In this document: positions 1-47,500 of the stretch, piece after piece
Numbering within the stretch: the first letter of the stretch is position 1
Layout of the letters: each line of letters opens with the position of its first letter
From: Paenibacillus polygoni
GTDB taxonomy: Bacteria; Bacillota; Bacilli; Paenibacillales; Paenibacillaceae
Length of the DNA stretch: 47,500 bases
Assembly: GCF_030263935.1 (NCBI RefSeq)
Contig: NZ_CP127162.1
Coordinates: 147,501 to 195,000, forward strand
Reading direction: 5' to 3'
Notes under the pieces: generated by a model
Seen by the model: the letters and a program-made list of their open reading frames with translations, nothing else
Database searches by the model: none
What the model was told of the DNA's origin: nothing
Program-made: the position numbers and the translations under genes

Positions 1-1
1 T

Positions 2-829
2 AAAGAAGTAAACTCATTAGAACAGCTTGGAAGCTGGATTCAAGAGAGTGTAGATAAGGATAAGCCTTTGCCTTATCCTGAGGATCTTAGTGTGTATGAG
101 AAACAGTTTGCCAAGGGAATGATTCCTTTTTACCTAACGTATGAGGGAGCTCATGAATCTGGGATCTCACTTAAAGCTTTAAATAAACTACTCCAATCTT
201 ATTTTGACGGAAAAGTACTCTTAGTTCCCTTAGAAGAAGATAGATGGTCTATATTAGCTGAATTAGGTTTAGTATTAGATAATACGGATGAAGATATGGA
301 CCAAATGGCTCTGCAGCAAAAGATGCAGTTCTCCATTGAAGAAGAGCTTGCTGCCTTTACCGATGGTCTTCATGAGGTAATTGCAAATGAGTGGGTTGGG
401 GTCTTTCATCTATCCGTAGCTAAACCTCTATTCAATATAGCTTACTTACCTCCTACGATCTCTTTTCTTAGAGAAATAACGGAACTGGGTAAGAAGTTTA
501 AAGTTGGCGAGCATGTTTACTTTCCATGGCAATTTCATTTGGAACGTTTGATCTATAGTATACCTGAGGAAGTGAGAGCAAATTATCTAAAAGGAATGAG
601 TAACACCTCGATCCTTTTTGAGGATGAGACGATTTCTACTTTAGAGACCTTTTTTCAGATGGATTGTAACGTAAGTGAAACGGCAAAACGTCTTTATATT
701 CACCGTAATACTCTAATTTATCGCTTAGATAAGATAAAGCAAGAGACAGGACTTGATGTGCGTACCTTTAAAGATGCAGTATTGGTCAAGTTGACTCTCT
801 TCATGTACAAAGTGACGAAAACCTCTTAA
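2..829 (+). CDS. PucR/CdaR-type helix-turn-helix regulator, 5' end outside the window
   Basis: The frame is open to the left edge, so only the last 275 residues are visible and the true start lies upstream; a TTG at 68 is an internal codon, not a convincing start. The C-terminal end carries the PucR-family helix-turn-helix: a segment around visible residues 215-265 includes NVSETAKRLYIHRNTLIYRL and ends near a DVRTFKDAVLVKL stretch. The upstream part resembles the poorly conserved middle domain of these regulators and shows no motif I can name. Family members act as cytoplasmic DNA-binding activators or repressors of carbon or nitrogen metabolism. The gene precedes msmX in the same orientation with a 144-bp gap, so it may regulate msmX or belong to an upstream unit. 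The family call is firm; the target is unknown. Confidence 0.75.
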   Translation, partial: KEVNSLEQLGSWIQESVDKDKPLPYPEDLSVYEKQFAKGMIPFYLTYEGAHESGISLKALNKLLQSYFDGKVLLVPLEEDRWSILAELGLVLDNTDEDMDQMALQQKMQFSIEEELAAFTDGLHEVIANEWVGVFHLSVAKPLFNIAYLPPTISFLREITELGKKFKVGEHVYFPWQFHLERLIYSIPEEVRANYLKGMSNTSILFEDETISTLETFFQMDCNVSETAKRLYIHRNTLIYRLDKIKQETGLDVRTFKDAVLVKLTLFMYKVTKTS

Positions 830-923
830 TTTTTTTGTGTGAATTGTGCATAGTCACAAGCACGGTTCCCAGGTTATTATAAGAGCAGGAAATGAATTCG
901 ATTACATTATGCTATATCGTATA

Positions 924-937
924 TGTATTCGCTTTCA
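924..937. promoter_or_regulatory. Candidate catabolite-responsive element (cre) upstream of msmX
   Basis: The sequence TGTATTCGCTTTCA matches the CcpA operator consensus TGWNANCGNTNWCA at 13 of 14 positions on either strand. It lies 36 bp before the msmX start. CcpA with serine-phosphorylated HPr binds such sites in Bacillales. No clear promoter was located here, so whether it would repress or activate cannot be judged. Confidence 0.4.
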
Positions 938-973
938 TAATTAAATCGAAACGATGCTGAGGAGGCAATAATC

Positions 974-2098
974 ATGGCTGGTGTACGCTTAGAACATATT
1001 TACAAACAATATCCGGGTGCAGAAAAAGCAACAGTTGTTGATATTAACTTAGATATTAAAGACAAAGAATTTCTCGTTCTGGTAGGTCCGTCCGGTTGTG
1101 GTAAATCTACAACACTTCGGATGATCGCTGGCCTTGAGGAAATCTCCGATGGCAAACTATATATTGGGGATCGCGTTGTAAATGACGTAGCTCCTAAAGA
1201 TCGTGATATCGCGATGGTATTCCAATCTTACGCTCTTTATCCACATATGAACGTTTATCAAAATATGGCGTTTGGTTTGAAACTTCGTAAAGTGAAAAAA
1301 GAAGAAATCGATAAGAGTGTTCGTGAAGCAGCTAGAATTCTTGATATCGAGCATTTGCTGGATCGTAAACCAAAAGCTCTTTCCGGTGGTCAACGTCAGC
1401 GTGTAGCTTTGGGACGTGCAATCGTTCGTAACCCACAAGTTTTCTTGATGGATGAGCCGCTCTCTAACTTGGATGCGAAACTTCGTGGACAAATGCGTGC
1501 TGAAATCACTAAACTTGCGAAACGTCTTGAAACGACTGTTATCTACGTAACGCATGACCAAATCGAAGCGATGACGATGGGTGACCGTATCGTAGTAATG
1601 AAAGACGGCTTTATTCAACAAGCAGCTTCACCGGAAGAACTGTACAATCATCCTACAAACTTGTTTGTAGCTGGTTTTATTGGATCACCTACAATGAACT
1701 TTATTACTGGTAAATTGACGCAGCAAGGTGAAAGCCTTCGCTTCGCAGCAGCTGGTCTAGATGTAGAAATTCCACAAGGTAAAGCACAAATTCTTAAAGG
1801 CAAAGGTTATGCTGGCAAAGAAGTAATTCTGGGTGTTCGTCCAGAAGATATTCATGAAGAGCCAGTATTCTTGGAAGCTTCTCCACACACAGCTTTCACA
1901 GCTAAAGTAGATGTTAGTGAGAACCTTGGTCACGAATTGCTCTTGTACCTGAGTGGTGTAGGTAATGATGTAACGATCGCACGTGTTGATGGACGTTCCA
2001 ATACTCGCGATGGTAACACAGTTAAAATGGCAATTGATATGAACAAAGTTCATATCTTTGATAAAGAAACAGAAGCAAACGTACTTGTTCAAGATTAA
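974..2098 (+). CDS. msmX: MsmX/UgpC-type sugar ABC transporter ATP-binding protein
   Basis: This 374-residue protein is the ATPase that energises carbohydrate ABC importers from the cytoplasmic side. Visible motifs are Walker A GPSGCGKS (38-45), Q-loop Q84, signature LSGGQ (136-140), Walker B VFLMDE (156-161) and H-loop H194. They are followed by the C-terminal OB-type regulatory domain of the MalK/UgpC group. The start is fixed by GAGGAGG at about 959-965. In Bacillus, MsmX is shared by several importers that lack their own ATPase. Here it stands alone, with no permease or binding protein beside it, which fits that role. Codon use is even and rich in preferred codons, suggesting good expression. 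A strong terminator follows directly. The orthology to MsmX rather than another UgpC-like ATPase is inferred. Confidence 0.9.
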   Translation: MAGVRLEHIYKQYPGAEKATVVDINLDIKDKEFLVLVGPSGCGKSTTLRMIAGLEEISDGKLYIGDRVVNDVAPKDRDIAMVFQSYALYPHMNVYQNMAFGLKLRKVKKEEIDKSVREAARILDIEHLLDRKPKALSGGQRQRVALGRAIVRNPQVFLMDEPLSNLDAKLRGQMRAEITKLAKRLETTVIYVTHDQIEAMTMGDRIVVMKDGFIQQAASPEELYNHPTNLFVAGFIGSPTMNFITGKLTQQGESLRFAAAGLDVEIPQGKAQILKGKGYAGKEVILGVRPEDIHEEPVFLEASPHTAFTAKVDVSENLGHELLLYLSGVGNDVTIARVDGRSNTRDGNTVKMAIDMNKVHIFDKETEANVLVQD

Positions 2099-2121
2099 TA
2101 CAAGTATGATGCACTAAAAAA

Positions 2122-2166
2122 GGGGGTTGTCAGGCTTTTCTAAAGCCTGGCAGCCCCTTATTTTTA
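2122..2166 (+). terminator. Rho-independent terminator after msmX
   Basis: Nearly perfect arms at 2122-2138 and 2142-2158 form a hairpin of about 16 bp with a short loop, followed by a T-rich run. It separates msmX from the hprK unit. Confidence 0.85.
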
Positions 2167-2439
2167 ATTAAATAATATTAGGTTAAGAACATTATGGAAC
2201 ATTAAATTAATGAATAACTTTGATTGTTGAGAGTTGCGATAATTAAGAAAAACTAATGTTCTACTTCAGAAATACTACATGAAAGGTGCAACTTGCCGAA
2301 CATTGCAATCAACTTCATTTTCCGATACGATGAGTACAATGATAATCAGGTTAATATAGATAGAGAACTGTACATAATAGTGGCAACACTTTCTCTTTAA
2401 ATCCGCGTTATATTTGCCGTACCGAAAGGAAGATAAAAT

Positions 2440-3378
2440 ATGGCTAAAAAAGTAAAAGTATCGCAACTTGTTAATGAATTTCAAATGGAAGTTGTCTCAG
2501 GTGAAAATGGTCTAAAAAGACCAATCACGGTAGATGATCTGAACAGACCAGGCCTTGAGATGGCAGGATATTTTGAGTATTATCCATCAGAACGGGTACA
2601 GTTGCTAGGAAGAACTGAACTTGCTTTTGTTAAGATGCTGCCCGAGAAAGAACGTCGGGAACGTATGGAAGGTTTGTGTCACGAAGAAACACCTTGTATT
2701 GTTGTCACTCGTGGCCTCGATGTTCCTCAAGAACTGATTGATATCAGTAATGAGAAAGACCTGCCTGTACTGCGCAGTACGATGGCGACAACCATTCTAT
2801 CAAGCCGTATTACGGGATTCCTCGAAGGAAAGCTGGCTCCGACCACAACCATTCATGGTGTTCTTTGTGACGTATATGGCATCGGCCTACTCATAACAGG
2901 AAGCAGTGGAATTGGTAAAAGTGAGGCTGCTTTGGAGCTTGTTAAACGCGGTCATCGTCTTGTTGCCGATGATGCGGTTGAGATCAGCCAAACATCAGAC
3001 AATCAATTACACGGAACAGCACCAGAACTCATTCGTCATCTGCTTGAGATTCGGGGCGTCGGGATTATTAATGTTATGACCCTGTTTGGAGTAGGTGCCA
3101 TCCGTAATCATAAAAGAATTACACTCGTTGTCCGCTTAGAAGCTTGGCAGCAGGATAAGCAATATGACCGTCTGGGTCTTGATGAAGAGACAACTCGAAT
3201 TATTGATACCGATGTTCCGCTCGTCACCATTCCAGTACGTCCAGGCCGTAACCTTGGGGTTATTATTGAAGTGGCAGCGATGAATTTCCGTCTGAAGCGG
3301 ATGGGTGTGAATGCGGCTCTGCAATTTACGAATAAGCTGACAGCTACTATTGCTGAAGATAACGATGATATGGACTGA
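2440..3378 (+). CDS. hprK: HPr kinase/phosphorylase
   Basis: This bifunctional enzyme phosphorylates and dephosphorylates Ser46 of HPr according to glycolytic intermediates, and is the sensor of carbon catabolite control. The 312-residue length is normal. The N-terminal domain (1-130) is followed by catalytic H139, P-loop GSSGIGKS (154-161), the ADD element at 176-178 and the family signature [10 protein letters not shown] (203-212). GAAAGGAAG stands before the ATG. It opens a run hprK-lgt-ppaX-acetyltransferase in the order known from Bacillus. The 273 bp upstream, after the msmX terminator, is AT-rich and shows no promoter I would commit to. Its substrate HPr is encoded at 22,586 in this same window. 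Confidence 0.97.
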
Positions 3379-3494
3379 AAATTAGATTAAATAAACTATA
3401 GAATATAAACGAGTATGAACGGATTTTAAACTTGCGATAGAGGATGTAACAAGCCAGCATGGGTTATATTATCAACGAAACAGGGAGTGGGTAG

Positions 3495-4517
3495 ATGGGT
3501 ACCTTATTACTTGATCCGATTGCATTTTCTATCGGTTCGCTCAGTGTCCATTGGTATGGACTAATCTTGGGGACAGCAGCCATTGTAGGTCTGCTGCTCG
3601 CAATACAGGAGGGGAAACGTTTTGGAATCCCCTCTGATTTTTTCATGGATTTATTGCTGCTCGGCGTTCCTTCTGCTATTATCGGAGCACGAATTTACTA
3701 TGTAGCATTTACGTGGGATGACTATAAGAATAACTTATGGGATGTCTTTAAAATTTGGAATGGCGGTATTGCCATTTATGGAGCATTAATTGGTGCTATC
3801 ATCTGTGCCTTTTTCTATTTCCGGCATAAAGGTTATAATTTCTGGCGTATCGTGGATATTTGTGCTCCTTCTCTTATTATTGGACAGGCAATTGGTCGCT
3901 GGGGGAATTTCGTCAATCAGGAGGCATACGGCGGACCTGTAGATGAGTCTTTCCTTAGAAATACGCTACATCTACCTGACTTTATTGTAAACCAGATGAA
4001 TGTGCAGGGTACTTTTCATCACCCCACTTTTTTATATGAATCTCTCTGGAATATCGCAGGACTGATTATACTTCTTGTTTTACGTCGTCAAAAATTCATG
4101 CGTGCAGGAGAGTTATTCCTGTCCTATTTCATATGGTATTCAATCGGTCGGTTCTTTATCGAAGCACTGCGTACAGACAGCCTTGGATTCCAAGGTCCAG
4201 AGTGGCTTGCATCTCTCGTAAATGCTTTGTGGTCTCCTATGACCGCAATGGGATTTGAACTGGGTTATTTAGACCCTGCTTATGGAAATATCCGTATATC
4301 ACAAGTATTATCAATTGCAATTATTATCGTCGCTATTATCCTCATTGTAGTTAGACGCGTAACAGGCGCTTCAAATGAACGTTATATGGATCCGATTGTG
4401 TCCAGTAAGACTCCTGCAGATGGAGGTAGTGACAACGTTTCAGAACTAGAACGAAAAAAAGATCACAGAAATGAGTCATCTTCTATCGGTTCTGGTACTG
4501 ATCAGAAAAAGGAGTAA
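3495..4517 (+). CDS. lgt: Prolipoprotein diacylglyceryl transferase
   Basis: This integral membrane enzyme transfers diacylglycerol from phosphatidylglycerol to the lipobox cysteine of prolipoproteins, the first step of lipoprotein maturation. It has several hydrophobic segments, a conserved HWYG near residue 19, and the Lgt signature GRWGNFVNQE (134-143). At 340 residues it is longer than most Lgt proteins because of a polar, charged tail of about 40 residues after the last membrane segment (from about residue 300), which is likely cytoplasmic. The start follows GGGAGTGGG. A lipoprotein that would be a client is encoded at 39,276. It lies between hprK and ppaX with short spacing, probably in one transcript. 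Confidence 0.96.
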   Translation: MGTLLLDPIAFSIGSLSVHWYGLILGTAAIVGLLLAIQEGKRFGIPSDFFMDLLLLGVPSAIIGARIYYVAFTWDDYKNNLWDVFKIWNGGIAIYGALIGAIICAFFYFRHKGYNFWRIVDICAPSLIIGQAIGRWGNFVNQEAYGGPVDESFLRNTLHLPDFIVNQMNVQGTFHHPTFLYESLWNIAGLIILLVLRRQKFMRAGELFLSYFIWYSIGRFFIEALRTDSLGFQGPEWLASLVNALWSPMTAMGFELGYLDPAYGNIRISQVLSIAIIIVAIILIVVRRVTGASNERYMDPIVSSKTPADGGSDNVSELERKKDHRNESSSIGSGTDQKKE

Positions 4518-4535
4518 CAAAGGAGCAATAGCTAA

Positions 4536-5177
4536 ATGATTAAAACGGTTTTATTTGATTTAGATGGTACGATTATTGACACGAATGAGCTGATTATCAG
4601 CTCTTTCATCCATGTTTTGAATGAACTCGGTCCGGGCGCACTTTCTAGAGAAGAAATTATTCCTCATATGGGAGGCACACTGGAGCAGCAAATGCAGGCA
4701 TTTACCGGAAAACCTGATGTAGCCGAATATGTTACAGGATACCGTGCCTACAACTCGGTTCATCATGATGATATGGTGAAGCCTTTTCCGGGTGTAATGG
4801 ATGTAGTGAAGAAACTGCACGAGCAAGGGATACGTATGGGTGTAGTTACGACTAAAATAAGACCAAGTACCCTTCGAGTACTAGAACAGTTCGATCTTCT
4901 AAAATATATGGAGTCCATCGTCACAGTATCGGATGTAACTCATCCAAAGCCGCATCCAGAACCGGTTCTTACTGCGGTGAAGCAGCTTCAGGTGGATCCA
5001 TCGGAGACGCTAATGGTAGGCGATAGTCCAGTCGACATTCAATCCGCCAAAGCAGCTGGCGTTAAGGCAGCAGGTGTAGCTTGGTCCCTAAAAGGGGAAG
5101 CGAAGCTTAGAGAGTATGACCCTGATTATATTTTGCATGATATGCATGACATTCTTACTCTGACCAAGAAGGAGTAG
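4536..5177 (+). CDS. ppaX: Pyrophosphatase PpaX, HAD family
   Basis: This 213-residue protein has the HAD-family motifs: nucleophile DLDGT with D8 and D10, threonines 105-106 as motif II, K138 as motif III and GDSPVD (162-167) as motif IV. In Bacillus, PpaX hydrolyses the pyrophosphate released when HprK dephosphorylates seryl-phosphorylated HPr. Its position two genes after hprK supports this function over that of a general phosphoglycolate phosphatase. AAAGGAG precedes the ATG, and lgt ends 18 bp upstream. Bacillus subtilis has an extra gene (yvoD) between lgt and ppaX that is absent here. Confidence 0.92.
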   Translation: MIKTVLFDLDGTIIDTNELIISSFIHVLNELGPGALSREEIIPHMGGTLEQQMQAFTGKPDVAEYVTGYRAYNSVHHDDMVKPFPGVMDVVKKLHEQGIRMGVVTTKIRPSTLRVLEQFDLLKYMESIVTVSDVTHPKPHPEPVLTAVKQLQVDPSETLMVGDSPVDIQSAKAAGVKAAGVAWSLKGEAKLREYDPDYILHDMHDILTLTKKE

Positions 5178-5185
5178 TAAATACT

Positions 5186-5695
5186 GTGAGGAAGCTGGAA
5201 CGTTATCCCGTTGAAGAGCAGAATGCACTATGGCATATCTATCGAACGGTTAGTCCCTTCAAAGGGGTTCGTAACTTCGTCTGGGTGCAGCTAGCAAGAT
5301 ATTGTCCCATCTTACCTTTGAAAAATTGGATTTACAAAAGCCGTCTTCGCATGGAAGTGGGAGATCACACGGCATTTGCACTAATGGTGATGGTCGATGT
5401 GTTTTTCCCAGAACGGATCCATGTAGGAACCAATTCTGTAATAGGATATAACACAACGATTTTGGCACATGAGTATCTCATTCATGAATATCGCCTGGGT
5501 GATGTATGGATTGGTGATAATGTATTAATCGGTGCGAACACGACGATCCTGCCTGGAGTAACCATTGGGGATGGAGCAGTGGTTGCCGCAGGTTCTGTGG
5601 TTCATAAGAATGTGGCTGCAGGCGCTTTTGTCGGGGGTAATCCTTTGCGGGAACTTGGTTCTCAGCGGGAAAGCGGAAGTAGCACACTACACTAA
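5186..5695 (+). CDS. yvoF: YvoF-like hexapeptide-repeat acyltransferase
   Basis: The 169-residue protein has a left-handed beta-helix signature with successive hexapeptide turns between about residues 75 and 155, such as IGDNVLIGANTTILPGVTIG. This is typical of acetyl- or succinyl-CoA-dependent O-acyltransferases. The start is GTG at 5186, 12 bp after the preceding AAGGAG, which itself overlaps the end of ppaX. The position matches yvoF in Bacillus. The acceptor is unknown; sugar or cell-wall acceptors are common in the family. It is the last gene of the hprK run, ending just before a terminator. Confidence 0.82.
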   Translation: MRKLERYPVEEQNALWHIYRTVSPFKGVRNFVWVQLARYCPILPLKNWIYKSRLRMEVGDHTAFALMVMVDVFFPERIHVGTNSVIGYNTTILAHEYLIHEYRLGDVWIGDNVLIGANTTILPGVTIGDGAVVAAGSVVHKNVAAGAFVGGNPLRELGSQRESGSSTLH

Positions 5696-5733
5696 AGAGT
5701 TCTCTTTACACCTAAAAGAATAGAAAGTATGGA

Positions 5734-5761
5734 AGACCGCTTATCGAGCGGTCTTTTTTTT
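5734..5761 (+). terminator. Rho-independent terminator after the hprK-lgt-ppaX-yvoF run
   Basis: Perfect 8-bp arms AGACCGCT/AGCGGTCT enclose a 5-base loop and are followed by eight T residues. Confidence 0.92.
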
Positions 5762-5824
5762 GTGATATAACCCTTTTAATCAAATTATGGGTGTACATAC
5801 AGCAGTTTAGAAGAAGACAAAGAA

Positions 5825-5854
5825 TTGACGATAAAAGGGAAATCGTGGTAAGAT
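5825..5854 (+). promoter_or_regulatory. SigA-type promoter of the histidine operon
   Basis: The -35 box TTGACG (5825-5830) and -10 box TAAGAT (5849-5854) are separated by 18 bp. Transcription would begin near 5861, leaving a leader of about 125 nt before hisZ. I found no T-box or leader-peptide attenuator in that leader. Confidence 0.65.
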
Positions 5855-5987
5855 ACCGAATAATACTTTAATTTGTTAGATTGGTAGCACTTTAATGCAG
5901 TGAAGATAAGATAAAGATTACAGTAAAAATCATGGATAACGAATCCGGTGTGAATGTTAGGAACTATAGATGCAGAGGTGAACAGAA

Positions 5988-7208
5988 ATGACCAAACCAA
6001 AAGGTTTTGAAAAGCCAGCCGGTGTACGTGATTACCTTCCTCATGTCGTAGATAAGTTGAGACGGATCGAACATAGAGTGCTGGAATGTATGAGCAGCTG
6101 GGGATATCGGCAGATTATTACCCCTTCCATGGAATATTACGATACCGTAGGTGTGGCTAGTTCAACGTCCGATCAAAAACTGTTTAAGTTGTTAAACAAC
6201 CGGGGAACGACACTCGTGCTCCGTTCCGATATGACAGCACCGATTGCGAGAGTAGTCTCTTCTATGCTTAAGGATGAGAAGTTGCCTCTACGGCTTTCGT
6301 ATCATGCGAATGTATTCCGGGCGATTGAAGAAGAAGCAGGACGTGAAGCAGAATTCTTTCAAACCGGTGTAGAACTGGTCGGCGATGACTCACCCGAAGC
6401 AGACGCTGAGGTTGTAGCTCTAGCGATCAGTTCCCTACAGGCGGCTGGAGTGACGTCATTTAAAATAGCGATGGGTCATGTGGGATTCTTGAATGGTTTA
6501 CTCGGTGAGATTATCCCAGAAGAAGTAGATTTGCAAGAAGAATTAAAGGCAGTACTACTGAAGCGTGACTATGTAGGTTACCGTGAGAAAATTGAAGATT
6601 TGTCATTATCATCAGAGCAAAAAGAGCGACTTGAGACTATATTACGTCTTCGGGGCGGAAAAGAAATAGGTGAGCGTGCTGAATCATTGGTCTCAAGTGA
6701 TGAAGCACGAAATTCAGTGCAGCATCTGTGCGCAGTGTGGGAAGTACTCGAAGCTTATGGAGTATCAGAACATGTACTGATCGATTTAACGATGCTTGGC
6801 GATTTTTCATACTACACAGGAATGACGTTTGAGGGATACGCATCAGAACTTGGATTTCCGGTATGCAGCGGGGGCAGGTATGACAAGTTGCTAAAACAGT
6901 TTGGGAAAGACATTCCCGCGACGGGTTTTGCAATAAAGACAAACCGAATCATTGATGGAGTGCAAGGAATTCGAGCAGAGCAGCCGCTTCCTGTACTTAT
7001 TGAATATACGAAGGAACACCGAGTAGAGGCTTTATCTCAAGCATTGCAGCTAAGAACGGAAGGACGGACCGTCGTCACTAGACTCATGCAAAGAGTAGAG
7101 GATCGTTATCACCAGGGTGTAGATACAAATGAGCAGGGAAGTAACTGTGCGGTGTCTACCCTTCAAGGGAAATACGAAAAAATATATACGTACAGCAGTC
7201 CGTTATAG
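5988..7208 (+). CDS. hisZ: ATP phosphoribosyltransferase regulatory subunit
   Basis: HisZ is a catalytically inactive paralogue of histidyl-tRNA synthetase. It binds short-form HisG to make the active, histidine-inhibited first enzyme of histidine synthesis. The 406-residue protein shows the class II synthetase fold: PAGVRDYLP near the N-terminus, motif 2-like LVLRSDMTAPIARV (residues about 76-90), and a glycine-rich FPVCSGGRYDKLL near 290-300 resembling motif 3. It lacks the full anticodon-binding domain of HisS. AGAGGTGA precedes the ATG. It is the first gene of the his operon, and its presence matches the short HisG encoded next. Confidence 0.95.
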   Translation: MTKPKGFEKPAGVRDYLPHVVDKLRRIEHRVLECMSSWGYRQIITPSMEYYDTVGVASSTSDQKLFKLLNNRGTTLVLRSDMTAPIARVVSSMLKDEKLPLRLSYHANVFRAIEEEAGREAEFFQTGVELVGDDSPEADAEVVALAISSLQAAGVTSFKIAMGHVGFLNGLLGEIIPEEVDLQEELKAVLLKRDYVGYREKIEDLSLSSEQKERLETILRLRGGKEIGERAESLVSSDEARNSVQHLCAVWEVLEAYGVSEHVLIDLTMLGDFSYYTGMTFEGYASELGFPVCSGGRYDKLLKQFGKDIPATGFAIKTNRIIDGVQGIRAEQPLPVLIEYTKEHRVEALSQALQLRTEGRTVVTRLMQRVEDRYHQGVDTNEQGSNCAVSTLQGKYEKIYTYSSPL

Positions 7209-7245
7209 ATCTGCCTAAGTATCAAATAAGAAAGGAGCAAGGCAT

Positions 7246-7881
7246 ATGAGTGAAATTTTAAAAGTAGCGATGCCCAAAGGGCGAATCTATAAAAAAGCAT
7301 CTCAATTGTTCCGCGCAGCAGGCATATACATTCCCGAGGATATTGACGATACAAGAAAGCTCGTCATTCCTATTCCAGAAGCATCTTTAGAGTTCATTAT
7401 GGCGAAGCCTGTTGATGTTCCTACGTACGTAGAATATGGAGCGGCTGATATCGGGATTGTGGGAAAAGATGTGCTTTTAGAAGAAAATCGTGACGTATAC
7501 GAACTGCTCGATCTTGGTATCGCCAGATGCCGTATGTCTGTGATCGGGTTACCTGATTGGGAGCCAGGCATTAGGCAGAGAGTAGCGACGAAATATCCGA
7601 ATGTGGCTTCACAATATTTTCGTGAGCAAGGGCAGCAAGTAGAAGTTATTAAACTAAATGGATCAATTGAACTTGCACCGCTAATTGGCTTAGCTGATCG
7701 AATTGTAGATATGGTAGAGACAGGGCAGACCTTAAAAGAGAACGGTCTTATTGAACTTGACAGCATGTTTGATATTACAAGTCGTTTGATTGCGAACCGA
7801 GTTAGTTATCGTATGAAAAACGATCAAATTCAAGGGATTTGTGATTCATTGCAACAAGTCATCAATGCAGCAGCAAGGTAA
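7246..7881 (+). CDS. hisG: ATP phosphoribosyltransferase, short catalytic form
   Basis: It condenses ATP with PRPP to phosphoribosyl-ATP, the committed step of histidine synthesis. At 211 residues this is the short form, lacking the C-terminal regulatory domain and depending on HisZ. The family signature lies at about residues 129-158 and includes [15 protein letters not shown] followed by a PRPP-binding [17 protein letters not shown] is well placed before the ATG. The gap to hisD is 212 bp with small inverted repeats but no gene. Confidence 0.97.
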
Positions 7882-8093
7882 TCATAAATGATACTCATTT
7901 GCCTGAGGGCAGGAATGCAGGTCCATAGAGGCTAGAGCTAGTAATGAAGATGTTAGATAAATAGATAGATTTATTAGAAGCAAATTGCTTTAGATAGAGG
8001 CTCAGATAACGAAATGTAATGGCGTTTTTAGCATCTATGAAGGTGCATTTCTGCTCAGTGAAGACATTATTTAAAGATAGGGAGTGGAGTGAG

Positions 8094-9383
8094 ATGAAAA
8101 TTGTAGCAGCTCAGGATTTTCGTCTGGATCGGAATGTGGATTATGGAACAAACGAACAGAATGAATCAGTTCGCCAAATCGTTTCCACTGTTCGTAACGA
8201 AGGGGATTCCGCAGTACTCAGGTATACCGCGGAGCATGACCGTGTAGTTCTTACTCCAGAACAGCTCAGAGTAACGAAGGAAGAAATGATGGCAGCCTAC
8301 GATAAGGTAGATCGCGATTTTGTATCTCATATTCGCGAAGCTGCTAACAATATCCGTAGATTTCATGAGAAGCAAAAGCGGAATTCATGGATGGATTTTG
8401 AACCCGATGGAAGCCTGTTCGGCCAAATTATTAGACCGCTTGATCGGGTTGGGGTCTATGTACCTGGAGGGAAAGCGGCTTACCCATCCTCTGTACTCAT
8501 GAATGTTATTCCAGCGCAAGTGGCGGGTGTGAAAGAGATTGTGATGGTTACACCGCCAGCTACAAGTGGCGGTGAAGGGATTAACCCGTACATTCTCGTT
8601 GCTGCTGCGGAAGCAGGCGTAAGCGAGATGTACCGGGTCGGCGGCGCTCAGGCTATAGCGGCGCTGGCTTACGGCACAGAAAGTATTCGCAAGGTCGACA
8701 AGATATGTGGACCAGGCAATATTTATGTGGCGCTCGCGAAGCGAGAGGTGTTCGGTGCCGTCGATATTGATAGTATCGCAGGGCCAAGCGAGATTGTCGT
8801 GCTGGCTGATGAAACGGCGAGAGCCGAATATGTAGCAGCCGACTTATTGTCTCAAGCCGAACATGATGAGATGGCTTCTGCTATTCTTGTCACAACTTCT
8901 AAGCTGCTGGCAGAGGAAGTGCAGGCAGAGGTGGAAAAGCAACTAAGCCAGCTGCCAAGGGAGAAGATTGCTCGTGCTTCAATCGATTGTCACGGCAGTA
9001 TTATTGTTGTTAATTCTGTGCTTGAAGGTGTTGAAGTGGTCAACAAGCTCGCACCGGAACATCTAGAAGTGATGGTTCAAGAGCCGATGTCCTATGTATC
9101 TCATATCCGGCATGCGGGGGCTATTTTCCTTGGGCCGTACAGCTCGGAGCCTGTCGGGGATTATTTTGCAGGTCCTAACCATATCATCCCGACGAACGGA
9201 ACAGCGAGATACGCATCGCCCGTGGATGTAGATGATTTCACTAAGAAATCAAGCTTAATTTACTATAGCAAGGAAGCATTACTAGCAAATGGAGAAGCAA
9301 TTATTGGGCTTGCTCGTCATGAGGGGCTAGAAGGGCATGCACGGGCAATTGAAGTCCGGTTAAAGCGAGAAAAACAAAGTTAA
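8094..9383 (+). CDS. hisD: Histidinol dehydrogenase
   Basis: It oxidises histidinol to histidine in two NAD-dependent steps, the last two steps of the pathway. The frame is open upstream to an ATG at 8019, but the start at 8094 is preferred: it has GGGAGTGGAG just upstream and gives 429 residues, the usual size. Zinc ligands Q254, H257, D356 and H415 and the catalytic pair E322-H323 are all in place, as is the AEHDE segment at 256-260. It is preceded by a 212-bp gap and followed by a 205-bp gap containing a 12-bp tandem repeat, so the operon is looser here than elsewhere. Confidence 0.96.
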   Translation: MKIVAAQDFRLDRNVDYGTNEQNESVRQIVSTVRNEGDSAVLRYTAEHDRVVLTPEQLRVTKEEMMAAYDKVDRDFVSHIREAANNIRRFHEKQKRNSWMDFEPDGSLFGQIIRPLDRVGVYVPGGKAAYPSSVLMNVIPAQVAGVKEIVMVTPPATSGGEGINPYILVAAAEAGVSEMYRVGGAQAIAALAYGTESIRKVDKICGPGNIYVALAKREVFGAVDIDSIAGPSEIVVLADETARAEYVAADLLSQAEHDEMASAILVTTSKLLAEEVQAEVEKQLSQLPREKIARASIDCHGSIIVVNSVLEGVEVVNKLAPEHLEVMVQEPMSYVSHIRHAGAIFLGPYSSEPVGDYFAGPNHIIPTNGTARYASPVDVDDFTKKSSLIYYSKEALLANGEAIIGLARHEGLEGHARAIEVRLKREKQS

Positions 9384-9468
9384 TGTTCGGTTAAAGCATG
9401 GAAACAAGGATGAGCGCATCTAAAAGTCAGACTTTGTTGATCTTCTAATAGAGTGACCAGCGCGCTGT

Positions 9469-9540
9469 AACGTATACAGTACGACATACAGTACGACATA
9501 CAGTACGACATACAGTAAGACAAACAGCAAGACAGCAAAT
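9469..9540 (+). repeat. 12-bp tandem repeat between hisD and hisB
   Basis: Three identical copies of ACGACATACAGT (9481-9516) are flanked by diverged copies at 9469-9480, 9517-9528 and 9529-9540, about six units in all. No plus-strand gene covers the array. The unit has no strong internal dyad. Confidence 0.9.
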
Positions 9541-9588
9541 GAATATAGCAAATCAATATAGAAGAGTGATTGAAGGGTGGAGAACCAG

Positions 9589-10206
9589 ATGGCAAATGAT
9601 GCACAGCAATTTCTTAATGATGGACGCGGGGCGAAAGTCAGCCGGAGAACGAATGAAACGGATATTCAGCTTAGTCTTGGTGTAGATGGAAGCGGTCGTA
9701 CTGAGATCGAGACCGACGTTCCTTTTTTAAATCATATGCTTGATCTGTTTACGAAACATGGACAATTCGACCTTCAGGTAAAGGCGAAAGGTGACATAGA
9801 AATAGATGATCATCACACGGTTGAGGATATCGGAATTTGTCTTGGCCAGACACTTCTAGAAGCTTTGGGTGACAAAAAAGGGATCAAACGTTATGCAAGT
9901 GTATTTGTTCCTATGGATGAAGCATTGGCACAGGTCGTCATTGATATCAGCAACCGGCCTCACTTTGAATACCGGGCTGATTATCCGTCTCAGCAGGTAG
10001 GAAGCTTCTCGACGGAACTTGTCCAAGAGTTCTTATGGAAATTCGCACTGGAAGCGCGTATTACGCTGCACGTGATTGTTCACTACGGACAAAACACACA
10101 CCATATGATCGAGGCTATTTTTAAAGCGCTCGGCAGAGCAATCGATGAAGCAACACTCGTTGACCCGCGTGTTACGGGAGTTCCATCTACGAAGGGAGTG
10201 CTCTAG
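9589..10206 (+). CDS. hisB: Imidazoleglycerol-phosphate dehydratase
   Basis: It dehydrates imidazole glycerol phosphate to imidazole acetol phosphate. The 205-residue protein has both metal-binding signatures, DHHTVED (74-80) and HHMIE (171-175), and is the monofunctional type without a fused phosphatase; the separate phosphatase is HisJ at 13,159. An in-frame GTG at 9577 is possible, but it sits inside the GAAGGGTGGAG Shine-Dalgarno sequence, which serves the ATG at 9589 better. hisH begins 3 bp after its stop. Confidence 0.96.
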   Translation: MANDAQQFLNDGRGAKVSRRTNETDIQLSLGVDGSGRTEIETDVPFLNHMLDLFTKHGQFDLQVKAKGDIEIDDHHTVEDIGICLGQTLLEALGDKKGIKRYASVFVPMDEALAQVVIDISNRPHFEYRADYPSQQVGSFSTELVQEFLWKFALEARITLHVIVHYGQNTHHMIEAIFKALGRAIDEATLVDPRVTGVPSTKGVL

Positions 10207-10209
10207 TCT

Positions 10210-10833
10210 ATGACCATTGCCATTGTCGACTATGGGATGGGAAATCTTCATAGTGTAAGCAAGGCGATCGAACGGCTTGGCTATGAAGCACAAGTAACGG
10301 GTAAGAGAGAAGAAATTATGGAAGCATCGGGTGTGGTATTACCAGGAGTAGGAGCTTTCGGCGATGCTATGCAGCACCTAAGAGAAACGGAGCTTGATAA
10401 AGTGATGCGAGAGGTCCAGGAGAAAGAGGTTCCGCTCCTTGGCATATGTCTTGGCATGCAGCTGTTATTTAGCAGCAGTGAGGAACATGGGCGTCATGAA
10501 GGGCTGAATATTATACCGGGGCGGGTAGTACGGTTTGAAGACCGTTCTTCATACAAAGTGCCGCATATGGGTTGGAATGAGCTTCAGTTTATACAGCAAG
10601 ACAATCCACTATTTCAGGATCTGACGGAAGGTCACGTCTATTTTGTGCACTCCTATCATGTCGAACCAGAGGATAATGCGGACCTGCTTGCGGTAACTGA
10701 TTATGGATTTCCTGTTACAGCAATTGCCGGCAGAGGTTCAGTATATGGAATGCAGTTTCATCCAGAGAAGAGCGGAGAGCTCGGTATGCAGCTTCTGAAG
10801 AACTTTTTAAAACTAGCGGAGTCTAGTAATTAA
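10210..10833 (+). CDS. hisH: Imidazole glycerol phosphate synthase, glutaminase subunit
   Basis: A class I glutamine amidotransferase that supplies ammonia to HisF through the HisHF complex. The catalytic triad is visible: C80 in LLGICLGMQ, H184 and E186 in FHPEKS. The length of 207 residues is usual. Its ribosome-binding site AAGGGAG lies inside the end of hisB, so translation of the two is probably coupled. Confidence 0.97.
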   Translation: MTIAIVDYGMGNLHSVSKAIERLGYEAQVTGKREEIMEASGVVLPGVGAFGDAMQHLRETELDKVMREVQEKEVPLLGICLGMQLLFSSSEEHGRHEGLNIIPGRVVRFEDRSSYKVPHMGWNELQFIQQDNPLFQDLTEGHVYFVHSYHVEPEDNADLLAVTDYGFPVTAIAGRGSVYGMQFHPEKSGELGMQLLKNFLKLAESSN

Positions 10834-10862
10834 TCTGGAACATTTATAAGGGGGCCTATGCG

Positions 10863-11618
10863 ATGACAGCATTCATGATTTACCCGGCAATTGATATTAG
10901 AGGCGGAAAATGTGTACGCCTTGTTCAGGGGGATTACAACCAGGAAACCGTGTATCATGACAGTCCTGTAGAGGCAGCAAAAGCTTGGGAAGATCAAGGC
11001 GGGTCGTTCATCCATTTAGTGGATCTCGATGGAGCTAAAGCAGGGTCGCCCGTTAACATCGAAGTCATCGGACAGATTGCATCGGCGGTTCAAGTACCTG
11101 TTCAGGTAGGCGGGGGAATTCGCAAAATAGAGGACGTTAAGAAACTGCTCGATCTGGGCGTTGCAAGACTCATTCTAGGCACTGCAGCTATTGAGGATCG
11201 GCAGTTTACGGAGCAAGTGCTTGGTACATATGGTGATAAAGTAGCCATTGGTATTGATGCGAGAAATGGTTATGTGGCAACTCGCGGCTGGCTCGAGACA
11301 TCAGAAGTGAAAGCAGAGATCCTTGCAAAAGAACTTGCCATTTACGGAGCGCAGACTTTTATTTTCACGGATATTTCGAGAGACGGCATGATGCAAGGAC
11401 CTAATGTGGAGGCCATTGTTGCACTAGCGGCAGCTAGCGGCCAAAAGGTCATTGCTTCTGGCGGTGTAAGCACGATGGAGGATCTTGTAAAACTGCACAG
11501 ACACCGGGAAGATGGGGTAAGCGGAGCAATTATCGGTAAAGCATTATACACAGGAGCGATTGACCTAAGACAGGCGGTTGAAACTGTAGAGAATAGGGGC
11601 GTTACTGATTTGAAATAA
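10863..11618 (+). CDS. hisA: Phosphoribosylformimino-5-aminoimidazole carboxamide ribotide isomerase
   Basis: A TIM-barrel isomerase that opens the ribose ring of ProFAR, fourth step of the pathway. Catalytic aspartates D11 (PAIDIRGGKCVRL) and D132 (GIDARNG) and the phosphate-binding VGGGIR (82-87) are present. The start at 10863 follows AAGGGGGCC; an in-frame ATG four codons later is a less likely alternative. It is the half-barrel-duplicated relative of HisF encoded next. Confidence 0.96.
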   Translation: MTAFMIYPAIDIRGGKCVRLVQGDYNQETVYHDSPVEAAKAWEDQGGSFIHLVDLDGAKAGSPVNIEVIGQIASAVQVPVQVGGGIRKIEDVKKLLDLGVARLILGTAAIEDRQFTEQVLGTYGDKVAIGIDARNGYVATRGWLETSEVKAEILAKELAIYGAQTFIFTDISRDGMMQGPNVEAIVALAAASGQKVIASGGVSTMEDLVKLHRHREDGVSGAIIGKALYTGAIDLRQAVETVENRGVTDLK

Positions 11619-11686
11619 ATTCAAGTCGCGGCTAAATAAAGTCTTTGCTAGAAAGTAAAGAAAATAAGCTGAAAAGAGGTTGGATG

Positions 11687-12445
11687 ATGCTAGCTAAACG
11701 AATTATTCCTTGCCTTGATGTAAAGGACGGCAGAGTGGTCAAAGGTGTGAATTTCGTAAATCTGCGTGACGCGGGAGACCCCGTAGAGCTGGCTGCCTTG
11801 TATGATCGTGAAGGTGCGGACGAGATTGTGTTTCTTGATATATCAGCATCTGTAGAAGGACGACAGACAATGGTAGAAGTTGTACGTCAGACGGCTGGTG
11901 AGATTGCAATCCCTTTTACGGTAGGCGGGGGCATTAAGCATGTTGATGATATGAAGACAATCCTTCGTGCAGGTGCCGATAAAATCGGAATCAATACAGC
12001 GGCTGTTCTGAATCCATCTTTAATTAAAGAAGGTGCGCTCAGGTTTGGCTCGCAATGCATCGTGCTTGCTGTAGATGCCAAATGGAATGATGAATTTGGT
12101 GAATGGGAAGTGTACACACACGGCGGCCGTAAGCCTACTGGGATTAGGACACTTGAGTGGGTGAAGCAGGCAGAGAAGCTCGGAGCAGGTGAACTGCTGC
12201 TTACAAGTATGGATGCCGATGGAACAAAGAATGGTTTTGATATTCGTCTGACGTCCGCTGTTAGTGATGCAGTAGGCATTCCCGTGATCGCTTCGGGAGG
12301 AGCAGGGAAAGAGGATGATTTTGAGGAAGTGTTTACAGCAGGAAAAGCGGATGCAGGACTTGCTGCAACGATTTTTCACTATAAAGAAATTGCAATTCCT
12401 CATCTAAAACAACATTTGAAAGCCAAAGGGGTGGAGATTCGATGA
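11687..12445 (+). CDS. hisF: Imidazole glycerol phosphate synthase, cyclase subunit
   Basis: It forms imidazole glycerol phosphate and AICAR from PRFAR and ammonia from HisH. The frame extends upstream to a TTG at 11645, but AGAGG at 11675-11679 and the family N-terminus [12 protein letters not shown] fix the start at 11687, giving 252 residues. D11 and D130, the two catalytic aspartates, are present. Its stop overlaps the start of hisIE by four bases (ATGA), indicating translational coupling. Confidence 0.96.
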
Positions 12446-13140
12446 GCAATCAATTAAAAGATCAGCTATCACTGGGACAGGTAACCGAATATATCAGGTG
12501 GAATGATCAAGGGCTCGTCCCTGCCGTAATCCAAGATGCTGATTCTAGGGCCGTTTTGATGCTGGCCTATATGAATCAGGAATCCCTGAAAAAATCTTTA
12601 ACTACGGGAGAAACTTGGTTCTGGTCACGTTCGAGAAATGAACTCTGGCATAAGGGAGCTACCTCTGGGAACGTACAATCCATTGTTTCTGTAAAATACG
12701 ACTGTGATGGCGATACCCTATTGTTTTTGGTTAAACCGAAGGGTCCGGCGTGCCATACAGGTGAAACGACTTGTTTCTACCGTGAGATTCATGGTGTTCA
12801 TACAGGGGAAGCGGAAAGTAAGCCTTCTATATACACAAGTCATCGCTTTGATGTGCTCGCAGAGCTTGAGTCGGTGATTGCCGAACGTGAAAGAGACCGC
12901 CCTGAAGGTGCATATACCACGTACCTGTTCGACAAAGGGGTAGACAAGATTTTGAAAAAAATTGGTGAAGAAGCATCAGAGACGATTATTGCAGCAAAGA
13001 ACAAAGATAATGAGGAACTGAAGCTTGAGGTTAGTGACTTGATCTATCATTTGTTGGTTTTGTTGCAAGAACGCAAACTACCTTTGGACCAAGTGTTAAA
13101 AGAACTCAGTCTGCGTCACGAGCGTCCGCGCCGCGATTAG
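12442..13140 (+). CDS. hisIE: Bifunctional phosphoribosyl-AMP cyclohydrolase / phosphoribosyl-ATP pyrophosphatase
   Basis: This 232-residue fusion carries steps two and three of histidine synthesis. The N-terminal cyclohydrolase domain (about 10-120) has the zinc and magnesium site: DCDGD (87-91), C104 and C111. The C-terminal pyrophosphohydrolase domain (about 137-232) has the MazG-like GEEASE (175-180) and the acidic EVSDL (196-200). In Bacillus the same fusion is called hisI. It overlaps hisF by 4 bp and precedes hisJ by 18 bp. Confidence 0.96.
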
Positions 13141-13158
13141 AGTAAGGGAGGAATACTC

Positions 13159-13977
13159 ATGTTAATTGATTATCATACCCATCATGCCAGATGCGGACAT
13201 GCGGTAGGAGACCTGGAGTCATATGTTACACAGGCCGTCAAACTTGGATACAATGAGATTGGTTTGTCAGATCATATGCCTCTACTCCACGTTAATCCAG
13301 CTGAGTATTATCCTGAGATGGCGATGCCTATAGAAGAGCTGCCAAGATACATTGAGGAATGTCTTTATCTAAGAGATAAGTATAAGAATGACATTGAGGT
13401 ACGTGTTGGTCTCGAAGGAGACTACATTGAAGGTTATGAAAAAGAGATCGAAGAGATCATCTCAGCCTATCCTTTTGACTATGTCATTGGATCTGTTCAC
13501 TTTCTGAAAGAATGGGATATTACCGATCACAGACAGGTCCACCACTGGGAAGGAAAAGATGTGCTCGAAGTTTACGAATTGTATTACGATGCTGTTCAAA
13601 AAGCCGCAAAAAGCGGACTCTATGATTTTCTTGGACACATTGATGCGATCAAACGATTTACATATAAGCCTAAGCAAGAAGAGCAGGAAGCTTGGTATGC
13701 GCTAGAACGCGAAACCCTAGAGGTAATTGCTGAATGCGGAATTCCAATTGAGCTGAATGCCTCAGGCTTATCGAAGCCGTGTGCGGAAATGTTTCCTAGT
13801 GAGCGCATGTTAAAGCAGGCCTATCAGCTGGGGATACCGGTAACGGTTGGTTCGGATGCCCATGATCCGTTGAAAGTAGGAGAGAATGTAGATCGTGCCA
13901 GGAACATTTTAAAAGAGATTGGGTATACCGAACTTGCTACCTTTAAAGAGAGAAAGCGCTTTATGGTCTCTTTGTAA
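13159..13977 (+). CDS. hisJ: Histidinol-phosphatase, PHP family
   Basis: It hydrolyses histidinol phosphate to histidinol and supplies the activity missing from monofunctional HisB. The 272-residue protein has the PHP metal-site motifs: DYHTHHARCGHA at the N-terminus (H6, H8), GSVHFL near 111-116, GHID near 156 and GSDAHDP near 230. AGGGAGGA precedes the ATG. This completes the operon; only the transaminase HisC is not encoded in the window. No strong terminator follows, so reading through to prs is possible. Confidence 0.94.
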   Translation: MLIDYHTHHARCGHAVGDLESYVTQAVKLGYNEIGLSDHMPLLHVNPAEYYPEMAMPIEELPRYIEECLYLRDKYKNDIEVRVGLEGDYIEGYEKEIEEIISAYPFDYVIGSVHFLKEWDITDHRQVHHWEGKDVLEVYELYYDAVQKAAKSGLYDFLGHIDAIKRFTYKPKQEEQEAWYALERETLEVIAECGIPIELNASGLSKPCAEMFPSERMLKQAYQLGIPVTVGSDAHDPLKVGENVDRARNILKEIGYTELATFKERKRFMVSL

Positions 13978-13999
13978 TCTCTAACAAGCGTAGTATAAT
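13972..13999 (+). promoter_or_regulatory. Candidate promoter for prs
   Basis: TTGTAA (13972-13977, overlapping the hisJ stop) and TATAAT (13994-13999) are 16 bp apart. If used, prs has a leader of about 110 nt that contains a small hairpin. Confidence 0.5.
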
Positions 14000-14041
14000 A
14001 AAGGAAAAACATCCTGTTTTTCTATATATAAAGCATCCTAT

Positions 14042-14056
14042 GGTTCATTGTGAACC
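14042..14056. other. Inverted repeat in the prs leader
   Basis: GGTTCA and TGAACC are perfect 6-bp arms around a TTG loop. No T-run follows, so it is not a terminator; it could be an operator or a leader hairpin. Confidence 0.45.
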
Positions 14057-14114
14057 GTGTACTTTCGAGATTGCGGGACTGTAATGTTAAAAATAAGTTC
14101 TTCAGGAGGCATGT

Positions 14115-15062
14115 ATGCAGCACTCTCTCCGTATTTTTTCGGGATCATCCAATCCTCAACTGGTACAAAATATATGCCAGAAGTTAGGGGTAGAGCAGGG
14201 TAAAATCAAAATATCCCGCTTCAAGAGCGGGGAGATTTACGTGCACTATGAGGAAACGATTCGGAATTGTGATGTTTTTCTTGTGCAGTCTTTATCAAGA
14301 CCAATCAATGAGTTACTAGTTGAACTGCTTGTCATGATTGATGCAGCTAAACGTGCTTCTGCCCGAACAGTCAATATTATCCTGCCTTATTACGGTTATG
14401 CGAGACAGGAGAGAAAGTCTGCTCCAAGAGAGCCCATTTCTGCAAAGTTGCTGGCTGATGTACTCACAACAGCAGGAGCAAACCGGATTGTAACCATTGA
14501 TCTTCATGCAGCTGCAATTCAAGGTTTTTTTAATATCCCGGTTGATCATCTTACTGCGCTGGATTTAATTAGTGATTATCTTAAAAGCAAAAACATTGAT
14601 AAACCTGTCATTGTATCGCCTGATGCGGGAAGAGCATCGATGGCAGAGAAACTGGCAAGCAGGCTCGATTCCCCGTTTGCAATCATGATTAAGAAGCGTC
14701 CAGCTCATAATGAGTCTGTCATTACTCATGTGATCGGGGATGTCGACGGCAGAACTCCTATTATTATTGAAGATTTAATTGATACAGGAACGACGATTGT
14801 TAACGTAGTGGAAGGGCTTAAAGAGAGAAATGCATATCCAGCGATTGTTTGCGCAACGCATGGACTTTTTTCAGGATCGGCACTAGAAAAACTCTCTCAC
14901 CCACATATTGAGGAAGTGATTGTCACGGATTCTATTGAACTTCCGCCTTCGGGTCCACCTTGTTTTACCGTCTTATCGGTTGCTCCTATGCTGGCAAGGG
15001 CAATCCGTATCATTTTGGATGGCGGTTCTATTGCTACATTATTCAAAGATGCAGGTATCTAA
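14115..15062 (+). CDS. prs: Ribose-phosphate pyrophosphokinase, divergent paralogue
   Basis: The 315-residue protein makes PRPP from ribose 5-phosphate and ATP; PRPP is the co-substrate of HisG. It has the flexible-loop motif YYGYARQERK, and the catalytic lysine and arginine of the KKRP segment (about 193-196) are kept. The PRPP loop reads EDLIDTGTT instead of the common DDIIDTAGT, and the ribose-phosphate region reads SPDAGRA where most class I enzymes have SPDHGG. These differences suggest a second, specialised copy; the housekeeping prs in Bacillus lies beside glmU, not here. Its place after the his operon suggests it feeds histidine synthesis. GGAGG precedes the ATG. Confidence 0.88.
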   Translation: MQHSLRIFSGSSNPQLVQNICQKLGVEQGKIKISRFKSGEIYVHYEETIRNCDVFLVQSLSRPINELLVELLVMIDAAKRASARTVNIILPYYGYARQERKSAPREPISAKLLADVLTTAGANRIVTIDLHAAAIQGFFNIPVDHLTALDLISDYLKSKNIDKPVIVSPDAGRASMAEKLASRLDSPFAIMIKKRPAHNESVITHVIGDVDGRTPIIIEDLIDTGTTIVNVVEGLKERNAYPAIVCATHGLFSGSALEKLSHPHIEEVIVTDSIELPPSGPPCFTVLSVAPMLARAIRIILDGGSIATLFKDAGI

Positions 15063-15084
15063 GGACGACGAATAAAAGATTCAG

Positions 15085-15109
15085 CAAGGTTCTTCAGCGA
15101 AGAGCCTTG
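15085..15109 (+). terminator. Weak terminator-like hairpin after prs
   Basis: Arms CAAGGTTCTT and AAGAGCCTTG pair with one G-U and a 5-base loop. The run after it is short in T, so termination may be partial. Confidence 0.4.
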
Positions 15110-15228
15110 TTTGCGTTGGGCCTGGCAAGGTTAGCAGGCTGACCGTAAAGGGTAATAAGTAGGTAGAAGACACCAAGTACCGCGGGAGTTTCTCATAAAA
15201 CGTGTACATCCCCTTTATAGAATGGGGA

Positions 15229-15344
15229 AATCAATTTCATAACTCATTAAAACGATAAATTTGTAACTATATATAGACAAATAGAACCATTTTGATCTAT
15301 ATATACTACTGACTAAAGCAACGAAAGGTATTATGAAATTGATT
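15229..15344. repeat. 116-bp element bounded by perfect 14-bp inverted repeats
   Basis: AATCAATTTCATAA at 15229-15242 is the exact reverse complement of 15331-15344. Inside are two further partly matching inverted segments containing CTATATATA. No target-site duplication is visible at the ends. Confidence 0.55.
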
Positions 15345-15406
15345 CAGTGAAGTAAATTTTTCATCCGTTGTATAGTTCTGCAATACGAGAAGAGTCCTTC
15401 AGATTA

Positions 15407-15415
15407 TGTTATACT
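15407..15415 (+). promoter_or_regulatory. Extended -10 promoter before the TPR gene
   Basis: TG at 15407-15408 followed by one base and TATACT (15410-15415) forms an extended -10 element. The -35 region is poor. Confidence 0.45.
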
Positions 15416-15450
15416 GGAGAGTATGAAATCGTATGATATAAGGAGGTGCC

Positions 15451-17250
15451 TTGGCACGTATGAAGGGCAAACCGCAGCGGACTGATCGCTCTCTTGTCAA
15501 TGTTGTACCGATTCAACTGGACGCTTCTTTTTTCTTTGAAAGAGCTGTCCGCTCGCTGGATCGCAATCATTATGACAAGGCATTAAAATATTTTAGTAAA
15601 GCAGCTGAATATGAACCGGAAAACCCGGTCAATCATTGTAATGTGGCAGGTATTCTGTCCGAGATGGGAGATTATGCCCGCTCTAATGAAATTTTGAACC
15701 ATGTGCTCACTGAAGTCGATCCCTCCATGATGGAGTGTTATTTCTATATGGCGAATAACTACGCGAACATGGAACAGTTTGAAGCCGCAGAAGAAGCAAT
15801 TGTTACTTATTTGGAAGAGGATGAACAAGGGCAGTTTCTGGATGAGGCGGAAGAAATGTTAGATCTTCTGTTCTATGAACTGGGCCGGAAGGCTCCGGTG
15901 AGACGAATTAAAGCTAGAGAAGGGATCGCAGAGCATGATTATGCTCGCAGCCTGCTGGAGGAAGGGAAGTTTGCTCAGGCAGCAGAAATGCTGGAGAGTA
16001 TTACAAGAGATCAGCCTGATTTCACAGCTGCACGCAATAATCTTGCCTTAGCCTATTACTATATGGGAAGATTCGCAAAAGCGAAGGATACCATCTTTGA
16101 ATTGTTAGCAATGGAGCCGGGCAATCTGCACGGTCTATGTAATCTTGCTATTTTCTATCAAAATGAAGGTAATAAAGAACAGGTAGAAGCACTGATAAAG
16201 CAACTGCAGACTCTCGTTCCTTTCGAGCAAGAGCATGTCTTTAAATTAGGAACGACGATGGGTATTCTGGGAGAACATGAAGCAGCGTATGCTCACTTCC
16301 GCAGACTACTTAAGAATAAAGAAACTGCAAGCGACCCTTCGCTTGTTCATTATGCTGCAGTGGCAGCATGTAATACGAAGAGATACAAAGAAGCCGAGCG
16401 GCTATGGGGAATGGTGCAGGCACTCGATCCTGAATCAGAGGTCCCTAAGTTTTATATTTCCAGGCTGTCAGCACGGAAGGAAGATCAAGATTTTGGAACG
16501 GTAAGTTACCATTATCATTTGCCGTTTGAGGAACAATTTCGACTGTGGGAAAAATACGGGGCGAGTATTCCAGAAGATATCAAGAATGATCCACTCATTC
16601 GTTCTTCTTTCTTCTGGGCGCTGCATCATGGTGATGATACGAGTAAAGCCCAAGTCATCAGTGCACTGCGTCATATTGGTGACTATGAAGTATACCAGGC
16701 ACTTACTGATTTCCTAGAACAACCAGCTGAGACTACGGAGCTCAAAGAGCTGGCTTTTTCCGTACTGCGTGAGATCGGGGAACCGGAGATGCTTTTGAAG
16801 GAGCAGAGTCAGAATAGCAATTTACGTTCTGCCGATTCTAGTTCAGCAGGTGAAGAGTTATTTATACCGGATAAGCAACATAATGAAGCAGCAGGGCCAT
16901 CCCAATACGAGCAGCTGGATGATAAACAACAAGCGGTCTTAAATAAAGTGCTCGAGAAGATGGACCAGCAACCTGATATTTTGCGTAAGGGAGTTCAGTA
17001 TTTATGGGCAGACTATTTGAAGCAAGTTGCTCCAGAATTGCCATCGATCTCTCTCATTGAAGGATGGTCCGCTGCACTCGAATATCTCACTGTCAAATCA
17101 GCAGGCAAGGAAGTTACCTATAAGGAAGTGGCTGGCCATTATGGCATTTCAGCTTCCACGGTAAGCAGGTACGCTAAGCAAATTGATCTAGTGTGTAATT
17201 CTACACATTTGTTAAAGCCCGTATTTGGGTCTTTATCGGAGAAGCTGTAG
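15451..17250 (+). CDS. yvcD: TPR-repeat protein with C-terminal helix-turn-helix (YvcD-like)
   Basis: This 599-residue protein consists mainly of tetratricopeptide repeats. Clear units lie near residues 32-80 (YDKALKYFSKAAEYEPENPV region), about 165-235 and 250-320. The last 45 residues contain a helix-turn-helix, VTYKEVAGHYGISASTVSRY (about 555-574), so it may bind DNA or resemble a DNA-binding domain used for protein contact. The function is not known. Its position before trxB matches yvcD of Bacillus, which is the basis for the symbol. The TTG at 15451 stands close to AAGGAGGTG (15440-15448); an in-frame ATG at 15460 is an equally possible start. Confidence 0.78.
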   Translation: MARMKGKPQRTDRSLVNVVPIQLDASFFFERAVRSLDRNHYDKALKYFSKAAEYEPENPVNHCNVAGILSEMGDYARSNEILNHVLTEVDPSMMECYFYMANNYANMEQFEAAEEAIVTYLEEDEQGQFLDEAEEMLDLLFYELGRKAPVRRIKAREGIAEHDYARSLLEEGKFAQAAEMLESITRDQPDFTAARNNLALAYYYMGRFAKAKDTIFELLAMEPGNLHGLCNLAIFYQNEGNKEQVEALIKQLQTLVPFEQEHVFKLGTTMGILGEHEAAYAHFRRLLKNKETASDPSLVHYAAVAACNTKRYKEAERLWGMVQALDPESEVPKFYISRLSARKEDQDFGTVSYHYHLPFEEQFRLWEKYGASIPEDIKNDPLIRSSFFWALHHGDDTSKAQVISALRHIGDYEVYQALTDFLEQPAETTELKELAFSVLREIGEPEMLLKEQSQNSNLRSADSSSAGEELFIPDKQHNEAAGPSQYEQLDDKQQAVLNKVLEKMDQQPDILRKGVQYLWADYLKQVAPELPSISLIEGWSAALEYLTVKSAGKEVTYKEVAGHYGISASTVSRYAKQIDLVCNSTHLLKPVFGSLSEKL

Positions 17251-17287
17251 TAGTAAACTTTATTTTGTAAAAGGGAGGTAACGATGT

Positions 17288-18253
17288 ATGACTCATTATA
17301 AATCCGTTATTATTGGCACAGGTCCGGCGGGACTTACTTCTGCAATATACTTGGCACGGGCTAACATGGATCCGCTCGTTATTGAAGGCATGGAGCCAGG
17401 AGGCCAGCTTACAACAACAACAGAAGTTGAAAATTTCCCTGGATTCCCTGAAGGGATTCTTGGTCCAGAGCTCATGGACAATATGCGTAAACAAGCAGAA
17501 CGCTTTGGAGCTCAGTTCAAAAATGGCTGGGTAGACAGCATTGATCTTGCTGAGCGTCCTTTCCGCATTAAAGTAGAAGGCCAAGAGGAAATCACCGCAG
17601 ATTCCGTTATTATTTCTACCGGAGCTTCTGCTAAATATTTAGGAATCCCAGGCGAAAAAGAAAATGTAGGGCGCGGCGTGAGCACTTGCGCAACCTGTGA
17701 TGGTTTCTTTTTCCGCAACAAAAAGATTGTTGTTGTTGGCGGGGGCGACTCTGCTATGGAGGAGGCAAACTTCTTGACCAGGTTTGCTTCAAGCGTAACT
17801 ATCGTACATCGCCGCGATCAATTGCGGGCCTCCAAAATCATGCAGGACCGTGCGAAAGGTAACGAAAAAATAAAATGGGCTTTAAATCGTTCCCCTCTTG
17901 AAGTCATTGCTGACGATCAGGGAGTAAAAGGCCTTAAAGTTCATAATAATGAAACAGGGCAGGATGAGCTGGTGGAAGCAGACGGCGTATTTATTGCGAT
18001 CGGGCATACACCGAATACAGCCTTTTTGCAGAATCAAATCACACTGGACGCAGGTGGATATATTGCTTGTAATCCAGGAACTACAGAAACGAATATCCCT
18101 GGTGTTTTTGCTTGTGGTGATGTGCAGGATACGAAATATCGTCAAGCCATAACAGCAGCAGGATCGGGTTGTATGGCTGCTATGGATTGTGAGAAGTACC
18201 TTGAGGGCAGCATGGCTCATGACTGGAGCGAAACATTGAACAACGAACAATAA
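17288..18253 (+). CDS. trxB: Thioredoxin reductase
   Basis: An FAD-dependent enzyme that passes electrons from NADPH to thioredoxin. The 321-residue protein has the FAD-binding GTGPAG (10-15), redox-active C134-A-T-C137, the NADPH-binding GGGDSA (151-156) and a C-terminal FAD-binding ACGDVQD. An ATG at 17284 lies in another frame and stops after a few codons, so 17288 is used, with GGGAGGTAA upstream. It follows the TPR gene by 37 bp, probably in one transcript, and is closed by a terminator. Confidence 0.97.
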   Translation: MTHYKSVIIGTGPAGLTSAIYLARANMDPLVIEGMEPGGQLTTTTEVENFPGFPEGILGPELMDNMRKQAERFGAQFKNGWVDSIDLAERPFRIKVEGQEEITADSVIISTGASAKYLGIPGEKENVGRGVSTCATCDGFFFRNKKIVVVGGGDSAMEEANFLTRFASSVTIVHRRDQLRASKIMQDRAKGNEKIKWALNRSPLEVIADDQGVKGLKVHNNETGQDELVEADGVFIAIGHTPNTAFLQNQITLDAGGYIACNPGTTETNIPGVFACGDVQDTKYRQAITAAGSGCMAAMDCEKYLEGSMAHDWSETLNNEQ

Positions 18254-18260
18254 TATGAAA

Positions 18261-18299
18261 AGCTGGCCGGGCACAAAAGGGTGTCCGGACGGCTTTTTT
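18261..18299 (+). terminator. Rho-independent terminator after trxB
   Basis: Fourteen-base arms at 18261-18274 and 18281-18294 pair with a few wobble or mismatched positions around an A-rich loop and run into seven T residues. Confidence 0.85.
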
Positions 18300-18347
18300 A
18301 CTTACATTGATTGGATAAGACTTGTGAGAAATGGAAGGGTATTCGTC

Positions 18348-18376
18348 TTGACCGGTCCCCTTCGTTCAATTATAGT
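18348..18376 (+). promoter_or_regulatory. SigA-type promoter of the glucokinase gene
   Basis: TTGACC (18348-18353) and TATAGT (18371-18376) are exactly 17 bp apart, 48 bp before the start codon. Confidence 0.75.
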
Positions 18377-18424
18377 GATAACGTATGAATAAATATTACA
18401 GATGATAAAGGTGGCTTGCTAGCA

Positions 18425-19375
18425 ATGTCTGAAAATGTCTACGTTGGAGTGGATTTAGGCGGTACGGCAATCAAAGTTGGGATCTGCAATGAGCAAGGAG
18501 TACTTCTGCATACATATGAAGGTCCGACAGAAGTGAGTAAGGGCGTTGATACTGTCATTTCAAACATCGAGAAATATGTCCGTCATATTGTGGAAGAATC
18601 ACCATACAGTTGGGAGCAACTTGCAGGAGTCGGAGCAGGTGTAGCCGGATTCACTAATGTGCGAGAGGGAGTAATCGTACTCGCGCCTAACGTAGGTTTT
18701 AAAGATGTACCGATTCGTTCGATACTCGAAGATAGGCTGGGAAAGCTCGTTAAGATAGATAATGATGCGAATGTTGCGGCTCTTGGAGAAGCGTGGGCTG
18801 GATCAGGTAACGGAGTTGAAAACTGTGTCTGCTATACGCTAGGTACGGGTGTCGGCGGTGGAATTATTATTGATGGTAAGATTTATCAAGGGTTCTCAGG
18901 AATGGCTGGCGAGATTGGACACACAAATGTAGTACCGGATCTAGAAGCGATTCAATGCGGATGCGGGAAAATGGGATGTCTGGAAACGGTTTCCTCAGCT
19001 ACAGGAATTATACGTATGGCAAATGATGCAGTAGAACGTGGAGATCATACTTCACTTCAATCCGTAGATACCATTATGGCAAAAGATGTATTTGATGCGG
19101 CGAAAGCAGGAGATGAGGTAGCACTGCGTATTGTTCATCGTGCAGCTTATTATCTTGGAAAATCACTGGCATCGGTTGCGGCTGTATTAAATCCTGAGAT
19201 GTTTATCATTGGCGGAGGGGTTTCTAAAGCAGGTGATATTCTGTTTGATGAAGTGCGCAGCGTGTTTGCAAGTCTTGCACCCGAGCCTCTTCAAAAAGGG
19301 GTAACCATTGTACCGGCAACCCTGGGAAATGATGCTGGTATTGTAGGCGCAGCTGGATTATTCATTCGTTCCTAA
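18425..19375 (+). CDS. glcK: ROK-family glucokinase
   Basis: It phosphorylates free glucose with ATP. The 316-residue protein has the ATP-binding DLGGTAIKVG (10-19), catalytic D114 in NDAN, and the ROK zinc site H166, C178, C180 and C185 in CGCGKMGC. The absence of an N-terminal helix-turn-helix marks it as a kinase, not a ROK repressor. A TTG at 18416 is in frame, but AAAGGTGG ends only one base before it and serves the ATG at 18425. It has its own promoter and heads the run toward rapZ. Glucose is the most likely substrate, though ROK kinases for other hexoses look similar. Confidence 0.9.
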   Translation: MSENVYVGVDLGGTAIKVGICNEQGVLLHTYEGPTEVSKGVDTVISNIEKYVRHIVEESPYSWEQLAGVGAGVAGFTNVREGVIVLAPNVGFKDVPIRSILEDRLGKLVKIDNDANVAALGEAWAGSGNGVENCVCYTLGTGVGGGIIIDGKIYQGFSGMAGEIGHTNVVPDLEAIQCGCGKMGCLETVSSATGIIRMANDAVERGDHTSLQSVDTIMAKDVFDAAKAGDEVALRIVHRAAYYLGKSLASVAAVLNPEMFIIGGGVSKAGDILFDEVRSVFASLAPEPLQKGVTIVPATLGNDAGIVGAAGLFIRS

Positions 19376-19446
19376 GATCGTACGCAACTTAAAATAATAA
19401 TAGTAAGTCATTAGATAGACGAACTGAAATTGATAGGGGGAAAAAC

Positions 19447-20352
19447 ATGTTTGAAGGTGAAAAATCACCAGCAGGTGGAGCAACCCTTATTATCATTACA
19501 GGGATGTCAGGTGCAGGAAAGACCATTGCGGTTCAGAGTCTGGAAGATCTAGGTTTTTTCTGTGTTGATAATTTGCCTCCCGTTCTTATTCCTAAGTTTG
19601 CAGAACTTATTGTTCAATCGAATGGTAAAATTGGTAAGGTGGCACTTGTCATAGATTTACGGGGACGAGAGTTTTTCACTGCCCTGTCTGAATCTTTGAA
19701 TTATATTAAGGATCAATTTACGATTCACTGTGAAATTATGTTCCTTGATGCTCAAGACAGTGTTCTTGTGCAGCGATATAAAGAAAGCCGGCGGAGACAT
19801 CCGCTTGCACCAGAGGGTATGCCGCTTGATGGTATAAGACTGGAACGCAAAATGTTAGAAGAACTTAAAAATTCTGCTACACAGGTGCTCGATACCAGCA
19901 GCATGAAGCCTGCGCAGCTGAAAGAAAAAATTATTTCAAGGTTCTCTCATTTAGAGAGTCATATGTTGTCCGTAAATGTTACTTCCTTTGGTTTCAAATA
20001 CGGTATTCCTATTGATGCTGATTTGGTATTTGATGTTCGTTTTCTGCCAAATCCACATTACATCGAACATCTGCGTCCGAATACAGGACAGAATAGTGAT
20101 GTATACGAATATGTAATGAAGTGGCCAGAAACACAGGCGTTTTTAACAAAACTGCTTGATATGCTTCATTTCCTTATTCCTCAGTACCGGAAAGAAGGTA
20201 AAAGCCAGGTCATTATCGGCATTGGATGTACAGGCGGTAAGCACCGGTCCGTTGCAATTGCTGAGTATTTAGGTAAAATGCTTGGCGCGAGTGAGACTGA
20301 ATCTGTGGTAGTGAGCCATAGAGATGCAGATCGCGATCGCGGAAATCACTAA
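19447..20352 (+). CDS. rapZ: RapZ (YvcJ) nucleotide-binding protein
   Basis: The 301-residue protein has Walker A GMSGAGKT (19-26) and the conserved C-terminal [15 protein letters not shown] (about 258-272). In Enterobacteria RapZ delivers the small RNA GlmZ to RNase E; in Bacillus YvcJ is a nucleotide-hydrolysing protein affecting competence, and no sRNA partner is visible here. It starts at ATG with AGGGGG upstream. The rapZ-yvcK-whiA-HPr order is conserved in Firmicutes. yvcI, present before yvcJ in Bacillus, is missing; glucokinase stands in its place. Confidence 0.94.
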
Positions 20353-20527
20353 ATAAAGTAGAATCTATAATATTTCGACAAGAATTACTTGGTTTTATCG
20401 ATTTAGGGATGACACCTGCATAGGATACAACATACAATGTATGGACCGCTCATACCGCAATCGTTAGTCATCATTTTCAGGAGAGTAACGGATTGCTGAC
20501 CTTGAGCAACCTCTTATAGAAGGTGAA

Positions 20528-21517
20528 GTGATAGAAGTGGCTGTAGAGCAAATGAAACGTCCGCATCTTGTCGTTATGGGTGGCGGAACAGGGCTATCTG
20601 TCATGTTGCGGGGGTTAAAAAATAAGCCGCTTGATATCACGGCAATAGTTACGGTTGCCGACGATGGGGGAAGCTCAGGCATGCTGCGGGATGAACTGCA
20701 GATGCCTCCTCCAGGTGACATCCGTAATGTGCTCACAGCGCTTGCTGATGTAGAGCCGTTGATGTCAGAATTGCTTAATTATCGTTTTAGTGGAAATGGT
20801 GGATTATCCGGTCATAGTCTTGGAAACTTGATTTTGGCTGGAATGACAGATATAACAGGTGATTTTGTAACAGCGGTGAGAGAGATTAGCCGTGTTTTTG
20901 CTGTACGCGGGCAAGTATTGCCAGCTGCGGCGGAAGCTGTTGTGCTCCGCGCCGAGATGGAGGATGGTACGATCGTTACCGGCGAGTCCCAGATTCCAGC
21001 CTATGGCGGACGGATTAAAAGAGTTTATCTTGAACCGGACCACGTGGAGCCGTTGCCAGAGGCTATTCAGGCAATTGAACAGGCAGACGCCATTATTATT
21101 GGTCCCGGCAGCTTGTATACCAGCATTTTACCTAATCTTCTTGTTCCTAAATTGGCAGAAGCTGTTGTGTCCTCTAAGGCTGCGAAGATTTTTATTGGTA
21201 ATGTGATGACACAGCCAGGTGAAACCGATGGTTATTCTGTTGGAGACCATTTGAAAGCCATTGATGCCCATATAGGACATCGTATATTTGATTACGTCAT
21301 TGTTAACAATGGCGATATTCCTGAACCCGTTCAGGAAATGTATGCAGAAAAGGGTGCAAAACCAGTACAGCTTGATCTTGAAGAGATTTTGAAGTACTCG
21401 AATGAATGCATCGCAGATCGACTTGTCATGTACCGGACTTATTTACGGCATGATGCGAATAAACTAAGTCATCATATCTACACGCTAGTGCAAAACTGGA
21501 TGATTCGAAAGAGGTGA
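20528..21517 (+). CDS. yvcK: YvcK, CofD-like gluconeogenesis factor
   Basis: This 329-residue protein belongs to the YvcK/CofD family. It shows the nucleotide-sugar-binding VMGGGTGLSVMLRGLK near the N-terminus, ADDGGSSG near 53-60 and PPGDIRN near 70. YvcK binds UDP-GlcNAc and is needed in Bacillus for growth on gluconeogenic carbon sources and for normal cell shape. The start is uncertain: GTG at 20528 is only 2 bp after the AGAAGGTG sequence, GTG at 20537 has better spacing, and ATG at 20552 matches the usual N-terminus. The 175-bp gap from rapZ includes a possible eight-codon leader reading frame. Its stop codon lies in the ribosome-binding site of whiA. Confidence 0.93.
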   Translation: MIEVAVEQMKRPHLVVMGGGTGLSVMLRGLKNKPLDITAIVTVADDGGSSGMLRDELQMPPPGDIRNVLTALADVEPLMSELLNYRFSGNGGLSGHSLGNLILAGMTDITGDFVTAVREISRVFAVRGQVLPAAAEAVVLRAEMEDGTIVTGESQIPAYGGRIKRVYLEPDHVEPLPEAIQAIEQADAIIIGPGSLYTSILPNLLVPKLAEAVVSSKAAKIFIGNVMTQPGETDGYSVGDHLKAIDAHIGHRIFDYVIVNNGDIPEPVQEMYAEKGAKPVQLDLEEILKYSNECIADRLVMYRTYLRHDANKLSHHIYTLVQNWMIRKR

Positions 21518-21523
21518 GATCCT

Positions 21524-22468
21524 TTGTCGTTTGCGGCACAGACTAAAAAAGAATTAACTCTGATCGAAAGCGAGCCTTGTTGTGAGAAAGCGGAGCTATC
21601 TGCACTCATCCGTATGCTTGGCTCGGTCCAGCTATCGAACAAGAAGGTTATTTTAGATGTTTCTACGGAGAATGCTGCAATTGCTAGGCGAATCTATTCT
21701 TTGCTCAAAAAGCACTTTCAGGTGCATACTGAGTTATTGGTTCGTAAAAAGATGCGGCTTAAAAAGAATAATGTATACATCGTAAGAGTTCCGGTTCGAG
21801 TGCAGGAGATTTTGAATGAATTGGAGATCGTATCCGAAGGGTTTATATTTACACCAGGAATCAATCCAAATGCCATTCATAAAAACTGCTGTAAACGGGC
21901 TTATTTGCGAGGTGCATTTATGGCGGGAGGTTCTGTTAATAACCCGGAAGGATCCTCTTACCACTTAGAAATTGCCTCAATGTATGAAGAGCATTGTCAG
22001 GCTCTCGTGGATCTTGCGAATGAATTTAATCTGAATGCACGCTGTATCGAGCGGAAGAAAGGGTTTATTTTCTATATTAAAGAGGGCGAAAAAATCATCG
22101 AGATGCTTAGCATTATTGGTGCACATCAGGCTTTGTTTAAATTTGAAGATGTCCGTATTATGCGCGATATGCGCAATTCGGTGAATCGAATTGTTAACTG
22201 TGAGACAGCAAATTTGAACAAAACAATTGGTGCAGCTGTGCGTCAAATTGAAAACATAAAACTCCTTGATAAGGAAATAGGGCTCGAAACTCTTCCTGAT
22301 AAACTGCGTGAAGTAGCAGAAGTAAGACTTGCGAATCCAGATATTAATTTGAAGGAAGTCGGGGAATTACTAAAAGGAACCGTCAGCAAATCAGGCGTGA
22401 ACCATAGACTTCGTAAAATCGATGAAATGGCAGAGAAAATTAGAGTAGAAAAAGGACAACTTATATAG
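21524..22468 (+). CDS. whiA: WhiA sporulation/cell-division regulator
   Basis: The 314-residue protein has the two WhiA domains: an N-terminal LAGLIDADG homing-endonuclease-like fold, with [19 protein letters not shown] near 130-148, and a C-terminal helix-turn-helix DNA-binding domain (about 235-305). It has no nuclease function in this family; WhiA controls sporulation septation in Streptomyces and affects division and chromosome segregation in Bacillus. It starts with TTG at 21524, six bases after GAGGTGA, which overlaps the yvcK stop. This tight packing indicates translational coupling. Confidence 0.95.
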
Positions 22469-22517
22469 TGTGAGATTTATCATAAAGAAGTCTTTTTTCT
22501 TCTAGTTTCATTCATGC

Positions 22518-22531
22518 TATAATGGTATAAT
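22518..22531 (+). promoter_or_regulatory. Possible promoter (two adjacent TATAAT boxes) before the HPr gene
   Basis: TATAAT occurs at 22518-22523 and again at 22526-22531. Neither has a good -35 hexamer at the expected distance. Confidence 0.35.
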
Positions 22532-22585
22532 GTTAATTAATTATGTAGTAATGATGAGAGATTTTTATAGAGGGGGTAAGTTTTT

Positions 22586-22855
22586 ATGACAAAACACCCG
22601 GTAGTAGTCCGTTTGAAGACGGGTCTTCATGCCAGACCAGCTGCTCTATTCGTTCAAGAAGCGAATAAGTATTCATCCGAAATTTTTGTGGAAAAAGACG
22701 ACAAAAAAGTGAATGCTAAAAGTATCATGGGAATTATGAGCCTTGCAATCAGCACAGGAACTGAAATTCACATTAGTGCTGAAGGCGCAGACGCTGAACA
22801 GGCAGTAAATGCATTGATCAGTCTTGTAAGCAAGGAAGAGTTGGAAAACCAATAA
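22586..22855 (+). CDS. ptsH: HPr phosphocarrier protein at the crh position
   Basis: An 89-residue HPr-family protein. H15 in GLHARPAA, the site phosphorylated by enzyme I, is present, and S46 in AKSIMG, the HprK target, is also present. In Bacillus the gene after whiA is crh, whose product has glutamine at position 15 and cannot carry phosphate in the PTS. By sequence this protein is a full HPr, so ptsH suits it better than crh, though no enzyme I gene follows. AGAGGGGG precedes the ATG. A terminator follows, so it ends the whiA run and may also be made alone from a local promoter. Confidence 0.9.
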   Translation: MTKHPVVVRLKTGLHARPAALFVQEANKYSSEIFVEKDDKKVNAKSIMGIMSLAISTGTEIHISAEGADAEQAVNALISLVSKEELENQ

Positions 22856-22884
22856 ATTTCACGTTTTCATATGTTTATACCGGA

Positions 22885-22906
22885 AAGCCCCATTTGGGGC
22901 TTTTTT
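22885..22906 (+). terminator. Rho-independent terminator after the HPr gene
   Basis: Perfect 7-bp arms AAGCCCC/GGGGCTT around a 4-base loop run into six T residues. Confidence 0.92.
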
Positions 22907-23047
22907 GCGTTGCAATTCAATTTTAGTGTTACAAATAATACATAAATTAAATAGCAGAAATGGAACTTTATACAAAATATTCTCGTCTAACAGTGTGTAG
23001 TGTCTGAATTAGTTAGAAGATGTTTGAGTAGAGAGGGAGGATCGTAT

Positions 23048-23818
23048 ATGAAAAACAAAATGGTATGGTTAAAGCCCGCAGCAGCTACATTTATCGCAGG
23101 TACTTTATTCATCAGCGGGGGCGGAGGGGCCATCTCCTTTGCGGGAAAAGCACAAGCGCAGGAAGCCGCGGCGGTTCAGAATGTGGTCTCCGTCGTAGGA
23201 AAAGGTGAAATTTCGGTAAAGCCGGACATCGCCTATCTTTATATTGGTATCCATACCGAAGGAAAGACAGCTGTTGAAGCTCAAAACGCAAATGCTAAAA
23301 AGATGCAAAGTTTAACCAACTTACTTAAAAAGACGTGGAAGCTGGAAAGCAAAGACATACAAACGAATCAGTTTTATGTACAGCCTGATTACACATACAG
23401 TGAAAAAGAAGGACGGAAATTAAAAGGATATACAGCCTCACATTCACTAAAAATCAGCTATCGCAATCTTGATAAGATTGGAGAACTACTGGATTCAGCT
23501 GTTAAAGTGGGTGTGAATCAGATCGACAATATTCAGTTTTCAATTGAGAATAGGGATGCTTTCGAAACGGCAGTAATTGAAAAAGCGATGTCTAATGCGA
23601 ACTTGAAAGCAGGAGCCATCGCTAAAGTTGCCGGACGCAGTTTGGGAGTTGTCCTAAGTGTGAGCCAAGGGAATGTAGCGGAACCCGTTCGTTTCTATGA
23701 GCAGATGTATGATATGAAAGTGGAAACAGCAAACAGTACTGCTGGTAATTCATCGTCGGTTGAAACAGGAGAAATTAAATTGACTACAGAACTTACGGTG
23801 CATTATCAACTTAATTAA
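23048..23818 (+). CDS. Secreted SIMPL-domain (DUF541) protein
   Basis: The frame opens at a GTG at 23000, but GAGAGGGAGGA at 23031-23041 sets the start at ATG 23048, giving 256 residues. The N-terminus MKNKMVWLKP followed by a hydrophobic stretch and AQAQE is a Sec signal peptide with likely cleavage near residue 35-38. The rest is a SIMPL domain (about 42-255) with the usual VVSVVGKGEISVKPDIA opening. Bacterial members are exported proteins of unknown function, linked in some species to stress tolerance; the name comes from a mammalian signalling protein. It stands between the HPr terminator and a shared convergent terminator with clpP. Confidence 0.82.
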   Translation: MKNKMVWLKPAAATFIAGTLFISGGGGAISFAGKAQAQEAAAVQNVVSVVGKGEISVKPDIAYLYIGIHTEGKTAVEAQNANAKKMQSLTNLLKKTWKLESKDIQTNQFYVQPDYTYSEKEGRKLKGYTASHSLKISYRNLDKIGELLDSAVKVGVNQIDNIQFSIENRDAFETAVIEKAMSNANLKAGAIAKVAGRSLGVVLSVSQGNVAEPVRFYEQMYDMKVETANSTAGNSSSVETGEIKLTTELTVHYQLN

Positions 23819-23851
23819 TGTTTATTTTGAAGAAGGCAGTTTCACATGCAT

Positions 23852-23893
23852 GAGAAAAGCCGCAATCTCCAAGAGGAGACTGCGGCTTTTCTC
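23852..23893. terminator. Bidirectional terminator between the SIMPL gene and clpP
   Basis: Nineteen-base arms (23852-23870 and 23875-23893) with one mismatch enclose a 4-base loop. A-rich and T-rich ends serve both converging genes. Confidence 0.88.
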
Positions 23894-23904
23894 TAATTTC
23901 TATA

Positions 23905-24501
23905 TTAGATTCCTTGCGGTGGAGTTGAAGTAATGACTTTATCAACAAGTCCATAAGCTTGTGCTTCTTCTGCAGTCATGAAGTTATCGCGATCTGTATC
24001 TTTCTCAATACGTTCAATCGGTTGACCTGTACGCTCAGCCAAAATTTTATTGAGTTTGTCACGCATTTTGAGAATGCGGCGAGCACGAATTTCAATATCT
24101 GTTGCTTGACCTTGTGCACCGCCCAAAGGTTGGTGGATCATAATCTCGCTGTTTGGAAGCGCAAAACGTTTGCCTTTTGCACCTGCATTGAGCAAGAATG
24201 CACCCATAGAAGCTGCCATACCCATGCAAATTGTCGATACATCTGGTTTGATGAATTGCATCGTGTCATATATCGCCATACCCGCAGTAATGGAACCGCC
24301 CGGGCTGTTAATGTATAGATGAATGTCTTTCTCCGGATCTTCCGCAGTGAGGAATAACATTTGAGCGATGATAGAGTTGGCTACTACATCGTTGACGTCG
24401 CTTCCCAGAAAAATAATCCGATCTTTCAGCAGTCTGGAATAAATGTCATAAGCGCGTTCACCGCGATTGGTTTGTTCTACGACCATAGGAATGTAACTCA
24501 C
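23905..24501 (-). CDS. clpP: ATP-dependent Clp protease proteolytic subunit
   Basis: ClpP is the serine peptidase that forms the two-ring barrel served by ClpX, ClpC or ClpE. The 198-residue protein carries the catalytic triad S98 (MGMAASMG), H123 (IHQPLGG) and D172. AAGGAGG precedes the ATG on the minus strand. Upstream is a SigA promoter whose -35 box is covered by a perfect CtsR operator, so heat and protein-stress induction is expected. It is a single-gene unit transcribed against its neighbours. Confidence 0.98.
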
Positions 24502-24587
24502 GTGAAAAACCTCCTTAGGAATTTAGGTTTAGAGTTTATATTTAGACGTTTAACAGCATCTACATCTACTGTTTCCGTATTAACCAC

Positions 24588-24616
24588 ATCATAAACAAAT
24601 CAAAACAAAAAGTCAA
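24588..24616 (-). promoter_or_regulatory. SigA promoter of clpP
   Basis: Read on the minus strand, TTGACT (24616-24611) and TATGAT (24593-24588) are 17 bp apart. The transcript leader is about 80 nt. Confidence 0.8.
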
Positions 24617-24627
24617 AGAAAGTCAAA
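24611..24627. promoter_or_regulatory. CtsR operator of clpP
   Basis: AGTCAAA-GAA-AGTCAAA is an exact match to the CtsR heptad direct repeat (RGTCAAANANRGTCAAA). It covers the clpP -35 box, so CtsR binding would block RNA polymerase. Confidence 0.85.
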
Positions 24628-24697
24628 CTATTTTGATAAAAAAAGAAACCTATACGGTTTCATCGGTTAAAAGTATAACAAGCTGTTAGTAATTATA

Positions 24698-24772
24698 TGG
24701 CGCGCCCGCGAGGAATCGAACCTCGATCTCAGGCTCCGGAGGCCTACGTCATATCCGTTGGACCACGGGCGC
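24698..24772 (-). tRNA. tRNA-Arg (anticodon CCG)
   Basis: The minus strand folds as a cloverleaf: acceptor GCGCCCG/CGGGCGC, an anticodon arm with loop CTCCGGA giving anticodon CCG, and a T arm with GGTTCGATTCC. The CCA end is encoded (24700-24698). It reads CGG codons. It is a single tRNA gene in the clpP neighbourhood, where Bacillus also has a lone tRNA-Arg. Confidence 0.93.
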
Positions 24773-24958
24773 ACAAGTATGACAGCAAAATTTATTATAT
24801 CTGATCGCTACCAAAAATGCAAGAAAGTTTAGTGGAGATGTTTGATGTTCTATAAGAATGTGCAGACTACATTAATAGTGCGTTCTAAGCAACATTTTAT
24901 TTGTATGTAAGTAAAGTGCATAAATAAGTGCCTACTTGCGAAATATACTTTTGACCAC

Positions 24959-24987
24959 TTGCATACCAGGGTAGATTTAGGTAAAAT
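24959..24987 (+). promoter_or_regulatory. SigA promoter of the cggR-gapA operon
   Basis: TTGCAT (24959-24964) and TAAAAT (24982-24987) are 17 bp apart. The predicted start of transcription, near 24994, falls in the CggR operator. Confidence 0.7.
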
Positions 24988-24992
24988 AAACG

Positions 24993-25030
24993 TGGGACTT
25001 AAAAAGTTAACCCCGGGACAATTTTAGTCC
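24993..25030 (+). promoter_or_regulatory. CggR operator
   Basis: Two GGGAC blocks (TGGGAC 24993-24998 and CGGGAC 25014-25019) are 21 bp apart, and GTCC at 25027-25030 completes a dyad with the second. The Bacillus subtilis CggR operator has the same two-part form with 20-bp spacing. Its place just downstream of the -10 box fits a roadblock mode of repression. Confidence 0.65.
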
Positions 25031-25063
25031 ATACTAGAGGCCGGAATGAAGGAGTTTGCGGAA

Positions 25064-26095
25064 GTGGAAAGTATGCGAACGATTTTAGAAGTGCAGAAGC
25101 AACTTCTACCTGATCTCATGGACGTAATGAAGAAGAGATATACCATTCTGCGCCAAATCATGATTTCGGATGTAATCGGACGAAGAACGCTTGCCCACTC
25201 TCTGGATATGACGGAGCGTGTACTCAGATCGGAGACAGACTTGCTTAAATCACAAGGACTGATTGAGATCGAGAGTATGGGCATGAGAATAAGCGAGTCC
25301 GGCGAGCAGCTGCTTGCAATGTTAGAACCTATGGCTAATGAATTATTTGGACTGTCGGAGATGGAAGAGTTAATTGAGAAAACGTATGGACTCCAAAAGG
25401 TTATCGTTGTTCCCGGTGATTCGGAAAACTCGGAATATGCCAAACGTTCACTTGGTCGTGCAGGAGCTAGAGCCCTGCTGAGTGTCATGAATGATGGAGA
25501 TGTTGTTGCAGTTACAGGCGGATCGACTACAGCTTCGGTCGCTGAACACTTAACTCCTTCGTCTGCGATGCGCGGTGTATGGTTTGTACCCGCAAGAGGC
25601 GGACTTGGTGAAAGTGTAGAATTCCAAGCGAATACGATCGCGTCGACCATGGCTAAGAAGCTTGGAGCTGAGTACAGGTTGCTTCATGTGCCTGATCTGC
25701 TAAGTAACCATGCTTACGAATCACTAGTTCAAGACTCTAACATTCAAGAAATTCTGGGTATGATTCGAAAAGCTCGTATCGTAATTCATGGAATCGGCGG
25801 AGCAATGGAGATGGCTAAAAGACGTAAGCTTGCACCTCAGACGATCGAAGAGATTAGAGATGAAGGTGCTGTCGCTGAATCCTTTGGTTATTACTTCAAT
25901 AATAAAGGAAAAGTAGTTCATACTATGCTCACGCTTGGTATGCGTCTTGAGGATATTACTCGGACGGATGTCGTCATTGCCATTGCAGGCGGTAAATACA
26001 AGGCAGAATCTATAAAAGCCGTGCTTCGTTTTGGCCAAGAAGATATACTTGTCATTGATGAGGCGGCAGCTACAGAGATTGTCAAAGATTTATAA
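25064..26095 (+). CDS. cggR: Central glycolytic genes regulator CggR
   Basis: A SorC/DeoR-type repressor that senses fructose 1,6-bisphosphate and controls the gapA operon. The N-terminus (KQLLPDLMDVMKKRYTILRQI and a helix-turn-helix to about residue 70) binds DNA. The C-terminal sugar-binding domain contains AVTGGSTTASVAEHL and RGGLGESVEFQAN. The start is chosen at GTG 25064 because GAAGGAG ends nine bases before it. An in-frame ATG at 25046 has a poorer site, and ATG 25073 matches the Bacillus N-terminus. The product is about 343 residues. Binding of the sugar phosphate would release the operator at 24,993-25,030. Confidence 0.93.
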   Translation: MESMRTILEVQKQLLPDLMDVMKKRYTILRQIMISDVIGRRTLAHSLDMTERVLRSETDLLKSQGLIEIESMGMRISESGEQLLAMLEPMANELFGLSEMEELIEKTYGLQKVIVVPGDSENSEYAKRSLGRAGARALLSVMNDGDVVAVTGGSTTASVAEHLTPSSAMRGVWFVPARGGLGESVEFQANTIASTMAKKLGAEYRLLHVPDLLSNHAYESLVQDSNIQEILGMIRKARIVIHGIGGAMEMAKRRKLAPQTIEEIRDEGAVAESFGYYFNNKGKVVHTMLTLGMRLEDITRTDVVIAIAGGKYKAESIKAVLRFGQEDILVIDEAAATEIVKDL

Positions 26096-26135
26096 TGATG
26101 TAAGGGCAAATTTGAAACTTGTTGTCTTGATAAAT

Positions 26136-26151
26136 CTATACATTCGTATAG
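26136..26151 (+). other. Stem-loop in the cggR-gapA intercistronic region
   Basis: CTATAC and GTATAG are perfect 6-bp arms around the loop ATTC, about 50 bp before gapA. In Bacillus subtilis the cggR-gapA transcript is cut in this interval by RNase Y, leaving a stabilised gapA mRNA; this hairpin could serve the same purpose. Confidence 0.45.
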
Positions 26152-26162
26152 TTTTGTCTTGA

Positions 26163-27206
<1,044 letters not shown>

Positions 27207-27215
27207 GAATAACAC

Positions 27216-27321
27216 AAAGGCTTTAACAGCCTGATGTGACCAGGTTAAGAGGAGAACATTTATGTCTCTCCTCTTCATCATGGTTTTTATCTTTAATGCC
27301 AGAGAACCGGAGAAACCGGTC
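27216..27321 (+). other. Three hairpins between gapA and pgk
   Basis: In the 245-bp gap lie AGGCT/AGCCT (27216-27230), a strong 9-bp stem AAGAGGAGA/TCTCCTCTT (27247-27275) and ACCGG/CCGGT (27307-27321). None has a strong T-run, so partial termination or mRNA 3'-end protection is more likely than full termination. Confidence 0.6.
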
Positions 27322-27451
27322 TATATAAATAGAGAGATATAAAGGCACTATATTGCTGTTTGAATGAATGGACTATTGGGTTTCGCCTAATGGTTACTAC
27401 ACATAAGATATCAGCTGTCTTTTTTAGATAGCACTTAGGAGGAACGTGGAG

Positions 27452-28633
27452 ATGAACAAAAAAAGTGTACGTGATGTAGAAGTAACAGGAAAACGTGTGT
27501 TTGTTCGTGTCGATTTTAATGTACCGCTCGAAGATGGAAAGATTACTGACGATACTCGGATCCGTGAAACACTACCAACTATTAAATACTTGGTAGAAAA
27601 AGGTGCGAAAGTAATTCTTGCAAGTCACATGGGTCGTCCTAAAGGTGAATTTGTTGATTCCCTTCGCTTGACACCTGCGGCTAACCGTCTATCTGAGCTG
27701 CTTGGCAAACCGGTTGCTAAAGCAGACGAAGCTATTGGAGATGCAGTAAAAGCAGAGATCGAAAAAATGAACAACGGCGATGTTCTTGTACTTGAAAACG
27801 TCCGTTTCTACCCTGGAGAAGAGAAAAATGATCCAGAACTAGCAAAACAATTTGCTGATCTGGCTGACCTTTTCGTAAATGATGCATTTGGTGCTGCTCA
27901 CCGTGCTCATGCATCGACAGAAGGTATTGCTCATCATCTTCCAGCCGTTTCGGGTCTTTTGATGGAGAAAGAACTTGATGTTCTCGGTAAAGCTCTAACT
28001 ACGCCAGAACGTCCTTTCACTGCAATCATTGGTGGATCGAAAGTGAAAGACAAAATCGATGTTATTGATAACCTGCTTAATATTGCAGACAACGTACTCA
28101 TCGGTGGAGGTCTTACTTATACGTTCTTCAAAGCACAAGGCTACGAAATCGGTAAGTCTTTGCTGGATGATTCCAAACTAGACGTAGCTCTTGGATTTAT
28201 CGAAAAAGCGAAGAAACTGGGTAAAAACTTCCTTCTTCCTGAAGATATCGTAATCACGAAGGAATTTAGCGCGGATGCAGAAACGAGAGTAGTTAATATC
28301 GATGAAATTCCAGCAGATTGGGAAGGTATTGATATTGGACCGAAAACTCGTGCGAAATATGCAGAAGTTATTAAAAATTCCAAACTGGTTGTATGGAACG
28401 GACCAATGGGTGTTTTTGAAATCGAGCCATTCTCTCACGGTACTCGTGAAGTAGCAGAAGCTTGTGCATCAACAGAAGGATACACAATCATTGGTGGAGG
28501 AGATTCTGCAGCAGCAGCTGAGAAATTCCATCTTGCTGAGAAAATGAACCACATCTCAACTGGTGGCGGTGCTTCCCTCGAATTTATGGAAGGTAAAGAG
28601 CTTCCTGGTGTTGTGGCATTGAACGATAAATAA
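27452..28633 (+). CDS. pgk: Phosphoglycerate kinase
   Basis: It transfers phosphate from 1,3-bisphosphoglycerate to ADP. The 393-residue protein has the signature [13 protein letters not shown] (about 15-27), the substrate-binding HMGRPKG, the GGSKVKDK hinge region and the nucleotide-binding GGGDSAAA near the C-terminus. A GTG at 27446 is in frame, but AGGAGGA at 27437-27443 is better spaced for the ATG at 27452, matching the Bacillus N-terminus MNKK. It is separated from gapA by a gap rich in hairpins. Confidence 0.97.
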
Positions 28634-28650
28634 AAAATAATTTTGGATAA

Positions 28651-29424
<774 letters not shown>

Positions 29425-29425
29425 G

Positions 29426-30970
29426 ATGACTGCACCAAAACCAGTAGCACTGATCATTATGGACGGTTTCGGACTTCGAAACACCGATGTAGGTAACGCG
29501 GTAGCTCAAGCCAAAAAACCAAACTACGATCGCTATATGGCAAAATATCCGCATACTACACTTACGGCAAGTGGAGAAGCGGTTGGATTGCCTGAAGGAC
29601 AAATGGGGAACTCTGAAGTAGGACACTTGAATATCGGTGCAGGTCGTATCGTATATCAAGATCTTACGCGGATTTCGAAATCCATTCGTGATGGTGAGTT
29701 CTTTGACAATGAAACGCTTGTAAATGCGGTCCGTTCTGCGAAGCAAACAGGCAAAAAACTTCACTTGTACGGCCTTTTGTCTGATGGTGGAGTACACAGT
29801 CACATTAAGCATATGTTTGCCATGCTGGACCTGGCTAAGAAAGAAGAAATGGATGAAGTATATATCCATGCTTTCCTCGATGGTCGTGACGTTTCCCCGA
29901 ATAGCGGTATTAAATTCCTTGAGGAGTTAAATGCCAAAATTGAGGAAGTGGGTATTGGTAAAATTGCGACTGTTCAAGGTCGTTACTATGCAATGGACCG
30001 TGACAAACGCTGGGAACGTGTTGAGAAATCTTACCGCGCAATCGTGTACGGTGATGGACTTAAATACACAGACCCGCTCAAAGCGGTTAAGGAGTCTTAT
30101 GAAAGATCGGTATACGATGAGTTTGTAGAGCCAACGGTAATCGTAAAAGAAGATGGAACACCAGTCGGACTTGTAGAAAGCGGCGACTCGGTTGTCTTCT
30201 TGAACTTCCGTCCTGACCGTGCAATTCAATTGTCTCAAGTGTTCACAAACCAAGATTTCCGCGGTTTTGATCGTGGTGATAAGTGGCCTCAAGGGCTGCA
30301 CTTCGTATGTTTGACACTGTTCAGTGAAACAGTAGATGGATACGTTGCCTATACACCGAAGAACCTTGATAACACTCTTGGTGAAGTGCTGGTTCAAAAC
30401 AACAAGAAACAATTGCGTATTGCAGAAACCGAGAAGTATCCGCACGTAACGTTCTTCTTCAGCGGTGGACGTGACGTTGAACTTCCAGGTGAAACTCGTA
30501 TTCTGATCAATTCTCCTAAGGTTGCAACTTATGACCTCAAACCAGAAATGAGTGCATATGAAGTAGCTGACGCTTGCGTTAAAGAGATTGAAGCAGATAA
30601 ACACGATGCGATCATTTTGAACTTTGCCAACCCTGATATGGTAGGTCACTCCGGTTTGCTGGAACCAACCATTCGTGCGGTAGAAGCTACTGATGAATGC
30701 ATGGGACGTGTTGTTGAAGCTGTACTTGCAAAAGGCGGCGTGGTTCTGATCACTGCTGACCATGGTAATGCGGATATGGTATTTGACGAGAACGGAAATC
30801 CGTTTACGGCACATACAACAAACCCAGTACCTTTCATCGTTACTTCCGAAAATGTAGAGCTTCGTGAAGGCGGTATTCTTGCTGACATCGCTCCTACAAT
30901 CCTTGACTTGATGGAACTTCCGCAACCAGCGGAAATGACCGGAAAATCCATCATCTCAAAACGCAAATAG
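29426..30970 (+). CDS. gpmI: Phosphoglycerate mutase, cofactor-independent
   Basis: A manganese-dependent alkaline-phosphatase-superfamily enzyme that converts 3- to 2-phosphoglycerate. In Bacillus and relatives its activity falls with pH, which matters at sporulation. The frame extends upstream into tpiA to 29324, but the start at 29426 gives the family N-terminus [16 protein letters not shown] and 514 residues. D13 and nucleophile S63 ([14 protein letters not shown]) are present, as is the metal-binding TADHGNAD near 450. Its ribosome-binding site lies in the end of tpiA. Confidence 0.97.
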
Positions 30971-31029
30971 GTTGTTAACCGAACTTATTTGCAATTGACT
31001 GTCTGACTTTGTTTTAATAAGAGATATAA

Positions 31030-32368
<1,339 letters not shown>

Positions 32369-32370
<2 letters not shown>

Positions 32371-32387
32371 TAAGCTTTAAGCTTATT
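32369..32387. other. Perfect 9-1-9 palindrome at the enolase stop codon
   Basis: AATAAGCTT-T-AAGCTTATT begins on the last two bases of the eno stop codon, just before the terminator. No T-run follows, so it is not itself a terminator. Confidence 0.6.
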
Positions 32388-32393
32388 TCAAAA

Positions 32394-32427
32394 AGAGCTG
32401 ATCTCAAAAGGATCAGCTCTTTTTTTA
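32394..32427 (+). terminator. Rho-independent terminator of the glycolytic operon
   Basis: Perfect 10-bp arms AGAGCTGATC/GATCAGCTCT with a 7-base loop run into eight T residues. Confidence 0.95.
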
Positions 32428-32535
32428 TTTCGATGATTTCGTCTTTTTTTCTATATGTGACAGCTTGAGAATGAAGTAAATCATTCAGGAGGAACCTACC
32501 GATAAATAGATAAGAAGGAAAGGAGGGAAATTATA

Positions 32536-32721
32536 ATGGATATTGCAGCATTATCAATGGCTATGTCTCAAGCATCTGTTCAGCAGGCAGCTTCTCTGCA
32601 AGTGTTGGGTATGGCAAAGAATCAAACAGAAATGAATGGTCAGCAGATGGTGCAGTTGTTGAATTCGGCTGTACCTGCTCCTCATCCTACATCAGGAAGT
32701 ATAATTGATATCAAGGTTTAA
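32536..32721 (+). CDS. YjfB-family small protein (putative motility protein)
   Basis: A 61-residue protein, MDIAALSMAMSQASVQQAAS at its N-terminus, with a polar QMVQLLNSAV middle and a GGSIIDIKV-like end (here SGSIIDIKV). This matches the YjfB family, annotated as putative motility proteins because members occur in the SigD regulon of Bacillus. There is no signal peptide or membrane segment. A very strong SD, AAAGGAGGG, supports it as a real gene. It stands alone between the eno terminator and secG. The function is not established. Confidence 0.75.
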   Translation: MDIAALSMAMSQASVQQAASLQVLGMAKNQTEMNGQQMVQLLNSAVPAPHPTSGSIIDIKV

Positions 32722-32723
32722 GA

Positions 32724-32753
32724 TTGCTAATTCCATCTACTGTATGATACAAT
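32724..32753 (+). promoter_or_regulatory. SigA-type promoter of secG
   Basis: TTGCTA (32724-32729) and TACAAT (32748-32753) are 18 bp apart, about 60 bp before secG. Confidence 0.6.
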
Positions 32754-32812
32754 AGGAATACTGTTTATCAGCGTGTGATGTATACGCACAATTTTTTTAG
32801 GAGGTGGAAGTT

Positions 32813-33043
32813 ATGGAACTCGTTATGAAATTGCTTCTCGTTATTTTTGCCATCGGTGTTATTGTCGTTGTTCTTCTTCAACAAGGGAAAAGCGCAGGTC
32901 TTTCCGGTGCCATCTCCGGCGGTGCGGAACATCTTTTTGGCAAGTCCAAAGCACGCGGTATGGAACTCGTACTTGAGCGGATTACGATAATTTTTGCTGT
33001 CGGATTTATGGTTTCAGCTATCTTAGTAGCTGTATTCCAGTAA
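32813..33043 (+). CDS. secG: SecG, protein translocase subunit
   Basis: The small non-essential subunit of the SecYEG channel. The 76-residue protein has two membrane helices (about 2-22 and 53-75) joined by the conserved loop [24 protein letters not shown] at 32804 is in frame, but AGGAGGTGG at 32798-32806 overlaps it and serves the ATG at 32813. A terminator follows, so it is a single-gene unit before rnr. Confidence 0.95.
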
Positions 33044-33061
33044 GATTTAGAATACTAACTC

Positions 33062-33094
33062 AGACCTTCGTTCCGTGAGGAACGGAGGTCTTTT
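33062..33094 (+). terminator. Rho-independent terminator after secG
   Basis: Thirteen-base arms (33062-33074, 33079-33091) with one G-T pair and a GTGA loop run into four T residues. Confidence 0.85.
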
Positions 33095-33321
33095 AATATA
33101 CAGATTTCGTTGTAATGTCCCTTACGGGGGCTTGTTTTACGGTAATGAGAAAGTTTAGATTAATTTGGTGTATACTAGGGTAAGATTTTACTAATGCTTA
33201 GTGATGAAAGGTATCCTGGAAAGTGAACAACTGAAGCCATCTTGACCTGCCTTGTCATTTCCGATTTTGAATTCAATTTATACATAAAGACCTACTTTTA
33301 TGTTTCCTAGAGGTGAACCTA

Positions 33322-36000
33322 ATGATAACAGAACAGCAATTGCTCGATTTCATGCATGAAACGGCCTACAAGCCGATGACTTATCAGGAACTTGAACAGC
33401 ATTTTCACATTGAAAATGCTGCTGAGTTCAAAGAATTCCTTAAAATGCTCAATCATCTGGAAGATGAAGGGAAGATTGTACTAACCAGCGCAAATCGCTA
33501 TGGCGTACCCGGACGTATGCAAATGGTTCGTGGACGACTGCAAGCACATGCCAAAGGATTTGCTTTCCTTATTCCCGAAGATCGTGAGCATCCGGATGTT
33601 TATATCCATGCCAATGATTTAAAAAGTTCCATGAACGGAGATACCGTTCTTGTTCGTGTAACTTCAAAAGGACCAGAGGGCGGCCGACTTGAAGGAGAAG
33701 TCGTTCGCATTGTGAAACGTGCCATTACCCAAGTTGTGGGTGTATTCCAGAGTCATGAAGTATACGGCTTTGTTATCCCAGATGACAAGCGGATCAATCG
33801 GGATATCTTTATTCCTCGCGGAAGCTTTCTAGGGGCAGTAGATGGCCAGAAAGTGGTTGTGAAGATTGTGAATTATCCGGAAGGCCGTGCGGCGGCAGAA
33901 GGGGAAGTCATTGAAGTCCTTGGTCACAAGGACGATCCAGGTATTGATATTTTATCTGTCATTCGTAAGCATCAACTTCCAGAGGGATTCCCTGAAGAAG
34001 TGATGGCAGAAGCAGAGCAAGTGCCTGAATCGATTACAGAAGAGGAAATTGCTCGTCAAGGACGCCGTGACCTGCGTGGTCTGAACATTGTTACTATTGA
34101 TGGCGAGGATGCAAAAGACCTGGATGATGCTGTAAATGTAGAGCGTCTTCCGAACGGACATTATAGACTCGGCGTTCATATTGCAGACGTTGGATATTAT
34201 GTACCTGAGAATTCGAAGCTGGATCAGGAAGCTTATAATCGCGGATGCAGTGTGTACTTGGTTGACCGGGTTATTCCGATGCTTCCTAAACGCTTGTCGA
34301 ACGGGATCTGTAGTTTGAATCCGCAGGTAGATCGTCTCACTATGTCTTGTGTTATGGAGTTTAACGAGCAGATGAAGGTCGTTAACCATGATATATTCAC
34401 AAGTGTCATCAAGACCAAAGAGCGGATGACTTACAAAAATGTATATAAAATTCTGGAGGAAGAAGACCCAGAGTTAATTGAACGTTATAGCGACTTGGTA
34501 GATGACTTCAAACTGATGAAGGAAATCGCCATGAAGCTTCGTAATATGCGGATGCGCCGCGGCGCAGTTGATTTTGACTTTGAAGAAAGCAAAATTATCG
34601 TTGACGAAGAAGGTAAGCCGGTAGATATCGTGAAAAGAGAGCGGACGGTAGCTGAACAGATCATCGAAGAATTCATGCTCGCTGCCAATGAGACCGTTGC
34701 AGAACATTTCCACTGGCTAAAAGTACCGTTCATCTATCGTGTCCATGAAGACCCGGATCAAGAGAAATTGCAAAACTTCCTTGCCTTTGCTTCAAATTTT
34801 GGATATCAGGTAAAAGGACGCGGCAATGCAATTCATCCGAGAGCACTGCAATCGCTACTTGAAGATATTCAAGGAACCAAAGAGCAAACGGTGATCAGCA
34901 CAATGATGCTGCGGTCTATGAAACAAGCGAAGTACGATTCCGAGATGTCGGGACACTTTGGCCTTGCCGCTGAATTCTACAGCCACTTTACATCGCCAAT
35001 TCGTCGTTATCCGGATCTCGTCATTCACCGTGTAATGCGTGAAGTATTTGAGAATAACGGTGCGCTTAGTGAGCAGCGCCAAGAGTATTTGGCCAGCCGT
35101 ATGCAGGATATTGCTCAGCAGTCTTCCGAACGCGAACGTGTTGCAGTAGAGGCAGAACGTGACACAGAGAAAATGAAGAAAGCGGAGTTCATGCTTGATA
35201 AAGTCGGCGAAGTATTCGAAGGTATGATCAGCAGTGTAACCAGCTTCGGAATGTTTATAGAACTGGAGAATACGGTAGAAGGTCTAATCAGACTAAGCAT
35301 GCTCACGGATGATTATTATCATTTTGATGATCAGCACATGGCTCTCATCGGAGAGCGCACGTCGAAGGTCTTCCGTATCGGTGATGAGCTCGAGATTCGT
35401 GTGGCTCGCGTAAATATGGATGATTATACGATCGACTTTGAGATGCTGGATATGAAACCGCGTCAAGGACGTCCAGGTGGCAGTCAAGGCGGTCCACGCG
35501 GGGGCCGTGGAGGTCAGCGTAATGATGGACGAAGCGGAGGTCGCAGCGGCAACCGGGAAGGTCAGCGTGGACGCAATACTGAGTCAGGAAGCAAAGGTGA
35601 GAAACGAGGCGCTAAAAATATCGCTGGAAATGCAGGCGGTGCCGCAAATCGTGGTAAAGACAGTGGACGCAGTGGTCGTGACAATAATACGAATCCTCGT
35701 TCATCAGATCGTCCAAGCTTTGGATTTGGGTCTGGCAAAGGTGGATACAGCTCGGCTGGATCGTCCACTGGTTCAAGTTCACCGCTTTCTGAAAGCCGGG
35801 GCGGTTATAAGCAAGGGAAAGGCCGCAAAAAGAAAACAACCAAAAGCGGCATTTTCATCGGCAATCCGAATTCCAGTGATCAAACGGTGAATCCACCTGC
35901 AGCAGAAGTTGAATCAGCAGCGGGTAAGCGGAAACGGAATAAAAACAAAGGCGGCAATAAAAACGGGATGGCCGCATTTGTACGCAAGAAGAAAAAATAG
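33322..36000 (+). CDS. rnr: Ribonuclease R with a long Gly/Arg-rich C-terminal tail
   Basis: A 3'-5' exoribonuclease that degrades structured RNA and, with SmpB and tmRNA, defective messages. The 892-residue protein has an N-terminal winged helix (about 1-75), cold-shock/OB domains (about 80-225), the RNB catalytic domain (about 250-590) with the aspartate cluster [11 protein letters not shown] near 259-269, and an S1 domain (about 630-710). The last 180 residues are low-complexity, rich in Gly, Arg, Ser and Asn with repeated GGR and SGR steps and a Lys-rich end. The Bacillus protein is over 100 residues shorter. The start at 33322 is preferred to GTG 33313, which lies in the AGAGGTGA ribosome-binding site. 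Confidence 0.96.
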
Positions 36001-36062
36001 TCCCTCCCTCTTAATAATAGAGCAGCTTACCATTTAGGAGACTCTATAAGAACGGGTTAAAC

Positions 36063-36114
36063 AAAAAAGCTGGCACAGAGGTCCTTGTTACAGGATCTTC
36101 GTGTCAGCTTTTTT
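36063..36114. terminator. Bidirectional terminator between rnr and the response regulator
   Basis: Arms of about 22 bases (36063-36085, 36092-36114) pair with few mismatches. A-run at one end and T-run at the other serve both converging genes. Confidence 0.9.
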
Positions 36115-36153
36115 AATGTGAATAAGCCATGTATTTAGACTGTGAAATAAACA

Positions 36154-37221
36154 CTAAATGCTTCGATGCAGCTTACTATAATCAGCCGGGGCTATACCAT
36201 AGACTTTCTTGAATGTTTTACTGAAATGAGGGTAGTCTGTGTAACCGACTCGTTCACATATTTCGGAAGCACTGAGGAGCTGCTCATCAAGCAGTCTCTT
36301 CGCTTTTTCCATACGCAGCCGAGTAAGGTACTGCACATAACTAGTGCTGGTCTCTTCTTTAAATAAACGACTGAAATAGGTGACTGACATCCCTGCAATA
36401 TCAGCTGCGATCTGAACAGATAAAGTGCTGTCAGATAGGTTTTCTTTTGTATACATAATTGCTTTAGAGATGTGAGTTCGTGAACCGAAATTTCGTGATG
36501 ATTTCACCGCATGCAGCAAAATTTGAGTATAAGCTCTACACTGGGACAGAACAGAGGAAGTGTCTTTGATTTTCTCATCTGCATCGGTAGTTAACCCTCT
36601 ATAAATTGGAGGTTCAGGAAAGGGGAGCCCGCGATTCGTGAGTTCCTTTGTTATTTTCTCTTGCAATATGTTGTTTAAAGTGGGAAAAGGAATTTCATCC
36701 GCGGCCTCTTCTTCGTAAAGGTGAACGAGTTTGTGAAGCAAATCGTCCACAGCTTTCTCATCTAAACGCCAAATCGCATCGGCCAATTGTACCAGCAGTT
36801 CTTCGTGGCTTAAAAACCACTGTCTATAATCCATTACTTTCCGTTTCTGTTTCTCTAATCGATGATAGATGGCTGTAAGCGTCTGCTGAAACTTATCAGG
36901 GCTTACAGGCTTGAGCAAGAAGTCTTCTACTCCTAATCGCAGGGCACGCTGTGCATACTCAAACTCACCATACCCAGAGATAACAAGGAAAAGAACATCG
37001 GGCCTTACTTGTTTTGCTTTTTCAATAAAAGCAAGACCGTCTAGACCCGGCATACAGATGTCGGTAATGATAAGGTCTGGTTTCTCTTTCAGCAGTATAA
37101 GTGCTTCCGCTCCATCTTCGGCTTCGCCTACGACATGAAACGGATGTTCCGAAGACTCTACCAGCTTCGCCAAACTGCGATGAATCATGTATTCATCATC
37201 TGCAATGATCACTTTATACAT
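36154..37221 (-). CDS. YesN-type response regulator with AraC DNA-binding domain
   Basis: The 355-residue protein has an N-terminal receiver domain with acidic D8-D9, phosphoacceptor D54 (LIITDICMPG) and K104 (LLKPVS). A linker of about 130 residues follows, then a C-terminal AraC pair of helix-turn-helix motifs (about 255-355) with the family end GYTDYPHFSKTFKKVYGIAPADYSK. AGGAGGA precedes the ATG on the minus strand. The sensor kinase gene lies 110 bp upstream on the same strand. Such pairs regulate neighbouring carbohydrate ABC importers in Paenibacillus and Bacillus, here the divergent transporter at 39,276. Confidence 0.9.
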   Translation of the reverse strand: MYKVIIADDEYMIHRSLAKLVESSEHPFHVVGEAEDGAEALILLKEKPDLIITDICMPGLDGLAFIEKAKQVRPDVLFLVISGYGEFEYAQRALRLGVEDFLLKPVSPDKFQQTLTAIYHRLEKQKRKVMDYRQWFLSHEELLVQLADAIWRLDEKAVDDLLHKLVHLYEEEAADEIPFPTLNNILQEKITKELTNRGLPFPEPPIYRGLTTDADEKIKDTSSVLSQCRAYTQILLHAVKSSRNFGSRTHISKAIMYTKENLSDSTLSVQIAADIAGMSVTYFSRLFKEETSTSYVQYLTRLRMEKAKRLLDEQLLSASEICERVGYTDYPHFSKTFKKVYGIAPADYSKLHRSI

Positions 37222-37331
37222 GAGAACTCCTCCTAAGTGTAAAGGTGGGATAGGCAGTGACCGTCTGGGGGTTAATTTTGTTGAGAAGATATAAGAGTAA
37301 CGTTCAGTTCATCCGACAAAAGTTATAAGAG

Positions 37332-39140
37332 TTACGTCCAACTCATTCGGCGTGGGAGTCTAACTTCGATATGCGTACCCTCATGATTAGATGAGGCAAT
37401 GTATAGTCCGTAAGCATCTCCAAAAGACAAACGAATTCGCTCATGTACACTCGCGAGTCCAATACCGTTTGATGTAATCGCCTGAGAAGCAGGTGCTTGC
37501 TGAAAATAGGCATTTAACTGCATTCGCTTTTCTTCACTCATTCCATGTCCTTTGTCTTTCATGTGGAGAACATACCGATCTTCCTCTGTGCTCAGGGTAA
37601 GTCCTATATAGACAGGCGGAAGGCGATGATTCTGATATCCATGAATAAAAGCATTTTCGGCCAGCGGCTGCAGCGTCAGTCGAATCAGATATACGTGATG
37701 GAGCATGGATTCATCGAGTGCATTAAGGTCGATATCGATCCTCAGTTTGCGGTACCTGGCCGCCTGAATATCCAAATACGCTCTAAGATGACCAATCTCC
37801 TCTCGAAGGGTAACGATTTGGTGCGCATTTTTTAAATTGTAGCGGAAAAGGTCTGCAAGGGATGTCGTCATTTTGCTGATAACCTCATTGTTCTCGATGA
37901 TCGCATGACTATTAATGACCTCTAGTGTGTTGTATAGAAAATGGGGGTTAATCTGTGATTGCATGGCCTGTAGAGCAGATTCTTTCTGAGCCAGTTCATG
38001 TTCCCGCTCCTTCAGCTTGGCAGACTGTACCTCCTTCACAAGTCGTTTTAACTCCCCGACCATATGGGCATGACTTCGAAAAAGCTTTCCAATCTCATCG
38101 CGCCGCTCCGTCATTGTGGTAATGGGCAGCGAGAAGTCCCCCGTCTGCACCCGCTTCATTAACCTCTCTAGCAGCGACAAAGCACGGCTAATTTGGAGTG
38201 AGAATCCTCCTAGAATAAAAACCGTAACAATCATAATACATGCAAAAAAGTAAATTGCCGTAGCACGAAGGTCCAGTAGTTCGCCAATCACGGCATCCTT
38301 AGGCTGTTCAAGAGCAACAACCCAATCCGTCTGAGAAGAGTGCTCATACAACAAAATATTTGGAAGATCGGTTTCATATTCATGTAATAAACCTGTCTTG
38401 CTGGATGTTAGCTCTTGAACAAGGGAGGGGGAGAGTGAAGTGCCGATTCTCGTTTGTTCTGGATGGTAAATGACTTGTCCACTATGTGCATCGGTAATCC
38501 ATATTTCAAGTTCATGGTGAGAGACATTTTTACATATGCCTGCAATCTGGCTGAGATGAAGATCGACAATAAGCAAACCTTCAAACAGATAGCTCTGATT
38601 GCTTGGAATCTTTCGAGTCACGGTAAGGACAGGCTCCGAACCTACGTAACGAATTCCCTCAATATGAAAATCGTCCATTCGTTCCATTTTCTCTAGTAAC
38701 AGCTGATTTTGGTGCGTAATTTGATCCATATTCAGAAGTTCGGGAGCGCGGGTATAGTCACTGACAACAAAACCATTCTTTGCTGCAAGGGACATGCCCA
38801 CGACATCATCTCGGCCGTATAGCATCTGGGCAAAGATCCCTTTTTCAATGGATTCAGATAGTTTCAGATAGGCGTAAGGAGACAGGCTACGGCTGTTAAT
38901 GAGACTCTGAATGCTTGCGCCCGATAGAGAAGGGTAGGTGGAGGTCTCAAGACCGGCAATGTACAAGTTTAGGTACTCTGTGGTTTGGGTCACGATCCGC
39001 TGGTTTGAAGCAATCGTCGATTCTTCAATAGTTTCCGTGGAGGCATTGTACCAATAGGTACCGAGCAGAAGAACAGGCAGACAGACGAACAACAGGCTAA
39101 TGGCAATGAGTTTTTTGTTCATGGTTAGATTCTTCAGCAT
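37332..39140 (-). CDS. YesM-type sensor histidine kinase
   Basis: A membrane sensor of the LytS/YesM group. Counting from the ATG at 39140 (602 residues), a first membrane helix lies at about 10-31, an extracellular sensing region to 294, a second helix at 295-315, then a HAMP domain. The kinase domain follows with INPHFLYNTLEVI, whose H400 is the phosphorylation site, and a HATPase with an NAF N-box and NGIGLASVHERI. The frame extends to TTG 39188 without a ribosome-binding site; ATG 39140 has AAGGGAG, spaced rather far at 14 bases, and ATG 39122 is another option. It likely senses the sugar or the loaded binding protein. Confidence 0.88.
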   Translation of the reverse strand: MLKNLTMNKKLIAISLLFVCLPVLLLGTYWYNASTETIEESTIASNQRIVTQTTEYLNLYIAGLETSTYPSLSGASIQSLINSRSLSPYAYLKLSESIEKGIFAQMLYGRDDVVGMSLAAKNGFVVSDYTRAPELLNMDQITHQNQLLLEKMERMDDFHIEGIRYVGSEPVLTVTRKIPSNQSYLFEGLLIVDLHLSQIAGICKNVSHHELEIWITDAHSGQVIYHPEQTRIGTSLSPSLVQELTSSKTGLLHEYETDLPNILLYEHSSQTDWVVALEQPKDAVIGELLDLRATAIYFFACIMIVTVFILGGFSLQISRALSLLERLMKRVQTGDFSLPITTMTERRDEIGKLFRSHAHMVGELKRLVKEVQSAKLKEREHELAQKESALQAMQSQINPHFLYNTLEVINSHAIIENNEVISKMTTSLADLFRYNLKNAHQIVTLREEIGHLRAYLDIQAARYRKLRIDIDLNALDESMLHHVYLIRLTLQPLAENAFIHGYQNHRLPPVYIGLTLSTEEDRYVLHMKDKGHGMSEEKRMQLNAYFQQAPASQAITSNGIGLASVHERIRLSFGDAYGLYIASSNHEGTHIEVRLPRRMSWT

Positions 39141-39206
39141 GGACTGCGTAATCACTCCCTTGCCAAACTTCAGTGTAGGAAAAGACAACCGGAATACAAA
39201 AAACCA

Positions 39207-39234
39207 TTCAACTTTAAATTACAATATTTACAAT
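39207..39234 (+). promoter_or_regulatory. Candidate promoter of the ABC transporter operon
   Basis: TTCAAC (39207-39212) and TACAAT (39229-39234) are 16 bp apart, in the region between the divergent kinase and binding-protein genes. Two near copies of TTACAATA overlap the -10 and could be part of a regulator site. Confidence 0.4.
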
Positions 39235-39275
39235 ATAAGGTGTGAGATGGATCTAATATAACGGGGGGCGGTTTC

Positions 39276-40652
39276 ATGGTCAAGCGTAAAGGAATGTCTG
39301 TACTCGTATGTATGCTGCTTGTGCTGACAGTATTCGCAGCAGGTTGCAGCAAGGGCGGGAGTGGTACTGCAGATTCACCGGGGGGAGTAACAGAACCTAA
39401 GCCAGGCACAGATACACCAGCGCAGGAGCAAACCGAAATTACCCTTGGTTATTATTCAGATGGGAAAAGCGACGCCAAGATGAAAGAACTCATTACTACA
39501 TTTACGGATAAGCATCCTAACATTACTGTAAAAACGCAAAGTGCACCGTATGGCCAGTTCTATCAAAAACTCGATACCCAGATTGCGGCGGGTAAAGCCC
39601 CGGATGTGTGGTTATCCGATGGAGCACTTGTCATGAAGTATGCCGAACGCGGCACGCTGAAAGATGTGACGGAGTGGATCAACAAGGATCTGAATAAAGA
39701 GGATTATTATGGCTTAGAGTTCAATAAAGATGCCGAAGGTCACTACTGGGGAATTCCCCAAGGAATTCAGATTGGTGTGCTGTATTACAACAAAGATCTT
39801 TTTGATAAAGCAGGGATAAGTTACCCCGAGGATAGCTGGACTTGGGAAGATTTGAAGCTTGCGGCGGAAAAACTGACGGTGGATGCAAGTGGAAAGACAG
39901 CTGTCGATGCTAGTTTTGATGCAAACAGTGTAAGCCAGTTTGGTCTAACCTTTTTTAGCATTACCGAAGGTTGGTTCTCCGTACTGAAATCGTATGGCGG
40001 AGGCATTTTGGATGAGACAAATACAAAATCCATCGTAGATTCCCCAGAAAATAAGCAGGCAATGGAATGGATCGTAGACGGTATGAATAGAGGAATCTTT
40101 ACAGATCCGGTTGATCTAAAAAGTTTCCAAAGCTCAATGGCGGTATTCCCAAGCGGCTCTGCTGCGATGCGGATCGGGATTTATGCACGTGTTCAGGCAG
40201 CCAATGAAGCAGGACTTAATTATGATGTAGCGCTCCTTCCAACAGGTCCAGATGGCAAGCGTTTTGCTCCCGTTATTGCGAACTCTTGGGTAATCAGCGC
40301 GAAGGCAGATGATGCCAAAGCACAGGCCGCATGGGAATGGATGAAATTCTGGGCAACAGAAGATGAAGTACAAAAAGAGTGGGCAGCACTTGGTGAAGCC
40401 GTGCCGGTGAAAAAGTCGGTAGCGAATTCTGACGTATTCCTTACCTCAGGAGCAAACCCTGCGAATCGTCAAGCTTTCCTCGATAGCTTTGAGTTTGCCG
40501 GGACTCTCGATACAAATGCCGTATGGGAAGAGTGGGTATCGAAGTTTAATGAAAATGCAGAGCGTGCCTTCCTTGGCGATACACCAGTAGAAGAGACACT
40601 GAAAAAAGCGAATGAAGATATACAGAAAGTGCTGGATGGTTTCTATAAGTAA
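39276..40652 (+). CDS. Sugar ABC transporter substrate-binding lipoprotein
   Basis: A 458-residue extracellular solute-binding protein of family 1. The signal peptide ends in a lipobox FAAGC with C24 as the lipidated residue, followed by a Gly/Ser/Pro/Thr-rich linker to about residue 50. The mature part has the family pattern ITVKTQSAPYGQFYQKLDTQIAAGKAPDVW split over two lobes. The substrate cannot be read from sequence; the neighbouring isomerase and dehydrogenases point to a sugar or sugar derivative. A strong GGGGGG run precedes the ATG. It is the first gene of an operon that continues with two permeases. Confidence 0.93.
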   Translation: MVKRKGMSVLVCMLLVLTVFAAGCSKGGSGTADSPGGVTEPKPGTDTPAQEQTEITLGYYSDGKSDAKMKELITTFTDKHPNITVKTQSAPYGQFYQKLDTQIAAGKAPDVWLSDGALVMKYAERGTLKDVTEWINKDLNKEDYYGLEFNKDAEGHYWGIPQGIQIGVLYYNKDLFDKAGISYPEDSWTWEDLKLAAEKLTVDASGKTAVDASFDANSVSQFGLTFFSITEGWFSVLKSYGGGILDETNTKSIVDSPENKQAMEWIVDGMNRGIFTDPVDLKSFQSSMAVFPSGSAAMRIGIYARVQAANEAGLNYDVALLPTGPDGKRFAPVIANSWVISAKADDAKAQAAWEWMKFWATEDEVQKEWAALGEAVPVKKSVANSDVFLTSGANPANRQAFLDSFEFAGTLDTNAVWEEWVSKFNENAERAFLGDTPVEETLKKANEDIQKVLDGFYK

Positions 40653-40677
40653 ATAAACAGACAAAGGAGAGCCGCCC

Positions 40678-41640
40678 ATGATCCCAAGTGAAACTCCTCC
40701 AGAAGTACAGAAGAAAAAGCGGAGATTTCAGGCGGCGGGACGAAGCAGGTTATTGCGATCAGAAGGCAGGTGGGGACTCCTCATGGTGTCCCCCTATCTG
40801 ATACATTTTCTCGTCTTCGTGGCAGGACCGCTGGCTGTCTCCCTCTATTTCAGCTTCACAAAATATGACATGTTAACTCCGCCGCAGTGGATTGGACTAG
40901 GGAATTATGAGCAGTTATTTCAGGAACCTTTATTCTGGAAGTCTCTATGGAACACCCTTTACTTTGCTATCCTTTTCGTGCCGATCCAGACCGTACTTGC
41001 ACTTATCCTCGCCGTGATGCTGAATCAGAAGCTGAAGGGACTAAAATTGTTCCGGATGGCTCACTTTATTCCGGTGATCTCTTCCTGGACGGTTATTCTT
41101 TATGTGGCTGATTCTATATTTAATCCCCGTTTTGGGATTGCGAACTCGCTTCTCATCAAATGGGGCCTTGATCCACAGCAGTGGCTGAACAGCGAAAAAT
41201 GGGTTATTCCCCTGCTCGTTATCATTGCCGTATGGAAAGGAATCGGGTACATCATGATTCTATTTCTGGCAGGGCTCCAAAGTGTTCCTGGGGAGCTGTA
41301 CCAAGCAGCAGAAATCGATGGAGCCGGTGCTTTTCATAAATTCCGTGCCATTACAGTACCGCTTATCTCGCCTACGACGTTTCTTGTCATCATCCTAAGT
41401 ACGATCTCTACGTTTCAGGCATTCGAACAAGTCTATGTTATGACTGGGGCCGGAGATATCTCTTCCGCAGGCGGACCTCGAAATGCGAGTCTTGTGCTCA
41501 TGTTGTATTTGTATAGAGAAGGGTTCTCCTTCATGCATATGGGTTATGCCTCGGCGATTGCTTGGGTGCTGTTTATGATCTTGTTCAGTCTTACACTGAT
41601 ACAGATGAAAATGCAGAACCGGTGGGTGCACTACAATTAA
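40678..41640 (+). CDS. Sugar ABC transporter permease (MalF/LacF type)
   Basis: The 320-residue membrane protein has about six transmembrane helices after a basic 35-residue cytoplasmic N-terminus. The EAA loop that contacts the ATPase is visible as YQAAEIDGAGAFHKFRAITVP (about 204-224). The N-terminal SPYLIHFLVFVAGPLAVSLYF is typical of the MalF-side permease. AAAGGAG precedes the ATG, 25 bp after the binding-protein gene. Confidence 0.93.
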   Translation: MIPSETPPEVQKKKRRFQAAGRSRLLRSEGRWGLLMVSPYLIHFLVFVAGPLAVSLYFSFTKYDMLTPPQWIGLGNYEQLFQEPLFWKSLWNTLYFAILFVPIQTVLALILAVMLNQKLKGLKLFRMAHFIPVISSWTVILYVADSIFNPRFGIANSLLIKWGLDPQQWLNSEKWVIPLLVIIAVWKGIGYIMILFLAGLQSVPGELYQAAEIDGAGAFHKFRAITVPLISPTTFLVIILSTISTFQAFEQVYVMTGAGDISSAGGPRNASLVLMLYLYREGFSFMHMGYASAIAWVLFMILFSLTLIQMKMQNRWVHYN

Positions 41641-41683
41641 ATGCGGCTGACCTGCTTTTCTGTAAGAAAGGAAGTGGTTACGG

Positions 41684-42508
41684 ATGCCCGGTAAAAACCT
41701 GCGTAAAGCAGCTGCCTATCTGGCTATTATGATCAGCTCGCTCGTTATGCTTGTCCCATTTGCCAAGGCTGTACTCAATTCTCTAAAGACCTATAAAGAA
41801 TATACCGCCGTACCGCCTACCTGGTTCCCTGACATCTTCCAGTGGTCAAACTATGCTGAGGTGCTGAAGCTCGGGGATTTTGGAACTCAAACGATGAACA
41901 GTTTTATTGTATCTATACTCTCGGTCATTGGGACGCTGTTATCCTGCTCATTAGTCGGTTATGCCTTTGCGAGAATTCGGTTTCCAATGAAAAATGTACT
42001 CTTTCTATTTGTTCTCGGTACGATGATGATTCCGCCTGTGGTGATCATTATCCCGCACTTTATGATCTTTAACTCCATGAACATGCTGGATACACTAACC
42101 CCCCTTTGGGTCATTGAGTGGCTTGCTCAGCCTTTTGGCATCTTCTTAATGCGGCAGGCGTTTCTTGGAATTCCGGGGGAGTATGAGGAATCGGCCAAAA
42201 TGGAAGGCTGCAACCCGCTGCGGATTTACTGGCGGATCTACATGCCAATGAGCTTACCTTCGCTTGCTACCCTCGCGATTTTTACTTTTATGAGCAAGTG
42301 GAATGAGATTCTCGCTCCTTCCATTTACCTGAGTTCCAGTGAGAAGTTTACCCTTCCGATCGGGATTTTGGGGCTGAAAGGACAATGGGTGGGGAATGAG
42401 CAGCTGATGGTTGCCGCCGCACTGATGAGTTTGCTTCCGATCCTGCTCGTCTTCTTGTTCGCTGAGAAGTATTTCGTACAAAATCATTCGGCATCAGGGA
42501 TTAAGTAA
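41684..42508 (+). CDS. Sugar ABC transporter permease (MalG/LacG type)
   Basis: The 274-residue protein has six predicted helices and the EAA loop EESAKMEGCNPLRIYWRIYMP (about 167-187). It pairs with the upstream permease. AAAGGAAGTGG precedes the ATG. No ATP-binding gene follows; the next gene is the isomerase after 127 bp, so the energising subunit must come from elsewhere. Confidence 0.93.
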   Translation: MPGKNLRKAAAYLAIMISSLVMLVPFAKAVLNSLKTYKEYTAVPPTWFPDIFQWSNYAEVLKLGDFGTQTMNSFIVSILSVIGTLLSCSLVGYAFARIRFPMKNVLFLFVLGTMMIPPVVIIIPHFMIFNSMNMLDTLTPLWVIEWLAQPFGIFLMRQAFLGIPGEYEESAKMEGCNPLRIYWRIYMPMSLPSLATLAIFTFMSKWNEILAPSIYLSSSEKFTLPIGILGLKGQWVGNEQLMVAAALMSLLPILLVFLFAEKYFVQNHSASGIK

Positions 42509-42600
42509 GTGGATGAAGTATACCTAGTTAAGTAAGGCCATGGATTTTTACCTAGTCAGATGAAGTAGATGGATTGATCACTATATCGCGTCATATGTCG

Positions 42601-42616
42601 CTTCCTAACTAGGAAG
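42601..42616 (+). other. Hairpin just upstream of the isomerase ribosome-binding site
   Basis: CTTCCT and AGGAAG are perfect 6-bp arms with an AACT loop, directly followed by the AAGAGGAG ribosome-binding site. A near-palindrome GCGTCATATGTCGC lies just before it (42588-42601). Confidence 0.5.
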
Positions 42617-42635
42617 AAGAGGAGTGAGCGTGCTG

Positions 42636-43547
42636 ATGAGAAGTGGGAATGAATTAACAAAAAAGATACCCCTGGCTGCTTTTAGTGGATCGTTGATAGA
42701 TTATCCTTTGCGTGAAGCAATGGAGATTACAGCAGAGCTTGGATTTGATGGGATTGAAATTGCCTGCCGCTCTCCTCACCTAGGACTAGATACACCGCTT
42801 GAAGAGGTAAAAGAGTTAGGAGATTATGCAGCGGGGCTTGGACTTTGCATCCCGGCACTAGCAGGATACACGGGTCACTTTTCCAGTCTAAATGATGAAG
42901 AATGTGAAACTGCGCTGGAGGAATTTCGAAAATTGCTTCGGATTGCTGAGGTATTGTCTGTCCCATGCATTCGGGTTTTTCCAGGAGGACCTAATGCATT
43001 CTTGGCAGAGGATCAGCACTATGAGCGAGCAGCTCACTATTTACGGAAATGTATCATAGAAGCGGAAGAGTCCGGAGTTCAGCTGCTGATTGAAATTCAC
43101 AATCAGACCTTAGTGGAAGATGCAGATAGTGCGCTCCGGCTGCTAGAGCTAACCGGTGGATCAGGGCTTGGCTTTATCCATGACGCAGGCAATATGTATA
43201 TTTCGGGTGTGGACTATGGGGAAGCGTCCGTGCGTAAGCTTGGAAGCCATCTGAGCCATATCCATATAAAAGATGAGAAACGGATTGCAATAGAAGGTGC
43301 AGAAGGGTCTTTTACCAATCGGACTCGGCATGGCATAGAGGCATTTATGCAGTGCAGGCTTGGGGAAGGTTCTGTAGATCACCGGCCCATGCTGGCTGCT
43401 GTTCTTATGAGCGGGTATGCCGGCTGGATGACACTGGAGTGCGCGGCCCCTTTTCCACCGAAAGAGCGGCTGGCTTATGATTTGGCTGAGATTGAAAGAC
43501 AGCTTGAAGCTGTGAGGAAGGTCAAGAGAAGCAGTCTGCTTGAATAG
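42636..43547 (+). CDS. Sugar phosphate isomerase/epimerase family protein
   Basis: A TIM-barrel protein of the xylose-isomerase-like (AP endonuclease 2) superfamily, about 303 residues. Metal-site residues appear in the expected places: ELGFDGIEIAC near the N-terminus, IEIHNQT in the middle, FIHDAGNMY near 181, and HLSHIHIKDEKR near 205. Relatives act on inosose, tagaturonate or ketoses; the substrate here is unknown. AGAGGAG at 42618-42624 could serve GTG 42630 or ATG 42636; the frame also has GTG 42624. It is transcribed with the transporter and the two oxidoreductases. A repeat array follows its stop. Confidence 0.82.
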   Translation: MRSGNELTKKIPLAAFSGSLIDYPLREAMEITAELGFDGIEIACRSPHLGLDTPLEEVKELGDYAAGLGLCIPALAGYTGHFSSLNDEECETALEEFRKLLRIAEVLSVPCIRVFPGGPNAFLAEDQHYERAAHYLRKCIIEAEESGVQLLIEIHNQTLVEDADSALRLLELTGGSGLGFIHDAGNMYISGVDYGEASVRKLGSHLSHIHIKDEKRIAIEGAEGSFTNRTRHGIEAFMQCRLGEGSVDHRPMLAAVLMSGYAGWMTLECAAPFPPKERLAYDLAEIERQLEAVRKVKRSSLLE

Positions 43548-43560
43548 TTGATATCAGAGG

Positions 43561-43644
43561 ATGGCGAACCTATGCACGATGAAGGTAGAGGAATCAGAGG
43601 ATGGCGAACCCATGCATGATGAAGGTAGGAGAATCAGAGGATGA
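43561..43644 (+). CDS. Possible 27-residue mini-ORF in the repeat array (copy A)
   Basis: It starts 13 bp after the isomerase stop. The peptide begins MANLCTMKVEESEDGEP and ends GRRIRG, spanning just over two repeat units. Its TGA overlaps the ATG of copy B as ATGA. A short AGAGG lies upstream but too close to be a good site. No family is recognised; expression is unproven. Confidence 0.25.
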   Translation: MANLCTMKVEESEDGEPMHDEGRRIRG

Positions 43645-43724
43645 TGAACCTATACATGATAAAGGTAGAAGAATCAGAAGATGGCGAACCTATTCACGAT
43701 GAAGATAGAAGAATCGGAGGATGA
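43641..43724 (+). CDS. Possible 27-residue mini-ORF in the repeat array (copy B)
   Basis: The peptide begins MMNLYMIKVEESEDGEP and ends DRRIGG; it is identical to copy A at 20 of 27 positions. Its TGA overlaps the ATG of copy C as ATGA. A purine run GGTAGGAGA lies about eight bases before the ATG and could act as ribosome-binding site. Confidence 0.25.
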   Translation: MMNLYMIKVEESEDGEPIHDEDRRIGG

Positions 43725-43888
43725 CGAACCTGTGTACGATGAAGGTAGAGAAATCAGAGGATGACGAACCTTGTACGATGAAGGTAGAGGAATCAGAGGA
43801 TGGCGAACCCATGCATGATGAAGGTAGGAGAATCAGAGAATGGTGGGCCCGTGCAGATGCATGTAGAGAAGGGGGGATTGTTCCATGA
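43721..43888 (+). CDS. Possible 55-residue mini-ORF in the repeat array (copy C)
   Basis: It begins MTNLCTMKVEKSEDDEP, repeats the CTMKVEESEDGEPMHDEGRR stretch because a one-base deletion in unit 6 keeps the frame open, and ends in EGGIVP. Its TGA overlaps the ATG of the downstream oxidoreductase as ATGA. It may serve only to carry ribosomes onto that gene. Confidence 0.25.
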   Translation: MTNLCTMKVEKSEDDEPCTMKVEESEDGEPMHDEGRRIREWWARADACREGGIVP

Positions 43889-44934
43889 CGTTTGGCAGCA
43901 AAAGATCAGAAACAGAAGGGAAGGGTGACGGAGCCTTTGCGATAGCCGGCTGTCAGCATCCCCATATTTCTATTTTTATAGAGGAAATGCAGGCAGTAGG
44001 GCATGCTTGTGCTGGGATCTATGATGAAGGCGACCAAACGCTGGCAAGGAAGATAGCAGAGCAGTACCAGCTTCCTTTTGCGGACAGTGTGACAGAACTA
44101 CTGGCGAATGAAGACGTAAAGTTTATCGGTAGTTCTGCTATCAATAATGAGAAGATTCAGATTGCCGATGCTTGTGAGCAGTATGGAAAACATCTGATGC
44201 TGGATAAGCCTGCTGTGGTAGACCGGGCTGGTCTGGATCAGCTGGAGCAGATCATAGGCAGGGGGAAGATTCAGATCGGCATGCTGTTAACGGAGCGATA
44301 CCGGCCGGCTGTATATACGCTGTATGATCTCATTCGTAAAGATGAGCTTGGACAAGTGATGAGTATTACGATGCGAAAACCACATCGATTACGGCCTGAT
44401 ACGAGGCCTAATTGGCATTTTAGTAAGGAGCAGTCCGGGGGGATTATTGTTGACCTGCTCATACATGATTTTGATCTTCTCAGATGGCTGACAGGACAGG
44501 AAGTAAGCGAAGTGAGCGGTAGAATGGGGAAACAGATCTTGCCGGAGTACTCGGAGTTTTATGATACAGCCGCGATACAAGTAGAACTCAGTCAAGGAAC
44601 AATAGCCCAGCTGTACGCTGACTGGCATGCACCTGAGAAATGCTGGACATGGGGCGATGGTCGTATTTTTGTAACGGGAACAAAAGGAAGTGCGGAGATT
44701 CGGCTTGCCGGAGACCCTGCTGTTTCGACTGACGAAGAATTGCTGCTTATGATGACGCATGAACAAGCGCTTGTGGAAGTTCCACTTAGAGCACCGGCAG
44801 CATCAGTGACGGAGGATTTCTTGAGACGTGTCCGAGGAGAATCACATGATTTCACCCACCTAGATTTGCTTGAAGCGACGAAAGTAACTTTGCTTGCCGA
44901 TGAGCAGGCCAAACGAGTGAAGTTCTTAAGATGA
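43885..44934 (+). CDS. Gfo/Idh/MocA-family oxidoreductase, first copy
   Basis: A 349-residue NAD(P)-dependent dehydrogenase-like protein. The N-terminal nucleotide-binding fold is atypical: where most members have GxGxxG it reads AIAGCQHPHIS (about 18-28), and the usual EKP is LDKPAV (about 110). The C-terminal substrate domain has HFSKEQSGGIIVDLLIHDFDLLRWL, the common GG...HDxD pattern with a catalytic-type histidine. GAAGGGGGG precedes the ATG. Its start overlaps a mini-ORF in the repeat array. Paired with the next gene, it probably oxidises or epimerises the imported sugar. Confidence 0.82.
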   Translation: MTFGSKRSETEGKGDGAFAIAGCQHPHISIFIEEMQAVGHACAGIYDEGDQTLARKIAEQYQLPFADSVTELLANEDVKFIGSSAINNEKIQIADACEQYGKHLMLDKPAVVDRAGLDQLEQIIGRGKIQIGMLLTERYRPAVYTLYDLIRKDELGQVMSITMRKPHRLRPDTRPNWHFSKEQSGGIIVDLLIHDFDLLRWLTGQEVSEVSGRMGKQILPEYSEFYDTAAIQVELSQGTIAQLYADWHAPEKCWTWGDGRIFVTGTKGSAEIRLAGDPAVSTDEELLLMMTHEQALVEVPLRAPAASVTEDFLRRVRGESHDFTHLDLLEATKVTLLADEQAKRVKFLR

Positions 44935-44985
44935 GTCTCTTAGTCATAATCTTATAGCCCAGATTTTAACAAAGGTGAGATCACA

Positions 44986-46038
44986 TTGAATGGGACAGGG
45001 GGAAATAGGATGGTATCTAAGGTGGAACCGCTAAGGTATGGAATTGTTGGCTGCGGAATTATTGCAGAAGTTCATGCAGCGGAGATGGTCAAAATATCAG
45101 AAGCTGAGCTGATCGCCGTATGTGACAGCAAGCCCGATCATGCAGCTAGGTTCTCAGCACAATACGGGGCGGCTGCTTACAGTGATCTAGATCAGATGCT
45201 TGCACGAACGGATATTGAAGCGGTATGTATCTGTACTCCCAGCGGACTGCATGTCGAGCAAGTGATTCGGGCCGCTAAGGCAGGGAAGCATGTTCTCTGT
45301 GAGAAGCCCATGGCTATTGAGATGAAGGGTATGGACCGAATGATTGAGGCCTGCCGTGAGGCGGGCGTGAAGCTGGCTACTATTTTTCCAAGAAGGATGT
45401 CTCCTCAAGCACAATATGCGAAGCGGCTTATTGAGCAAGGGGCTTTGGGGAGGCTCAGCTTATGTTCTGCTTACGTCAAAATTTATCGCAGTCAGGAATA
45501 TTATGATAGTGCTGGGTGGCGGGGAACCTGGGAGATGGATGGCGGGGGAGCGATGATGAATCAGGGGATTCATACAGTCGATTTGCTGCAGTGGCTTGCT
45601 GGAAATGTTGTCTCATTACAGGGGAAAGCTCGAAATGTACTGAGGGACATCGAGGTAGAGGATACCGCTATTACAATGCTTGAGTATGAGAGTGGCGCAT
45701 TGGGTGTGCTTGAAATTACTACAACTGCCTACAAAGGCAAAGGAATGCGTATTGAAATCTACGGTGAGAAAGGTTCGCTGATCATTGAAGAAGAAGATAT
45801 CGTACAGCTGGAAATGGAAGGGCAGCAGGTTCAGCTTCCTGTTTTCCCTCCATTTCAAGTGATTCCTGATGGACATAGGGAGCAGATCCGGGATCTCTGT
45901 TATGCGGTGCGTGAACAGAGAGAGCCGGTAGTAACTGGAGAAGAGGGAAGACATTCACTGGAGATCATTCTTGGAACGTATGCTTCTTCTCGTCAGCAGG
46001 AAGAAATTCGGCTGAAAGAGTATTTTGCTGTGAGATAG
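44986..46038 (+). CDS. Gfo/Idh/MocA-family oxidoreductase, second copy
   Basis: A 350-residue protein with a standard dinucleotide motif GIVGCGIIAEVHA (about 19-31), CEKPMAIEM (about 105-113) and a substrate domain with GGGAMMNQGIHTVDLLQWL. It is complementary to the preceding gene, whose motif is changed. Start: TTG at 44986 is seven bases after AAGGTGA; ATG at 45010, with GGGGGAA upstream, is nearly as good and gives 342 residues. It is the last gene of the cassette before the hairpin at 46,071. The sugar substrate is unknown; myo-inositol and aldose dehydrogenases are in the family. Confidence 0.86.
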   Translation: MNGTGGNRMVSKVEPLRYGIVGCGIIAEVHAAEMVKISEAELIAVCDSKPDHAARFSAQYGAAAYSDLDQMLARTDIEAVCICTPSGLHVEQVIRAAKAGKHVLCEKPMAIEMKGMDRMIEACREAGVKLATIFPRRMSPQAQYAKRLIEQGALGRLSLCSAYVKIYRSQEYYDSAGWRGTWEMDGGGAMMNQGIHTVDLLQWLAGNVVSLQGKARNVLRDIEVEDTAITMLEYESGALGVLEITTTAYKGKGMRIEIYGEKGSLIIEEEDIVQLEMEGQQVQLPVFPPFQVIPDGHREQIRDLCYAVREQREPVVTGEEGRHSLEIILGTYASSRQQEEIRLKEYFAVR

Positions 46039-46070
46039 GTGTGACATTTAGGAGCGGCTGAAGAGGATGG

Positions 46071-46115
46071 AAGGGCCGGCAGGTGAATTTTCTGCGGGCC
46101 TTGGTTTATTTTACA
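46071..46115 (+). terminator. Terminator-like hairpin at the end of the sugar cassette
   Basis: Arms at 46071-46082 and 46092-46102 pair with one G-G mismatch and are followed by the T-rich TTGGTTTATTTT. Confidence 0.6.
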
Positions 46116-46328
46116 GGGGTGTAAATGTAGCAAGGAGGAGAAAGGAAGACAAATGATGAGGTTGCATAAATGGATTTCAATGCTTCAAAAAAGCTTGTTT
46201 GGGGTACAATGCATATAGAGGTTTGTTACCTTGATTTTGGGTCTGTATATTTGTTACAATAAAGACCGGAATAGAGTTAGCTAGCAATACCGTCCAGTGA
46301 ATAAATGATCCTGAGAAGAGGTGAGAAC

Positions 46329-46808
46329 ATGGCGAAGAATACGGACAGTAAAGTGCTTGCGCAGAATAAAAAAGCTTCCCATGACTACTTTATCGAGGAT
46401 ACGTATGAAGCAGGGATGGTGCTGACCGGTACGGAGATTAAATCTCTGCGAAATGGTCGTGCGAATATTGGAGATGCCTTTGCGACGATTCGTAATGGAG
46501 AGATTCATATTCACAACATGCATATTAGTCCATTTGAGCAAGGGAATCGTCACAATCCGGAAGACCCGACAAGAACACGTAAGCTGCTTATGCATAAAGC
46601 GCAGATCCATAAACTTCTTGGATTATCCAAGCAGGATGGATACTCGATTGTACCACTCAAGATCTATATCAAGAATGGGTACGCGAAGCTGCTTCTTGGA
46701 CTCGGTAAAGGTAAGAAGCAATATGATAAACGGGACACTGCTGCGAAGCGAGATGCACAACGTGACATTCAGCGTGCACTGCGCGAGAAACAGAAGATTG
46801 CTCGTTAA
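46329..46808 (+). CDS. smpB: SsrA-binding protein SmpB
   Basis: It binds tmRNA and brings it to stalled ribosomes in trans-translation. The 159-residue protein has [29 protein letters not shown] near the N-terminus and the basic C-terminal tail [23 protein letters not shown] that enters the mRNA channel. An upstream in-frame ATG at 46305 is less likely, since AGAGGTGAG directly precedes 46329. ssrA follows 264 bp downstream in the same direction, the usual pairing. Confidence 0.97.
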
Positions 46809-47072
46809 GATGTAAGGTTTATGGTTTATGGTATGAAGCTTCATATGGTAACTCTCTCCTTGTTTACCTGCAAGATGTAGTGTGCCATCTGTCGCATTAT
46901 ATATATTTTTGTGATATACTAAGTTTCGTACGAGAGAGGAACATACGATCTCGTGAAGACAAGTTTTTACTGCTTCTGATTATCCTTTTACCATGGAGGA
47001 AAAGGATACGGAATAGATCTACTTTTGCTCAGGATTACAATCCAATCTATCCAAAGAAGCCCTTTTTATTAA

Positions 47073-47433
47073 GGGGGCGTTTATGGATTCGACGGGGATA
47101 GTTCGAGCATGGGTAGCGGGTAGTGGGGACGCGTCCGCTTCATCAACGCTAAAGCCAATTAAACGGCAAACAACAAAACAACTACGCTTTCGCAGCTTAA
47201 TAACCTGTGAGCGTGCTCTTACTCTGTATCGCCCATGTACCGGGATAAGGGCTCAACTTTAGTGGGATACGCTGTCTAGTCTCCGCCTGCGGCTAGCTGA
47301 AGAAGACAATCAGGCTGACCTAAAGAGAATCCGGTAACGGGGAGTCTCTAGGGTGACATTAAATCTGTTACTACACCCGTAGAAGCTTATGTGGCGTTAT
47401 CTTCGGACAGGGGTTCGACTCCCCTCGCCTCCA
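47073..47433 (+). ncRNA. ssrA: Transfer-messenger RNA
   Basis: The 5' GGGGGCG pairs with CGCCTCC near the 3' end (47426-47432), with G3-U70, the alanine identity pair. GGGGTTCGACTCCCC forms the T arm. The 3' CCA is not encoded. The resume codon GGC is at 47165, and the reading frame to TAA-TAA (47198) gives GKQQNNYAFAA, so the tag with its leading alanine is AGKQQNNYAFAA. Most tags end LAA; this ends FAA. It works with SmpB; RNase R is encoded 11 kb upstream. Confidence 0.96.
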
Positions 47434-47439
47434 TACATA

Positions 47440-47471
47440 AAACCCAGCCCTGATCAGGGCTGGGTTTTTTT
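47440..47471 (+). terminator. Rho-independent terminator after ssrA
   Basis: Perfect 11-bp arms (47440-47450, 47457-47467) with a TGATCA loop run into a T tract. Confidence 0.95.
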
Positions 47472-47500
47472 AATTAATATGGATTGTTGACCAAGGGCTC

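Follow-up and report, generated by a model that had tools for sequence, protein, structure and literature searches.

Between a sugar isomerase-like gene and the oxidoreductase gene that follows it, the window (the whole stretch of 47,500 nucleotides analysed here) carries a run of tandem repeats whose start and stop codons join into a chain of small reading frames that ends on the oxidoreductase start codon. Is this chain a device that governs translation of the downstream enzyme, or a by-product of the way in which the repeat arose? A sequence-only reading had offered a translational relay, a peptide-coding repeat and a neutral minisatellite. Our analysis favours the last of these and mostly fails to support a regulatory role. 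The array is likely to be a young, near-neutral minisatellite within an operon, made of copies of the leader of the gene downstream.

The host genome is a single contig of 4.94 Mb, with closest kin in the named collection in Paenibacillus. The gap between the isomerase and the oxidoreductase measures 337 nt and holds seven head-to-tail units followed by a diverged eighth copy:

42624..43547, forward strand: upstream gene, TIM-barrel sugar isomerase/epimerase-like (Pfam PF01261), with a GTG start
43553..43592, forward strand: repeat unit 1, 40 bp (TRF and alignment)
43593..43632, forward strand: repeat unit 2, 40 bp, identical to unit 7
43633..43672, forward strand: repeat unit 3, 40 bp, with GGATGA
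43673..43712, forward strand: repeat unit 4, 40 bp
43713..43752, forward strand: repeat unit 5, 40 bp, with GGATGA
43753..43791, forward strand: repeat unit 6, 39 bp, with GGATGA
43792..43831, forward strand: repeat unit 7, 40 bp, identical to unit 2
43832..43884, forward strand: eighth unit, diverged; this is the oxidoreductase's native leader and includes its strong Shine-Dalgarno (SD) run
43885..44934, forward strand: downstream gene, GFO/IDH/MocA-family oxidoreductase

The array, spanning 43553-43884, is far beyond chance as a repeat. TRF places it at 43553-43843 (period 40, 7.3 copies, 85% matches) with a score of 400, the highest in the window; head-to-tail copies of a unit of roughly 10-100 bp are what defines a minisatellite or VNTR. 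TRF and the alignment of units bear out the earlier description of a gap filled by about eight 40-bp units. A 64-nt stretch (43576..43639, forward strand) recurs without a mismatch 199 nt downstream, at 43775-43838. Set against the 85% matches overall, this run and the identity of units 2 and 7 point to recent turnover inside the array.

Comparison with relatives indicates where the unit came from. The oxidoreductase genes of the window and its close relatives are 90-94% identical, and the gap before them measures 57 nt in P. gallinarum, 98 nt in both J45TS6 and An7 and 337 nt in the window. At this one locus P. gallinarum has a single copy of the repeat, J45TS6 and An7 have two each and the window has eight, so that copy number differs among relatives as in minisatellites and VNTRs, here between species, with one strain of the host species. 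TRF, at a score of at least 30, lists the two copies of An7 and not those of J45TS6, whose number was read from the alignment. The single-copy gap of P. gallinarum aligns to one unit; the match begins at the unit's 5' end, takes in the ATG and reaches the point where the SD run begins, and this leader already has the unit's ATG. With the unit consensus the match scores 37 and with the An7 unit 41, while the best of 2000 mononucleotide shuffles score 22 and 24. The run that ends each unit is most simply read as what decay has left of a copied oxidoreductase SD.

At seven more distant loci, Q4541 among them, no array was seen by eye, and TRF found none in their gaps. In Q4541, which serves as outgroup, 13 nt separate the isomerase stop from a GTG start (read by eye), and it is from this short gap that the direction of array growth is inferred. 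The oxidoreductase tree, with 11 rows (the window and 10 of 11 loci, a Planctomycetota locus of 23% identity, L042, having been dropped), leaves the order of the four close relatives as an open fork, and the single copy of P. gallinarum could therefore be a loss. As a separate observation, in P. gallinarum (L034) the isomerase frame past its TAG is open and, by eye, in frame with the oxidoreductase, and the ATG frames that open at +25 and +31 continue into that gene.

We propose that about 40 nt of the oxidoreductase's own leader, comprising the ATG-bearing stretch and the 5' part of the SD run, underwent tandem duplication, and that slippage or unequal exchange then enlarged the array in the host lineage. 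The last copy would have kept a working SD and would alone set translation of the oxidoreductase. The inner copies would have decayed, nearly all by transitions; between units 1-7 and the An7 unit, 27 of 28 substitutions are transitions when common changes are counted every time. The chain of frames would then follow from the content of the unit, its period and the second codon of the oxidoreductase.

That chain consists of three mini-ORFs, and their lengths and ATGA junctions are as the sequence-only reading had given them:

43561..43644, forward strand: mini-ORF A, 27 codons, its TGA within the ATGA at 43641
43641..43724, forward strand: mini-ORF B, 27 codons, its TGA within the ATGA at 43721
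43721..43888, forward strand: mini-ORF C, 55 codons, its TGA within the ATGA of the oxidoreductase start at 43885

The first ATG lies 13 nt past the isomerase TAG. All eight units retain their head ATG, each unit holds one to three ATGA words (13 in the whole gap), and 17 of the 23 ATGs in the gap, among them the inner ATG at 43572, lead by ATGA steps to the oxidoreductase. The chain arises because the units carry ATGs and ATGA words and because the period is 1 mod 3, which brings the frame from one unit's ATG onto the ATG two units on in stop register. The final junction is due to the second codon of the oxidoreductase, ACG, which makes the start read ATGA in the window and equally in An7, J45TS6 and P. 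gallinarum.

A chain of this kind is unlikely in random DNA, where shuffling the gap preserved one in 2 of 5000 trials, and it is not unlikely in arrays of such units. Rearranging the real units keeps the chain from the first unit to the oxidoreductase in 1080 of 2520 distinct orders. Random draws of 1-12 units chain in 42-84% of cases (53-84% for even numbers, 42-46% for odd). Uniform arrays of 1-9 copies always chain when built from unit 1, 2 or 7, never when built from unit 6, and only at even unit numbers when built from unit 3, 4 or 5, so that in other arrays it could matter whether the number of units is even or odd. Unit 6 lacks one base, and this deletion had been credited with keeping the third frame open to its junction; a chain does not depend on it, since the array without unit 6 still chains. 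When uniform arrays were mutated neutrally, a chain from some ATG of unit 1 was found in 12-15% with one deletion and in 9.5-42.5% without; the exact chain described above, from the first head ATG, appeared in 7-10% and 0.2-4.1%, respectively. These controls used 5 changes per unit plus one deletion, heavier than the mean of about 4 positions by which the real units differ from the An7 unit, or 2 to 5 changes per unit and no deletion. A mild excess of chaining over neutral drift is possible, for a chain chosen post hoc. The succession of start/stop-coupled frames probably came about as a by-product, because the sequence that was copied already contained a start codon and a partial ribosome-binding site.

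Ribosomes might still make use of the chain. In a passive relay of the MIRU type, those leaving the isomerase would restart 13 nt on at ORF A and pass through B and C to the oxidoreductase, and coupling would be kept although the gap has 337 nt and not 57. We regard this as the chief alternative but as unlikely, even though the chain is intact, outlasts most changes of unit number (below) and has a precedent in MIRUs, repeats whose ORF, according to the accessible part of a review (PMC12548453), enters into coupling with the host gene at a spacing of -4 nt. An ATG at +14, that is, 13 nt past the isomerase stop, occurs in the window and in the three close relatives, and in An7 one ATG frame and one TTG frame end on the ATGA of the oxidoreductase. 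However, the frame from the +14 ATG, which in the window runs 27 codons to an ATGA, stops after 8 codons in J45TS6 and P. gallinarum; in An7 it extends for 41 codons and stops 38 nt into the oxidoreductase. The gaps of J45TS6 and P. gallinarum contain no ATG frame that ends on the oxidoreductase ATGA, and this weakens the case for a functional relay. Relatives that break the ATGA junctions, which the sequence-only reading had named as a sign against it, thus occur, but only among those with one or two units. Some chain is in any case expected in about 10-43% of neutrally mutated arrays.

Predicted SD strengths weaken the relay further. The stretch scored for the oxidoreductase (43867..43881, forward strand) gives a predicted duplex of -14.8 kcal/mol, and its counterparts in An7, J45TS6 and P. 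gallinarum give -11.9, -13.1 and -13.4 kcal/mol. With so strong a predicted SD of its own the oxidoreductase does not require a relay. The ribosome-binding-like run noted earlier in every unit is indeed present, but it is uneven, the head ATGs of the eight units having predicted duplexes from -2.6 to -8.8 kcal/mol. Among the mini-ORFs, the starts of A (-2.6 kcal/mol) and C (-2.9 kcal/mol) are weak and that of B scores -8.8 kcal/mol; the inner ATGs of units 1, 2 and 7 reach a fair -10.4 kcal/mol, against -9.2 kcal/mol for the first permease start. With such values, starts inside the array are not implausible. A more elaborate version seems to us rather improbable: a self-rephasing relay in which each unit of the duplicated leader brings ATGA junctions and starts in a further frame, so that ribosomes cross 337 nt (against 57 in the relative with one copy) mostly unhindered by the gain or loss of single units. 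If true, it would parallel MIRU coupling, with a repeat that is not mobile and arose at its own locus, and would allow an operon to tolerate growth of a minisatellite. A relay, if real, would show operons absorbing repeat growth without loss of translation.

The sequence-only reading had also suggested that unit number could switch downstream translation. In such a phase-variable switch a change in unit number would shift the frame and turn oxidoreductase translation on or off, an idea to which a period that is not a multiple of three, the variation in copy number among species and the dependence on even numbers seen in the uniform arrays and random draws all lend something. The real array, however, keeps its chain in silico after six of seven single-unit deletions and six of seven single-unit duplications (unit 7 being the exception in both), and the oxidoreductase, a distinct ORF, has an SD to itself; a switch is very improbable.

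The array might instead act as DNA or RNA, as tandem regulator sites, as an internal promoter or as a spacer that alters mRNA decay or polarity. Eight near-identical sites within an operon gap would suit such a role, and the MIRU-bearing senX3-regX3 gap is said, in an excerpt of PMC4213456, to drive separate expression of regX3. Against this, nothing above chance was found for the array as RNA structure, Rfam family, promoter or terminator: the fold has a z of 0.17, with 50 of 100 shuffles folding at least as well, no Rfam match comes near its gathering score, and the array has one promoter-like site where 0.7 are expected and no terminator where 0.3 are. The close relatives, moreover, have only one or two copies. 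We give this explanation very little credence.

That the array encodes functional repeat peptides is scarcely credible: the likeness of A and B in 20 of 27 residues, which codon comparison confirms, and the silence of 5 of their 12 changed codons (of 27; 29% expected) lean towards coding in numbers too few to judge, but adjacent pairs of units look alike in any repeat array, successive units are read in different frames, Pfam has no match for A and C nor NCBIfam for C, so that no peptide family was found for A and C, and the DNA of the array was found in 2 of 394 family genomes.

The minisatellite reading also fits the distribution of the unit. A search of the whole genome, which the sequence-only reading had proposed with many copies elsewhere in mind, returned the array and three low-score matches, so the repeat is at a single locus, which rules out a dispersed repeat family. 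The 2 of 394 family genomes include the host's own, with the two best first-look candidates per genome scored, a procedure that missed the single copy of P. gallinarum. A search of 75 genomes matched 9, again including the host's own, and the match in G008 spans only 23 nt and is counted as chance. A looser 21-nt pattern with at most two mismatches occurred in 32 of 99 genomes (its reversed control in none); outside G000 and G018 it appears as 1-3 isolated words in each genome, of which a single one has fewer than two mismatches, and we treat these words as chance or coding matches. A search for a plasmid source of the array gave no match. Outside the window, TRF was applied to 800 kb of the genome, sampled at even spacing as 40 pieces of 20 kb, and gave three arrays whose period is at least 36 and whose copy number is at least 3: one of 43 bp with 3.1 copies, one of 50 bp with 5.2 and one of 36 bp with 3.7. 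The window array is thus a member of a modest class and has the most copies among these four.

Some of these arrays, and other features of the window, deserve a record of their own. The 43-bp array (3.1 copies; G000:C1:4561138-4561267, L065:1138-1267, minus strand) consists of perfect hairpins (GTTTTGAC..GTCAAAAC) and lies directly 5' of the SD of a gene starting MAKGMREIKRQIKS, which we take to be atpG, for ATP synthase gamma. In the host's own genome the hairpin pattern is found at this locus alone, with 3 matches. A query with the locus matched 75 of 75 genus genomes, many in the coding part only; among the genus loci read (10 of the 12 returned), 9 of 10, the host's included, have 1 to 6 copies of the strict hairpin core. 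The locus L101 has no strict match and, by eye, two copies with CTTTGAC..GTCAAAG arms. Some arm changes keep pairing, also by eye. Rfam had no match for the 43-bp hairpin array, which may have a role in translation of the ATP synthase operon. The 50-bp array (5.2 copies; L073:7198-7455, G000:C1:1807198-1807455) begins at the 3' end of an ORF at 6684-7199, and the 600 nt past it have no listed ORF of at least 300 nt. Within the window, a 12-bp tandem array of 4.5-5.1 copies occupies 9474-9534, and a tmRNA gene with the tag GKQQNNYAFAA (47073-47433) lies downstream of a 167-aa ORF at 46305, presumably smpB.

As to known systems, the MIRU elements of mycobacteria, as senX3-regX3 intergenic repeats, were reportedly described by Supply et al. 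in 1997. Their geometry recurs here, the repeat-borne ORF C overlapping the downstream start by -4 nt at the ATGA of 43885. MIRUs likewise are repeats in an operon gap, and their units vary between strains: an excerpt of PMC4213456 gives the senX3-regX3 gap three 77-bp units in H37Rv, while in CDC1551 one of its three units has 53 bp and the other two have 77. The accessible part of PMC12548453 describes MIRUs as apparently mobile and present in many mycobacteria. In contrast, the window array has no dispersed copies at other loci of its genome, its unit is of 40 bp, and its mini-ORFs span several units. That it works like a MIRU is possible; that it is a MIRU is not supported, because it is confined to a single locus and is similar to the leader of the gene that it precedes.

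Termination-reinitiation at ATGA overlaps, as a form of translational coupling, is treated in the accessible parts of PMC6728339, PMC10666635 and PMC12548453, and every junction of the array has the same -4 nt geometry. The upstream ORFs here differ in being unconserved frames born of a repeat, whose coupling is a prediction from sequence. In such arrays ATGA-coupled chains of mini-ORFs need not be adaptations, since they form readily when the unit contains start codons and its length is 1 mod 3.

Among the titles listed in a literature search, none names this locus or a similar Paenibacillus array, which is no proof of absence in print. VNTR loci have been reported in the genus for typing of P. 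larvae (PMC5072193, in part), and with these and other bacterial minisatellites the array shares short tandem units and varying copy number, here between species. It differs in that its unit can be traced to the SD-bearing leader of a gene. With its relatives the array offers a natural series, at 1, 2, 2 and 8 copies, of a minisatellite whose unit is like the translation-initiation leader of the gene beside it.
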